IMG/VR virus record: IMGVR_UViG_3300042923_000563
Span: 1-38,552 of that record
Direction: 5' to 3' (one strand)
DNA from: a virus
Length of the DNA stretch: 38,552 bases
The notes under the pieces are model-generated. The model was not told the DNA's origin, did no database searches, and worked only from the letters and a program-made list of their open reading frames with translations. Of the stretch, positions 1 through 38,552 are shown piece by piece. How positions within the stretch are numbered: the first letter of the stretch is position 1; each line of letters opens with the position of its first letter. A program made the position numbers and the translations under genes.

Positions 1-2
1 AT

Positions 3-998
3 GAGCATTTACAGGGGTTACAAGCACAGATTCAAACGGAGAAGCAAAAAGGGTCCGAGCAGAATAAATTCTTAGTCGCTCAACTCGAAGAACAAGAGGC
101 TTCGATACTCGAACAAATCATGCATGAAGAGGTTGAAAGTAACCATGAAGAGAGAATGCAACAAGCGCAAGAGAAGATTACATACCTCTTGGACTCGTTG
201 GAAGTGGATGGAATCTCCATTCGGAACCTGAGCATTAGTGATGCAGCGTACGAATTGCAACGAGCTGGCGTGGAACAAGCTGTGAAGAAGCTCGTAGAGC
301 CGTTGAATGTTGAGATCAAGGGATTCGAAGAACGCGAACAACAATTACAGCGCCAGAATGATCGGCTTCAGGAAATGGTGAGACAACACGATATAACCAT
401 TCAAACCCTATCCAAAGAACTGAACCAAGCCAAGTTTGAATTAGAAGACTCCAACCAAAAGCGTGATGCTGCTGTGCGGGCGACCGATCAGGCGGATGAG
501 CTGCTACGCTTGAAACAAGAAGAACTCGACCTTGAACGTGCAGAGAAAGCGTTGGGCGCACGAGAAGCTTACAAGGTTGTGGACACATCTGAGCAAATCA
601 AGCAGCTAGCCGAAAATTTCCGAAAGTCGCAGATCAGAGTGACGGGCATCCGTTGGGAAGACGAGATTAAAAAGACATTCAAGTTGGCAGAACTGGCCGA
701 TACAGGCGAAACCATACGTTTCCACTATTTCGAGCAAGGTAAATATCTGGAACTCAATCAGGAAGAGGCATTGCAGTTTCGATTCGAATACAACCAAGCC
801 AAAATTTTACCGGATTTACCATTGGATAACGTCGAGCCTCCGGCGCTCCAAGTAGAGGAGAAGCAGTTTCAGGTACCAGGACCTGAAATGGTTGTACCAA
901 CACCAGGAGAGAGTCAAGCGGAGGTTTCTCGCCAGGAATTCGAAGCGCTGAAGGTAGAAGTTGAAGCGTTGAAACGGAAAGTTGGGTGGGCGGCGTAA
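3..998 (+). CDS. Coiled-coil phage protein, 5' end outside window
   Basis: The frame is open from the first complete codon at the left edge, so this is the C-terminal part of a longer gene; an ATG at 120 is an internal methionine rather than a convincing start. The visible ~331 residues are rich in Glu, Gln, Lys and Leu with long heptad-like stretches in the first two thirds. A more compact middle (around GIRWEDEIKKTF) and a Pro/Glu-rich linker follow, then a short terminal coiled coil (EALKVEVEALKRKV). I do not recognise a family. Position just before the ArpU-like regulator places it at the end of the early/middle region. It overlaps the next gene by one base (TAATG), which suggests translational coupling. 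Confidence 0.75.
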   Translation, partial: EHLQGLQAQIQTEKQKGSEQNKFLVAQLEEQEASILEQIMHEEVESNHEERMQQAQEKITYLLDSLEVDGISIRNLSISDAAYELQRAGVEQAVKKLVEPLNVEIKGFEEREQQLQRQNDRLQEMVRQHDITIQTLSKELNQAKFELEDSNQKRDAAVRATDQADELLRLKQEELDLERAEKALGAREAYKVVDTSEQIKQLAENFRKSQIRVTGIRWEDEIKKTFKLAELADTGETIRFHYFEQGKYLELNQEEALQFRFEYNQAKILPDLPLDNVEPPALQVEEKQFQVPGPEMVVPTPGESQAEVSRQEFEALKVEVEALKRKVGWAA

Positions 999-1141
999 TG
1001 GCTGTACAACTCTATGAGAAGTGTTACAAGTGTCCTAACGTTTGTAAACAACGTGTTCAGAAATATACCGAATCAGAATGTAAGCTATACAGTGCTAGGA
1101 ATGTCTTGAGTGATGACGAATTCGGAGTAAGGGGAGCCTAG
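998..1141 (+). CDS. Small Cys-rich protein (47 aa)
   Basis: The ATG overlaps the stop codon of the upstream gene (TAATG), so translation is probably coupled. The product has a compact Cys cluster, C-Y-K-C-P-N-V-C at residues 9-16, and a fourth Cys near residue 28, a plausible single zinc site. No family is recognised. It is one of several tiny Cys-pair proteins in this genome (see those at 29792, 33938, 37860 and 38363). Confidence 0.6.
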   Translation: MAVQLYEKCYKCPNVCKQRVQKYTESECKLYSARNVLSDDEFGVRGA

Positions 1142-1177
1142 CGCTCCCTCTCCAAAATAAAATAGGCGGTGGCATAG

Positions 1178-1405
1178 ATGGGATTTAGGGATGAACCACT
1201 TGAAGCAGGGTGCGAAGATATATCAATAACGATTAAGTCAAAGATTGATATCTATATTGGTCAGATCAGAGAAGCGCTTGACCCTGCAGGAAGCAATGTC
1301 CTATGTATGGTTACAGAAATAAGCAAAGTAGAAGTAAAGCGTGGGAAATTTACGATGGATGCGAAGATGATTCCGCTTCATTTGATCGAAAAAGGGAACA
1401 TGTAG
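1178..1405 (+). CDS. Hypothetical small protein (75 aa)
   Basis: Starts at an ATG preceded by a GGCGGTGG purine stretch. The product is acidic/basic mixed with no obvious membrane segment; hydrophobic residues alternate (VLCMVTEISKVEVK), suggesting a small beta-rich fold. Function is not recognised. It is followed at once by copy A of the dispersed repeat. Confidence 0.6.
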   Translation: MGFRDEPLEAGCEDISITIKSKIDIYIGQIREALDPAGSNVLCMVTEISKVEVKRGKFTMDAKMIPLHLIEKGNM

Positions 1406-1414
1406 TCATTGGAC

Positions 1415-1460
1415 GGAGGCCATCGAATCGACCGAATAGCTTAACGAAGTGGAGGCCGTG
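1415..1460 (+). repeat. Dispersed ESTE-tail repeat, copy A
   Basis: Contains the core GAATCGACCGAAT, then TTAACGAAGT, then GGAGGCCGT. GGAGGCC also occurs at its left end. Read in the sense shared by the family it spells E-A-I-E-S-T-E, a TAG stop, then L-N-E-V-E-A-V. Its final GGAGG lies 8 bases before the ATG at 1464 and acts as that ORF's ribosome-binding site. See copies B to H. Confidence 0.8.
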
Positions 1461-1463
1461 GAC

Positions 1464-1547
1464 ATGTTTGACAGCATTGTAAACGGCTTTATCCTTACCT
1501 TACTTACTACACTAATTAAATCCATGATGGAACGAATGCGGAGGTAA
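1464..1547 (+). CDS. 27-aa hydrophobic peptide ORF
   Basis: ATG placed 8 bases after the GGAGG supplied by repeat copy A. The peptide has a hydrophobic stretch (IVNGFILTLLTTLI) followed by a basic tail ending MMERMRR, an amphipathic or single-membrane-helix pattern. Size and composition resemble small phage or toxin-like membrane peptides, but no family is recognised. The next ORF begins one base after its stop codon. Confidence 0.45.
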   Translation: MFDSIVNGFILTLLTTLIKSMMERMRR

Positions 1548-1548
1548 C

Positions 1549-1678
1549 ATGAAACGATTCATATGTGAGATCCACAAAATAGGCTCTATAAACGTGTGTC
1601 CCTAGCTGTGAATACGAGAAGAATTACAAGAAGGATAAGCACACCTATCGTAAGTTTAGGAAGATGAGATCAAAATAA
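1549..1678 (+). CDS. Small Cys protein, probable +1 frameshift at CCC-TAG
   Basis: From ATG 1549 the zero frame gives 18 residues ending N-V-C-P and stops at TAG (1603-1605). Skipping one base after the CCC codon at 1600-1602 gives AGC TGT GAA and continues to a TAA at 1678, producing 42 residues with C-P-S-C followed by a very basic tail (KNYKKDKHTYRKFRK). The joint restores a C-x2-C pair, which supports the two halves being one gene. CCC-TAG-C is a plausible +1 shift site: a proline tRNA slipping from CCC to CCT with a stop in the A site, as in the logic of prfB. The alternatives are a mutation or a sequencing error. The next gene's GGAGGAG ribosome site directly follows the +1-frame stop. 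Confidence 0.45.
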
Positions 1679-1691
1679 GGAGGAGTCCGGC

Positions 1692-2174
1692 ATGCATCAA
1701 ACTGATTTTAGACAAGTATACGTGGACATCTGTGCAGAGATTGACCTACTAATCATACGAATCAAACATCTGAAGTGGGAACTAGGCTACTATAAACGCA
1801 CCCTAGAGCGCGATTACACCCCGAGCCAGCGAATGGTAGCCAGCTACAGCGGAATGCCTCATGCAGGCTCTAACGTGAACGTATTCGAACAACAATGGGA
1901 ACATATCGTTGGCATCGAGCAGAAGATAGCGGACCTGGAAGCGATTCTACTGGTGAAGCTTGAAGTAAGGGTGAGCATGGAGGCGAGACTAGCTAAATTA
2001 GAAGACCTCGACCGCAAGGTGCTCATCATGCGCGATGTACAGCGGAAGTCATTGAAACAGATTGCGGACGAAACGGGATACAGTTACGGGTATATTCGCA
2101 AGAAAAGTGGAAATTTAGCTAGAATGTATACGACAAACGCTAAAAAAGGAACAATTCGGGTACACATTTCTTGA
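1692..2174 (+). CDS. ArpU-like late transcription regulator
   Basis: 160 residues with a strong GGAGGAG site. The N-terminal two thirds are helical. The C-terminal part holds a sigma-region-4-like helix-turn-helix around residues 115-143 (LKQIADETGYSYGYIRKK). ArpU/RinA-type proteins of Gram-positive phages have this length and architecture, sit just upstream of the terminase genes, and activate late transcription. The assignment is by architecture and position. The stop codon is followed at once by the structured RNA candidate. Confidence 0.7.
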   Translation: MHQTDFRQVYVDICAEIDLLIIRIKHLKWELGYYKRTLERDYTPSQRMVASYSGMPHAGSNVNVFEQQWEHIVGIEQKIADLEAILLVKLEVRVSMEARLAKLEDLDRKVLIMRDVQRKSLKQIADETGYSYGYIRKKSGNLARMYTTNAKKGTIRVHIS

Positions 2175-2497
2175 TACAGGCATGATAAAATGGTAGTAGG
2201 TTAGTTCATGCCGGACAGACCGAAATAGCGTGGTGGTGGAAGATAGACACAGGTTGCGTTATAGCCGATGCAGAACTTGGTGGTTCGAATCCACGACGGA
2301 GATGAATGAATCTTCGGACAACGTGACGGTAAGACATACCATCATTCATGGGTGAAAGTCCCATGACCACGTAACAGCCCTAACCATGTATGGGAGGAAG
2401 GCACAGTCATGGCGTTCAGGCGCCCCGTGAGCCTGCGGGGTTGATGTCCGATGATAGAAGAAGGCAGAAGACACTCTCCATGCGAGGGTGTTTTTCG
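2175..2497 (+). ncRNA. Structured RNA candidate with tRNA-like segment
   Basis: No ORF fits this ~320-base stretch, but many helices do: GGCATGA 2179-2185 with TCATGCC 2206-2212; CGGACA 2315-2320 with TGTCCG 2445-2450; inside that, ACGTG 2321-2325 with CACGT; GGTA/TACC; and TCATGGG/CCCATGA around 2347-2366. It ends in a strong intrinsic terminator (2471-2495). The segment 2227-2302 resembles a class II tRNA: TG, a GTG/CAC D-stem with loop GAAGATAGA, and a T-loop TTCGAAT with GGTGG/CCACG arms (four of five pairs). It lacks a pairing acceptor stem, so it is not a functional tRNA. Some helices are mutually exclusive (ATGAATGA 2302-2309 can pair with 2342-2349), so alternative folds are possible. 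A packaging signal or DNA-level role is not excluded. Confidence 0.5.
2471..2495 (+). terminator. Intrinsic terminator of the structured RNA
   Basis: ACACTCTC pairs with GAGGGTGT (8 bp, one G-T) around a CATGC loop and is followed by five T. It ends plus-strand transcripts that come from the ArpU-like gene or start within the RNA region. Confidence 0.8.
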
Positions 2498-2501
2498 CAT
2501 T

Positions 2502-2522
2502 AAAAAAAGCCCCGAAGGGCTT
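2502..2522 (-). terminator. Intrinsic terminator of the minus-strand operon
   Basis: On the minus strand AAGCCC-TTCG-GGGCTT is followed by a run of T (AAAAAAA on the plus strand at 2502-2508). It closes the operon 3302-2535. Confidence 0.85.
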
Positions 2523-2534
2523 AGATGGGTCTAA

Positions 2535-2675
2535 TCATTCTTGGTAACTACCTGTAAATTCAACTATTTCATACCGCTCTCTTAGTTTCCATGTGAGGTA
2601 AACACTTCCATCTTCTTTCAAAGCCATTAGTACTCTATTAATGCACACAGCTTTGTAATACAAAATCTTGTCCAT
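2535..2675 (-). CDS. Hypothetical small protein (46 aa)
   Basis: ATG at 2675 with GGAGGAATCAG just upstream; the stop lies 12 bases before the minus-strand terminator. The sequence has a beta-like pattern (YYKAVCINRVLM, SVYLTWKLRERYEIVEF) and no Cys pair. No family is recognised. It is the last gene of the minus-strand operon that starts at 3302. Confidence 0.55.
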   Translation of the reverse strand: MDKILYYKAVCINRVLMALKEDGSVYLTWKLRERYEIVEFTGSYQE

Positions 2676-2717
2676 CTGATTCCTCCGTGCGCCGCCGCTT
2701 TAGATCAGGCTGTCGCG

Positions 2718-2900
2718 CTATTTGGTATCCTTATAATCCAATATTTGCTGACGAGTCCATATGGACCCACTCGCAAGGCGTTGGATCGGTTCAGGGAAGG
2801 TGCCACGAGCCATGTAGGTAGATAGCTTACGTTTATCCCAACCCATTATCTCAGCAGCCTCCTGGACGCCGACGAGAGGGGGAATCGATCTCGGTGTCAT
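2718..2900 (-). CDS. AlpA/excisionase-like helix-turn-helix protein
   Basis: 60 residues with an AAGGAGCG site upstream of the ATG. The pattern VGVQEAAEIMGWDKRK, then GTFPEPIQRL, then W-T-R-Q-Q-I is typical of AlpA/HTH_17 winged-helix DNA-binding proteins, a family that includes phage regulators and excisionases. It is the second gene of a minus-strand operon in an otherwise plus-strand late region. A role as operon autoregulator or as directionality factor for the serine integrase is possible but not shown. Confidence 0.7.
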   Translation of the reverse strand: MTPRSIPPLVGVQEAAEIMGWDKRKLSTYMARGTFPEPIQRLASGSIWTRQQILDYKDTK

Positions 2901-2915
2901 ATCACACGCTCCTTA

Positions 2916-3302
2916 CTAGTTTAGGATTGCTTGCACCCAAGCACCACGAATGCGTATCTCGTTGTTGTCCATTTGGTAATCACTATTTGTGCTACGACCT
3001 GCGATAAGGATCGTTTGTCCGCCAACATAGCCATAACCGATTTTGTTGAAAGCGATAAGCGCTTCTTCGATTTTAGTGACCAATTCTTCAGGGGAATCAA
3101 CATCAGTGTCAATGGCAAACCCACAAGTTCCGCCTGCAGTTTCGCCTGTTGTGTGGTAAGAGGAGCAATCATTATCTAAGTCCCACTCGAACGATTCGCG
3201 GCACTCATCGTCGACACTGTATTGCTCATCAGGGCAAGTTGCTCTAAGTGCCAAGTACCACTTGTTTGCTAGGACTTCGGTTGCTGCAGCTAATAATGTC
3301 AT
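2916..3302 (-). CDS. Hypothetical acidic protein (128 aa)
   Basis: The start is taken at the ATG at 3302, 8 bases after AAAGGAGC; an upstream in-frame ATG falls inside the promoter and is rejected. The product is acidic, with Cys at about residues 22 and 34 and further Cys in NDCSSY and GGTCGF, and a C-terminal beta-like part (YGYVGGQTILIAGR). No family is recognised. It is the first gene of the minus-strand operon, directly behind a sigma-A promoter with two identical operators. Confidence 0.65.
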   Translation of the reverse strand: MTLLAAATEVLANKWYLALRATCPDEQYSVDDECRESFEWDLDNDCSSYHTTGETAGGTCGFAIDTDVDSPEELVTKIEEALIAFNKIGYGYVGGQTILIAGRSTNSDYQMDNNEIRIRGAWVQAILN

Positions 3303-3327
3303 TGTATTTGCTCCTTTAGTGAATCTC

Positions 3328-3368
3328 TTGTATGACAACATCATACCATGATTGTATGACAACGTCAA
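3328..3368 (-). promoter_or_regulatory. Sigma-A promoter with tandem 11-bp operators
   Basis: On the minus strand, TTGACG (3363-3368) and TATGAT (3340-3345) are separated by 17 bp. TTGTCATACAA occurs twice, at 3352-3362 in the spacer and at 3328-3338 just past the -10. Each copy is a small palindrome, TTGT-3-ACAA, and centres are 24 bp apart, so a dimeric repressor could sit on both sides of the -10. Confidence 0.8.
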
Positions 3369-3403
3369 CACGTGATTTGAAAAAAGGTTTTGATCTTACT
3401 ACG

Positions 3404-3450
3404 AATCGACCGAAATACTTAAGGAACGAAGTGACTGGAGGCCGTAGGGG
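3404..3450 (+). repeat. Dispersed ESTE-tail repeat, copy B
   Basis: Carries ACGAATCGACCGAAAT, then AAGGAACGAAGTGA, then CTGGAGGCCGTA. The core encodes E-S-T-E in the family sense, but downstream bases have drifted (E-I-L-K-E-R). It lies just upstream of the TTG-started ORF at 3460 and contributes purine-rich sequence before it. Confidence 0.75.
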
Positions 3451-3459
3451 TGTGATAGC

Positions 3460-3567
3460 TTGAATCATTTATCCGACCTACTCAGCCTATACAGTATAAT
3501 CCTCGCCTACTGGTTTAACCTGTGGTGTTACGTCTATTTTGATGTACTAAGAAAGGATGATGAATGA
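3460..3567 (+). CDS. 35-aa membrane peptide ORF (TTG start)
   Basis: TTG start with GGGGTG about 7 bases upstream, at the end of repeat copy B. The peptide is one hydrophobic aromatic segment (SIILAYWFNLWCYVYF) with a charged tail RKDDE. Its TGA overlaps the ATG of the next gene (ATGA), typical of coupled phage genes, which is the best evidence that it is translated. Function unknown. Confidence 0.45.
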   Translation: MNHLSDLLSLYSIILAYWFNLWCYVYFDVLRKDDE

Positions 3568-3728
3568 TGGAAGGTATAAGCATTAAAAAGCAACTTGTCA
3601 TTGAATATGACGTTATCAGCGGTAACATGAGCTTTAAGAACGAAGATGATATGACCTTCGCTGAGTTACTTAGCGTCCTAGAATACACAAAATGGATGAT
3701 TCACAAGGATTGGTTGGAGAATGAATAG
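3564..3728 (+). CDS. Hypothetical small protein (54 aa)
   Basis: Starts ATG-ATG, with GAAAGGATGATG upstream and a four-base overlap with the preceding ORF. The product is mixed charged, ending W-M-I-H-K-D-W-L-E-N-E, with no recognised domain. It precedes the terminase genes in the same orientation. Confidence 0.55.
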   Translation: MMEGISIKKQLVIEYDVISGNMSFKNEDDMTFAELLSVLEYTKWMIHKDWLENE

Positions 3729-3804
3729 CAGAATAGTCCATGAAAGCACGAAATTACACGGGCTGGTACAAGCGAATGGTAAGATCGTCCATAAATCAAG
3801 TTAA
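3721..3804 (+). CDS. Possible 27-aa ORF before the terminase
   Basis: The ATG overlaps the end of the preceding gene, with TTGGAGA close upstream, and the ORF ends just before the terminase small-subunit ribosome site. The peptide is short and polar with no recognisable motif. The only support is the packed arrangement. Confidence 0.3.
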   Translation: MNSRIVHESTKLHGLVQANGKIVHKSS

Positions 3805-3819
3805 GAGGAGGTAATGAGG

Positions 3820-4281
3820 ATGGCATTAAGCGATGAGAAGAAAGAAACAGTCAAGGCGCTTCTTGCCACAGGCATGGCAATGAATGCAGTGGCTAAACAA
3901 TGTAAGATATCATGGGACACAGTAAACCGAATCAGCCAAGAAGAGCCGGATAAAATCGAGAGTATTCGTGAAGATAAAAGAACGGCGTTCATCGACAGGC
4001 TTTGGAGCAGTATGGATCAAGCGTTGGGGCTAGCAGATAAAAAGATAAAACTTGCTATGGAAGCTGCTGACATACTACATGAGATAGACGGTGCAGCTAT
4101 TGATGAAAAGTCGAAGTATGAACTACAAGATGCGGTAAGTGTGATCTCGAATGTTCCGCTCGGACAGATATCCACGTTCATTGGGACCATCTATGATAAG
4201 CACGCATTAATGACAGGCGGCAAGACGGCAGACATCGGATTGTCATTCGAAGACGAGCTAAGAGAGTTGATCAACAAATGA
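3820..4281 (+). CDS. terS: Terminase small subunit
   Basis: The ATG at 3820 is 7 bases after AGGAGGT and is preferred over the ATG at 3814, which is too close. The 153-residue product has an N-terminal helix-turn-helix (AVAKQCKISWDTVNRI), as in small terminases that bind the packaging site, and a helical remainder suited to ring assembly. It overlaps the large subunit by four bases (ATGA). Identity rests on this domain plus its fixed place before terL. Confidence 0.8.
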   Translation: MALSDEKKETVKALLATGMAMNAVAKQCKISWDTVNRISQEEPDKIESIREDKRTAFIDRLWSSMDQALGLADKKIKLAMEAADILHEIDGAAIDEKSKYELQDAVSVISNVPLGQISTFIGTIYDKHALMTGGKTADIGLSFEDELRELINK

Positions 4282-6002
4282 GCGCCTTAAGAGAGTTAGC
4301 CACAGACTATAACTTATACTTCACCAAATGCTTGAAGATCCGCACAAAGGACGCAAAGATATTACCGTTCACCACTAATGATGCTCAGAACAGACTACTC
4401 AAGATCATAAACGACTGGAAAGCCTCTGAGCCTGATGAGAGCAAGCGGCCGACATTATATATTATCATCCTCAAGGCACGTCAATTGGGATTCTCCACAG
4501 CCACAGAGGGCGTGTTTTTTCACGACCTTAACTTTAGCTTTAACAAAGTGGCTATGATCGTGTCGTTTGATGAAGATTCAGCAGTAACCATCAATGATAT
4601 GGCAGACCGCTTTTACAAATACATGCCACAAGCAATCAAACCGAAGCGTAGACCATCGAGGGGGAAAGGAATACTCTTTGAAAACCCGAGGTTCAACGAT
4701 TCCCTGCCAATCAGCAAAGAGAACGATCCAGGCTTGCAGAATAAATTCTTGGTAGAGACAGCGAAGAACCTGAACGCTGGATCATCGTACACGATCAATT
4801 ACCTGCATATCTCTGAGTTAGCCAAGTGGGACAAGCCCGAAGAAACCATGACTTCTATCATGCAATCTGTACCAGATTTCGGGGCTATTGTCATTGTAGA
4901 GAGTACGGCCAAGGGTATGAATTACTTCCAAGAGCTATGGGACAATGCAGAACAGAAGAAAAACAACTTTGTACCGTTGTTCGTGGCGTGGTTTGAGAAT
5001 CCTTTATACCGGTCAGCTTACACAGGCTTCCTACTCTCATCGTATGAGCAAGAGATCAAAGAGACTTACAACCTAGATAACGAACAATTGCAATGGCGCA
5101 GGAATACCATTAAGGACAAACTCAACGGTGACGAGAACATGTTCAAGCAGGAATACCCTTGTAACGCTATGGAGGCATTCCTCACAACAGGTACACCAGT
5201 GTTTAATAATGAGTTAGTCATTCAGCGCATCAGACAGTTAGAAGCGAATCCAATCGGCACAAGAGGCCATTTAAAATACATTGGAGAAGAAAAGAAACTT
5301 ACATTCGTTCCAGATGATGTGGGATGGATCACATTATTTAAGCATCCAGAGAAAGGTCGGCCTTATGTAAGTGGCAATGATGTTGCACAAGGTGTGGAGG
5401 GTGGGGACTTTGACGCCGCTCCAATGATTGACAACATTACACTGGAACAGGTGGCTGTGCTGCATGGTCATATGGATGTGGATTTATATGCAGATGAGTT
5501 GTACAAATTTGGTCAGTATTACAACTGGGCGCTGCTTGGCCCTGAAACAAACTTCAATCCAGGTATCGTCATCAACTTAGAAAAATTGAGATATCCGAAA
5601 ATGTACATGAGACAAGACATCCATACCATCAGCAAGGATATCAAGAAAGTGTTTGGTTGGGTAACAGGTATGACAAATCGTAATGCGATTGTATCTGAAC
5701 TGGTCGAGTATGTAAGAGAACATATCCATCTCATTCACCACATCCAGACATTACGAGAAATGCTTACGTTCATCAAAAACAAGCAAGGAAGACCAGAGGC
5801 TATGTCTGGAAAAAAGGACGATCTGGTTATGGCCTATGCTATATCTCTTGCTATTAGAGGACAACAATCATCTATGGTAGAAAGAGCGTTCACAATTGAC
5901 ATAAGCAAGTTAGACGCTGATTTGCAGGAAGATTACAACAGAGCGAGTGCCGACGAGAAGAAACGTTTAGCGATTAAATGGGGATTGGTAAAGGCGGTGT
6001 GA
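4278..6002 (+). CDS. terL: Terminase large subunit
   Basis: 574 residues, usual length. The N-terminal ATPase has a Walker A-like loop (LKARQLGFST, ~65-74), a Walker B-like strand ending in catalytic Glu (LHISE, ~176-180) and a coupling motif (IVIVESTA, ~204-211). The C-terminal RNase H-like nuclease shows its acidic positions in GNDVAQGVEGGDFD, in GPETNFNPG and in KKDDLVMAYAIS. The enzyme cuts concatemers and drives DNA into the prohead through the portal. It is translationally coupled to the small subunit. Confidence 0.95.
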   Translation: MSALRELATDYNLYFTKCLKIRTKDAKILPFTTNDAQNRLLKIINDWKASEPDESKRPTLYIIILKARQLGFSTATEGVFFHDLNFSFNKVAMIVSFDEDSAVTINDMADRFYKYMPQAIKPKRRPSRGKGILFENPRFNDSLPISKENDPGLQNKFLVETAKNLNAGSSYTINYLHISELAKWDKPEETMTSIMQSVPDFGAIVIVESTAKGMNYFQELWDNAEQKKNNFVPLFVAWFENPLYRSAYTGFLLSSYEQEIKETYNLDNEQLQWRRNTIKDKLNGDENMFKQEYPCNAMEAFLTTGTPVFNNELVIQRIRQLEANPIGTRGHLKYIGEEKKLTFVPDDVGWITLFKHPEKGRPYVSGNDVAQGVEGGDFDAAPMIDNITLEQVAVLHGHMDVDLYADELYKFGQYYNWALLGPETNFNPGIVINLEKLRYPKMYMRQDIHTISKDIKKVFGWVTGMTNRNAIVSELVEYVREHIHLIHHIQTLREMLTFIKNKQGRPEAMSGKKDDLVMAYAISLAIRGQQSSMVERAFTIDISKLDADLQEDYNRASADEKKRLAIKWGLVKAV

Positions 6003-6004
6003 AA

Positions 6005-6367
6005 ATGAAAAAGCGTTTAGTTAAAAAGTGGATCAATCGTTATCTGAAGACTCTAGTAGAAGACTTGGAATATATACGCTATGTCGACTACCAACGCTTT
6101 ACAAATATAACATTGATTAACGGAGAAGTTATTCCAGAAGGAAATACTTACAATGTTGAATACAGTCCTAAAAATGCAATAGTTAAACAAGCAAAAGGAA
6201 TTATTAAAATCCTAAATGAATACGCAGACAAAAAGATTTATGTGAGGGTGTATCCAGAAGCCAAAATAACATTAAACCAGAATTGGGAAATGAGTCCGGA
6301 ACACCACAGAAAGAATCCTAAATATAAATTTTATGGTGTGCGTATGAGATTTATTGTTGAGAAATGA
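6005..6367 (+). CDS. Basic hypothetical protein between terL and portal
   Basis: The ATG at 6005 is taken as the start because it follows the purine-rich end of terL; a longer start would lie inside terL. The 120-residue product is Lys/Tyr/Asn-rich, with a basic N-terminus (MKKRLVKKWINRYLK) and a beta-like C-terminus (FYGVRMRFIVEK). The DNA is more A/T-rich than terL and portal on either side. These two genes are normally adjacent, so this looks like an inserted gene. Function not recognised. Confidence 0.65.
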   Translation: MKKRLVKKWINRYLKTLVEDLEYIRYVDYQRFTNITLINGEVIPEGNTYNVEYSPKNAIVKQAKGIIKILNEYADKKIYVRVYPEAKITLNQNWEMSPEHHRKNPKYKFYGVRMRFIVEK

Positions 6368-6375
6368 GGTGACAT

Positions 6376-8319
6376 ATGGACATCTTAGCACCGATCAAAA
6401 AGGTGGTGATCAAAGTGAAAGAGATTGCAGGCGATGTACAGGAAGGCATTCGAATTGATAATGAACAAGCCGAAGCCCTTCAAAAGTGGAAGGATAAGCT
6501 AGCTACGGCCCGAGCTGACTTTAACCTGAGTATCATGGATCAGCGGGAATACATCTACTTAGGCACACGATCTGTGGATAAGAATGTGAACAGTGATCGG
6601 ATGCCGAGCAAGTACGCCAATACCGTGTATAACATTGTATTTGAGTTCATCGAGACTCAAGTGAATACTCAGATCCCACAGCCGAGTGTCAGGAGTATGC
6701 GTCAGCCTTACGAGGAACAAGCACATATGATAGAGGATTGTATCAGCGATAAGCTCAAGCAAATGGACACCGAGGACGTGACAGATGCATGTGAGCGTAT
6801 AACGCCTGTACAGGGATACAGTATCATGGAACTGTGCTGGAACAATGACAAGAGGCATCACCTTTATGATGGTGAGATGGAACTATACAGCAGGCACCCG
6901 AAGCAATTGATCATGCAGCCTGGCGTGTTTCGAATGAAATACATGGATTACTTCTTTATCCTGTCCAAGGTCACAGAAGAGTACGTGAAGCGACGTTACG
7001 GGATAGACATGCAGAATGAAACGGAGCAATACCCCGATAATACAAGTCTATATGGAGTGACTAAGACAAATGCCACGTTGACAGACCGTTCATTGACCGA
7101 GATTGCCTGTTGGTATCGGGATGAAGAAGGTGAAATCGGGAAGTTTGTATGGATCAACGATACTGTACTGGAGGACTTACCGAAGTATTATTTCCGTAGG
7201 GACGAAGAAACGGGCAAGATCATGGAAATGGAAACGTTGGCTTTCGACACAACCATAGGGACCGTTGATCCATTAACCAAACAACCTATGGTTCTGTCTG
7301 CCGGCACTCAGGTTCCTTACTATGTTCCGGACTGTTTCCCATTTGTGGTTCGACGAAACGTGCCGAAGAACTTCGACTTTGGTGGTCAAAGCGATTTAGA
7401 TGTCATACGCGACCATCAGGACACCATTAAGAAGGTTGTCACCAAGATGGAAGAAAAGATTATTCAGGGTGGATCTATTATCAAAGCTGCTGATGATCAT
7501 AATGTCGCGATAACGGATCAAATCAATCAAGTTATCAAAGGAACGCCTCAACAATTAGCTGTGCTTGGTGTGGAGAACTTGCAGGCAGACATCCAAAAGG
7601 ACATCGAGTACACGCAAGTCATTTATAAGCAAGCTCAATCCATGCTGGGCATCACAGATAGCTTCCAAGGCAAGGAAGACTCTACAGCTCAGAGTGGTAA
7701 AGCTAAGCAAATACAGGTTCAGCAAGCTTCTGGAAGGTTGCAATCGAAGCAATTCAACAAAAATGCAGCATACAAGGAACTGTTTGAATTAATGTTTCAG
7801 TTTATGCTCGCTTTCTACGACGAAAAGCGACCTTATACAGCCAAGGATCAGAACGGGAATGACGTGTACATGGAGTTTGACAAGTACAAGTTCATTTTGA
7901 TGGATGATAAAGGCGAATTCTACTACAACACGGACTTTTTATTCTCGTCTGATGTAGGCTCGGGACTGCCCAAGGATCCTATCTTTATGTACAACCAAGT
8001 CAAGGAAATGCTGCAGGCTGGCGCGATTGACAAACTACAGTATTGGACCATCCTGGAGTACTTAAACTTCCCTATGGCGAAACAGATAAAGGCTCAAATC
8101 GAGCAGCAAATGCAGCAGGAAGCTATGATGCAACAGCAGCAGATGGATATGCAGGCGCAGCAACAGCAAATTGATGCGGCTAAGTTGGAGCAGGAGAACA
8201 AACGAACAACGGAAGATATGATGGCGCAGCTTTCACCTGATCAGTTAGCTATGTTCCAACAGTTGCCACCAGAGGAGCAAGAGGCAATCATGCAACAGGT
8301 TATGGGAGGTGCGGCGTGA
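6376..8319 (+). CDS. Portal protein
   Basis: 647 residues, the first structural gene after the terminase. It has features of large portals: N-terminal mixed alpha/beta region, a central part with FDFGGQSDLDVIRDHQDTIKK and a long helical region, and a C-terminal Gln/Met-rich coiled coil (QQQQMDMQAQQQQ) of about 70 residues, like the barrel helices of P22-type portals. The dodecameric portal is the DNA entry channel and the tail-attachment site. Assignment is from length, position and helical architecture. A terminator follows directly. Confidence 0.85.
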   Translation: MDILAPIKKVVIKVKEIAGDVQEGIRIDNEQAEALQKWKDKLATARADFNLSIMDQREYIYLGTRSVDKNVNSDRMPSKYANTVYNIVFEFIETQVNTQIPQPSVRSMRQPYEEQAHMIEDCISDKLKQMDTEDVTDACERITPVQGYSIMELCWNNDKRHHLYDGEMELYSRHPKQLIMQPGVFRMKYMDYFFILSKVTEEYVKRRYGIDMQNETEQYPDNTSLYGVTKTNATLTDRSLTEIACWYRDEEGEIGKFVWINDTVLEDLPKYYFRRDEETGKIMEMETLAFDTTIGTVDPLTKQPMVLSAGTQVPYYVPDCFPFVVRRNVPKNFDFGGQSDLDVIRDHQDTIKKVVTKMEEKIIQGGSIIKAADDHNVAITDQINQVIKGTPQQLAVLGVENLQADIQKDIEYTQVIYKQAQSMLGITDSFQGKEDSTAQSGKAKQIQVQQASGRLQSKQFNKNAAYKELFELMFQFMLAFYDEKRPYTAKDQNGNDVYMEFDKYKFILMDDKGEFYYNTDFLFSSDVGSGLPKDPIFMYNQVKEMLQAGAIDKLQYWTILEYLNFPMAKQIKAQIEQQMQQEAMMQQQQMDMQAQQQQIDAAKLEQENKRTTEDMMAQLSPDQLAMFQQLPPEEQEAIMQQVMGGAA

Positions 8320-8336
8320 GTAAATATATTTAAACT

Positions 8337-8368
8337 GGCCCTTGGTGAGAATCCAACGGGCCTTTTCT
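8337..8368 (+). terminator. Terminator or attenuator after portal
   Basis: GGCCCTTGG pairs with CCAACGGGCC (9 bp with one bulge), followed by TTTTCT. It probably lowers, rather than abolishes, transcription into the head genes, or separates transcripts. Confidence 0.7.
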
Positions 8369-8402
8369 ATACCAGTTTACGAGTTAGAAAGGGGTGAAAC
8401 AC

Positions 8403-8561
8403 ATGGCAGGTACGAACCGACCAAACGGAAGCGCAGGCGCTTATAACGTTACTAACGCATCCAGCGCAAAGGTTGAAGCACCGAATAAGCAAAAGGCTGG
8501 GATGAAAGGCACGGTTGTTACAGGTGGCGATCTACGCGCAAGAGGCGGCAAGAAAAAGTAA
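8403..8561 (+). CDS. Small basic Gly-rich protein (52 aa)
   Basis: The ATG at 8403 follows AAAGGGGTG. The sequence is low complexity, rich in Gly, Ala, Asn and Lys (ends ARGGKKK), probably disordered and possibly nucleic-acid binding. It lies between portal and scaffold, where podoviruses often have a minor virion or assembly factor. No family recognised. Confidence 0.5.
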   Translation: MAGTNRPNGSAGAYNVTNASSAKVEAPNKQKAGMKGTVVTGGDLRARGGKKK

Positions 8562-8623
8562 TGGTTCATGACACTCGGAGAGACGAGCATTCCCTGACGA
8601 GGGTAAACGTGGGAGGAATAAGG

Positions 8624-9466
8624 ATGGACACATATAGATTACGCTTGAACCTGCAACTCTTTGCAGACGATCAGACTGTAGACGCAGAACCGGAGGAAGT
8701 CGCTGACCCTCCAATGGAAACGGAGATTGAAGAGGCTCCCCTAGACGAAAAGGAACCCATTGAGGATGCGGACCCCGTTAACCCGCAGGATAAACCGAAG
8801 CAATCCCCTGAAATGGATAGAGCTTTTGCTGAGTTGCGAAGAGAAAAGGAAGAAGCTCAACGCCAACTACGTGAACGTGACAATTGGGTAGCCGAGCAGT
8901 TCGGTCACTTGGGTATAAAAGATTGGGACGGGTATCAACTAGCTTTAGCAGAACAAAAGAAAAAACAGAAGTATGAGGAACAGGGAATTGATTACGATGC
9001 GGTAAGGGAAATTGCAAAGGAAGAAGCAGCGAACCATCCGGATGTACTCAAGGCCAAACAGATCGAACAGCGTGAAGCCATCAATGCCGAGATTCGGGGC
9101 TTGAAATCATCGTATCCAGACGTGGATATCACTGAAATCAAGGATATGAAGGATCTTGTGCAAACACTAGAAAAACTTCCAAATTGGGAAGAGATACAAA
9201 AACGTGTAGCCAAAGGGTACGACCTGAAAGATGCATATGAGTTGGCGAATCGTGATGCAATCGCAGAAAAACGAGCTAAAGCTGCTGCTCAAGCGACACG
9301 AAACAACGCTCGTAGCAAGGACCACCTGAAGCCGAGCGGAAGCCAAGCAGCGGATGACATTGTTATTGTTTCGCCCGAAGAAATGGCGTTATTCCGTAAG
9401 ACGGGAACCAAGAAGACAGACGCCGAGATTATTGCCTGGAAGAAAAAACAAATGATGAAACGTTAA
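8624..9466 (+). CDS. Scaffolding protein
   Basis: The ATG at 8624 is chosen because GGGAGGAATAAGG directly precedes it and because the resulting start, LRLNLQLFA, is typical of phage scaffold proteins; a longer frame back to 8561 lacks such a site. The product (280 aa) is acidic at the N-terminus (EEVADPPMETEIEEAP), helical and coiled-coil in the middle, and basic at the C-terminus, the usual scaffold pattern where the basic end binds capsid protein. It sits two genes before the major capsid gene. Confidence 0.8.
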   Translation: MDTYRLRLNLQLFADDQTVDAEPEEVADPPMETEIEEAPLDEKEPIEDADPVNPQDKPKQSPEMDRAFAELRREKEEAQRQLRERDNWVAEQFGHLGIKDWDGYQLALAEQKKKQKYEEQGIDYDAVREIAKEEAANHPDVLKAKQIEQREAINAEIRGLKSSYPDVDITEIKDMKDLVQTLEKLPNWEEIQKRVAKGYDLKDAYELANRDAIAEKRAKAAAQATRNNARSKDHLKPSGSQAADDIVIVSPEEMALFRKTGTKKTDAEIIAWKKKQMMKR

Positions 9467-9479
9467 GGAGGAACAATCA

Positions 9480-9890
9480 ATGGGAAGTGCAGGATTCAAG
9501 CAAGCAAGCTCGTTGGACGGATCAAGTGATCCGTATGAATACTACCTTTTGACTGATGCAGAGGGCGCTACGATGGGTGAGGCGCTTGTTCAAACATCAG
9601 GTAGGCTTACAAAATGCGGAGCCACAGCAACACCAGAGTTCATTGCAATCCGGACGCAAACCGCAGAGACGACTTCGGTTACTCCACTGCCGGTTATTCG
9701 CGTTAAAGAAAATCGCGAGTATGAAACGCTCTCTACAGCTACGGTGGCGGCAACACTGATCGGCGCCAAGGTCACACTGGCGACGAACGCCACCCAAGTG
9801 ACGGCAACCACCTCATCTGGAGTGTTTGAAATCTCGCACACCGATGGGGCAACAACAAATTCAACAGTTCGCGGATATTTCCGCAGATAA
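9480..9890 (+). CDS. Head decoration/stabilisation-like protein
   Basis: 136 residues starting after AAGGAGGAAC. The product is rich in Thr, Ala and Val with many short beta strands and few charged clusters, the composition of capsid cement or decoration proteins, and it lies between scaffold and major capsid, the typical place for them. Assignment is by position and composition only. Confidence 0.55.
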   Translation: MGSAGFKQASSLDGSSDPYEYYLLTDAEGATMGEALVQTSGRLTKCGATATPEFIAIRTQTAETTSVTPLPVIRVKENREYETLSTATVAATLIGAKVTLATNATQVTATTSSGVFEISHTDGATTNSTVRGYFRR

Positions 9891-9895
9891 ACTAA

Positions 9896-9945
9896 AAACA
9901 TGGGGAGAAGCATGGCAGGGTAAACTCCTGCCGCCCCTCATGTTT
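9896..9945 (+). terminator. Two-tier hairpin before the capsid gene
   Basis: Outer arms AAACATG/CATGTTT enclose an inner hairpin GGCAGG (9914-9919)/CCTGCC (9927-9932), followed by TTTAT. It may be a weak terminator or an mRNA stabiliser/processing element at the 5' end of the capsid transcript. Confidence 0.5.
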
Positions 9946-9965
9946 ATCCAATTGGAGGGTAAACA

Positions 9966-10982
9966 ATGGCTGGTATTGTATTTTCAGAAGCATCTGGCGT
10001 TAATGATAGCATGTTCGGTAAGTCCCAGGACCCGATCAAAATGTTCGTAGAAGAAAGAGTAGAAGCTTTTCAGAAGTTCTCGATGATTCCGGATATTTTT
10101 ATGGAGGATGACACCAGTAATTACGGGGAGAGGTATACCAGCGCTACGGCATTGGCTAACTTCGAACCGGTTGGGGAAGGCGGAGCCTATCCCCGTAACT
10201 CGATCCGCGAAGGGTACAGTAAGCTGATCGAGCCTGACGAGTGGAAAAACTCATTTGAGATCACACAAAAGATGGTCGAGGACCAGAAGATAGGGAAGGC
10301 CATCACTCAAGGCGCTGGAATCTTTACCACTGCTTACAACCGTGGCCGTGAGCAATTCGCCTCCTCTTTCCTAAACAATGGACAAAGTACAACCATGACG
10401 TTCGGAGCCAATCAGAAATCATTCAATATCACATGTAATGATGGTCTGGCTCTATTCAACACAGCCCATACATCCATCACAGGAGGCACAGGAACCCAGT
10501 CTAATTACTTCGGCAACCCATTCTCCTATGACGCTCTTTGCTTGGTTGAGGAAGCCATGCAGTACTTTACAGACGATGACGGGAACATTCTTAACATCAT
10601 GCCTGATACGATTGTGATCCCTTCCAAGTCGCGCATTAAGAAACTCGTATTCGATGCGGTCGGAGCAGAAGGCATCCCAGGAACAGCGAACAATAGCTTC
10701 TCCTATCAATTTGGTCGTTGGACTGTTATCGAGTCCCCTTACCTAACCAACAGTTCTGGGATTACTGCAGGCACGGATACATGGTACGTCATGGATTCGA
10801 ACTTTAACAAGGATTACGGCGGCTTGATCTGGTTGGAGCGCATTCCATTGTCGGTTAAATCGTATATCGATGAGAATACAGACAACAACGTGTGGAAAGG
10901 TCGTTCGCGCTACGGAGCTGGTCCTAACAACTGGAGAGCGATTGCCAAGGTTAACCCAGGTCTTGGAACGGTACTGAGTTAA
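9966..10982 (+). CDS. Major capsid protein
   Basis: 338 residues after a GGAGGG site. The N-terminal arm, the basic and aromatic-rich middle (EWKNSFEITQKMVEDQK, NRGREQFASSF) and the C-terminal beta strands (WLERIPLSVKSYIDENTD) match the general layout of HK97-fold major capsid proteins such as those of Firmicutes phages. It lies after scaffold and decoration and before connector genes and is followed by a strong hairpin, common after this highly expressed gene. Confidence 0.85.
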   Translation: MAGIVFSEASGVNDSMFGKSQDPIKMFVEERVEAFQKFSMIPDIFMEDDTSNYGERYTSATALANFEPVGEGGAYPRNSIREGYSKLIEPDEWKNSFEITQKMVEDQKIGKAITQGAGIFTTAYNRGREQFASSFLNNGQSTTMTFGANQKSFNITCNDGLALFNTAHTSITGGTGTQSNYFGNPFSYDALCLVEEAMQYFTDDDGNILNIMPDTIVIPSKSRIKKLVFDAVGAEGIPGTANNSFSYQFGRWTVIESPYLTNSSGITAGTDTWYVMDSNFNKDYGGLIWLERIPLSVKSYIDENTDNNVWKGRSRYGAGPNNWRAIAKVNPGLGTVLS

Positions 10983-10983
10983 T

Positions 10984-10999
10984 GGAGGCTTCGGCCTCC
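10984..10999 (+). terminator. Hairpin after the major capsid gene
   Basis: GGAGGC-TTCG-GCCTCC, a stable UUCG-loop hairpin directly after the stop codon. No long T run, so it may protect the capsid mRNA 3' end as much as terminate. Confidence 0.65.
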
Positions 11000-11024
11000 T
11001 AATCTGTTTAAAGGAGTGAAAAGT

Positions 11025-11387
11025 ATGCCTTTAGTCGCGTTGCCAAGCAGTAACATTTCAGGATATACAGGATTAAATGTTTACGGGGCTCACGCTCAAA
11101 TGACGGAAGTACTAGCAGCACAAACGTTAGCTGGAGGAGATGTCACACTAACGGATGACCAAGGTCGAACTATTGGATTAATTGAAGTAACCACAGGTCA
11201 TGCAACTAATGCTTTCATTGTACCGAATCTAGCAGGGAAGTTTTATTGGATCGTCAATAATCACGCTTCGTTGGCAGCAAATATTAAAGTAGCTTCCACC
11301 ACGGCCATATCCGTAGCAGCGACCAAGTCCGCTCTCGTTTATGTAACCAGTGCCGGAGCATGTAAGAGACTTACAGCCGATACGTAA
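11025..11387 (+). CDS. Structural protein, beta-rich (120 aa)
   Basis: The start is the ATG at 11025, 8 bases after AAAGGAG; the GTG at 11016 overlaps that site and is rejected. The product is rich in Ala, Thr and Val with repeated short strands (GGDVTLTDDQGRTIGLIEV, SAGACKRL). It resembles small head- or tail-associated virion proteins, and its composition is like the proteins at 9480 and 11752. No family is recognised. Confidence 0.55.
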   Translation: MPLVALPSSNISGYTGLNVYGAHAQMTEVLAAQTLAGGDVTLTDDQGRTIGLIEVTTGHATNAFIVPNLAGKFYWIVNNHASLAANIKVASTTAISVAATKSALVYVTSAGACKRLTADT

Positions 11388-11393
11388 AAACAT

Positions 11394-11420
11394 GAGGGGC
11401 CGTGTGGCTCCTCTTATTCT
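11394..11420 (+). terminator. Hairpin with T-rich tail
   Basis: GAGGGGCC pairs with GGCTCCTC around GTGT (8 bp, one G-T) and is followed by TTATTCT. Weak terminator or mRNA-stability element. Confidence 0.55.
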
Positions 11421-11436
11421 CTTTAGGAGGTGTCAC

Positions 11437-11730
11437 ATGCACTCACTCGAACAAATCAAGGCAAACCTTACCTCAATTGACCGACAACTATCCCTCATGA
11501 TTTATGAAGAGCTAGTGGAAATAAAGTGCCTGTTACAGGCTATAACCAACGACAAAGAACGGGATATACCTGTTGTACCCGATGATCATACACACGCCCC
11601 AGAGAGCGCCATAGAAAGTCTGAAGCGACCTGAATTAATGAAGCTAATCGCTAAAATGAAAAACAAACCCATTGGATTCCAAAAGTGGGGAACTAAGCAG
11701 ATGAGAGAACATTTAAAGGGTGCCAGTTAA
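11437..11730 (+). CDS. Small head-tail region protein (97 aa)
   Basis: The start is the ATG at 11437 after TTTAGGAGGTG; the longer frame back to 11350 overlaps the previous gene and lacks a ribosome site. The N-terminal half is helical. The C-terminal ~35 residues (LKRPELMKLIAKMKNKPIGF, then KMREHL-like end) resemble small SAP/HeH-type helix-extended-loop-helix modules found at the ends of phage proteins, a tentative match. Confidence 0.5.
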   Translation: MHSLEQIKANLTSIDRQLSLMIYEELVEIKCLLQAITNDKERDIPVVPDDHTHAPESAIESLKRPELMKLIAKMKNKPIGFQKWGTKQMREHLKGAS

Positions 11731-11751
11731 ATATGAAGGAGGCGTAGTTAC

Positions 11752-12147
11752 ATGTCTGGTGGAAGAGTCATTAATGTAAGTGGTAAAACGGCAGAAGAAA
11801 TATTTACACCAACTAACCCGGGATATGTCAATACGGCAGCCGGAGGAAACACGCAAGTTGTAAATGAAGACGGATCAACTAATGTAGTGGTAACGGGCAG
11901 TATAGTTGCAGCAGGGAAAGCTACTGCAAGCACAACAGATGGAACAATTACCGCTAATTACAACAACATCTCCGTTATCAATGATGGCCCGAATGAACTA
12001 ATTCTTGCCATTAATGAATCAAGTGTGTCAGGGACAAAGAAAATTTACATTGCACCTGGGGAAGCGTTCGATAAGGCAATTAGCGGAACATCTTTACACC
12101 ATTCTGTTGCAAGCGGTTCGGCTGTATTCCGCTATGCGTTAGGGTGA
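11752..12147 (+). CDS. Structural protein, beta-rich (131 aa)
   Basis: Starts after AAGGAGGCG. Thr/Ala/Gly/Val-rich with predicted strands throughout (TQVVNEDGSTNVVVTGSIVAAGK is split by turns) and a C-terminal segment HHSVASGSAVFRYALG. It lies directly before a beta-helix protein and could be its adaptor or a small head/tail-surface protein. Function inferred only from position. Confidence 0.5.
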   Translation: MSGGRVINVSGKTAEEIFTPTNPGYVNTAAGGNTQVVNEDGSTNVVVTGSIVAAGKATASTTDGTITANYNNISVINDGPNELILAINESSVSGTKKIYIAPGEAFDKAISGTSLHHSVASGSAVFRYALG

Positions 12148-12151
12148 TTAT

Positions 12152-13408
12152 ATGGGATGGAGCCATCGAACGATTCCAACATGGTCAACCGTCACAAAGC
12201 CTACAGGGTTTGTTTGGGATGCGCCGATAACGGTAGAAACGGACGGTCAGAGACACTTTAGAACAGATTTTGATGTGTCAGATTTTGAGTATGTAGGATC
12301 AGGAAAAACCTATTATGTTGATCCGGTCAACGGAAGTGATTCCAATGACGGTTTAACGGAAGGAAGCCCGTTGAAATCCGTCAACACCGCAGCGTTAAAG
12401 GTAGATGTAGACATTATCTTGGCGAAGTCTGGTATCGTTGTTCGGAGTGAATGCCCAGGTACGGTTACTCGTAGCATGACCATCAAAGCTATGCCGGGTG
12501 CAGATGTTATTTTCAGCGGACATGATGTGCTGACGTGGACGAAAACAGCAGGATTAACAAATGTTTATCAAGCGTCAAAAAGCTCCATAGCGACTGTTTT
12601 CGATGCTAGTAATCTAGATGCGAATGGCGACTATTCACCCGTAACTCGACTGCTGACATCGGCAGCGGAAGTAGATGCGACACCGAACTCGTATTACAAA
12701 GTCGGCGCAACCATCTACTGTCATCCGTTTGATTCTCGCATTCCAGATAGTGACATCCGAGTGTATATTGATGCTTTCACATTCCTTCACGCTGGGGATA
12801 GTACTTATTACTTTGAAGGAATCAAATTCGAGGGCGGCAAGTGGAGTATAGGAAACACAGCAGTTCTGTTAACACCGAAGGTATATGCAAAGGACTGTAC
12901 GTTCAGCTACATGATGTTTCGGGATGGTGGACTTGAAATACAGGGCGCAGAATTTGTTTATTTGCAAAATTGCGTAGGTGCACGTAGTGAGAATGACGGA
13001 TTTAACTATCATATTCTGAATGAGACTAAACCAAAGGTTTTAGAAGTCAACTGTGTATATAGAATGAACGGTGGAGCTGGTGACATCGACAACGGATCGA
13101 CTATGCATGATGGCGGGTCCATAGTTCGGGTCAACTGCGTAAGCCATGGAAACAAAGGTCCAAACATAGCAGATGTTGGTGTGGGTACACAGTCATGGAA
13201 CATGGGGTGTTTTGCAATGGATTCAACGGCTACTACATCAGCACAAAACTCAGATTTCACGGTTGATGCTGGTGAGATGTGGCTCGATGGATGTTATGCC
13301 TCTGGTTCCGATCTGAGCTTGGATGTTCGTTCTGGCGCTACGATGTACGTCCGAAACGTCCGCGCGGAAGGTCCTGAAAGTGTAGTTGGTACCAAGGTGG
13401 CTTATTAA
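12152..13408 (+). CDS. Right-handed beta-helix tail protein
   Basis: 418 residues; ATG follows AGGGTGATT. After an N-terminal adaptor of ~50 residues, the segment TYYVDPVNGSDSNDG and SPLKSV is the classic entry to DUF1565-type right-handed parallel beta-helices. Repeated short strands rich in Asp, Gly, Asn and Val continue to the C-terminus. Such folds bind or cleave cell-surface glycans in tailspikes. A second beta-helix protein lies at 14063. No catalytic residues can be assigned by eye. Confidence 0.65.
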   Translation: MGWSHRTIPTWSTVTKPTGFVWDAPITVETDGQRHFRTDFDVSDFEYVGSGKTYYVDPVNGSDSNDGLTEGSPLKSVNTAALKVDVDIILAKSGIVVRSECPGTVTRSMTIKAMPGADVIFSGHDVLTWTKTAGLTNVYQASKSSIATVFDASNLDANGDYSPVTRLLTSAAEVDATPNSYYKVGATIYCHPFDSRIPDSDIRVYIDAFTFLHAGDSTYYFEGIKFEGGKWSIGNTAVLLTPKVYAKDCTFSYMMFRDGGLEIQGAEFVYLQNCVGARSENDGFNYHILNETKPKVLEVNCVYRMNGGAGDIDNGSTMHDGGSIVRVNCVSHGNKGPNIADVGVGTQSWNMGCFAMDSTATTSAQNSDFTVDAGEMWLDGCYASGSDLSLDVRSGATMYVRNVRAEGPESVVGTKVAY

Positions 13409-13446
13409 ACTAACGAAGTTCGTATGCTTTTATTTGGAGGTGACGT

Positions 13447-14061
13447 ATGACACTAACGGAAATTATCGCAGAGATAGACGAGAAGTACCCCAATTCAGTA
13501 AGCAGCGCCTCAAAGGTGCGAAAGATGAGTATCCTTCAAAAGAGGCTATACCGCAAGATGGGGAAGCAGACATTCGCTTCTTATGGCACGGTTACCAACC
13601 AGCCATCCTATCCCATCACGCAGAACATAGACGATATATTCGACATATTGGTGGGAAGTAGCGTCACGAATAAATTTCACAGTTACCCACGAAAAATGTT
13701 GAAGGATACAACATGGGGGAGCGAAACGTGCGGTCGCTGGTACACCTTCTTCGGTGATGTCACAACTGGCGATTATATCGACATTCATCCGACTCCCGAT
13801 AACAGTGTGGATACCTATGTAATCTGGTACTACGAGGAACCGGCTGATCTTGATCCTGACACATTAAACTCCACACCACCCTTAGATCACGACTATCACA
13901 TGTTGTTTGTTTATCACGTCTGCAAGGAAATTGCTGAGAACTATCGTGATTTTGATATCGCAACTGGTTACGCTCAGCAATTCAATGAATTATATCTGGA
14001 GATGGCAAGTACCTTCCAAAATCCAGAGGTTATTTTAGTCCACAGCGAATCGGGGTGGTAA
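13447..14061 (+). CDS. Head-to-tail adaptor protein (probable)
   Basis: 204 residues after TTGGAGGTGA. The helical start (TEIIAEIDEKYPNSVSSASKV) and a strand-rich centre with conserved-looking aromatic residues (VDTYVIWYYEEP) end in a helical tail (HVCKEIAENYRDFD). Podoviruses and siphoviruses place adaptor/connector proteins of this length shortly after the capsid. Identification is by position and secondary-structure pattern only. Confidence 0.55.
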   Translation: MTLTEIIAEIDEKYPNSVSSASKVRKMSILQKRLYRKMGKQTFASYGTVTNQPSYPITQNIDDIFDILVGSSVTNKFHSYPRKMLKDTTWGSETCGRWYTFFGDVTTGDYIDIHPTPDNSVDTYVIWYYEEPADLDPDTLNSTPPLDHDYHMLFVYHVCKEIAENYRDFDIATGYAQQFNELYLEMASTFQNPEVILVHSESGW

Positions 14062-14062
14062 T

Positions 14063-15376
14063 ATGGTTCAATATGCGAGTCAATATGTGTTTGCTCAATC
14101 GAATGCAAACGTGAATGAGTCTGTGTTCGGAAGCATTATTTACAATGTAAAAGCGTATGGAGCAAAAGGGAATGGAGTATCCGATGATACGACGTCGATT
14201 CAATTGACTATCAATGCAGCAAAGGAAGATGGGGCCGTGGTATTTTTCCCTCCTGGAAACTACAGGATTTCAAGTTCTTTGATCATCTCTGGCGGTGCCC
14301 AGCGCCTTGAAGGTTCAGGATTCTACACATCGCGCTTGATAACAACGGATAACATTCCCATGATCACCCTAGACGTGTCTAGCGTGGATATGTACTACAA
14401 TTCCATTGTGCAATTAGGATTTGTGGGAGTGATCAGCGGAACGCGGACAAGCAATGATGCTATCCTGATTACCGGTTCTTCGACAAACCGATTAACAGAT
14501 TGTATCTTTTCCGATTTGATGTTTGAAGGGACCTACACAGGGATTCACTCGACAAAATCAACCAATGATTCAGGGGAAAACCTATTCGACTGGAACATTT
14601 TCACGAACTTGCGGTGTTCCAACTTCGGGGCCAACAATGTCGAATATGGGATAAAACTGGATTATGGGTCCGGTACCGGGAATATATATACCAGTTCCGT
14701 ACTGAAAACCGGAACGGCAGGAATCGAGATTGGCGGCAGCGGTTCGGTTAATGTGGGTGACATCACGATTTCAAACATTCAATTTGGTGGAGATGGAGCG
14801 ACAAGTGCCATCAAACTCGTGGGATCATTATCTGCGTATCGGGCAAATGTAACTATCGTATCCTGCCAATTTGATGCCGGGATCACAAATTCATTGGATT
14901 TTATCAACATGACCTCCTTCACCGCTCAAGGATGTAACTGGGGTGGAGCGACAACGACCTCATTCACCAACTGTTCGAACTATTCAATCGACAGTAAAAA
15001 CTGCATAAATAGCTACTACGGTCTTAAAATGGTCGATATTGGTATGGGAGCAACCGTGGATATGTTTGCAATCACGTTGCCTACCGCCCTGGATAACGGC
15101 TTGATGGTCGAGATTACGACATTCGGGTTCCAACAAGGACGCGGCAGCGCGATCGTTACCTCGCGGTACCATGTTGTCACGGATGGGTCGAGTGTCACGG
15201 CTGCGCAGATCGACAATTATCAAACAGGGAATGGCGGGGCAACATTGACACATTCTGCCGAAGCCAGCGGCCTGGTGCTTGCCTTCAAAATCACTACCAA
15301 TAGCACGAGCGGCGGAAGCGATGCACAGACTGGTATACGTGTGGTTGGTCGAGCGTATGATTTCGATGTTTTGTAG
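14063..15376 (+). CDS. Tailspike, pectate-lyase-superfamily beta-helix
   Basis: 437 residues. Residues ~28-80 contain YNVKAYGAKGNGVSDD, then FFPPGNYRISSSLI, the hallmark start of the Pectate_lyase_3/glycosyl hydrolase 28-like superfamily found in phage tailspikes. Coils of a right-handed beta-helix follow, and the C-terminal ~100 residues are a separate beta-domain, probably for trimerisation or chaperoned folding. The protein probably binds or degrades the host surface polysaccharide. It abuts the adaptor gene by one base. Confidence 0.8.
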   Translation: MVQYASQYVFAQSNANVNESVFGSIIYNVKAYGAKGNGVSDDTTSIQLTINAAKEDGAVVFFPPGNYRISSSLIISGGAQRLEGSGFYTSRLITTDNIPMITLDVSSVDMYYNSIVQLGFVGVISGTRTSNDAILITGSSTNRLTDCIFSDLMFEGTYTGIHSTKSTNDSGENLFDWNIFTNLRCSNFGANNVEYGIKLDYGSGTGNIYTSSVLKTGTAGIEIGGSGSVNVGDITISNIQFGGDGATSAIKLVGSLSAYRANVTIVSCQFDAGITNSLDFINMTSFTAQGCNWGGATTTSFTNCSNYSIDSKNCINSYYGLKMVDIGMGATVDMFAITLPTALDNGLMVEITTFGFQQGRGSAIVTSRYHVVTDGSSVTAAQIDNYQTGNGGATLTHSAEASGLVLAFKITTNSTSGGSDAQTGIRVVGRAYDFDVL

Positions 15377-15394
15377 GCGGATAGGGAGGTTCAC

Positions 15395-16819
15395 ATGGGA
15401 AAAGTGATGTGGAATATCAAGAAAAAGTCCTTACCCACCAACGTGCAGCGTGAGTTTCGGGGTGTGAATCGGATCGATCCCTACCGAATAGACGACACCT
15501 TTGCTTCGGATCTCAGCAATGTGGTCACCTCTGATTACCCGGCACTCAAGACGAGGCCGGGTTATTCTTTGGTCGGAACAGCGTTAGCAGTTCGGATATT
15601 GGGTTTGGGTGTATGGAAAGACAGTCAGTTAAATGCAATCAGTAATGGTCAATGGTATGCCTTTGATGGAACAACATGGAATGCCGTGTCAGGTGGTGGA
15701 AGCTTAAGCACATCAGCCGACATGAGTTTTACCAACTTCAAAGGCGGATTCACCGACATCAATTTGATAGGAACCAACGGGACATCGGCACTTCGGTATG
15801 ACGGATCGACGGTGCAAGCTTTGACGGGTGCTCCAAGTGGAATCAACTATATCGAAACTTACTCTAATCGCTTATTCGGGGCGGTCGGCAATAACCTCCA
15901 TTTCAGTGAGTTGCAAGTAGGGACAAACTGGACGAGTACAATCGGCGCCACCTCTGATCCTGGTTGGGTTCCGGTAGAAACCAATGACGGTGAATTGATT
16001 AATGCTGTCCGGTCCGGACCAAGACGATTGATTGCATTCAAGCCCAATTCAATATTTAATGTATTCGGGGATGATGCGGAAAACTTCACTCTCGTTCAAG
16101 TGGCTTCTGATATCGGAGCACTATCCAATCAATGTGTCGTCAATGTAGACGGTCAAATTTACTTTGTTCACCAGACAGGCGTATATGTCTATTCAGGATC
16201 AACAAGACCGGATAGAAGCTTTTCCCTTCCAGTTCAAAATTACATCGATAGGATCAATCCAACGCAGCGTCATAAGGTATGTGCAGGGTCAGACGGAATC
16301 AATTTGTACATCGGCATTCCCTTAGATGATGCAACTGAGCCGGATACACTGTTAGTCTACAATTCTGATTACAATACATGGGTGGTCTGGAATGGCTATG
16401 CGCCACTCAATCTAGCAACCATGGTGGATACTCCATATATCGGGAATGTCGACGGATCCGTACGCAAAGTAGGCGGATTAACCACAGATAACGGTGTCGC
16501 CATAACGGGGTATTATACAACGAAAGTATTCGGTGCAGGCTCTTATTCACAAAAGGTACGCTGGAAACGCGCCTGGGTGGTCGCCAGTGTGCCGACAGGA
16601 TCGAGCTTATCCGTCTATATGACAGGTAATAGCGATGGTGCGAGTGACTTCGTGTTGGTTCAGAATATCCCGAATAATACAGGCGTGGGCAATACGCGCG
16701 TAATCATCCCAACGTCTGCTGCCTACCATAGCGATTTTATCACCATCAAATTTGTATTCTCTGGACCGATTCAAATCATCGAGTGGAGCCGAGAAGAGGA
16801 CCAATTACCAATTGTATAA
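15395..16819 (+). CDS. Tail nozzle/beta-propeller-like protein
   Basis: 474 residues after GGGAGGTTC. The N-terminal region (KSLPTNVQREFRGVNRID) is followed by repeated blade-like units with aromatic and Gly-rich turns (GLGVWKDSQLN, WYAFDGTTW, FVHQTGVYVYSG, YNSDYNTWVVWNG), consistent with a beta-propeller as in podovirus nozzle or gp10-like tail proteins. The C-terminal ~90 residues form an additional beta domain. Assigned as tail nozzle by this pattern and by its place between tailspikes and ejection proteins; a siphovirus tail protein is less likely because no tail-tube genes are present. Confidence 0.6.
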   Translation: MGKVMWNIKKKSLPTNVQREFRGVNRIDPYRIDDTFASDLSNVVTSDYPALKTRPGYSLVGTALAVRILGLGVWKDSQLNAISNGQWYAFDGTTWNAVSGGGSLSTSADMSFTNFKGGFTDINLIGTNGTSALRYDGSTVQALTGAPSGINYIETYSNRLFGAVGNNLHFSELQVGTNWTSTIGATSDPGWVPVETNDGELINAVRSGPRRLIAFKPNSIFNVFGDDAENFTLVQVASDIGALSNQCVVNVDGQIYFVHQTGVYVYSGSTRPDRSFSLPVQNYIDRINPTQRHKVCAGSDGINLYIGIPLDDATEPDTLLVYNSDYNTWVVWNGYAPLNLATMVDTPYIGNVDGSVRKVGGLTTDNGVAITGYYTTKVFGAGSYSQKVRWKRAWVVASVPTGSSLSVYMTGNSDGASDFVLVQNIPNNTGVGNTRVIIPTSAAYHSDFITIKFVFSGPIQIIEWSREEDQLPIV

Positions 16820-16831
16820 GGAGGCGTACTC

Positions 16832-17521
16832 ATGGCAAACGCACCATTCCCTGATGTGGGGAATCAGGATTCATTAGCACAATTACGGATTATTGTAGGC
16901 GAAATCAGCCAACTCTTGAACTGGTTGTTTCAGGGGAATATTGACAGTTTGAACGTTCGTAAACTCACGGCAGATTTAATCAAGGCCGGAACGCTATTAG
17001 CCAACCTCGTGACGATTATGTCCAACCTTAACGATGGTGCCTACATTCGCATAGACGGAAATGGGATGGTTATCAATGATGGAACCAACGATACCTTTAC
17101 GGTGGACATTGACGGGTTCGTCACGCTTACTGGGGCGCTGTTTCAAACTTCTGCAGCAAGTTACCCGAGAGTAACGATCGATCCAGCGACTACATTGTTC
17201 AAGGCTGAACAGTCGGCTTCGAATAGACTAGAAATAGCCGCTAGCCATGCAAGTTCGTCTCCGGCTATGATGATCTATCAAGGTGGCAGTCCGAAGCTCC
17301 AGATTCAGGAGATTGGCGGGGCAGATGTGCTTATAGCCACTTTGGGTGGGGATGATTTACAACTTTCAGCTAATGGTGATCTCTATCTTAATGGCACTAA
17401 CACAAGACTTAACCCTTCAACTGATTTAACTATTAACGGCATACCCGGATGGACAGGAACCTACAATGACGGAACAAATACTATAACAGTGGTCAAAGGA
17501 ATCATCACAAATGTAGTTTAG
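16832..17521 (+). CDS. Minor tail/fibre protein (229 aa)
   Basis: Starts after AAGGAGGCG. The N-terminal ~70 residues are helical and include a short coiled coil (LTADLIKAGTLLANL). The rest is Gly/Asn/Thr/Asp-rich beta structure with repeat-like units (DGNGMVINDG, GFVTLTGALF, NGDLYLNGT), typical of fibre-shaft or receptor-contact parts. It is the last gene of the tail block before the accessory island. Family not recognised. Confidence 0.55.
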   Translation: MANAPFPDVGNQDSLAQLRIIVGEISQLLNWLFQGNIDSLNVRKLTADLIKAGTLLANLVTIMSNLNDGAYIRIDGNGMVINDGTNDTFTVDIDGFVTLTGALFQTSAASYPRVTIDPATTLFKAEQSASNRLEIAASHASSSPAMMIYQGGSPKLQIQEIGGADVLIATLGGDDLQLSANGDLYLNGTNTRLNPSTDLTINGIPGWTGTYNDGTNTITVVKGIITNVV

Positions 17522-17523
17522 CA

Positions 17524-17557
17524 TGTTATAATATTCCAAAAAGCAAGGAGGAATATT
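17524..17557 (+). promoter_or_regulatory. Extended -10 promoter and SD-covering hairpin
   Basis: TG-T-TATAAT (17524-17532) is a good extended -10 without a clear -35. AATATTCC (17530-17537) can pair with GGAATATT (17550-17557), which includes part of the AGGAGG ribosome site of the next gene. This suggests expression of the stalk-domain gene independent of late genes, with possible translational control. Confidence 0.5.
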
Positions 17558-18166
17558 ATGAAAAAGTATCTGATCGGGGCAATATTCGGTGTTTTATTAT
17601 CATTTTCAGTCAGTGTGTATGCCGAAGAGGTTAAAAGTTTAATAGGTAGAGCAATTGAAGGGCAATTCCCGGTAAAAGTGGATGACAAACAACTGGATAA
17701 TCAAGCAATAGTTATCGACGGAACGTCATATTTACCTGTGAGAGCCATAGGTGATGCGCTTAATATGGAAGTTGGATTTAATGCAGATTTGGGTATTACG
17801 CTCAAAAGTAAACCAAAACTAGAAATCGAGGTGAAACCAACCGTGACGCCACAATCCAGTGTCAGGCCACTACCTACACCTTATCCGCAAACGGACAATG
17901 CAGAATTACAAAAAGTATATAATGATTTGGCATCCATGTATGTTGTTCTGCAAGCTATGGAAAGAGGTCTGGAAGGTTCTATTTCGAATTTAAACAAAGC
18001 CTCCGAATCAGACAAAGAATACTACCAGAAGCGCATAGACAATTACAACATCACCATCCCTGAGCAAGAAGCCAAGATAGCCATTCTCGAAGCAAAGAAA
18101 GCTGCACTTGAAAACCCATTATACTCAGCGCCGGGTCAAGCGAGCAGTAATCCGTTGCAAGAGTAA
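17558..18166 (+). CDS. Secreted stalk-domain protein (copper amine oxidase N-term type)
   Basis: 202 residues. Residues 1-22 are a signal peptide with basic start, hydrophobic core and VSVYA-EE cleavage-like site. Residues ~35-85 (FPVKVDDKQL, VIDGTSYLPVRAIGDAL, VGFNADLGIT) match the copper-amine-oxidase N-terminal-like stalk domain common on Paenibacillus surface proteins. A Pro/Thr linker and a coiled coil follow. It is likely exported by the host and could alter the cell surface of the lysogen. It has its own promoter, features a terminator, and lies between tail and ejection genes, so it looks like an accessory (moron) gene. Confidence 0.75.
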   Translation: MKKYLIGAIFGVLLSFSVSVYAEEVKSLIGRAIEGQFPVKVDDKQLDNQAIVIDGTSYLPVRAIGDALNMEVGFNADLGITLKSKPKLEIEVKPTVTPQSSVRPLPTPYPQTDNAELQKVYNDLASMYVVLQAMERGLEGSISNLNKASESDKEYYQKRIDNYNITIPEQEAKIAILEAKKAALENPLYSAPGQASSNPLQE

Positions 18167-18187
18167 TTTCGAAAGAATCACAAACAG

Positions 18188-18209
18188 GGACGCCATAAGG
18201 CGTCCTTTG
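18188..18209 (+). terminator. Intrinsic terminator
   Basis: GGACGCC-ATAA-GGCGTCC followed by TTTGT, 21 bases after the stalk-domain gene. Isolates that gene's transcript. Confidence 0.75.
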
Positions 18210-18231
18210 TGGTAGAATAGGAGGGGTAAGG

Positions 18232-18381
18232 ATGAACGATAAGGTAAAAGAACTTGAACAACGTGTGGAACGTCTGGAAGCTTCAAAAAATTATTCTCAA
18301 CACAATGTAACAGTAGCGCCATTTAATACGCTTGTGGGTCCGAAGGTCAGAATCAAGACTCCAAAGGATTCTCATACTTGA
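18232..18381 (+). CDS. Small coiled-coil protein (49 aa)
   Basis: Follows GGAGGGGTAAGG. The first ~20 residues are a short coiled coil (VKELEQRVERLEAS); the rest is polar (NVTVAPFNTLVGPKVRIK). Its 3' end overlaps the convergent zinc-ribbon gene by 29 bases. Function unknown; possibly a small virion or assembly factor. Confidence 0.5.
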   Translation: MNDKVKELEQRVERLEASKNYSQHNVTVAPFNTLVGPKVRIKTPKDSHT

Positions 18382-18559
18382 GCTCAACATAACCGCACAG
18401 CTTGCAAAAGTAAGGTCTGACAGTGAAGAAATGTCGGCCTGTAACCTCAATCTCTCCTTCGTTCTCAGTCGGCATGAAAGCTGGCATGCCAACTAGATTA
18501 TCATTAATAAAGAATGAAGGTTGTCCACATTTTGGACATGGAGTGTTGCTATTTAACAA
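18353..18559 (-). CDS. Zinc-ribbon accessory protein
   Basis: The start is placed at the TTG at 18559, 6 bases after AGGAGGT, which gives 68 residues; a longer frame has no ribosome site. Cys pairs C-P-K-C-G at residues ~8-12 and C-K-L-C-G near residue 53 form a zinc ribbon, with a strand-rich middle. It runs against the late genes and has its own promoter (18604-18631), so it is probably expressed in the lysogen. Role unknown. Confidence 0.65.
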   Translation of the reverse strand: MLNSNTPCPKCGQPSFFINDNLVGMPAFMPTENEGEIEVTGRHFFTVRPYFCKLCGYVELKYENPLES

Positions 18560-18603
18560 AATATTACCTCCTCTCTCTGAAATGGTCAGTCTAGACAACT
18601 ACC

Positions 18604-18631
18604 ATTGTAACAGACAGGGGTTTTTTTACAA
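18604..18631 (-). promoter_or_regulatory. Promoter of the zinc-ribbon gene
   Basis: On the minus strand TTGTAA (18626-18631), 16 bp, TACAAT (18604-18609). It lies back to back with the promoter at 18641. Confidence 0.65.
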
Positions 18632-18640
18632 TTAATCATC

Positions 18641-18669
18641 TTGCACGTATATCTGAATCATAGTAAGAT
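18641..18669 (+). promoter_or_regulatory. Promoter of the antitoxin-RNA candidate
   Basis: TTGCAC (18641-18646), 17 bp, TAAGAT (18664-18669). No ORF with a ribosome site follows, only the ~120-base stretch ending in the terminator at 18748-18795, so a small RNA is the expected product. Confidence 0.65.
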
Positions 18670-18676
18670 TAGACTA

Positions 18677-18795
18677 TAAATAAGGAACCGAGTTGCCACT
18701 CGATTCCCTGTACAGCACTTGGATGGGAAACCTCCGAAAAAGCCAGAAATAACCCCTACCACCGGCAGCTAACCTGAGTGGGGGTTATTTTCGTT
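18677..18795 (+). ncRNA. Candidate type I antitoxin RNA
   Basis: An RNA of about 120 bases is implied by the promoter and the terminator. It contains a hairpin GGAA-CGAGT/ACTCG-TTCC (18684-18708) and has no ORF with a ribosome site. Its 3' end runs antisense to the 3' end of the toxin gene at 18785-18862, the convergent overlap known for TxpA/RatA and BsrG/SR4 pairs in Bacillus. The assignment as antitoxin is inference from that layout. Confidence 0.6.
18748..18795 (+). terminator. Shared bidirectional terminator of the TA pair
   Basis: AATAACCCC (18748-18756) pairs with GGGGTTATT (18781-18789), followed by TTCGTTT on the plus strand. On the minus strand the same stem is followed by a T-rich stretch, so it can end both the antitoxin RNA and the toxin mRNA, giving them complementary 3' ends. 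Confidence 0.7.
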
Positions 18796-18862
18796 TCAAG
18801 TAAGTAAGCAATGCGAGGAGAAACATCCCTAACATAATTACTTCCGTTATCGAAAACGACAT
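18785..18862 (-). CDS. Type I toxin peptide (BsrE/Hol_Tox-like)
   Basis: 25 residues: a short polar start (MSFSITE), one hydrophobic membrane helix (VIMLGMFLLALLTYL) and a basic end KRK, closely matching the pattern of BsrE-like putative holin-like toxins. The ribosome site is near-perfect (AGGAGGTGATG), and upstream CCTCC can fold onto it. The stop codon lies inside the terminator stem shared with the converging RNA. Expected action: the peptide inserts in the host membrane when the antisense RNA is lost. Confidence 0.7.
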   Translation of the reverse strand: MSFSITEVIMLGMFLLALLTYLKRK

Positions 18863-18928
18863 AGGCATCACCTCCTACTGGAGGCAGCCTGTCCCACCCA
18901 AGTTCAGTTGTACCAGAATATATTACCA
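18863..18928 (-). promoter_or_regulatory. Toxin leader: extended -10 and SD-sequestering hairpin
   Basis: On the minus strand TGG-TAATAT (18920-18928) is an extended -10. In the ~50-base leader CCTCC (18880-18884) pairs with GGAGG (18871-18875) across a four-base loop and hides the Shine-Dalgarno sequence, a common safeguard in type I toxin mRNAs. Confidence 0.55.
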
Positions 18929-18930
18929 TA

Positions 18931-18957
18931 AAGTCACTCCTACGAGTGGCTTATTTT
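18931..18957 (+). terminator. Terminator-like hairpin before ejection genes
   Basis: AAGTCACTC pairs with GAGTGGCTT across CTAC, with ATTTTC behind. It could end transcription crossing the accessory island on the plus strand, or reduce read-through into the ejection genes. Confidence 0.55.
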
Positions 18958-18977
18958 CATTGCAAAGGAGTGAGACC

Positions 18978-20183
18978 ATGGCAACTAATTCATACCAGGA
19001 TGCAGACTGGAGAGAACAACTTGGGATGTTTCAAAAAGAACGAAATTTAGGTCAGACTGAACTAGCCCGAGCGCTCCAACAATCTAATCTCTATAAAGCC
19101 CAAGGTGACAATGATGCCTACAACCGCGCTCAGACATGGGTAGGTCAAATCAATACAGCCATGGGTAATCCGACTGATCAAAAAAGCATGATGGATTCTA
19201 CACAGCAAAACTTATATCAGAATGTGAATGCTGCTCCTTTCCAGTTCAAGCCACCAGAGCAATTCAAGTTTGACATGAATACCGATCCTCAGTATCAGAG
19301 TGCTTTGCAAGGTGCCCTCAAAAATGCGACTGTTGCTCAAGGAAATGCCATGTCTGACTTAAATAGGAGAGGATTATCACCAAGTTCATCCATGGCTGTC
19401 GATAGAGCCAATCAAATCCAGCAGAGAGCCGTTGGTGACGTGCAAACGAACATCCTGCCGCAACTCATCCAACAAGCCTTTCAACGCTACCAAGATAGCG
19501 CAAACCGCGATTATCAGACACAAGCAGCGAATTACAACGCTGGTCAAGATCAAATTGGCAATCAATCGGCCCTTTCGACACAATTGAACAACTTCAATCA
19601 GCAAGGGCTGGATAATGCTTACCGCGATCAAACATTTGGGGAGCAAAAGAAACAAAATAATTGGGGTGCTTACCTGGATTCGGTCAACTTAACAGGTGAT
19701 CTCGGCACCGGGGCCAAGGAAGACTACAGCTTGTTGGGCGGAAGATCGGGTAACCTTAGTTTGCAAGGACAGCAAGTTGAATATCAGAAAGCTCGTGACC
19801 TAATTTCTGATGAAGAAAATAAACTGAGATTCGACGAAGATGTAAGAAGATTCGGGCTTGATTATGCACTGAGATCAGCCGAGCAAGCGAACGTGTTCGC
19901 TAACAGAGCAGCGGATAACGCACGTGCTGCTGAATCAAGTCAATTGGCTAAGGAGAAGTTTGAATTCGATAAGGAACAGGCTTCAGCTACTAAGCCGGCA
20001 AGTTCAAATCAAATTGAATCCGAGGCAGTAACTAATTTGGATCAAATGGCACCCGATGAACAATCAGCATTCTTTCAAGGGGAAGCAGCCAACATTATCA
20101 ATGAAATCGGGATCACTGGATACAATCGTTTGTATAACAGATACTTTGATCAGGATGGAAAGCCAATAAAAAAATCGAAGTAA
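18978..20183 (+). CDS. Internal virion/ejection protein candidate
   Basis: The start is the ATG at 18978 after AAAGGAGTGAG; a longer frame from 18960 overlaps the ribosome site. 401 residues, very rich in Gln and Asn with long helices and no membrane segment (RALQQSNLYKAQGDNDAYNRA). Podoviral internal or pre-ejection proteins encoded next to the largest virion gene look like this. Assigned by composition and position. Confidence 0.55.
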   Translation: MATNSYQDADWREQLGMFQKERNLGQTELARALQQSNLYKAQGDNDAYNRAQTWVGQINTAMGNPTDQKSMMDSTQQNLYQNVNAAPFQFKPPEQFKFDMNTDPQYQSALQGALKNATVAQGNAMSDLNRRGLSPSSSMAVDRANQIQQRAVGDVQTNILPQLIQQAFQRYQDSANRDYQTQAANYNAGQDQIGNQSALSTQLNNFNQQGLDNAYRDQTFGEQKKQNNWGAYLDSVNLTGDLGTGAKEDYSLLGGRSGNLSLQGQQVEYQKARDLISDEENKLRFDEDVRRFGLDYALRSAEQANVFANRAADNARAAESSQLAKEKFEFDKEQASATKPASSNQIESEAVTNLDQMAPDEQSAFFQGEAANIINEIGITGYNRLYNRYFDQDGKPIKKSK

Positions 20184-20195
20184 GGGGGCTCGTCC

Positions 20196-23100
20196 GTGGC
20201 TATCAATTACGAAAAGTATAAGAAGTCCGGTCAGTCCGCAAGCAGTGCGCCGGAGAAGAAAAGTTCAATCAATTATGATAAGTACCGAAAAAGCGCAGAG
20301 GTCACTCCAACCCCTTCATTCACACAGCCGACTATTGATTTCCGTCAATCACCTACTATGCAGAAGGTAGAAAGAACGCAAGTTCCGACAACTGAGCCGA
20401 AGCCATCAATAATAGAAACACTTAAAAGTATCGTTTCACGTCCTAAACAGGTAGCGAAAAAAGCGCTGGACGTTGTAGGCAGACCTTCTGAAATCATTGC
20501 TGAATTCACAACGCCTAATGCTCCATTGATCGAGCGTAATGAGCAAGGTCAGCAAGTACCCGGGCAGAATGCACGTCAAGCCTTCTTGGAACGGACAGGT
20601 CAGCGCCCTGCGGAGGGATTCGCAGAGAAGGCATTCGGAACCGTGGTAGCACCATTCTTTGTTCCAGGCGCTGGATTGGGTACAGCCAAGGAATTGTATC
20701 AAGCCGCTGGACCTATTGCATCTAAAATGACCTCACGAATTGCATCGCCATTAGGACAGAGAGTAGCGAGCGAGGCGTTAAAAGAAGGTGCAGTTGGTGC
20801 AACGATTGGAGTGGGTCAAGAATTCGCCCAGGGATCAGGCAATGTTAAGGATGCTGCTGTCTCTGGTGCTCTGGGTGGAGCTTTAGGGGCTGTGGCTGGA
20901 ACGGCTGGTCCTCTTATCGGAGCCGGAGCTAAGAAGGTAGCAGAAAGTGCCATTGAAAGATTCTTAGGTCCTGTTTTGAATAACGTTGCCAAGCGAGGAA
21001 AAACGCCAGTTGAGGAAGCGTTTGAATCCATATCCAAGTCTGGTAAAATCCCGAATAGACTCACTCCAGTCGGTAATGAGGGTCAATTGGATCGCGTCAT
21101 GTCCCAAGTCAAGCCGGTTGTGGAACAGCGCATGTCCGTCCCTTACGAGAATCCAACTGAGTTGGCGAAATACGTGCAGCAAGGGCTGAAGAATCAAGGC
21201 GCTGACATCTCACTGAACGAGGTTCGGAAAGTGTCTTATGATGGTCTAGTGGAGATGGCAGACGAGATCAAACGGACAGCCAGCACCTATGATGAGGCTG
21301 TTAAAGCAGCAAGAGAGCTGGGCTATGACTTGCCAAGGTTGCTAGAAGGTAATACGCCAAGCATACGTCAGAGAGTCGCCAGTGATGCGTCAGAACGCGC
21401 TTATGGTGTCTACCCTGAGAAGTTGCCGAAGGTGGTAGAACCTCTTGGAATTTCGCCTAAACCAGAACTTAAAGAACACTGGTTCACCAAACTATTTGGT
21501 CAACAAGGCGTGGGTATTACTGCAGGAAGGAATAGCGGAAAAGAACTTATCGATACCCATGTTGTGAGCAATCCGAAAGAGAAAGGCGCATTCTTGGAAC
21601 GTGCTGGGGAGATCGTTGATGTCGCTAAACAGGATCATATTGATCGATTCGTTCCATTCAAAAACATTGATCAAGATACTTACGATGCCGCTATGGATTC
21701 AACAAGGGCAAATAACTTAGCGAATATCACAATTAAAGATAAGTTTGTGGATCTGGAAGGAAACGTAATAGGCGGTTCCCTGAAAGACGTTTACTCTCTT
21801 GTACCTAGAGGGATGAAGAACATTGCCGATCGGTACACGATAGCGCGTGATGCAGTGAATCGCATGGATCGCGGGCAACAGGTGTATGGGAAGGAAGCGT
21901 GGTTCCCAAAGACGTCTGAGGAAGTAGCGCAACTAGTTACAAAGTTGGAAGCCCAAAATCCTTGGCTGAAACAGTTTGGAGAATCATGGAACCAATTCAA
22001 TCGAAACAGACAAGACCTGTGGGTAGAAAGCGGAATAGCTTCGAAAAAGCTGATCGATACCTTGCGTTTTACAAATCCAAACTATGCTCCTATGTTCCGT
22101 CAACAGCAACGTAATGGCTTAACCCGTCAACTAGCTTTGAATACTTCTAAGGCGGGGTTTAGTGGTCAAAAGGCTCCTATAAAGCGCGCTGTCGGAAGTT
22201 CGCGGAAAATCATCGAACCAGCGCAAGGGATGATTGAAACTACAGCATCATCCTATAACGCCATGATGCGAAACCGATCATTGCAAAAGATGTATGAAGC
22301 GGTAGAAGCCAATCCCGAACGGTTTAAGGGTGTACTGGAGATTGTAGAAGAATCAGCAGATGCCAAACAAGCAACGCTAAAGGCGATTAATGATGCAATT
22401 GAGGATAACGGACCTGACGGTATCGCGGCTATGCTCAATGACGAAGTGGACAACATATTTAAAAGGGCAAAACAATCAAATAAACTCGGGGATTCTGTTG
22501 TGACGGTAATGCTCAAAGGCGAACCGGTTAAGATGAGAGTTCTCGATCCTAGTTTGTTGAAAGCCATCGACGGGATAACCCCTGTTCAGTTAGAGGGATT
22601 CATGAAGCTGGCTGATATTATATCAAGAGGCATTAAAATATCGGCGACTGGATTGTTAGCCCCACTACAAGGTGCAAGGCTTGCATTCCGTGATTTGCCT
22701 ATAGCAGCTGCTCAGTCCAAAGACAAGTTGAGGTTTTTAGGTGATATCTCCCATGCGATGGTCAGTCAAATTGGAGATTGGTTGCCCAGTTTTGTGCCAG
22801 GCTCCAAAGGGCTTGGTCGATTGGCTAGAGACTACTACCGTGCTGGTGGTGGGTATGAAGCCTATTTGAAAGGCGACTCACGGATTCGGTCGGCGGCGAG
22901 GGATATTACGAGGGATCCGTTATTGTCAGGTCGCAACATACTGAAGCAGACAGTAAAATACAATCCCTTACGGCCTTTGAAAGAAGTTGGGGATGCTATG
23001 GAAAATATTCCTCGTATCGCCGCTTATGCTGCTGAAATGCGCAGAACCGGTTGGGATAGAGCACCAGATAACGTTCGTAAAGCACTAGATGCAGGACGAG

Positions 23101-24203
23101 AAGCTACCGTTAACTGGTCCCGGAGAGGCGCGAAAACACAGGGTATTGAAGCTGTAGCGCCTTATACGAATGCCGCCATTCAAGGGACTTATAGAATTGT
23201 TAAGAGATTCAAGGAGCAGCCAATAGCTGCAACAGCATTAATTGCTTCAGTGGCCGGAGCTAAAATTGCCGCCTATGAGAAATTCAAAAATGACCCTGAC
23301 TATCAGCAACGAAGCAAATTCGATAAGGGTATCCCAGTCGCCAAAAACAAAGACGGTAAATTCGTTTCTATTCCAGTCGAGCCGACAGAGGCCTATATTG
23401 CTGACCAAGTTCTTCACTTCTATAAATGGGCAATGGATCAAGAAAAACTGCCGAATGCGAAGGAAAACACCCAGAGTGGGTTAGAAGCATTCCTGCCAAG
23501 TGTCCTATCCGGTCCTGTATCAGCATTCACCACTAAAGGAAAGCCAGTAGCCCTAAAAGAAGCTGTTTCTAAAACAACAGGTGGAACGGTATTGGATCCA
23601 CTTGTCGCAATAGGCACAGGGAAAAATTATTTTGGTGGAGATATCGTCCCGAGAGAATACCAAGGACAACCAACGAGTATACAGTATAATGAAACTACGA
23701 GCGCAGCAGGAAAGTGGGCAGCGGAACACCTCGGTATTGATGCCTTCACCTTTGATTATCTAGCCAATAAGTTCGGCGGTGACATCGCAAAGGTCGGATT
23801 GCCGCTTAATTCTGAAGTAGGAAAAGGAGATGTTAAGGGAAACCTGATCGACCAAGTTAATGCAAGAATACGACTTCTGGAAGATCCAGTAATGAAGAAC
23901 AATATCTCAGACGATTATTATAAATACGCGCAAGCTGTGTCAGACACAAAGGCGATAAGCGATAAAAAAGGGACCCCATTGCCAACGTGGTATCAAGAAG
24001 CATATGATGATGTTACCAGCATGAAAAAAGGAAGCATCAACAAGATTGTTTCCGACCTCAATGTTAAAAAGAAAGAAATCACAAGAAACGTATTGCTTAC
24101 AGCCAAGACACGCTCAGATCAACTAAGAGATGTACAGAGGGAAATAAATATGATGCGTATCCAAGGCATCAAGAGATTGGAAGAGTTAGGGGTTAAGCGC
24201 TAG
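20196..24203 (+). CDS. Large internal virion protein with LPD38-like region
   Basis: GTG start after GGGGGCTCG; 1335 residues, the largest gene here. The N-terminus has two NYxKYxKS repeats and a disordered linker. A hydrophobic Gly/Ala-rich stretch (~155-260) follows. A region around residues 965-1030 (REATVNWSRRGAKTQG, then YTNAAIQGTYRIVK) resembles LPD38, a domain of large phage proteins delivered with the DNA. Expected role: ejected internal protein that helps DNA cross the envelope. It could be mistaken for a tape measure, but no tail-tube genes accompany it. Confidence 0.65.
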   Translation: MAINYEKYKKSGQSASSAPEKKSSINYDKYRKSAEVTPTPSFTQPTIDFRQSPTMQKVERTQVPTTEPKPSIIETLKSIVSRPKQVAKKALDVVGRPSEIIAEFTTPNAPLIERNEQGQQVPGQNARQAFLERTGQRPAEGFAEKAFGTVVAPFFVPGAGLGTAKELYQAAGPIASKMTSRIASPLGQRVASEALKEGAVGATIGVGQEFAQGSGNVKDAAVSGALGGALGAVAGTAGPLIGAGAKKVAESAIERFLGPVLNNVAKRGKTPVEEAFESISKSGKIPNRLTPVGNEGQLDRVMSQVKPVVEQRMSVPYENPTELAKYVQQGLKNQGADISLNEVRKVSYDGLVEMADEIKRTASTYDEAVKAARELGYDLPRLLEGNTPSIRQRVASDASERAYGVYPEKLPKVVEPLGISPKPELKEHWFTKLFGQQGVGITAGRNSGKELIDTHVVSNPKEKGAFLERAGEIVDVAKQDHIDRFVPFKNIDQDTYDAAMDSTRANNLANITIKDKFVDLEGNVIGGSLKDVYSLVPRGMKNIADRYTIARDAVNRMDRGQQVYGKEAWFPKTSEEVAQLVTKLEAQNPWLKQFGESWNQFNRNRQDLWVESGIASKKLIDTLRFTNPNYAPMFRQQQRNGLTRQLALNTSKAGFSGQKAPIKRAVGSSRKIIEPAQGMIETTASSYNAMMRNRSLQKMYEAVEANPERFKGVLEIVEESADAKQATLKAINDAIEDNGPDGIAAMLNDEVDNIFKRAKQSNKLGDSVVTVMLKGEPVKMRVLDPSLLKAIDGITPVQLEGFMKLADIISRGIKISATGLLAPLQGARLAFRDLPIAAAQSKDKLRFLGDISHAMVSQIGDWLPSFVPGSKGLGRLARDYYRAGGGYEAYLKGDSRIRSAARDITRDPLLSGRNILKQTVKYNPLRPLKEVGDAMENIPRIAAYAAEMRRTGWDRAPDNVRKALDAGREATVNWSRRGAKTQGIEAVAPYTNAAIQGTYRIVKRFKEQPIAATALIASVAGAKIAAYEKFKNDPDYQQRSKFDKGIPVAKNKDGKFVSIPVEPTEAYIADQVLHFYKWAMDQEKLPNAKENTQSGLEAFLPSVLSGPVSAFTTKGKPVALKEAVSKTTGGTVLDPLVAIGTGKNYFGGDIVPREYQGQPTSIQYNETTSAAGKWAAEHLGIDAFTFDYLANKFGGDIAKVGLPLNSEVGKGDVKGNLIDQVNARIRLLEDPVMKNNISDDYYKYAQAVSDTKAISDKKGTPLPTWYQEAYDDVTSMKKGSINKIVSDLNVKKKEITRNVLLTAKTRSDQLRDVQREINMMRIQGIKRLEELGVKR

Positions 24204-24217
24204 GAGGTGAGGGATTC

Positions 24218-24406
24218 GTGTTTCAATGGGTTGGACCAACCCTTATATGGATTTTTTTTGCATTTGGATTGATCCTAATGCTTGGTGGCGCAACTGAGAT
24301 CATCCTTAAAAATAGGCAACTAGTGAGAGCAGGTCAAAACTGGGCAGCGCCCATATTAATGATTGGATTAGCAGCCGGAGCGGTATATATATTTTTTACT
24401 AGATAA
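24218..24406 (+). CDS. Small two-helix membrane protein (62 aa)
   Basis: GTG start with TAGGAGGTGAGG upstream, 14 bases after the large ejection gene. Two membrane helices (LIWIFFAFGLILML and APILMIGLAAGAVYIFF) with a short basic loop between them. Possible role in ejection or as a holin-like accessory; two terminators follow. Confidence 0.6.
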   Translation: MFQWVGPTLIWIFFAFGLILMLGGATEIILKNRQLVRAGQNWAAPILMIGLAAGAVYIFFTR

Positions 24407-24443
24407 TCAATTCAAATGCATAGTGATGGTGAATACAAACAAG

Positions 24444-24469
24444 AAGGACTCCATTAGGAGTCCTTTTTG
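24444..24469 (+). terminator. Terminator of the late structural operon
   Basis: AAGGACTCC-ATTA-GGAGTCCTT followed by TTTG. Nine perfect pairs. It ends the late transcript ~40 bases after the small membrane protein gene. Confidence 0.85.
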
Positions 24470-24507
24470 TGACAATTATATCATGTGCTCTTGAATTGTG
24501 GTCGAAT

Positions 24508-24540
24508 AAATAAAGGACTCCTATATGGGGTCCTTTATTT
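24508..24540 (-). terminator. Terminator of repressor gene 1, bidirectional
   Basis: AAATAAAGGACTCC (24508-24521) pairs with GGGGTCCTTTATTT (24527-24540). The T run of the minus strand is on the left. The repressor's stop codon lies in the loop. Confidence 0.8.
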
Positions 24541-25243
24541 TAAAGCCTTTAAGTATATTTTCTAATCTTATTTTTTCTTCTGCGAGTTTCTTATTTTCTA
24601 GTTCAATTTCTTTTATCTGTTCTAACATCTGTTCAGTTTTTTCTTTAGCCTTTAGTTCTTCGACTTTAGCCTGTTGTACTTTTACTTTTAATTCTTCAGT
24701 TTCCTTTACGATTCGTTGCGTTTCTTCATCGGCTAATCGGATTTTTTCTTCCCATTGTTTTTCTTCTTCCTCGGCCTTACGTATTCTTTCTAGGCGGGAT
24801 TGTAGCATAGATAAACCATCTCTAAAAACACTCACTAGTTCTCGATCAGACTCAGGAACTTCAACTTCGTAATTTGCCATCCTTATTAGATGACTTACTA
24901 ATGCTTTCCTCATATCTTGTCGCATATTTTCAGTGATTTGAATGTCATCTGATTTTGTTAAGATCTTAATCATTGAATCGACAATGTCGGCTGGGAAGTC
25001 GTTATATGTTTCATACAGATCTGTAAGTATTATCGGATCAATAGTAAGACTTCTGCCAAGTAGTTCATCAACAGTTGTTTTATAAACATTAGCTATCCTA
25101 ACAAGGATATCTTTAGATGGTTCACGATAATCACGTTCATAATTAGAAATTACTTGTGAAGAAACGCCAATATGGTCAGCAGCTTGCTGTTGTGTCCACC
25201 CTTGATGCTCACGTAGTTCTTTTAATCTATCTCCTAATGTCAT
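24521..25243 (-). CDS. CI-like repressor 1 (XRE helix-turn-helix)
   Basis: The start is at the ATG at 25243 after TTGGAGTG; the frame opens 15 bases earlier but that start would lie inside the ribosome site. Residues ~5-60 are an XRE DNA-binding domain (WTQQQAADHIGVSSQVISNYERD). Residues ~150-235 are a long Glu/Lys coiled coil rather than a peptidase-type C-terminus, so self-cleavage is unlikely. It faces the Cro-like gene across three TAAACGA-type operators. Inferred role: maintenance of lysogeny. Confidence 0.8.
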   Translation of the reverse strand: MTLGDRLKELREHQGWTQQQAADHIGVSSQVISNYERDYREPSKDILVRIANVYKTTVDELLGRSLTIDPIILTDLYETYNDFPADIVDSMIKILTKSDDIQITENMRQDMRKALVSHLIRMANYEVEVPESDRELVSVFRDGLSMLQSRLERIRKAEEEEKQWEEKIRLADEETQRIVKETEELKVKVQQAKVEELKAKEKTEQMLEQIKEIELENKKLAEEKIRLENILKGFKIKDPI

Positions 25244-25285
25244 AAATAAACACTCCAATTAATTGTTGTGACCTTTATGTTCATT

Positions 25286-25384
25286 CTAAACGATATGGTT
25301 AATAAAGCAAGATGATCTGAAAATTTATATTGACTAAACGAATCGTTTAGCATAACATTGGAAATAGGTAAACGATCTGTTTAC
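25286..25384. promoter_or_regulatory. Switch 1: divergent promoters and three operators
   Basis: Three related palindromes: CTAAACGATATGGTTAA (25286-25302), CTAAACGAATCGTTTAG (25334-25350, perfect) and GTAAACGATCTGTTTAC (25368-25384). The rightward promoter is TTGACT (25330-25335), 17 bp, TAACAT (25353-25358), with the second operator in the spacer. The leftward promoter, TTGCTT, 16 bp, TAGAAT, contains the first operator. This is a compact lambda-like switch. Confidence 0.8.
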
Positions 25385-25402
25385 CTCGGAGGAGGTGATC
25401 AT

Positions 25403-25645
25403 ATGATCCTTGTAAATGAGAGGATTGAATTCATTAGAAAAAAGAAAGGAGTGTCAAAAGCAAGCCTGGCAAGGGCTATGGGTGTTTCACCAATGACGTA
25501 TCATTACTTGGCAAACGGTAGAACTCCTATAACAACTGTAAGGTTAGAGATTATATCCAAAGAATTAGGCGTATCCCCAATTATCTTTTTATCTAATGAA
25601 CTAACCGAGTTGTTTAGTGATGAGATTACGACAATATCAAGTTGA
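25403..25645 (+). CDS. Cro-like XRE regulator 1
   Basis: The start at the ATG at 25403 follows GGAGGAGGTGAT; the frame opens further upstream but inside the operators. 80 residues, mostly one helix-turn-helix domain ([22 protein letters not shown]). The rightward promoter of switch 1 drives it, so it is the expected Cro counterpart of the repressor at 24521. Its end overlaps the start region of the next gene. Confidence 0.75.
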
Positions 25646-25659
25646 GGGAGGAAAGGGAT

Positions 25660-26541
25660 TTGAGTGAACTCATACTTTCCAAAGACATTAATGTCATAAC
25701 GGCTGAGATCAACTCCTTTAAGCAAGTTGCTGGGCAAGCAGTATTCGAAATAGGAAAACGGTTGAAGCACGTTAAGGAAACTGATTTGGCACATGGTCAA
25801 TGGGAGTCCTGGTTGTTATCTGTCGATATTGTCCCAAGAACTGCAAGAGCGTTCATTCAAGCTTATGAACAATTTGGAAATCGGCAGTCAACTACCGTTT
25901 TGCCAACAGGAAAAATATTTGAAATGTTATCTCTTCCTGAAACGGTAGATCGACAAGAATTTATCGGAAAACCGCATCTCATCCCTTCTATTGGCGAGGA
26001 AAAAACTGTGAACGAAATGACTCAACGTCAATTAAGGGAGGTGACGAAAAAACTCAAAGAAAAAGAGAGACTTCTAGAATCGGTTAAGTCGGATGCAGCC
26101 CACTGGCAAAAAGTAGCACAGTCAGCTCAAAATATGCCGCCTAAAATAGAGACTAGAACAATCGAAGCAATACCGGAAAAAGTAAAGAAGCAGCTAGAGG
26201 AAAATGAATTGCAATTAAATACCCTTCGCCATGGATACCAATCAGCTAAAGAAAAACTAAAGGAGTATGAGTTGAGAAACACCGTCAACTATGACGCCGA
26301 GCAATCTCGGAAACAACGAGATAAACTGCAACACGAAGCCGACATTAACACTATAAATGTCCGCATTGCGTACAAGCAATTTATCGAGAAGGCTGCAATA
26401 TCCGCTTTTATGCAAGGTGCAATTGCTACTGCAACACAATCAGAAAAAGACCGATTGTCGGAACTGGTTGAATCCGCAGAACAAATCATCAACCAAACAA
26501 AATTAGCCCTAAGAGGCAGAAAGTTAGGTGTTGTACAATGA
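25660..26541 (+). CDS. DUF3102-like phage protein
   Basis: The TTG at 25660 is chosen because GGGAGGAAAGGGAT precedes it; the frame opens at 25642 over the preceding stop. 293 residues. The N-terminal segment ([26 protein letters not shown], split at about residue 30; [22 protein letters not shown]) matches the pattern of DUF3102 proteins of Gram-positive phages and plasmids. The C-terminal half is a coiled coil. Function of the family is unknown. It belongs to the rightward operon of switch 1 and overlaps the next gene by four bases. Confidence 0.65.
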
Positions 26542-26975
26542 GTAAATCATTAGTTAAACAAGGAACTCAGAAACAAATATTCTCCATACTGGAGGCTCAG
26601 TTAAATCGTCAGGACGAGCAAGGAAAGACAATCCACACTATGTTTGACAGTGTGAAAGTCATGTACCATGATTTTTCACAAAAGTTTGAAACGATGACGG
26701 AAATGGTACAAGAAGTTCGAGATAGCGTGACGCTGAACGATGCCGAAAGAACAACGCTCCAATCCGATGTTGCAACAAAATCAATTGAACTCGCAAAAGA
26801 CAGGCACAACGAAGGGGAAGAAAGGTTTAGCAAAGTGGTTGGCTACTATCGCCACATGATCTGGAAGTCACTGAAAGCAAAATATCAAGTACCCAAATAC
26901 CACTGCATACGTCGAGTAGACTACCAGGATTCAAGAGAGTTTGTTCAATCGTTCCGTCCGGAGGACAACATCTAA
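26538..26975 (+). CDS. ORF6C-like protein
   Basis: 145 residues, four-base overlap (ATGA) with the preceding gene. The C-terminal half ([21 protein letters not shown] and then [25 protein letters not shown]) resembles the ORF6C domain that forms the C-terminus of many phage antirepressors. The usual BRO/AntA N-terminal DNA-binding part is absent, replaced by a helical region. It may act in the switch 1 operon, perhaps by contacting the repressor; this is inference. Confidence 0.6.
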
Positions 26976-27254
26976 ATGAACAATAAGTTTATTCAGAGAA
27001 AGTTAATTAATCACATAGAGGACTGCCACAGATCAGCAATGGAGGCTATAAGTATCATAACGGATACAGGTATCTCCGAAATGAATTCAAAAGGGTATGT
27101 TATGGAAGTGGATAATATCCAACCAGAACTAATAGCGCGATTTGCAGCAGAGAAGATCGGGATAAGTCCTGAGACATTAATAGAAGCTTATATTGACTTG
27201 ATGGTTCTCGAAAAAATGATAGTTATAGAAAGCAAAAACCCCTTATCTCATTAA
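26976..27254 (+). CDS. Hypothetical protein (92 aa)
   Basis: Begins directly after the ORF6C-like stop codon, so it is probably coupled. Helical, mixed charge (RKLINHIEDCHRSAMEAISI; AEKIGISPETLIEAYIDLM). No family recognised. It closes the switch 1 operon. Confidence 0.6.
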   Translation: MNNKFIQRKLINHIEDCHRSAMEAISIITDTGISEMNSKGYVMEVDNIQPELIARFAAEKIGISPETLIEAYIDLMVLEKMIVIESKNPLSH

Positions 27255-27286
27255 TCCTTGGCCGGAACTGAGATAGGAGTCATTTA

Positions 27287-27334
27287 GGAGGGCAATAGCC
27301 CATACATAAGCAGTATATCACAATACTGCCCTCC
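27287..27334 (+). other. Inverted repeat in the gap before the 27352 ORF
   Basis: GGAGGGCA (27287-27294) pairs with TGCCCTCC (27327-27334) across a 32-base loop. No T run follows, so terminator function is doubtful; an operator or mRNA structure around the following AGGAGG site is possible. Confidence 0.45.
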
Positions 27335-27351
27335 ATAAAATAGGAGGAACC

Positions 27352-27501
27352 ATGGAATTCGACGAATGGATTGATCGATGCGCGCCAGAAAAGATGGAAC
27401 AGCTTCACGATCAGGTTAGGCGAACCAACGATAATGACTTCGATAAATTTTTGGCTTCATTATATAACTTAATAAATCGCAACAAACCACAGGGCTCCTA
27501 A
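27352..27501 (+). CDS. Hypothetical acidic small protein (49 aa)
   Basis: ATG after TAGGAGGAACC. Product is helical and acidic at the start (MEFDEWIDRCAPEKMEQL). Its last codons lie in the stem of the following terminator. No family recognised. Confidence 0.55.
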   Translation: MEFDEWIDRCAPEKMEQLHDQVRRTNDNDFDKFLASLYNLINRNKPQGS

Positions 27502-27517
27502 CGGGGCTCTTTTATAT
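27493..27517 (+). terminator. Terminator of the switch 1 operon
   Basis: GGGCTCC pairs with GGGGCTC (two G-T pairs) around TAAC, followed by TTTTATATAT. Separates the regulator operon from the lysis promoter. Confidence 0.6.
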
Positions 27518-27520
27518 ATA

Positions 27521-27549
27521 TTGACAATCCAGTATAATCATGTTAAATT
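27521..27549 (+). promoter_or_regulatory. Lysis-cassette promoter
   Basis: TTGACA (27521-27526), 17 bp, TAAATT (27544-27549). A strong hairpin terminator lies 25 bases downstream, so transcription into the lysis genes requires read-through. Confidence 0.65.
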
Positions 27550-27573
27550 TATCTCAATCGCAAAGCATGCGTC

Positions 27574-27608
27574 AAAAAGAGCCTAGGAAAGCATCCTTGG
27601 CTCTTTTT
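27574..27608 (+). terminator. Attenuator-like terminator before lysis genes
   Basis: AAAAAGAGCC (27574-27583) pairs with GGCTCTTTTT (27599-27608), with an inner AGGA/TCCT pairing. It lies between the promoter at 27521 and the first lysis ORF, and so could delay or gate lysis expression. Confidence 0.75.
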
Positions 27609-27628
27609 GCGTCCAAAGGAGGACGAAA

Positions 27629-27775
27629 ATGATCGAAGCCGCTATAGTAAACTATTGCAAATGCCATCTCGTGCCAGCGGATCTATGCATGAATGATCCG
27701 CCTTTAGCTTTACAGTACGAAGTCACCATACCGCTAGGAAAGGCCCCTAAATGCTCAAAGCGCTCGAAGACCTAA
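27629..27775 (+). CDS. Small Cys-containing protein (48 aa)
   Basis: ATG after AAAGGAGGACG. Cys in C-K-C-H at residues 10-13 and two more later. Overlaps the start of the holin gene by 25 bases, so translation may be coupled. Function unknown; place in the lysis cassette hints at a regulator or antiholin-like role without sequence proof. Confidence 0.5.
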   Translation: MIEAAIVNYCKCHLVPADLCMNDPPLALQYEVTIPLGKAPKCSKRSKT

Positions 27776-28425
27776 TCCTATACCTGATTGAAAATTGGCG
27801 CTCCCTGACCGTACAGGGGGCGCTTACTGCTGTTGTGCTGATTATTGTCAAGCGAATCGGCATCCGGCAACTCAAGAAGCTGCTGCGGCTGAAAGATAAC
27901 GCCGAGCTGGAGCGCATTGAAGCAAAGGTAGAGCGAAACGAGGAAATGCTTAAACTATTGTTAAAGGAGCGTGGTATTGTATGGACGAGTATCGAACCGG
28001 ATGGCTTGAAGCCAGCCAGAACCCCACACATCGGGAGTTTCTTTTCATTATCACAGGTGGGTACCCAGTCGGGAAATCAAAGGAGGTTGAAGAGGATGAG
28101 AGAGTATCTGAAAAAGCTAGGACGAACTAAGTTTCAAGCATTCCTTCTTACCACGATTACAAATATCGCATTAATCATTGGCTACATGCTCAATGTAAGT
28201 GACGTTCAGGAAATGGTAGGCGCTTGGGCTCCGCTCGTCTTAGCTGGCTCTCAGCTTCTTGCAGGGGCTATCTATACATGGGTAGAAGGTGGAAAAGATA
28301 CAGCTGTAGTTAAGTTGGATACAGCTGTTGCTGAGTTAGAAACGGCTAGAGTGGAGGTAAGAGCAAATGGAACTGCAGCTACTAACGAGCTTAACGAGTT
28401 TGCCGATAATCAATCTAACCGATAG
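27751..28425 (+). CDS. Holin-like membrane protein with internal start
   Basis: 224 residues from ATG 27751. An N-terminal helix (~22-38) is followed by a coiled coil (~50-73), as in small BhlA/XhlA-type holin partners. A second pair of membrane helices (~128-147, ~159-178) is followed by a helical charged tail, a typical two-helix holin. AGGAGG (28081-28086) lies 9 bases before the in-frame ATG 28096, so a separate 109-residue holin is probably also made. The amidase gene overlaps the 3' end. Confidence 0.7.
   Translation: MLKALEDLILYLIENWRSLTVQGALTAVVLIIVKRIGIRQLKKLLRLKDNAELERIEAKVERNEEMLKLLLKERGIVWTSIEPDGLKPARTPHIGSFFSLSQVGTQSGNQRRLKRMREYLKKLGRTKFQAFLLTTITNIALIIGYMLNVSDVQEMVGAWAPLVLAGSQLLAGAIYTWVEGGKDTAVVKLDTAVAELETARVEVRANGTAATNELNEFADNQSNR
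28081..28098 (+). promoter_or_regulatory. Internal ribosome site in the holin gene
   Basis: AGGAGG at 28081-28086 and ATG at 28096-28098, spacing 9. It is stronger than the site for the full-length start at 27751 (TAGGAAAGG). Would give a 109-residue two-helix holin. Confidence 0.65.
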
Positions 28426-29104
28426 TCTTCCGGTCAACAAAAATTACACTTGGGCCGAACTGTGTGGGGTACGCGATCCCAATAAACTCACGACGATCGT
28501 TATCCATCACGATGCCTTAGAGAAGGGGAAGTACGCTAATCTCAGCGATACCGAATTGGCATCACGGATAGCGACAGGTCATATCGATAAAACAGGGGAT
28601 CACGCTAAAGGAGAGCCCGGCAATCCCTATCATGTGTGGGTGCGTAATGGACAAGCCTATCAAATCAATAACCTCCTAGACTTTACCTATGGAGTACCGT
28701 CGAACAACGGTTATACGGTCCATGTGTGCGTGTCAGGCGAATACAGATATGCGGACACCATAACGGACGCCGATTATAATATGCTGTGTACGGCGATTGT
28801 CTCGTTGCTGCAATTCGAACAATTACCAAACCTTAAGATTATCAAAGGACATCGGGAAATGTCACCGACGGTGTGCCCGGGAATCGATTTAAGTAAACTG
28901 AGAGCGGACGTCCAGAATATACAGCATTGGCTCGAAGGAAATAATCTATGGGATCGTAAAAAAGAAAAGATCGAATTTATGGGCAAACAATTTAAATTTT
29001 TGAATGAAAATCTGAAAAAAGGTGAAAACGATGGCCTCAGTCAGTGGGCAATGTATGTATACATGGATGTATATGATTATATGAAAGAAAAAAAATATTT
29101 GTAG
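28367..29104 (+). CDS. Endolysin, N-acetylmuramoyl-L-alanine amidase
   Basis: 245 residues, ATG after GGAGGTAAGAGCAA within the holin 3' end. Amidase_2 (T7 lysozyme-type) domain: Zn ligands are probably His47/His48 (IVIHHDA), His162 (GHREMSPT) and Cys170 (VCPG). It cuts between MurNAc and L-Ala in peptidoglycan. The C-terminal ~40 residues (FKFLNENLKKGENDG) may be a wall-binding or regulatory tail. No signal peptide, so it relies on the holin. Confidence 0.9.
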   Translation: MELQLLTSLTSLPIINLTDSLPVNKNYTWAELCGVRDPNKLTTIVIHHDALEKGKYANLSDTELASRIATGHIDKTGDHAKGEPGNPYHVWVRNGQAYQINNLLDFTYGVPSNNGYTVHVCVSGEYRYADTITDADYNMLCTAIVSLLQFEQLPNLKIIKGHREMSPTVCPGIDLSKLRADVQNIQHWLEGNNLWDRKKEKIEFMGKQFKFLNENLKKGENDGLSQWAMYVYMDVYDYMKEKKYL

Positions 29105-29113
29105 AAATCAAAC

Positions 29114-29140
29114 AGCCTCCCTAATAGGAGGCTTCTTATT
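29114..29140. terminator. Terminator after the endolysin
   Basis: AGCCTCC pairs with GGAGGCT across CTAATA, followed by TCTTATTC. The stem can also end the converging minus-strand operon. Confidence 0.7.
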
Positions 29141-29363
29141 CATTCCTGAAATGATCGTATGTAGCTGCATTAAACTCCTCAACTCGGATCAACCCATCGG
29201 GGAAAACGTCGATGTGATACTTGCGTCCGCTGCTCACGTGATGGAAGTTGAACACCATAAACTCAGCGCCGCCGGAGTGTCCAATGTATTTCAGTTTGCC
29301 GCGCTCGTTCAGATAGTCGAATGCGGCTTCCTGTGATTCGAATTTACGTTTGTATATCTTCAT
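29136..29363 (-). CDS. Hypothetical protein (75 aa)
   Basis: Follows an AGGAGATGA-type site. Sequence shows an alternating pattern (YHIDVFPDGLIRVEEF) suggesting a small alpha/beta fold. Lies in the minus-strand accessory operon 30114-29136, reading away from the tRNA and integrase. No family recognised. Confidence 0.6.
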   Translation of the reverse strand: MKIYKRKFESQEAAFDYLNERGKLKYIGHSGGAEFMVFNFHHVSSGRKYHIDVFPDGLIRVEEFNAATYDHFRNE

Positions 29364-29366
29364 CTC

Positions 29367-29588
29367 CTAAAGGGTATTCTCCCTCACCATCACATTGTAA
29401 TCCCAAGCATTATCCTCGCTCGAGCTCCTGCCGCGAAGTCTGTAAATGACATCGCCTATACCAAAAGTATCTTTATCAAACTTGACTATGGTTTCATTGT
29501 TCCAATCCTTTTCGCCGAGCTGATCGTCAAGAAATTCTTTTGTGATCGTTACGATTCGTTTTGAGTTTTTATAGATTTCCTTTTTCAT
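29367..29588 (-). CDS. Hypothetical protein (73 aa)
   Basis: ATG at 29588 preceded by AAAGGAGAATAACG. The product is basic at the N-terminus and beta-rich (FGIGDVIYRLRGRS). No family recognised. Same operon as its neighbours. Confidence 0.6.
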   Translation of the reverse strand: MKKEIYKNSKRIVTITKEFLDDQLGEKDWNNETIVKFDKDTFGIGDVIYRLRGRSSSEDNAWDYNVMVRENTL

Positions 29589-29602
29589 CGTTATTCTCCT
29601 TT

Positions 29603-29761
29603 CTAATGGTCGGAGGCTTCTTTATTTTTCAACTCTAAAATTTTAATTTCCAGTTTTACGGATTCTTCAATTAAACGTTTGCGCTCGCTATCTGATTGCC
29701 AAGATTGAGCAGCAGCGTTTTTTAACATTTGAACTTCTTCTTCATATCTCTTGATGTCCAT
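29603..29761 (-). CDS. Small coiled-coil protein (52 aa)
   Basis: ATG at 29761 after AAGGAAGGAGAATAACG. Entirely helical and highly charged (RYEEEVQMLKNAAAQ, KLEIKILELKNKE), a single coiled coil. No family recognised. It starts directly downstream of repeat copy C in the operon's direction. Confidence 0.55.
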   Translation of the reverse strand: MDIKRYEEEVQMLKNAAAQSWQSDSERKRLIEESVKLEIKILELKNKEASDH

Positions 29762-29791
29762 TCGTTATTCTCCTTCCTTTATATAGTGACA

Positions 29792-29965
29792 TTATACGGC
29801 CTCCACTTCGTTAGCGGATTCGGTCGGATCGATGGCCTGCGGCAAGTTCGAACACTTCGGGCAATCCATAAATTCATCTGGAAACCGATCCGGCCAATAC
29901 AGTGCGCTTCCAGTGGTTGGAATCTTCTTCTTACCGTTGCATTGTGTACACTTATCATTGTTCAC
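29792..29965 (-). CDS. Cys-pair protein with ESTE-type tail (57 aa)
   Basis: GTG at 29965 overlaps the stop of the preceding gene (GTGA) and follows AAAGGAGGAAC. C-T-Q-C at residues 6-9 and C-P-K-C at 35-38 are a likely zinc ribbon. The last 14 residues (IDPTESANEVEAV) are encoded entirely by repeat copy C. The same tail type ends two unrelated-looking Cys-pair proteins at 33938 and 37860. Function unknown. Confidence 0.6.
   Translation of the reverse strand: MNNDKCTQCNGKKKIPTTGSALYWPDRFPDEFMDCPKCSNLPQAIDPTESANEVEAV
29795..29837 (-). repeat. Dispersed ESTE-tail repeat, copy C
   Basis: On the minus strand GGCCATCGATCCGACCGAAT, then CCGCTAACGAAGT, then GGAGGCCGTA. It encodes the C-terminal tail of the gene at 29792 and ends in GGAGG before the next gene. 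It is the fullest copy. Confidence 0.85.
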
Positions 29966-30114
29966 GATTGTTCCTCCTTTGCTTCTCTCATACGTTCCAA
30001 ATACTCCGCAATCGCTTTCCTGATTTCCTCAGATATACTCGACCGTTTGTCGAAAGCGAGTCGCCTTAATTGTTCATGGTGATCATCCGGTACAATAACG
30101 GGTATACGTTTCAT
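29962..30114 (-). CDS. Ribbon-helix-helix regulator (50 aa)
   Basis: The start is at the ATG at 30114 after AAGGGGGA; the frame opens upstream but without a better site. The pattern VIVPDDHHEQLRRLAFDKR and SISEEIRKAIAEYLERM is that of Arc/CopG ribbon-helix-helix proteins. Tandem TGTATCA sites lie at the start of its own transcript, so autoregulation is likely. It is the first gene of the minus-strand accessory operon. Confidence 0.75.
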   Translation of the reverse strand: MKRIPVIVPDDHHEQLRRLAFDKRSSISEEIRKAIAEYLERMREAKEEQS

Positions 30115-30131
30115 AGGTCCCCCTTGAATCA

Positions 30132-30158
30132 TGATACATTGATACAACAATTATACCA
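30132..30158 (-). promoter_or_regulatory. Promoter with tandem TGTATCA sites
   Basis: On the minus strand an extended -10, TGG-TATAAT (30150-30158), without a strong -35. TGTATCA repeats directly downstream (30132-30146, 8-bp period) suit a ribbon-helix-helix regulator. Confidence 0.6.
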
Positions 30159-30238
30159 TATTGGAGCAAGAAATGAACAGTGGTGTGGTGACAATGAATT
30201 ATGATATTCTTGACAAGAAGGTTAATACGAAGGTTATC

Positions 30239-30271
30239 ATGTACAATTCGTAAAGTTTTACGGAGTTACAT
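30239..30271. other. Candidate attP of the serine integrase
   Basis: An imperfect palindrome: ATGTA-5-CGTAAA, a central GT, TTTACG-4-TACAT. Serine integrase attP sites are ~50-bp imperfect inverted repeats around a dinucleotide next to the integrase gene. It lies between lysis/accessory genes and the integrase, where attP is expected. There is no att core to compare with, so this is a suggestion. Confidence 0.35.
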
Positions 30272-30312
30272 ACGTGCCAGCCTGTTAGAACGTAGGAATA
30301 CCCTGACTTTTT

Positions 30313-30386
30313 CGGGTTATAGCGAAGCTTGGTATCGCGCTTGTCTGGGGGACAAGAGATCGTCAGTTCAAATCTGGCTAACCCGA
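30313..30386 (+). tRNA. tRNA-Pro (anticodon GGG)
   Basis: A complete cloverleaf: acceptor CGGGTTA/TAACCCG (7 bp), TA, D-arm GCGA/TCGC, anticodon arm CTTGT-CTGGGGG-ACAAG with anticodon GGG at 30347-30349, variable AGATC, T-arm GTCAG-TTCAAAT-CTGGC and discriminator A. C1-G72 and A73 are the bacterial tRNA-Pro identity elements. CCA is not encoded. It reads CCC and CCT codons. It lies beside the candidate attP and opposite the integrase. Confidence 0.93.
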
Positions 30387-30390
30387 TAAC

Positions 30391-30417
30391 AAAAAGGAGC
30401 TTGCTTAGGCAGGCTCC
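30391..30417 (-). terminator. Terminator of the integrase gene
   Basis: On the minus strand GGAGCCTGC-CTAA-GCAAGCTCC followed by TTTTTG. Nine base pairs; the integrase stop codon is in the loop region. Confidence 0.85.
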
Positions 30418-31811
30418 ACTTCTTTGATTTCCCATTCGGTTCCTTTGCTAATTACAATACGCTTGAATAAAACTTGAATCACGAATTTCCGGTCCTCGTT
30501 TGACATGCGTATCCAGTCATCCTCCAGATTTCTTATACGCTCCGCGATTTCACTTGGAGAAAGGGTAGCAGCGACTTCTTGCGGTTGTATGATGTTCAAC
30601 TCTTGTTGCAACTTCGTCAAGTTTTGGTTAATCTCCTCGATCTTCTTCTTGTAGTCCTCACGTGTGATGATTTTATCGCCAAGATCATCTAATAAATTAC
30701 TCTTCCGATTATCCAGCTTTGCAATCTCACGTTCGATGCGCTTCTTTTCCTTCTCTGCTTGTTTAACTGTATCCTCTGTTGGGGAGGGATTGTACGAACT
30801 TGCTTGGATTACCATGTTTGAAAAAAAGTCAAAAAACAATTTAGCGAACTTCATTTCTGCTATATCCGGTTCTTTACATAGGCCGGCTTTTTTATTGGAG
30901 CACCGATAATTGCAATATCCATACTTGTCCTCTGGCTTACGTGTGTAGGATGCCGTGTAGGACGCTCCACAAGCGCCGCATTTGATAATGGAGCTAAAGG
31001 GGTAGTGGTAACTACTTCGTGACATTTCAAGGCTTCCACGGCGTTTTAACTGCGTCTCAGCCATTCCAAACAACTCGTCCGGTATAACGAGTTCATGATC
31101 GCCTTGACTTAAAATCCCATTCCAAAGATTCTTGCCGGTGTATGTGATGTTTTTCAGGATGCCTTTTATTGTTGAAGCAGCCCATTTAGTTAACTTGGCC
31201 GGGACGTTGTTATCATTCAAATACTTTGCAATTCGCCCGTATCCCCATGACTTATACACATACTGTTGATAAATCCACCGCACCCATTCAGCCTCAGTCG
31301 GATTGATTACGAGTTTGCCATCCACGACATCGTACCCATAGATTGCGCCTAAAGTCACACGCTTTCCCGTAGACGCTTTTTTCGCAAGGGCCATACTAAC
31401 ACGTTCGCCTATACGCTCACGCTCTCTCTGAGCCATCATAAGCCTCATGGTAAACATCATCATGCCATCATAGGATGATGTGTCGATATCTTCAGTAACA
31501 GAAGCGAATTTCACGCCGTATTTGTTGAATAGTGTCTTTACCATCGTTAGACCGTCAATGATGTCCCGGGTCAAACGGTCCGTATGCCAAACAACGATCA
31601 TGTCGAAAGAATGCTTAGGGATCTCGGCTAACATACGTTTTAAGGCTGGACGGTTCATATCCTTTGCGGAGTAACCGTCATCCATGTACGTTTCAACAAA
31701 ATCATAGCCACTCCGTTTGATGTAGGACATGCATTCCTCTTCCTGTTTGTCCAGGGAATAGCCGTCGATTTGGTCATCAGTACTTACTCTTATATATGCT
31801 ACAGCTCTCAT
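30405..31811 (-). CDS. int: Large serine recombinase (phage integrase)
   Basis: 468 residues. The resolvase domain (1-~150) starts YIRVSTDDQ with the nucleophile Ser10, and carries the usual ERERIGERV segment. The recombinase domain follows (~165-260, GYGRIAKYLNDNNVP). A zinc-ribbon region has Cys at CGACG and YRCSNKKAGLC (~285-325). A coiled coil (~345-400) precedes the C-terminus. It integrates by cutting attP and attB with a 2-bp stagger; excision needs a phage directionality factor. Adjacent palindrome at 30239 is the candidate attP. Confidence 0.95.
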   Translation of the reverse strand: MRAVAYIRVSTDDQIDGYSLDKQEEECMSYIKRSGYDFVETYMDDGYSAKDMNRPALKRMLAEIPKHSFDMIVVWHTDRLTRDIIDGLTMVKTLFNKYGVKFASVTEDIDTSSYDGMMMFTMRLMMAQRERERIGERVSMALAKKASTGKRVTLGAIYGYDVVDGKLVINPTEAEWVRWIYQQYVYKSWGYGRIAKYLNDNNVPAKLTKWAASTIKGILKNITYTGKNLWNGILSQGDHELVIPDELFGMAETQLKRRGSLEMSRSSYHYPFSSIIKCGACGASYTASYTRKPEDKYGYCNYRCSNKKAGLCKEPDIAEMKFAKLFFDFFSNMVIQASSYNPSPTEDTVKQAEKEKKRIEREIAKLDNRKSNLLDDLGDKIITREDYKKKIEEINQNLTKLQQELNIIQPQEVAATLSPSEIAERIRNLEDDWIRMSNEDRKFVIQVLFKRIVISKGTEWEIKEVEPA

Positions 31812-31856
31812 ATGTACCTCCGATTCGAAAGTTGTGAGGTAATTTTAGCATGGAGT

Positions 31857-32282
31857 CTAGTTCTTCTTAAATGTCGTTAATACAGATTTTATAATAACCG
31901 TTAAACAGATCATGCCAATTGCTATTAATAACGTGTAATCAAAATGGTAGTAATTGTGGTTTTGATTCTGGTAAGAATTCTGATTTATGTTCTCTTGTAT
32001 ATTTTGTCGAAGTGTAGGCAATTGTTTTTCAGTTTTTTCAATAATATATGTATTGTACTCGGTTTGATCAATCTTTCCATCCTTGTTAACATCAGCTTTT
32101 ATCCGGTCATATTCCACGGTTAACAGTTTAGAATATTCATTACTCTTTTTGGCTTCTTCCAATAGAGAATCAGTAGTCATATACTTGTCGAAATTTATAC
32201 CTGAGCTAAGAGCTTCTCTTTCATCAGCGTATTTACTAACTTCTAAATCTTTTAACCTAACAGGCCCAGTTGTTTCTGACAT
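31857..32282 (-). CDS. EF-hand protein with C-terminal membrane anchor
   Basis: Start at ATG 32282 after GAGGGCG; 141 residues. A canonical EF-hand calcium loop lies at residues 64-75 (D-V-N-K-D-G-K-I-D-Q-T-E, with D64, N66, D68, D72, E75). An Asn/Gln-rich linker (~98-112) leads to a C-terminal hydrophobic helix (~116-134) with a basic end FKKN. It has no signal peptide, so it is probably a tail-anchored protein on the inner membrane face. It sits between integrase and repressor, so it is likely expressed in lysogens. No family recognised. Confidence 0.65.
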   Translation of the reverse strand: MSETTGPVRLKDLEVSKYADEREALSSGINFDKYMTTDSLLEEAKKSNEYSKLLTVEYDRIKADVNKDGKIDQTEYNTYIIEKTEKQLPTLRQNIQENINQNSYQNQNHNYYHFDYTLLIAIGMICLTVIIKSVLTTFKKN

Positions 32283-32502
32283 ATTCGCCCTCATTTCTTA
32301 TACATGCTACTAATCTACCACATCTTACAAATTTCGCTTATTGAAGTTATGTAAACCAGGTCTTGCGTAAAGATCAAGTGTATAGGTCTAACAAGCTATG
32401 TCATATATTGTCTATTTGCGGTATACTGAAAGCACTTTCATGAATTGATTTTAATGAGAACAAATTACACTAGCTAGGGTACACTTCTGGGGGTCAGAGA
32501 CT
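32283..32502. other. 220-bp gap between EF-hand gene and XRE gene
   Basis: No ORF with a ribosome site is seen. It contains a TATACT -10-like sequence near 32435, and GTCAGAG (32493-32499)/CTCTGAC (32506-32512), a 7-bp hairpin covering the stop codon of the minus-strand XRE gene without a T run, perhaps a weak terminator. Confidence 0.5.
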
Positions 32503-32751
32503 TTACTCTGACTTCGATTGCCGCCTCTTTTTACGGGAAGGTGTATAAGTCCAATCATATAACTCCTCTATCGGTACCTTAAGGGCTTCAGAAAAAGCTT
32601 TAGCTGTTCCAAGCGTCATTTTCTTTCGGTCATGAGAGTAGTCTGACACCTCTTGAACAGTCATTTCGACTTTATCTGCAAGTTCGGTAGGAGTTATTTT
32701 TTTGGTACGCATCCAGTAAGTGAGGCGGCATTTCCCAGGATTGAATCCCAT
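32503..32751 (-). CDS. XRE-family regulator (82 aa)
   Basis: Start at ATG 32751 after AAGAGGTGG. The helix-turn-helix spans ~16-72 (ITPTELADKVEMTVQEVSDYS; TLGTAKAFSEALKVP). The C-terminus is basic (RKKRRQSK). It is transcribed away from the LexA-box ORF and lies beyond the repressor of switch 2. It may be an additional regulator of lysogeny or of the integrase side. Confidence 0.7.
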   Translation of the reverse strand: MGFNPGKCRLTYWMRTKKITPTELADKVEMTVQEVSDYSHDRKKMTLGTAKAFSEALKVPIEELYDWTYTPSRKKRRQSKSE

Positions 32752-32783
32752 AGCCACCTCTTAAATTTTTTTTGCTCAAATAT

Positions 32784-32821
32784 CGAACATACGTTCCAAT
32801 TCTTATCTTTCATGGTACAAT
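32784..32821 (+). promoter_or_regulatory. LexA box over a promoter
   Basis: CGAACATACGTTC (32784-32796) fits the Gram-positive LexA/DinR consensus GAAC-4-GTTC perfectly. The extended -10 TGG-TACAAT ends at 32821, which puts the box over the -35. Transcription towards 32858 should be released by DNA damage. Confidence 0.8.
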
Positions 32822-32857
32822 AGAATTCCATCACTTAACATGCGGAGGATAAATAAT

Positions 32858-33007
32858 ATGATAGAAATGATTCATTATGAAGTTTTTGAAACGTTCATTG
32901 AAAATGCAGAGAATTCACAAAAAATAGCGCTTTTGAAGCAAATAGAATTACTTAACGATCCTATCTTCGATGACCTAGTAAAGTCATTACATATTTTTCT
33001 CCGATAG
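32858..33007 (+). CDS. SOS-controlled 49-aa protein, candidate antirepressor
   Basis: ATG after CGGAGGAT, downstream of the LexA box. The product is helical and acidic (YEVFETFIENAENSQ, IELLNDPIFDDLVKSL). Its last 21 bases overlap, tail to tail, the end of the repressor gene 32987-33289. Small LexA-controlled antirepressors next to phage repressors are known (for instance Tum-type proteins), but this sequence is not recognised. Function is inferred from control and position. Confidence 0.6.
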   Translation: MIEMIHYEVFETFIENAENSQKIALLKQIELLNDPIFDDLVKSLHIFLR

Positions 33008-33289
33008 AGCTTTTATCATGTCGTCAACAATCTTTCTTTTATCTGATGGCAATCGGCTATAATCATCCATTACAGCGTTCTTAACGGGGTCACCAGTAGA
33101 TGATCCAAGCAGGTAATCTACTGTCTTATCATAAAAATCAGCTATTTTCTTTGCTGTTTCAAAATCAGGTTCCCTCTTCCCATTCTCATAATTGGAATAA
33201 GTACTTCGTACCATACCGAGTCGTTTAGCAGCCTCCTCCTGAGTCAATCCTTTATCTTTCCTCAATCTTTTAATCCTATCACCTACCAC
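32987..33289 (-). CDS. CI-like repressor 2 (XRE)
   Basis: 100 residues, ATG after AAGGAGGATT. The helix-turn-helix (LTQEEAAKRLGMVRSTYSNYENGKR) at ~15-45 is followed by a short helical C-terminus, the size of ImmR-like compact repressors. Divergent from the Cro-like gene at 33454 across GATTC-N5-GAATC operators. No peptidase domain, so induction probably needs an antirepressor or ImmA-like protease; the SOS ORF alongside is the candidate. Confidence 0.8.
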   Translation of the reverse strand: MVGDRIKRLRKDKGLTQEEAAKRLGMVRSTYSNYENGKREPDFETAKKIADFYDKTVDYLLGSSTGDPVKNAVMDDYSRLPSDKRKIVDDMIKALSEKNM

Positions 33290-33319
33290 TTTAAATCCTC
33301 CTTATCAATTCATTAGTTG

Positions 33320-33406
33320 ATTATAACGCTTCGATATGAAACACTAAACATTTGATTCGATATGAATAAAATATGTATTGACAGATTCGATATGAATCAT
33401 TAATAT
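33320..33406. promoter_or_regulatory. Switch 2: promoters and three operators
   Basis: Three related sites (GCTTCGATATGAAAC at 33328-33342, GATTCGATATGAATA at 33354-33368, GATTCGATATGAATC at 33384-33398). The rightward promoter TTGACA (33378-33383), 17 bp, TAATAT (33401-33406) holds the third operator in its spacer. The leftward promoter uses TATAAT preceded by TTTAGT, 17 bp apart, with the first operator in the spacer. Confidence 0.8.
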
Positions 33407-33453
33407 TAAGGTATTGAATGTTTCATAACGAATCAAAGAAACGAGGTGATAAC

Positions 33454-33675
33454 ATGAAAGAACGTCTTTGGTTAATTGAATTACGCGGAAATTTAACACA
33501 AGTACAGGTAGCTCAATTATCCGGCATTAGCCGGAGTGCGTACTCGAACATCGAACGCGGAAGAGGGCTAAGTGTAAAGCTAGCAAAAAAAATTGCTTCA
33601 GCTTTGCATTTCGATTGGAAGATTTTTTTTGAAGAAAAAAGATTCGTTACGAATCAAAATAACATATCTGCTTAG
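33454..33675 (+). CDS. Cro-like XRE regulator 2
   Basis: The ATG at 33454 follows ACGAGGTGAT; the frame opens upstream in the operator region. 73 residues, essentially one helix-turn-helix (TQVQVAQLSGISRSAYSNIERGR). A further perfect operator, GATTCGTTACGAATC (33641-33655), lies within its own 3' coding region, perhaps for roadblock or looping control. Confidence 0.75.
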   Translation: MKERLWLIELRGNLTQVQVAQLSGISRSAYSNIERGRGLSVKLAKKIASALHFDWKIFFEEKRFVTNQNNISA

Positions 33676-33705
33676 CATTCGACTAGCAGAGAGGAGCCTA
33701 ACCCA

Positions 33706-33837
33706 ATGAAAAGAGTCATCGACATAACGGAGAATTTAAAAGCCAACCATCACCAACTGTCCGCGATCTTTAACCGAGTTGACCAAGCGAAACGCGAAGC
33801 AGATCAAAAAGAAAAGGATAAGAAGCAAGGAGCCTAA
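33706..33837 (+). CDS. Small helical protein (43 aa)
   Basis: ATG after GAGAGGAGCC. Very charged, helical (VDQAKREADQKEKDKKQ). No family recognised. First early-operon gene after the Cro-like gene. Confidence 0.55.
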   Translation: MKRVIDITENLKANHHQLSAIFNRVDQAKREADQKEKDKKQGA

Positions 33838-33882
33838 CAAGGATAGCATGGGATCGTAATAATGACCAAGAGTCACAATATA

Positions 33883-33922
33883 TACGGCCTCCACTGCGTT
33901 GGGTGATTCGGTCGAACCGATG
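33883..33922 (-). repeat. Dispersed ESTE-tail repeat, copy D (inverted)
   Basis: On the plus strand TACGGCCTCCACTGCGTTGGG, then GATTCGGTCGAACCGATGAG. Inverted relative to copy E at the other end of the gene at 33938; the pair flanks that gene. It is followed by GAAAGGAC, the gene's ribosome site. Confidence 0.8.
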
Positions 33923-33937
33923 AGAAAGGACGAAAAC

Positions 33938-34162
33938 ATGAGAGAACAAGAAGATATCTGCTGTACATGCAAGAAAGATGTGGCTTTTGGATGTCGCACA
34001 TCGATCAAGGAAAAAGATGTTGTAAAAGTAATCGGAGTTGTTGGTTGCAGGCAATACGAAGTAGACGCGAAAAAATCCCAGTATTACGGACCTTGGCATA
34101 TGCCAAATTATTTGCCGGAGGCCCCCGAATCGACCGAACACGCCCAAGCCGAAGGAAGGTAG
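33938..34162 (+). CDS. Cys-pair protein with ESTE-type tail (74 aa)
   Basis: ATG at 33938 after GAAAGGACG. C-C-T-C at residues 8-11 and single Cys at ~19 and ~44 make a possible zinc site. The tail, E-A-P-E-S-T-E-H-A-Q-A-E-G, is encoded by repeat copy E. The gene lies exactly between inverted copies D and E. Function unknown. Confidence 0.6.
   Translation: MREQEDICCTCKKDVAFGCRTSIKEKDVVKVIGVVGCRQYEVDAKKSQYYGPWHMPNYLPEAPESTEHAQAEGR
34125..34157 (+). repeat. Dispersed ESTE-tail repeat, copy E
   Basis: CCGAATCGACCGAACACG, then CCCAAGCCGAAGGA. It encodes the tail of the preceding gene and ends in GAAGGAAGG, which serves as ribosome site for the GTG at 34167. Confidence 0.8.
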
Positions 34163-34166
34163 AATC

Positions 34167-34298
34167 GTGAACCCCCACGAACGCATACGCCAACTAGAAG
34201 CCGAAGTCGCGCAATACCAAGCCATGGAGCAATACCTATACGCAAGAATAAGCAAATTGGAGGATGAAGCATGCGCCAAGAGATTGATAACCAAATGA
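34167..34298 (+). CDS. Small coiled-coil protein (43 aa)
   Basis: GTG 8 bases after GAAGGAAGG from repeat copy E. Helical (RIRQLEAEVAQYQAMEQY). Overlaps the next gene. No family recognised. Confidence 0.5.
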   Translation: MNPHERIRQLEAEVAQYQAMEQYLYARISKLEDEACAKRLITK

Positions 34299-34426
34299 CG
34301 AGAGCAGAAACGGAGCCGTCAAGCCTAGCGTGGCAAGAAGTGCTGATGAGCTATCACAAGCCAGCGATGGATATGAAGCGATTCCGCAAACTATGGAACG
34401 ACAGAGTAAGGGAGGAAGCGAAATGA
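34271..34426 (+). CDS. Hypothetical small protein (51 aa)
   Basis: ATG after TTGGAGGATGAAGC, inside the preceding gene in another frame. Ends with a basic helix (RFRKLWNDRVREEAK). Its TGA overlaps the ATG of the next gene. No family recognised. Confidence 0.5.
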   Translation: MRQEIDNQMTRAETEPSSLAWQEVLMSYHKPAMDMKRFRKLWNDRVREEAK

Positions 34427-34791
34427 GTGAAAAGGTAACGTTGCCCCGTGAAGTCGCAGAAGCGATTGATCACATAAAACACATGGGTTTGCACAATATC
34501 ATCGAATGCGTAGTAAACATGCAATATTTTGATGAAAACACCACACCTAAACTTCCCTTCATTCGGAATTACTTCAAAAGTGACTGGAGATTGTTAGCTG
34601 AAGCTTTGATATACGGCTATGAAGCGGAGCAGACACCTGAGGATAAGGTGAGAATTACTTTTGATCATGTGCTTGGTCAAATTGAAAAGTTGGGAGATCA
34701 TCCGCAAGCTGAACACTGGAAAGGCATGAAAACTGGAATAATCGTCACTCTTGCGAGTCTCAACATAAAAATCAGCGGGGTGAACCAATAA
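34423..34791 (+). CDS. Conserved-type small phage protein (122 aa)
   Basis: The start at ATG 34423 follows AAGGGAGGAAG and overlaps the previous stop. Helical, with an aromatic core (NYFKSDWRLLAEALIYGYEAE; HWKGMKTGIIVTLASLNIKI). Looks like the small unnamed proteins of Bacillales phage early regions; no family assigned. It abuts the next gene (TAATG). Confidence 0.6.
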   Translation: MSEKVTLPREVAEAIDHIKHMGLHNIIECVVNMQYFDENTTPKLPFIRNYFKSDWRLLAEALIYGYEAEQTPEDKVRITFDHVLGQIEKLGDHPQAEHWKGMKTGIIVTLASLNIKISGVNQ

Positions 34792-35159
34792 TGATCCACA
34801 AACTATGGAATCACCTACAAATCGACCAAGTCCAACGCTTTTTCGACGATCAGCCCGACTCGATCCTATCCTGCGTGTTTGCAGCGCTCGACAACGAACT
34901 ACGATGGTCCGAACAACCACCGTTCAAAGAATACCTCTGGCACTACGAACACGCCGATTTGACGATGCTGGGCTGGCTGAGCGTGTTTGAGCTAAAGGAT
35001 GGATATTCTGACGAAGCCAATGACGAGCTGCGACTATTGTTTATCGAAGCTGCTACGAATCATCTCGAACTATCGACGGAGCAGGAACAAAGCGTTGTGG
35101 TCAGGCAATGGGAATTTGAGCATAACCAAATGATTGAATTGGAGGCGAAGTCAGCGTGA
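34791..35159 (+). CDS. Hypothetical acidic protein (122 aa)
   Basis: One-base overlap with the preceding stop (TAATG). Helical and acidic, with many Trp and Leu (LWHYEHADLTMLGWLSVFEL). No domain recognised. Its stop overlaps the GTG of the next gene. Confidence 0.6.
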   Translation: MIHKLWNHLQIDQVQRFFDDQPDSILSCVFAALDNELRWSEQPPFKEYLWHYEHADLTMLGWLSVFELKDGYSDEANDELRLLFIEAATNHLELSTEQEQSVVVRQWEFEHNQMIELEAKSA

Positions 35160-35308
35160 TCAACCAAGACACACTAAACAATCAACTACGAGCAGCCGCA
35201 AAAGTCGCCTATGAATCCGGTTACAAGCATGCCTTCCGTGTCTGCATTAAATTAAGACAAGCCCGATTAAAAAACACCCCTGCAGCGACAACTGCAAAAG
35301 GTGTATAG
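35156..35308 (+). CDS. Small basic protein (50 aa)
   Basis: GTG overlaps the preceding TGA (GTGA), with TTGGAGGCG upstream. Basic helix in the middle (YKHAFRVCIKLRQARLKN). Its 3' end lies in an ACACC/GGTGT hairpin. No family recognised. Confidence 0.5.
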   Translation: MINQDTLNNQLRAAAKVAYESGYKHAFRVCIKLRQARLKNTPAATTAKGV

Positions 35309-35358
35309 GAAAACAAAAAGTTGTAGTAATCATACCATACCTAGGAGGAGTGAGCTAG

Positions 35359-35850
35359 ATGAGTACTGATTTTAAATTGTACGAGCTGTCGGATGTTATG
35401 AATCAAGTGGCTCAAATGATAGAGGACGGCGTAGAAGGGTTAGAAGATGCGCTAGAGTCCATAGAGTATTCGTTCCAGGACAAAGCCGAATCCATCATCA
35501 AGCTATGGCGTAGCAAGCTGGCTGAACGGGACATCATCAAGTCGGAGATTCATCGGCTGCAGCAAAGGGCTGACAAGCTGGATAAGGACGCGAATTGGCT
35601 GCACGGCTACGTAGAACGCGAGATGTTGAACGCTAACATTACAGAGATCAAGTCACCGCTATTCAAGATTGCTTTGGGGCTCAATCCTGAACGTGTTGAG
35701 GTGCTAAATCAATCAATTATACCGGATCAATACTTACGCTCTAACATCACTATTGCTGCGGACAAAGTGGCGATCAAGGAAGCAATCAAGAACGGCGAAT
35801 CGGTACCCGGGTGCGAGTTAAGGCAAGATTTGAAACTAAAAATACGTTGA
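35359..35850 (+). CDS. Siphovirus Gp157-like protein
   Basis: 163 residues after TAGGAGGAGTG. The N-terminal LYELSDVMNQVAQMI, central KAESIIKLWRSKLAERD, KLDKDANWLHGYVEREM and the C-terminal IKSPLFKIALG match the Gp157 family of Gram-positive phages. These proteins are encoded before Sak4-like ATPases; in Streptococcus one was linked to phage resistance, mechanism unclear. Here it precedes the ATPase gene. Confidence 0.75.
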   Translation: MSTDFKLYELSDVMNQVAQMIEDGVEGLEDALESIEYSFQDKAESIIKLWRSKLAERDIIKSEIHRLQQRADKLDKDANWLHGYVEREMLNANITEIKSPLFKIALGLNPERVEVLNQSIIPDQYLRSNITIAADKVAIKEAIKNGESVPGCELRQDLKLKIR

Positions 35851-35864
35851 GGAGCGTGACCACT

Positions 35865-36779
35865 ATGCAGATCAGAAAAGCAGAACGGAAGGTTTCGAAA
35901 GCGCGTGTGGCATTAGCTGGACCGAGCGGATCAGGCAAGACGTTATCAGCTTTACTCATCGCCTTAGGTATCACAGAGGACATTGACAAGATTGGGTTGA
36001 TCGATACCGAAAACCGAAGCGCTGACCTCTATGCAGATACGCTTAAGGCAGGGATTCATATCGGACAATTTGCCAAACTCGATCTAGAAGCCCCTTATAC
36101 GACTGAGCGTTACATTGAAGCAATCAAGGCTTTCGAAGCGCATGGTGTGGACGTCATTATCATAGATTCACTTTCACATGCATGGGCTGGAGAAGGCGGT
36201 TTGTTGGAACAAGTGGACAACGCCGGCGGAAGTGGAAATAAATTCGCAGCATGGGGAAAGATTACGCCAAAGCAAAACAAATTCGTGGAGTCCATCCTTA
36301 AGTCGAAGTGTCATATCATCGTGACCCTGAGATCCAAAACTGAATATGTCCTTGTTGATAACGACAAGGGCAAGAAAGAACCTCAAAAGGTAGGGATGGC
36401 ACCGATCCAACGGGACGGTTTGGAGTATGAGTTCACGACGATGCTGGACCTTAACGCTGAGCACACCGCTACAAGCTCCAAGGACCGCACAGGGCTGTTT
36501 GAGGGGCAATACTTTAAGATTACCACGGATGTCGGGAAAAGGCTCTCAGAATGGCTTGAGAACGGTGTAGAAATCATAAAACCCGTGACGGTGATGGCAA
36601 TCAATACCAAGTGGATTGAGCTGGGATTGAAACCCGAAGCTATAGATGCACAAACCCAAAAACTCTTCGGTGATGCGCTGCATGCCTTAACCGAACCGAA
36701 AGCACAAGAGTTCTTGGCTAAGTTGAACGAATCAATCAAAGCGAAGCAGCAACAAGCACCGGCTGCAGAAGGAGCTTAA
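35865..36779 (+). CDS. Sak4-like recombination ATPase
   Basis: The ATG at 35865 follows TTGAGGAGCG; the open frame starts further upstream within the Gp157-like gene. 304 residues. Walker A GPSGSGKT at 19-26, Walker B VIIIDS at 97-102 and a RecA-like core. Phage AAA proteins between Gp157 and SSB are Sak4-type, which act with SSB in homologous annealing and recombination. The C-terminal ~70 residues are a separate helical region. Confidence 0.75.
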   Translation: MQIRKAERKVSKARVALAGPSGSGKTLSALLIALGITEDIDKIGLIDTENRSADLYADTLKAGIHIGQFAKLDLEAPYTTERYIEAIKAFEAHGVDVIIIDSLSHAWAGEGGLLEQVDNAGGSGNKFAAWGKITPKQNKFVESILKSKCHIIVTLRSKTEYVLVDNDKGKKEPQKVGMAPIQRDGLEYEFTTMLDLNAEHTATSSKDRTGLFEGQYFKITTDVGKRLSEWLENGVEIIKPVTVMAINTKWIELGLKPEAIDAQTQKLFGDALHALTEPKAQEFLAKLNESIKAKQQQAPAAEGA

Positions 36780-36782
36780 TCC

Positions 36783-37196
36783 ATGCTAAATCGAGTCATC
36801 TTGATAGGACGCCTCACACGCGATCCGGATTTACGGTATACCCCCTCAGGGGTAGCCGTCAATCAATTCACATTAGCCGTTGATCGGCCTGTTGCGAGTG
36901 GTCGCGATAAGGAAACGGACTTCATAAACATCGTCACCTGGAGAAAGTTAGCGGAGGTATGCGCCAATTACCTACGAAAAGGCAGACTAACCGCCGTGGA
37001 AGGTCGCCTACAGATACGACATTACGATAACAACGAGGGTAAACGGGTCTACGTCACCGAGATCATCGCGGAGAATGTGCGGTTCTTGGAGCACGGCGAG
37101 GTCGGGCAGAACCTAGAGAGGCAGCAGCAGCCTGAATCAAGCACTTATACCGAGGATAAGCCGATCGACATCAGTGACGATGATCTTCCGTTCTAA
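36783..37196 (+). CDS. ssb: Single-stranded DNA-binding protein
   Basis: 137 residues. An OB fold beginning [19 protein letters not shown], with the conserved [14 protein letters not shown] strand and [14 protein letters not shown], then a short linker and the acidic tip DDDLPF that recruits partner proteins. It protects single-stranded phage DNA and pairs with the ATPase upstream. It starts four bases after the ATPase stop; the ribosome site AAGGAGC is inside that gene's end. Confidence 0.95.
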
Positions 37197-37208
37197 GGAG
37201 GGTAACCC

Positions 37209-37535
37209 ATGAGTCTCGCCAACCAGCCAGTAAGGGAATACACCAAAAAGCAGCAGCTCCATAAGGTGCGTATCAAGCTCACCCAGCGACAAATGGGAGA
37301 GATAAGCAATAAGGTTGACGGCCAGCTAAAGGAGCGCTCAGGAAACGTGTGTGAGCTTCAGAGGAAGTGCAGAGGAGCAGAGGCTATCCAGCGAGCGCAT
37401 ATAACCGGAAGGAAGCAGATTGACCACAAGACAACTGTGAACGATCTGCTCCACGTCTGCGTTGATTGTCATAAATGGTTGGATGAAACCGTAGAGGGAA
37501 TTAAATATAAGCGACTATTGGAGGAAGCCAAATGA
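37209..37535 (+). CDS. HNH-type nuclease-like protein
   Basis: 108 residues after AAGGAGGGTAACC. The N-terminus is basic (MSLANQPVREYTKKQQ). The C-terminal half has Cys in VCELQRKC, then AHITGRKQIDH, and C-V-D-C-H-K-W, a spacing like HNH nucleases with zinc-binding Cys pairs. Possible role in recombination or packaging. It overlaps the next gene by four bases. Confidence 0.65.
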   Translation: MSLANQPVREYTKKQQLHKVRIKLTQRQMGEISNKVDGQLKERSGNVCELQRKCRGAEAIQRAHITGRKQIDHKTTVNDLLHVCVDCHKWLDETVEGIKYKRLLEEAK

Positions 37536-37798
37536 AAGTTCAAATCGAAGGAAACCTATACATCGAATCAGACGCCTTACAGTTCATCATAAAAGAGTAT
37601 ACAGGCAAGGTCAGCACGGACAAAGAGGGTAAAGAAACGGAACTCTATAACATCCATGGGTATTATACCAACGTCCAATCCTGCATTAAGCGACTGGTGA
37701 CCATGAAGATCAAAGAATCGACCGCCTCCACGCTCTCAGAGCTGCTAGAGGACGTGAAACGGATTGAGCAATACATTGAGTCTAAAGTGACGGTATAA
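37532..37798 (+). CDS. Conserved phage protein (88 aa)
   Basis: Four-base overlap with the HNH-like gene. The pattern YIESDALQFIIKEYTGK, GYYTNVQSCIKRL and STASTLSELLEDVKRIEQYI is familiar from many Gram-positive phage genomes as an unnamed family. Function unknown; lies in the replication/recombination operon. Confidence 0.65.
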   Translation: MKVQIEGNLYIESDALQFIIKEYTGKVSTDKEGKETELYNIHGYYTNVQSCIKRLVTMKIKESTASTLSELLEDVKRIEQYIESKVTV

Positions 37799-37803
37799 AG
37801 CCT

Positions 37804-37842
37804 GATACGGCCTCGCAAGGCTTAGCGGATTCGGTCGATTCG
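37804..37842 (-). repeat. Dispersed ESTE-tail repeat, copy F (inverted)
   Basis: GATACGGCCTCGCAAGGCTTA then GCGGATTCGGTCGATTCGA on the plus strand. Inverted relative to copy G; TTCGGTCGATTCGA pairs with TCGATTCGACCGAA of copy G with a single mismatch. The ribosome site GAAAGGAC of the next gene follows. Confidence 0.85.
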
Positions 37843-37859
37843 AAGAAAGGACCAAACAA

Positions 37860-38081
37860 ATGCGGCGAAAATACACCTGTCCTAGTTGCAAGAAAAAATC
37901 CTACTCAAAGCACTGGAACGCAGAAACTAGCAAAAAGTATGGAGTCAACGGTGAAATTCTCTTAATTCAAGAAGAAGAAAATAACTCGTACTATATCTGC
38001 CCTGAATGCAAACAGGAATCAGAGATGTTTAAAGGTCAGTTAATCATCGATTCGACCGAACCAGCCCAAGCCGAAGGATAA
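37860..38081 (+). CDS. Zinc-ribbon protein with ESTE-type tail (73 aa)
   Basis: ATG after GAAAGGACCAAAC. C-P-S-C at residues 7-10 and C-P-E-C at 47-50 make a classic zinc ribbon with a helical Glu-rich linker between. The tail D-S-T-E-P-A-Q-A-E-G is encoded by repeat copy G. The gene lies exactly between inverted copies F and G, as 33938 lies between D and E. Function unknown. Confidence 0.65.
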   Translation: MRRKYTCPSCKKKSYSKHWNAETSKKYGVNGEILLIQEEENNSYYICPECKQESEMFKGQLIIDSTEPAQAEG

Positions 38082-38083
38082 GG
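38045..38083 (+). repeat. Dispersed ESTE-tail repeat, copy G
   Basis: CATCGATTCGACCGAACCAG then CCCAAGCCGAAGGATAAGG. Encodes the tail and stop of the zinc-ribbon gene and ends in a purine-rich stretch. Near-identical in layout to copy E. Confidence 0.85.
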
Positions 38084-38124
38084 TTCAATCCATATAAGAG
38101 CCCTAAGGGTCAGGAGGAAGCAAA

Positions 38125-38319
38125 ATGATCGAATGGAAAGAATACGACCCAACAAGCAGAGAGATCGAAAGCCACATAGACCACTTGGTAACTAACGGTC
38201 ATCGTACATTGATTGCACAACACGCAAGTGTACCAGGTACAGGCAAATACAGTTGGATGATTAATAATGCGCTGATTGGTTGGGTGACCCACTACACAAA
38301 GATAAATTTGCCACAATAG
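38125..38319 (+). CDS. Hypothetical small protein (64 aa)
   Basis: ATG after CAGGAGGAAGC. Mixed composition with PGTGKYSWMINNALIGW in the middle; the G-T-G-K is too short for a P-loop. No family recognised. A GAGCCC-TACG-GGGCTC hairpin (38319-38334) follows. Confidence 0.55.
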   Translation: MIEWKEYDPTSREIESHIDHLVTNGHRTLIAQHASVPGTGKYSWMINNALIGWVTHYTKINLPQ

Positions 38320-38334
38320 AGCCCTACGGGGCTC
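38319..38334 (+). terminator. Hairpin after the 64-aa gene
   Basis: GAGCCC-TACG-GGGCTC, six perfect pairs with no T run. Probable mRNA 3'-end protector or weak terminator. Confidence 0.5.
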
Positions 38335-38362
38335 CCATAAAAGAATAGGTGGTGTACATGGG

Positions 38363-38500
38363 ATGGAAATACCAATTGAGAAAATGTGTGGGTACTGCAA
38401 GCACTTTGAAACTCCGCCCAAATGCAAGTTAGATGGCGAAGAAACAGAAATTACATTTAGTTGCAGTCAGCACGAAGTGTTAGACGAAGTATCTGAGTGA
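38363..38500 (+). CDS. Cys-rich small protein (45 aa)
   Basis: ATG at 38363 with AGGTGGTG ~10 bases upstream. C-G-Y-C at residues 9-12, Cys at 21 and 34 and a His (SCSQHE), consistent with one zinc site. An alternative ATG at 38358 in another frame gives a 24-residue peptide and is less likely. Part of the set of tiny Cys-pair proteins. Confidence 0.5.
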   Translation: MEIPIEKMCGYCKHFETPPKCKLDGEETEITFSCSQHEVLDEVSE

Positions 38501-38514
38501 ATATTGAGATGTAT

Positions 38515-38531
38515 GGGAGGGGTTCCCTCCC
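38515..38531 (+). terminator. Hairpin near right edge
   Basis: GGGAGGG-GTT-CCCTCCC, seven perfect pairs followed by TAAAGG. A compact transcript-end structure before repeat copy H. Confidence 0.5.
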
Positions 38532-38541
38532 TAAAGGACCG

Positions 38542-38552
38542 GATACGGCCTC
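38542..38552 (-). repeat. Dispersed ESTE-tail repeat, copy H (cut by window end)
   Basis: GATACGGCCTC matches the left end of copy F base for base and is cut by the right edge. It predicts a further inverted-repeat-flanked small gene outside the window. Confidence 0.6.

Follow-up and report, generated by a model that had tools for sequence, protein, structure and literature searches.

The 38,552-nucleotide stretch of viral DNA analysed here (the window; IMG/VR record IMGVR_UViG_3300042923_000563) carries a repeat of about 60 nt, laid out as a left hairpin, the conserved TCGACCGAAT, a right mini-hairpin and GGCCG at the edge; a TATA-like GGCCGTATA was also noted at the edge of the element. The exact sequence GAATCGACCGAA occurs four times in the window (1425, 3403, 34127 and, on the minus strand, 37830), while the reversed-pattern control gave 0 matches. 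As an early exact-pattern scan allowing mismatches had a noisy chance expectation, the repeat claim is based on R1, a covariance model of the full element trained on 22 copies from the window and its relatives, which recovered copies A to G (all E-values of copies are from a 755-kb search with this model).

Two pairs of copies flank single small genes. Copy D (33880..33941, minus strand, E 5.6e-9) is the five-prime (L) element of cassette 1; it lies antisense to the gene and bears the ribosome site GAGAAAGGA in its inner half. The following ORF (33938..34162, plus strand) encodes a 74-aa Cys-containing protein with the tail ESTEHAQAEGR, which is encoded by the three-prime (R) element, copy E (34104..34156, plus strand, E 1.7e-6). 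This protein matched no family in Pfam or PHROG, a search for relatives of it found none, and a first scan of genome contigs gave no matches. In cassette 2, copy F (37803..37875, minus strand, E 2.2e-4), again an L element, contains GAAGAAAGGA in its inner half and precedes a gene (37860..38081, plus strand) for a 73-aa zinc-ribbon-like protein (Pfam Zn_ribbon_16, E 2.7e-6), whose tail DSTEPAQAEG is encoded by copy G (38025..38078, plus strand). Copy G, an R element with an E-value of 0.015, is further supported by homology to copy E and to the related locus L005. The initial annotation was thus right that a real repeat brackets these genes, that the left copy directly precedes the ribosome site, that the right copy encodes the protein tail, and that the two proteins have unlike bodies. 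As the outer halves of copies E and G are degenerate, D/E and F/G are weaker inverted repeats than the norm of the family. The window also encodes a Sak4-like single-strand annealing ATPase (35865..36779, plus strand; phrog_124, E 1.4e-8; Pfam AAA_24, E 6.9e-22), a candidate helper of exchange, and a single-strand DNA binding protein (36783..37196, plus strand; Pfam SSB, E 2.8e-36).

The other copies stand alone. Copy A (1402..1463, plus strand, 67.7 bits, E 3.8e-15) is an in-sense element of three-prime type with a degenerate left hairpin, GGACGGAGGCC, and the right mini-hairpin AC-GAA-GT; its GGAGG lies directly 5' of a 29-aa ORF (1458-1547). Copy B (3383..3449, plus strand, E 0.0019) is degenerate, has an internal insertion and lies upstream of a 35-aa hydrophobic ORF. 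Copy C (29792..29853, minus strand, E 1e-12), a three-prime element, codes for the tail DPTESANEVEAV of a minus-strand CxxC ORF (29965-29792); it lies outside the range covered by the initial annotation (33883-38552). Copy H (38534..38552, minus strand), of which about 14 nt (CCGGATACGGCCTC) are present before the window ends, is a candidate outer edge of a further element, judged from its letters only.

The covariance model detected 147 copies across 49 fetched loci. Mean column identity of the element is 65%, and its stems covary, with 77 double-change cells against 20.7 +/- 3.5 after shuffling; covariation shows that every element folds into hairpins whose pairing is kept while the sequence drifts. 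The right loop is of the GNA, GNNA or GNAB type in 101 of 139 copies (3.5 expected), at a similar rate in L (26/38) and R (70/95) copies. Such loops are found on the element's own strand whichever way transcription runs, which suggests a site read as folded DNA, though L copies could have retained them by descent and not by selection. Predicted folding energy gave the element strand no advantage over the complementary one, and this strand comparison is uninformative. No T-run follows either hairpin in the consensus, so that the element does not have the stem-loop plus T-run of an intrinsic terminator, and a scan of the window with the curated Rfam covariance models gave tRNA as the sole significant match and no RNA family for the element.

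The elements adjoin single ORFs with a fixed polarity. Among neighbouring copies in (-,+) orientation, 28 of 32 are spaced 150-1137 nt apart, unlike the remaining orientations; these 28 outward-facing inverted pairs flank one small ORF, mostly the only one within, in the same layout as D/E and F/G, and in 27 of the 28 one end faces a start and the other a stop. L copies are antisense and lie upstream of start codons, whereas 100 of the 147 copies are in sense and of the R type, many of them solo. R copies either follow closely behind a stop codon (57, at -56 to -8) or contain it (another 30); the gene next to the R copy is co-directional in 91 of 99 cases, and many R copies lie about 30-90 nt upstream of the next start. 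Where the upstream gene directly abuts R, the element provides its C-terminal tail and stop codon. The proposal that the repeat serves as protein tail therefore applies where the upstream gene lacks its own stop and reads into the element (30 of the 100 three-prime copies), and not otherwise; the tail is best read as a by-product of the position of the element, not its purpose. Likewise, the repeat acts as ribosome site in five-prime copies that carry GAAGAAAGGA in place of the inner hairpin, while elsewhere the ribosome site lies outside it. The supposed special link to Cys-pair genes dissolves in the larger sample, in which the cargo is diverse, including Dcm and Dam methylases, Zn-ribbon and YopX proteins and a Mom-like protein, and the Cys-pair association appears incidental; no transposase was found in the cassettes. 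Nor did the suggested mRNA pairing between 5' and 3' copies hold up as a selected feature, since complementarity within a gene's own L/R pair is not above that of random pairs (p = 0.78); L and R of one cassette are also no more alike than random pairs (p = 0.44).

Comparison of related prophages revealed different genes at the same site (L143/L149/L145/L147/L148 and L136/L155). A hotspot behind a conserved gene ending in ..PRERAEAAYITLQG is empty in L028, where the upstream gene continues into the element, which codes for its tail and stop; the same hotspot holds gene plus R in L138, L140, L152, L157, L166 and L168, and L plus gene plus R in L137 and L155. Between related prophages a gene is exchanged along with its element, and the DNA immediately outside is almost identical, while elements at one site diverge like random members of the family (0.61-0.65 versus 0.63). 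The cassette 2 protein is 68% identical to its homologue in L005, which has the same inverted repeats at a different location. The empty and filled sites for which a search had been suggested are thus present, and the recurrence of inverted pairs around a single ORF in many prophages, together with one gene family carrying its repeats to different places, bears out the gene-cassette reading of the initial annotation, whose interpretation as a whole is partly supported. The repeat is not obligatory, being absent from 4 of 15 copies of one site flank. Several other conserved linkers, which do not contain the element, also bound swapped genes. Together with the four element-free flanks, they indicate that exchange does not need the element and that the break may be set by linkers. 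No clean case of presence or absence of a solo element between identical neighbouring genes was found, gene order being too shuffled.

Across the family, 82 of 396 Paenibacillaceae genomes were positive in a scan with the model, with matches clustering in prophages. A Bacilli-wide sample yielded no additional carrier, and Rfam, INPHARED and PLSDB contained nothing resembling the element, which in the searches made here is restricted to Paenibacillus-family prophages. A dispersed repeat of the host chromosome was rejected, given this clustering and the occurrence of the strict pattern in 0 of 19 and 12 of 199 genomes. The searches turned up no recombinase shared among carriers: clustering of all proteins from carrier loci gave just ordinary phage families (YopX, HNH, SSB, helicase loaders), and the integron-type tyrosine integrase TIGR02249 exceeded its curated cut-off in 0 of 19 carrier genomes. 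Of 20 carrier genomes, 7 had no Y1 transposase, in no case was its gene close to the element, and Y1 loci did not contain the element; an integron integrase or Y1 transposase acting in trans thus finds no support in these searches. The annealing proteins Sak4 and ERF are present in carrier phages.

Our preferred reading, to which we give a probability of about one half, is that temperate Paenibacillaceae phages carry small exchangeable gene cassettes with this repeat as their end element, and that it serves as the recombination joint. A typical unit would consist of an inverted element L, a ribosome site, one ORF and an element R, or of ORF and R alone. Because of the orientation-independent GNA/GNNA loops, the element would be recognised as folded single-stranded DNA, and we infer that the element itself is the joint where cassettes are exchanged, possibly by a phage or host recombinase or by phage annealing proteins (Sak4, ERF or similar) acting at intergenic joints. 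It is unlikely that an undescribed phage system of site-specific recombination is at work, integron-like in reading folded single-stranded DNA, though without integron integrase and with the same site inverted at both cassette ends.

The elements and linkers might also be passive boundaries with no dedicated enzyme, short homology patches where host RecA or annealing proteins of the phage build mosaics, a process of the kind proposed for lambdoid boundary sequences. The other linkers around swapped genes, the Sak4 and ERF proteins and the fruitless search for a dedicated enzyme in carriers all fit this, but an element that keeps its fold through compensatory changes and not its sequence is a poor homology patch, and copies at one site differ as much as unrelated ones; we find this account somewhat unlikely. 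Quite improbable is a role in intercistronic regulation or mRNA processing, with the repeat travelling alongside genes solely as part of their expression unit: it would suit the position between co-directional genes, often shortly before the next start, and the ribosome sites on five-prime copies, but not the two orientations to transcription with the same own-strand loop preference, the hairpins without a T-run, or the lack of preferential pairing between L and R of one gene. A single gene set between outward-facing inverted ends, and hairpins reminiscent of IS200/IS605 and REP elements, recall non-autonomous transposons, tiny elements with L and R as terminal inverted repeats and a transposase in trans. 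Such an origin is very unlikely, as inspection of the flanks revealed no target site duplication, the ends of a cassette do not match as terminal repeats of a transposon or MITE would, solo R copies are numerous, the cassettes have no transposase, and the element is limited to prophage accessory regions.

If the repeat is indeed the end element of cassettes, it bears on the old question of how phages swap single accessory genes cleanly: most phage mosaic joints have no marker sequence (PMC3029335), and here a marked joint, conserved in fold, lies at cassette ends. With an empty site as well as filled ones known from sequenced prophages, the mechanism is directly testable, and since DNA methylases and a Mom-like protein are among the cargo, cassette exchange could renew anti-restriction genes. 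The element also illustrates a simple route from non-coding sequence to protein tail.

Several known systems resemble it in part. Integron cassettes consist of a single ORF followed by attC, a structured site kept in fold over sequence and read as a folded strand; here, too, an ORF and the structured element behind it run in the same direction (100/147 copies). However, the element comes without integron integrase, inverted copies also precede the gene, and the attC boxes RYYYAAC and GTTRRRY are not conserved in its consensus, a fit to GCTTAAC being limited to copies with the right stem AC/GT, while others have AGC or AGT. REP/BIME sequences and IS200/IS605 ends are small intergenic hairpins with structure-based recognition, whereas our similarly small hairpin element is confined to prophage accessory regions and its carrier genome needs no Y1 transposase. 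Rickettsia palindromic elements are repeats turned into protein-coding sequence, as here, where coding concerns C-terminal tails only and arises by read-through at the gene end.

The boundary sequences of lambdoid phages, reported by Clark et al., are said to be short conserved intergenic sequences where modules exchange. This concept is cited in PMC3029335; our element also occupies intergenic exchange points, but is conserved in fold where boundary sequences are conserved in sequence. In Cluster K mycobacteriophages (PMC3203893), start-associated sequences and ESAS recur between genes as a motif that contains inverted repeats and is bound to gene starts, the ESAS being a 17-bp inverted repeat that lies with the start-associated sequence immediately 5' of start codons. 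Whereas ESAS keep to given gene families and to starts, the Paenibacillaceae element lies at gene ends in most copies, encodes tails in some, and changes with the gene. Also similar, as far as the account of Arbiol 2010 and Comeau 2014 in PMC4503421 goes, are the PeSLs (promoter early stem-loops) of T4-type phages, dispersed intergenic stem-loops of accessory regions that are linked to gene shuffling and, like our element, bound shuffled genes. Compared with PeSLs as described there, the element has no evident promoter or terminator T-run, folds into two hairpins with covarying stems, and occurs in both orientations and as inverted pairs around one gene in temperate Paenibacillaceae phages.

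The window, a 38,552-base virus record from IMG/VR, encodes a Sak4-like ATPase, whose nearest chromosomal relatives come from Paenibacillus, together with an SSB, an HNH protein and a large serine integrase. A tRNA-Pro (GGG) gene at 30312-30387, immediately adjoining the integrase, is possibly a phage-borne tRNA or a piece of an attachment region. The core of the repeat element, GAATCGACCGAA, occurs four times exactly in the window, and the element copies named in the initial annotation were found there, H only as a putative outer edge cut by the window end. As had been described, each of the pairs D/E and F/G brackets a single ORF (33938-34162 and 37860-38081) with copies in inverted orientation, and the right copies encode the protein tails ESTEHAQAEGR (E) and DSTEPAQAEG (G). 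Copy C (29792-29853, minus strand) likewise encodes the tail of another CxxC ORF.

Further copies were gathered from viral contigs by exact-pattern and relative searches, and alignment of 22 gave the order left hairpin, ATCGA, TCGACCGAAT, a few bases, A, right mini-hairpin, G, GGGGCCG and then often TATAG. The left hairpin takes forms such as GGCC-GAA-GGCC, GCGC-GCA-GCGC and GCAGC-GAA-GCTGC, the right one GC-GAA-GC, AC-GAA-GT and GT-GAA-AC, reaching GTCCC-GTAA-GGGAC at its longest. A covariance model recognized 147 copies among 49 fetched loci. The hairpin structure is supported by compensatory changes, with 77 double-sided cells versus 20.7 +/- 3.5 after shuffling; in this alignment, itself fitted to the model, the two right-hairpin pairs counted are paired in all cells. 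GNA and GNNA loops are, as a class, stable in DNA. Counted independently of the model, the pattern A-stem-GNA/GNNA/GNAB-stem-G is present in 101 of 139 distinct right halves, compared with 3.5 (maximum 10) in shuffles; GCGAAGC-type hairpins are DNA mini-hairpins of unusual stability (PMC10527192). No Rfam family matches the element. In a minority of copies the usual right hairpin gives way to a short form of the outer half, either GCGCGAGCCG or GCCCAAGCCGAAGG (window 34126-34156 and 38048-38078; L135 1337, L138 11715, L140 7310, L141 9396, L168 6926).

The element model matched 82 of 396 genomes in a scan of Paenibacillaceae and five of 399 in a Bacilli sample, each of the five being a carrier already known from the family search, while at blastn sensitivity the element was absent from 50,697 phage and 72,556 plasmid records. 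Since the copies are grouped within 5-20 kb beside DnaC/DnaB-like, terminase and portal genes, they lie in prophages. By simple-script gene calls, in which single cases may err, 100 of the 147 copies follow a gene and are in sense to it, and 39 precede a gene in antisense. Neighbours pointing outward (-,+) are spaced 150-1137 nt in 28 of 32 pairs, a spacing shown by no other orientation of neighbouring copies, and enclose mostly one ORF. The stop codon lies 8-56 nt upstream of the core in 57 of the in-sense copies, within the element in 30, with typical ends STE*, STESAQAEG and STESPSEAAAG, and farther away in 13. Pfam-matched cargo, counting genes that precede solo right (R, three-prime) copies, includes three C5 methylases, Dam, an N6/N4 methylase, Mom-like, RusA, YopX, HTH and zinc-ribbon proteins. 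A family of hydrophobic micro-ORFs of 24-30 aa (e.g., MRYSERYVYWILMAMIYIFIEVVR) starts 34-39 nt past the core in nine prophages (L001 5146, L003 3675, L138 6481, L140 2550, L152 5655, L154 5460, L156 5724, L157 5232, L168 13180), and other small hydrophobic ORFs lie downstream of window copies A and B.

The initial annotation had proposed a gene-cassette system, and comparison of related prophages yielded both an empty site (L028) and sites filled with differing genes. One hotspot is a conserved gene with the ending PRERAEAAYITLQG (L028 17269, L138 12052, L140 8090, L152 9814, L157 11352 and relatives), which is followed by a different gene in almost every prophage: in L028 the conserved gene reads straight into R, acquiring the tail GATRPEATNSTE; L138, L140, L152, L157, L166 and L168 have one or more differing ORFs ahead of R; and L137 and L155 have a left (L, five-prime) copy, a gene and R. 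In L136 and L155 both flanks are common and the gene differs, one being a Dcm methylase. Five different genes stand between elements in the related prophages L143, L149, L145, L147 and L148, followed by the common linker ATCCATAATCCAAGTAAGGGAGAGATAACAG. A zinc-ribbon homologue of the F/G gene (68% identical), also with inverted elements on either side, lies in L005 between the KANHHQL gene and Sak4, whereas the F/G gene itself comes after HNH in the window.

At one site the elements diverge as much as random copies and the outside flank is near-identical. Within the five-prophage set, one type of element is joined to two outside types and one outside type to two types of element, implying recombination at the outer edge. 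Because the same outside linker occurs without the element in four of 15 cases, and other linkers likewise border swapped genes, the element would be one class of joint and not the sole one. Swapped genes in these prophages are also flanked by further conserved linkers between genes, at least four in number (L143 7018, L147 7175, L149 7436 and relatives; L148 5970; L028 17342). Each has a ribosome site and some have a stem-loop; one encodes the upstream protein's end EED.

Pairing of the cassette ends in mRNA, also suggested initially, was not supported: the L copy of a cassette complements its own R no better than it does the R copies of others (p = 0.78), nor is it more similar to its own R than to others (p = 0.44). 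Folding energies did not separate the two strands. Regardless of gene direction, the loop preference is that of the element's own strand (R 70/95, L 26/38), which suggests that the element acts as DNA rather than mRNA. A mere patch of homology is argued against by a fold kept while the sequence drifts, which favours recognition of the folded form. No responsible enzyme turned up: no integron integrase scored above cut-off in carrier genomes, a Y1 transposase was absent from seven of 20 carriers and in none lay near the element, and the protein families common to carriers were ordinary phage genes only. On our best reading, to which we give even odds (about 0.5), the element would be a joint at cassette ends, at which some recombinase or the annealing proteins of the phage carry out exchange.

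The element departs from each known family tested on a defining test of that family. It is similar in some respects to the ESAS of mycobacteriophages (PMC3203893) and to attC sites; closest to it in working are the PeSL elements that T4-type phages carry (cited in PMC4503421) and the lambdoid boundary sequences (PMC3029335).
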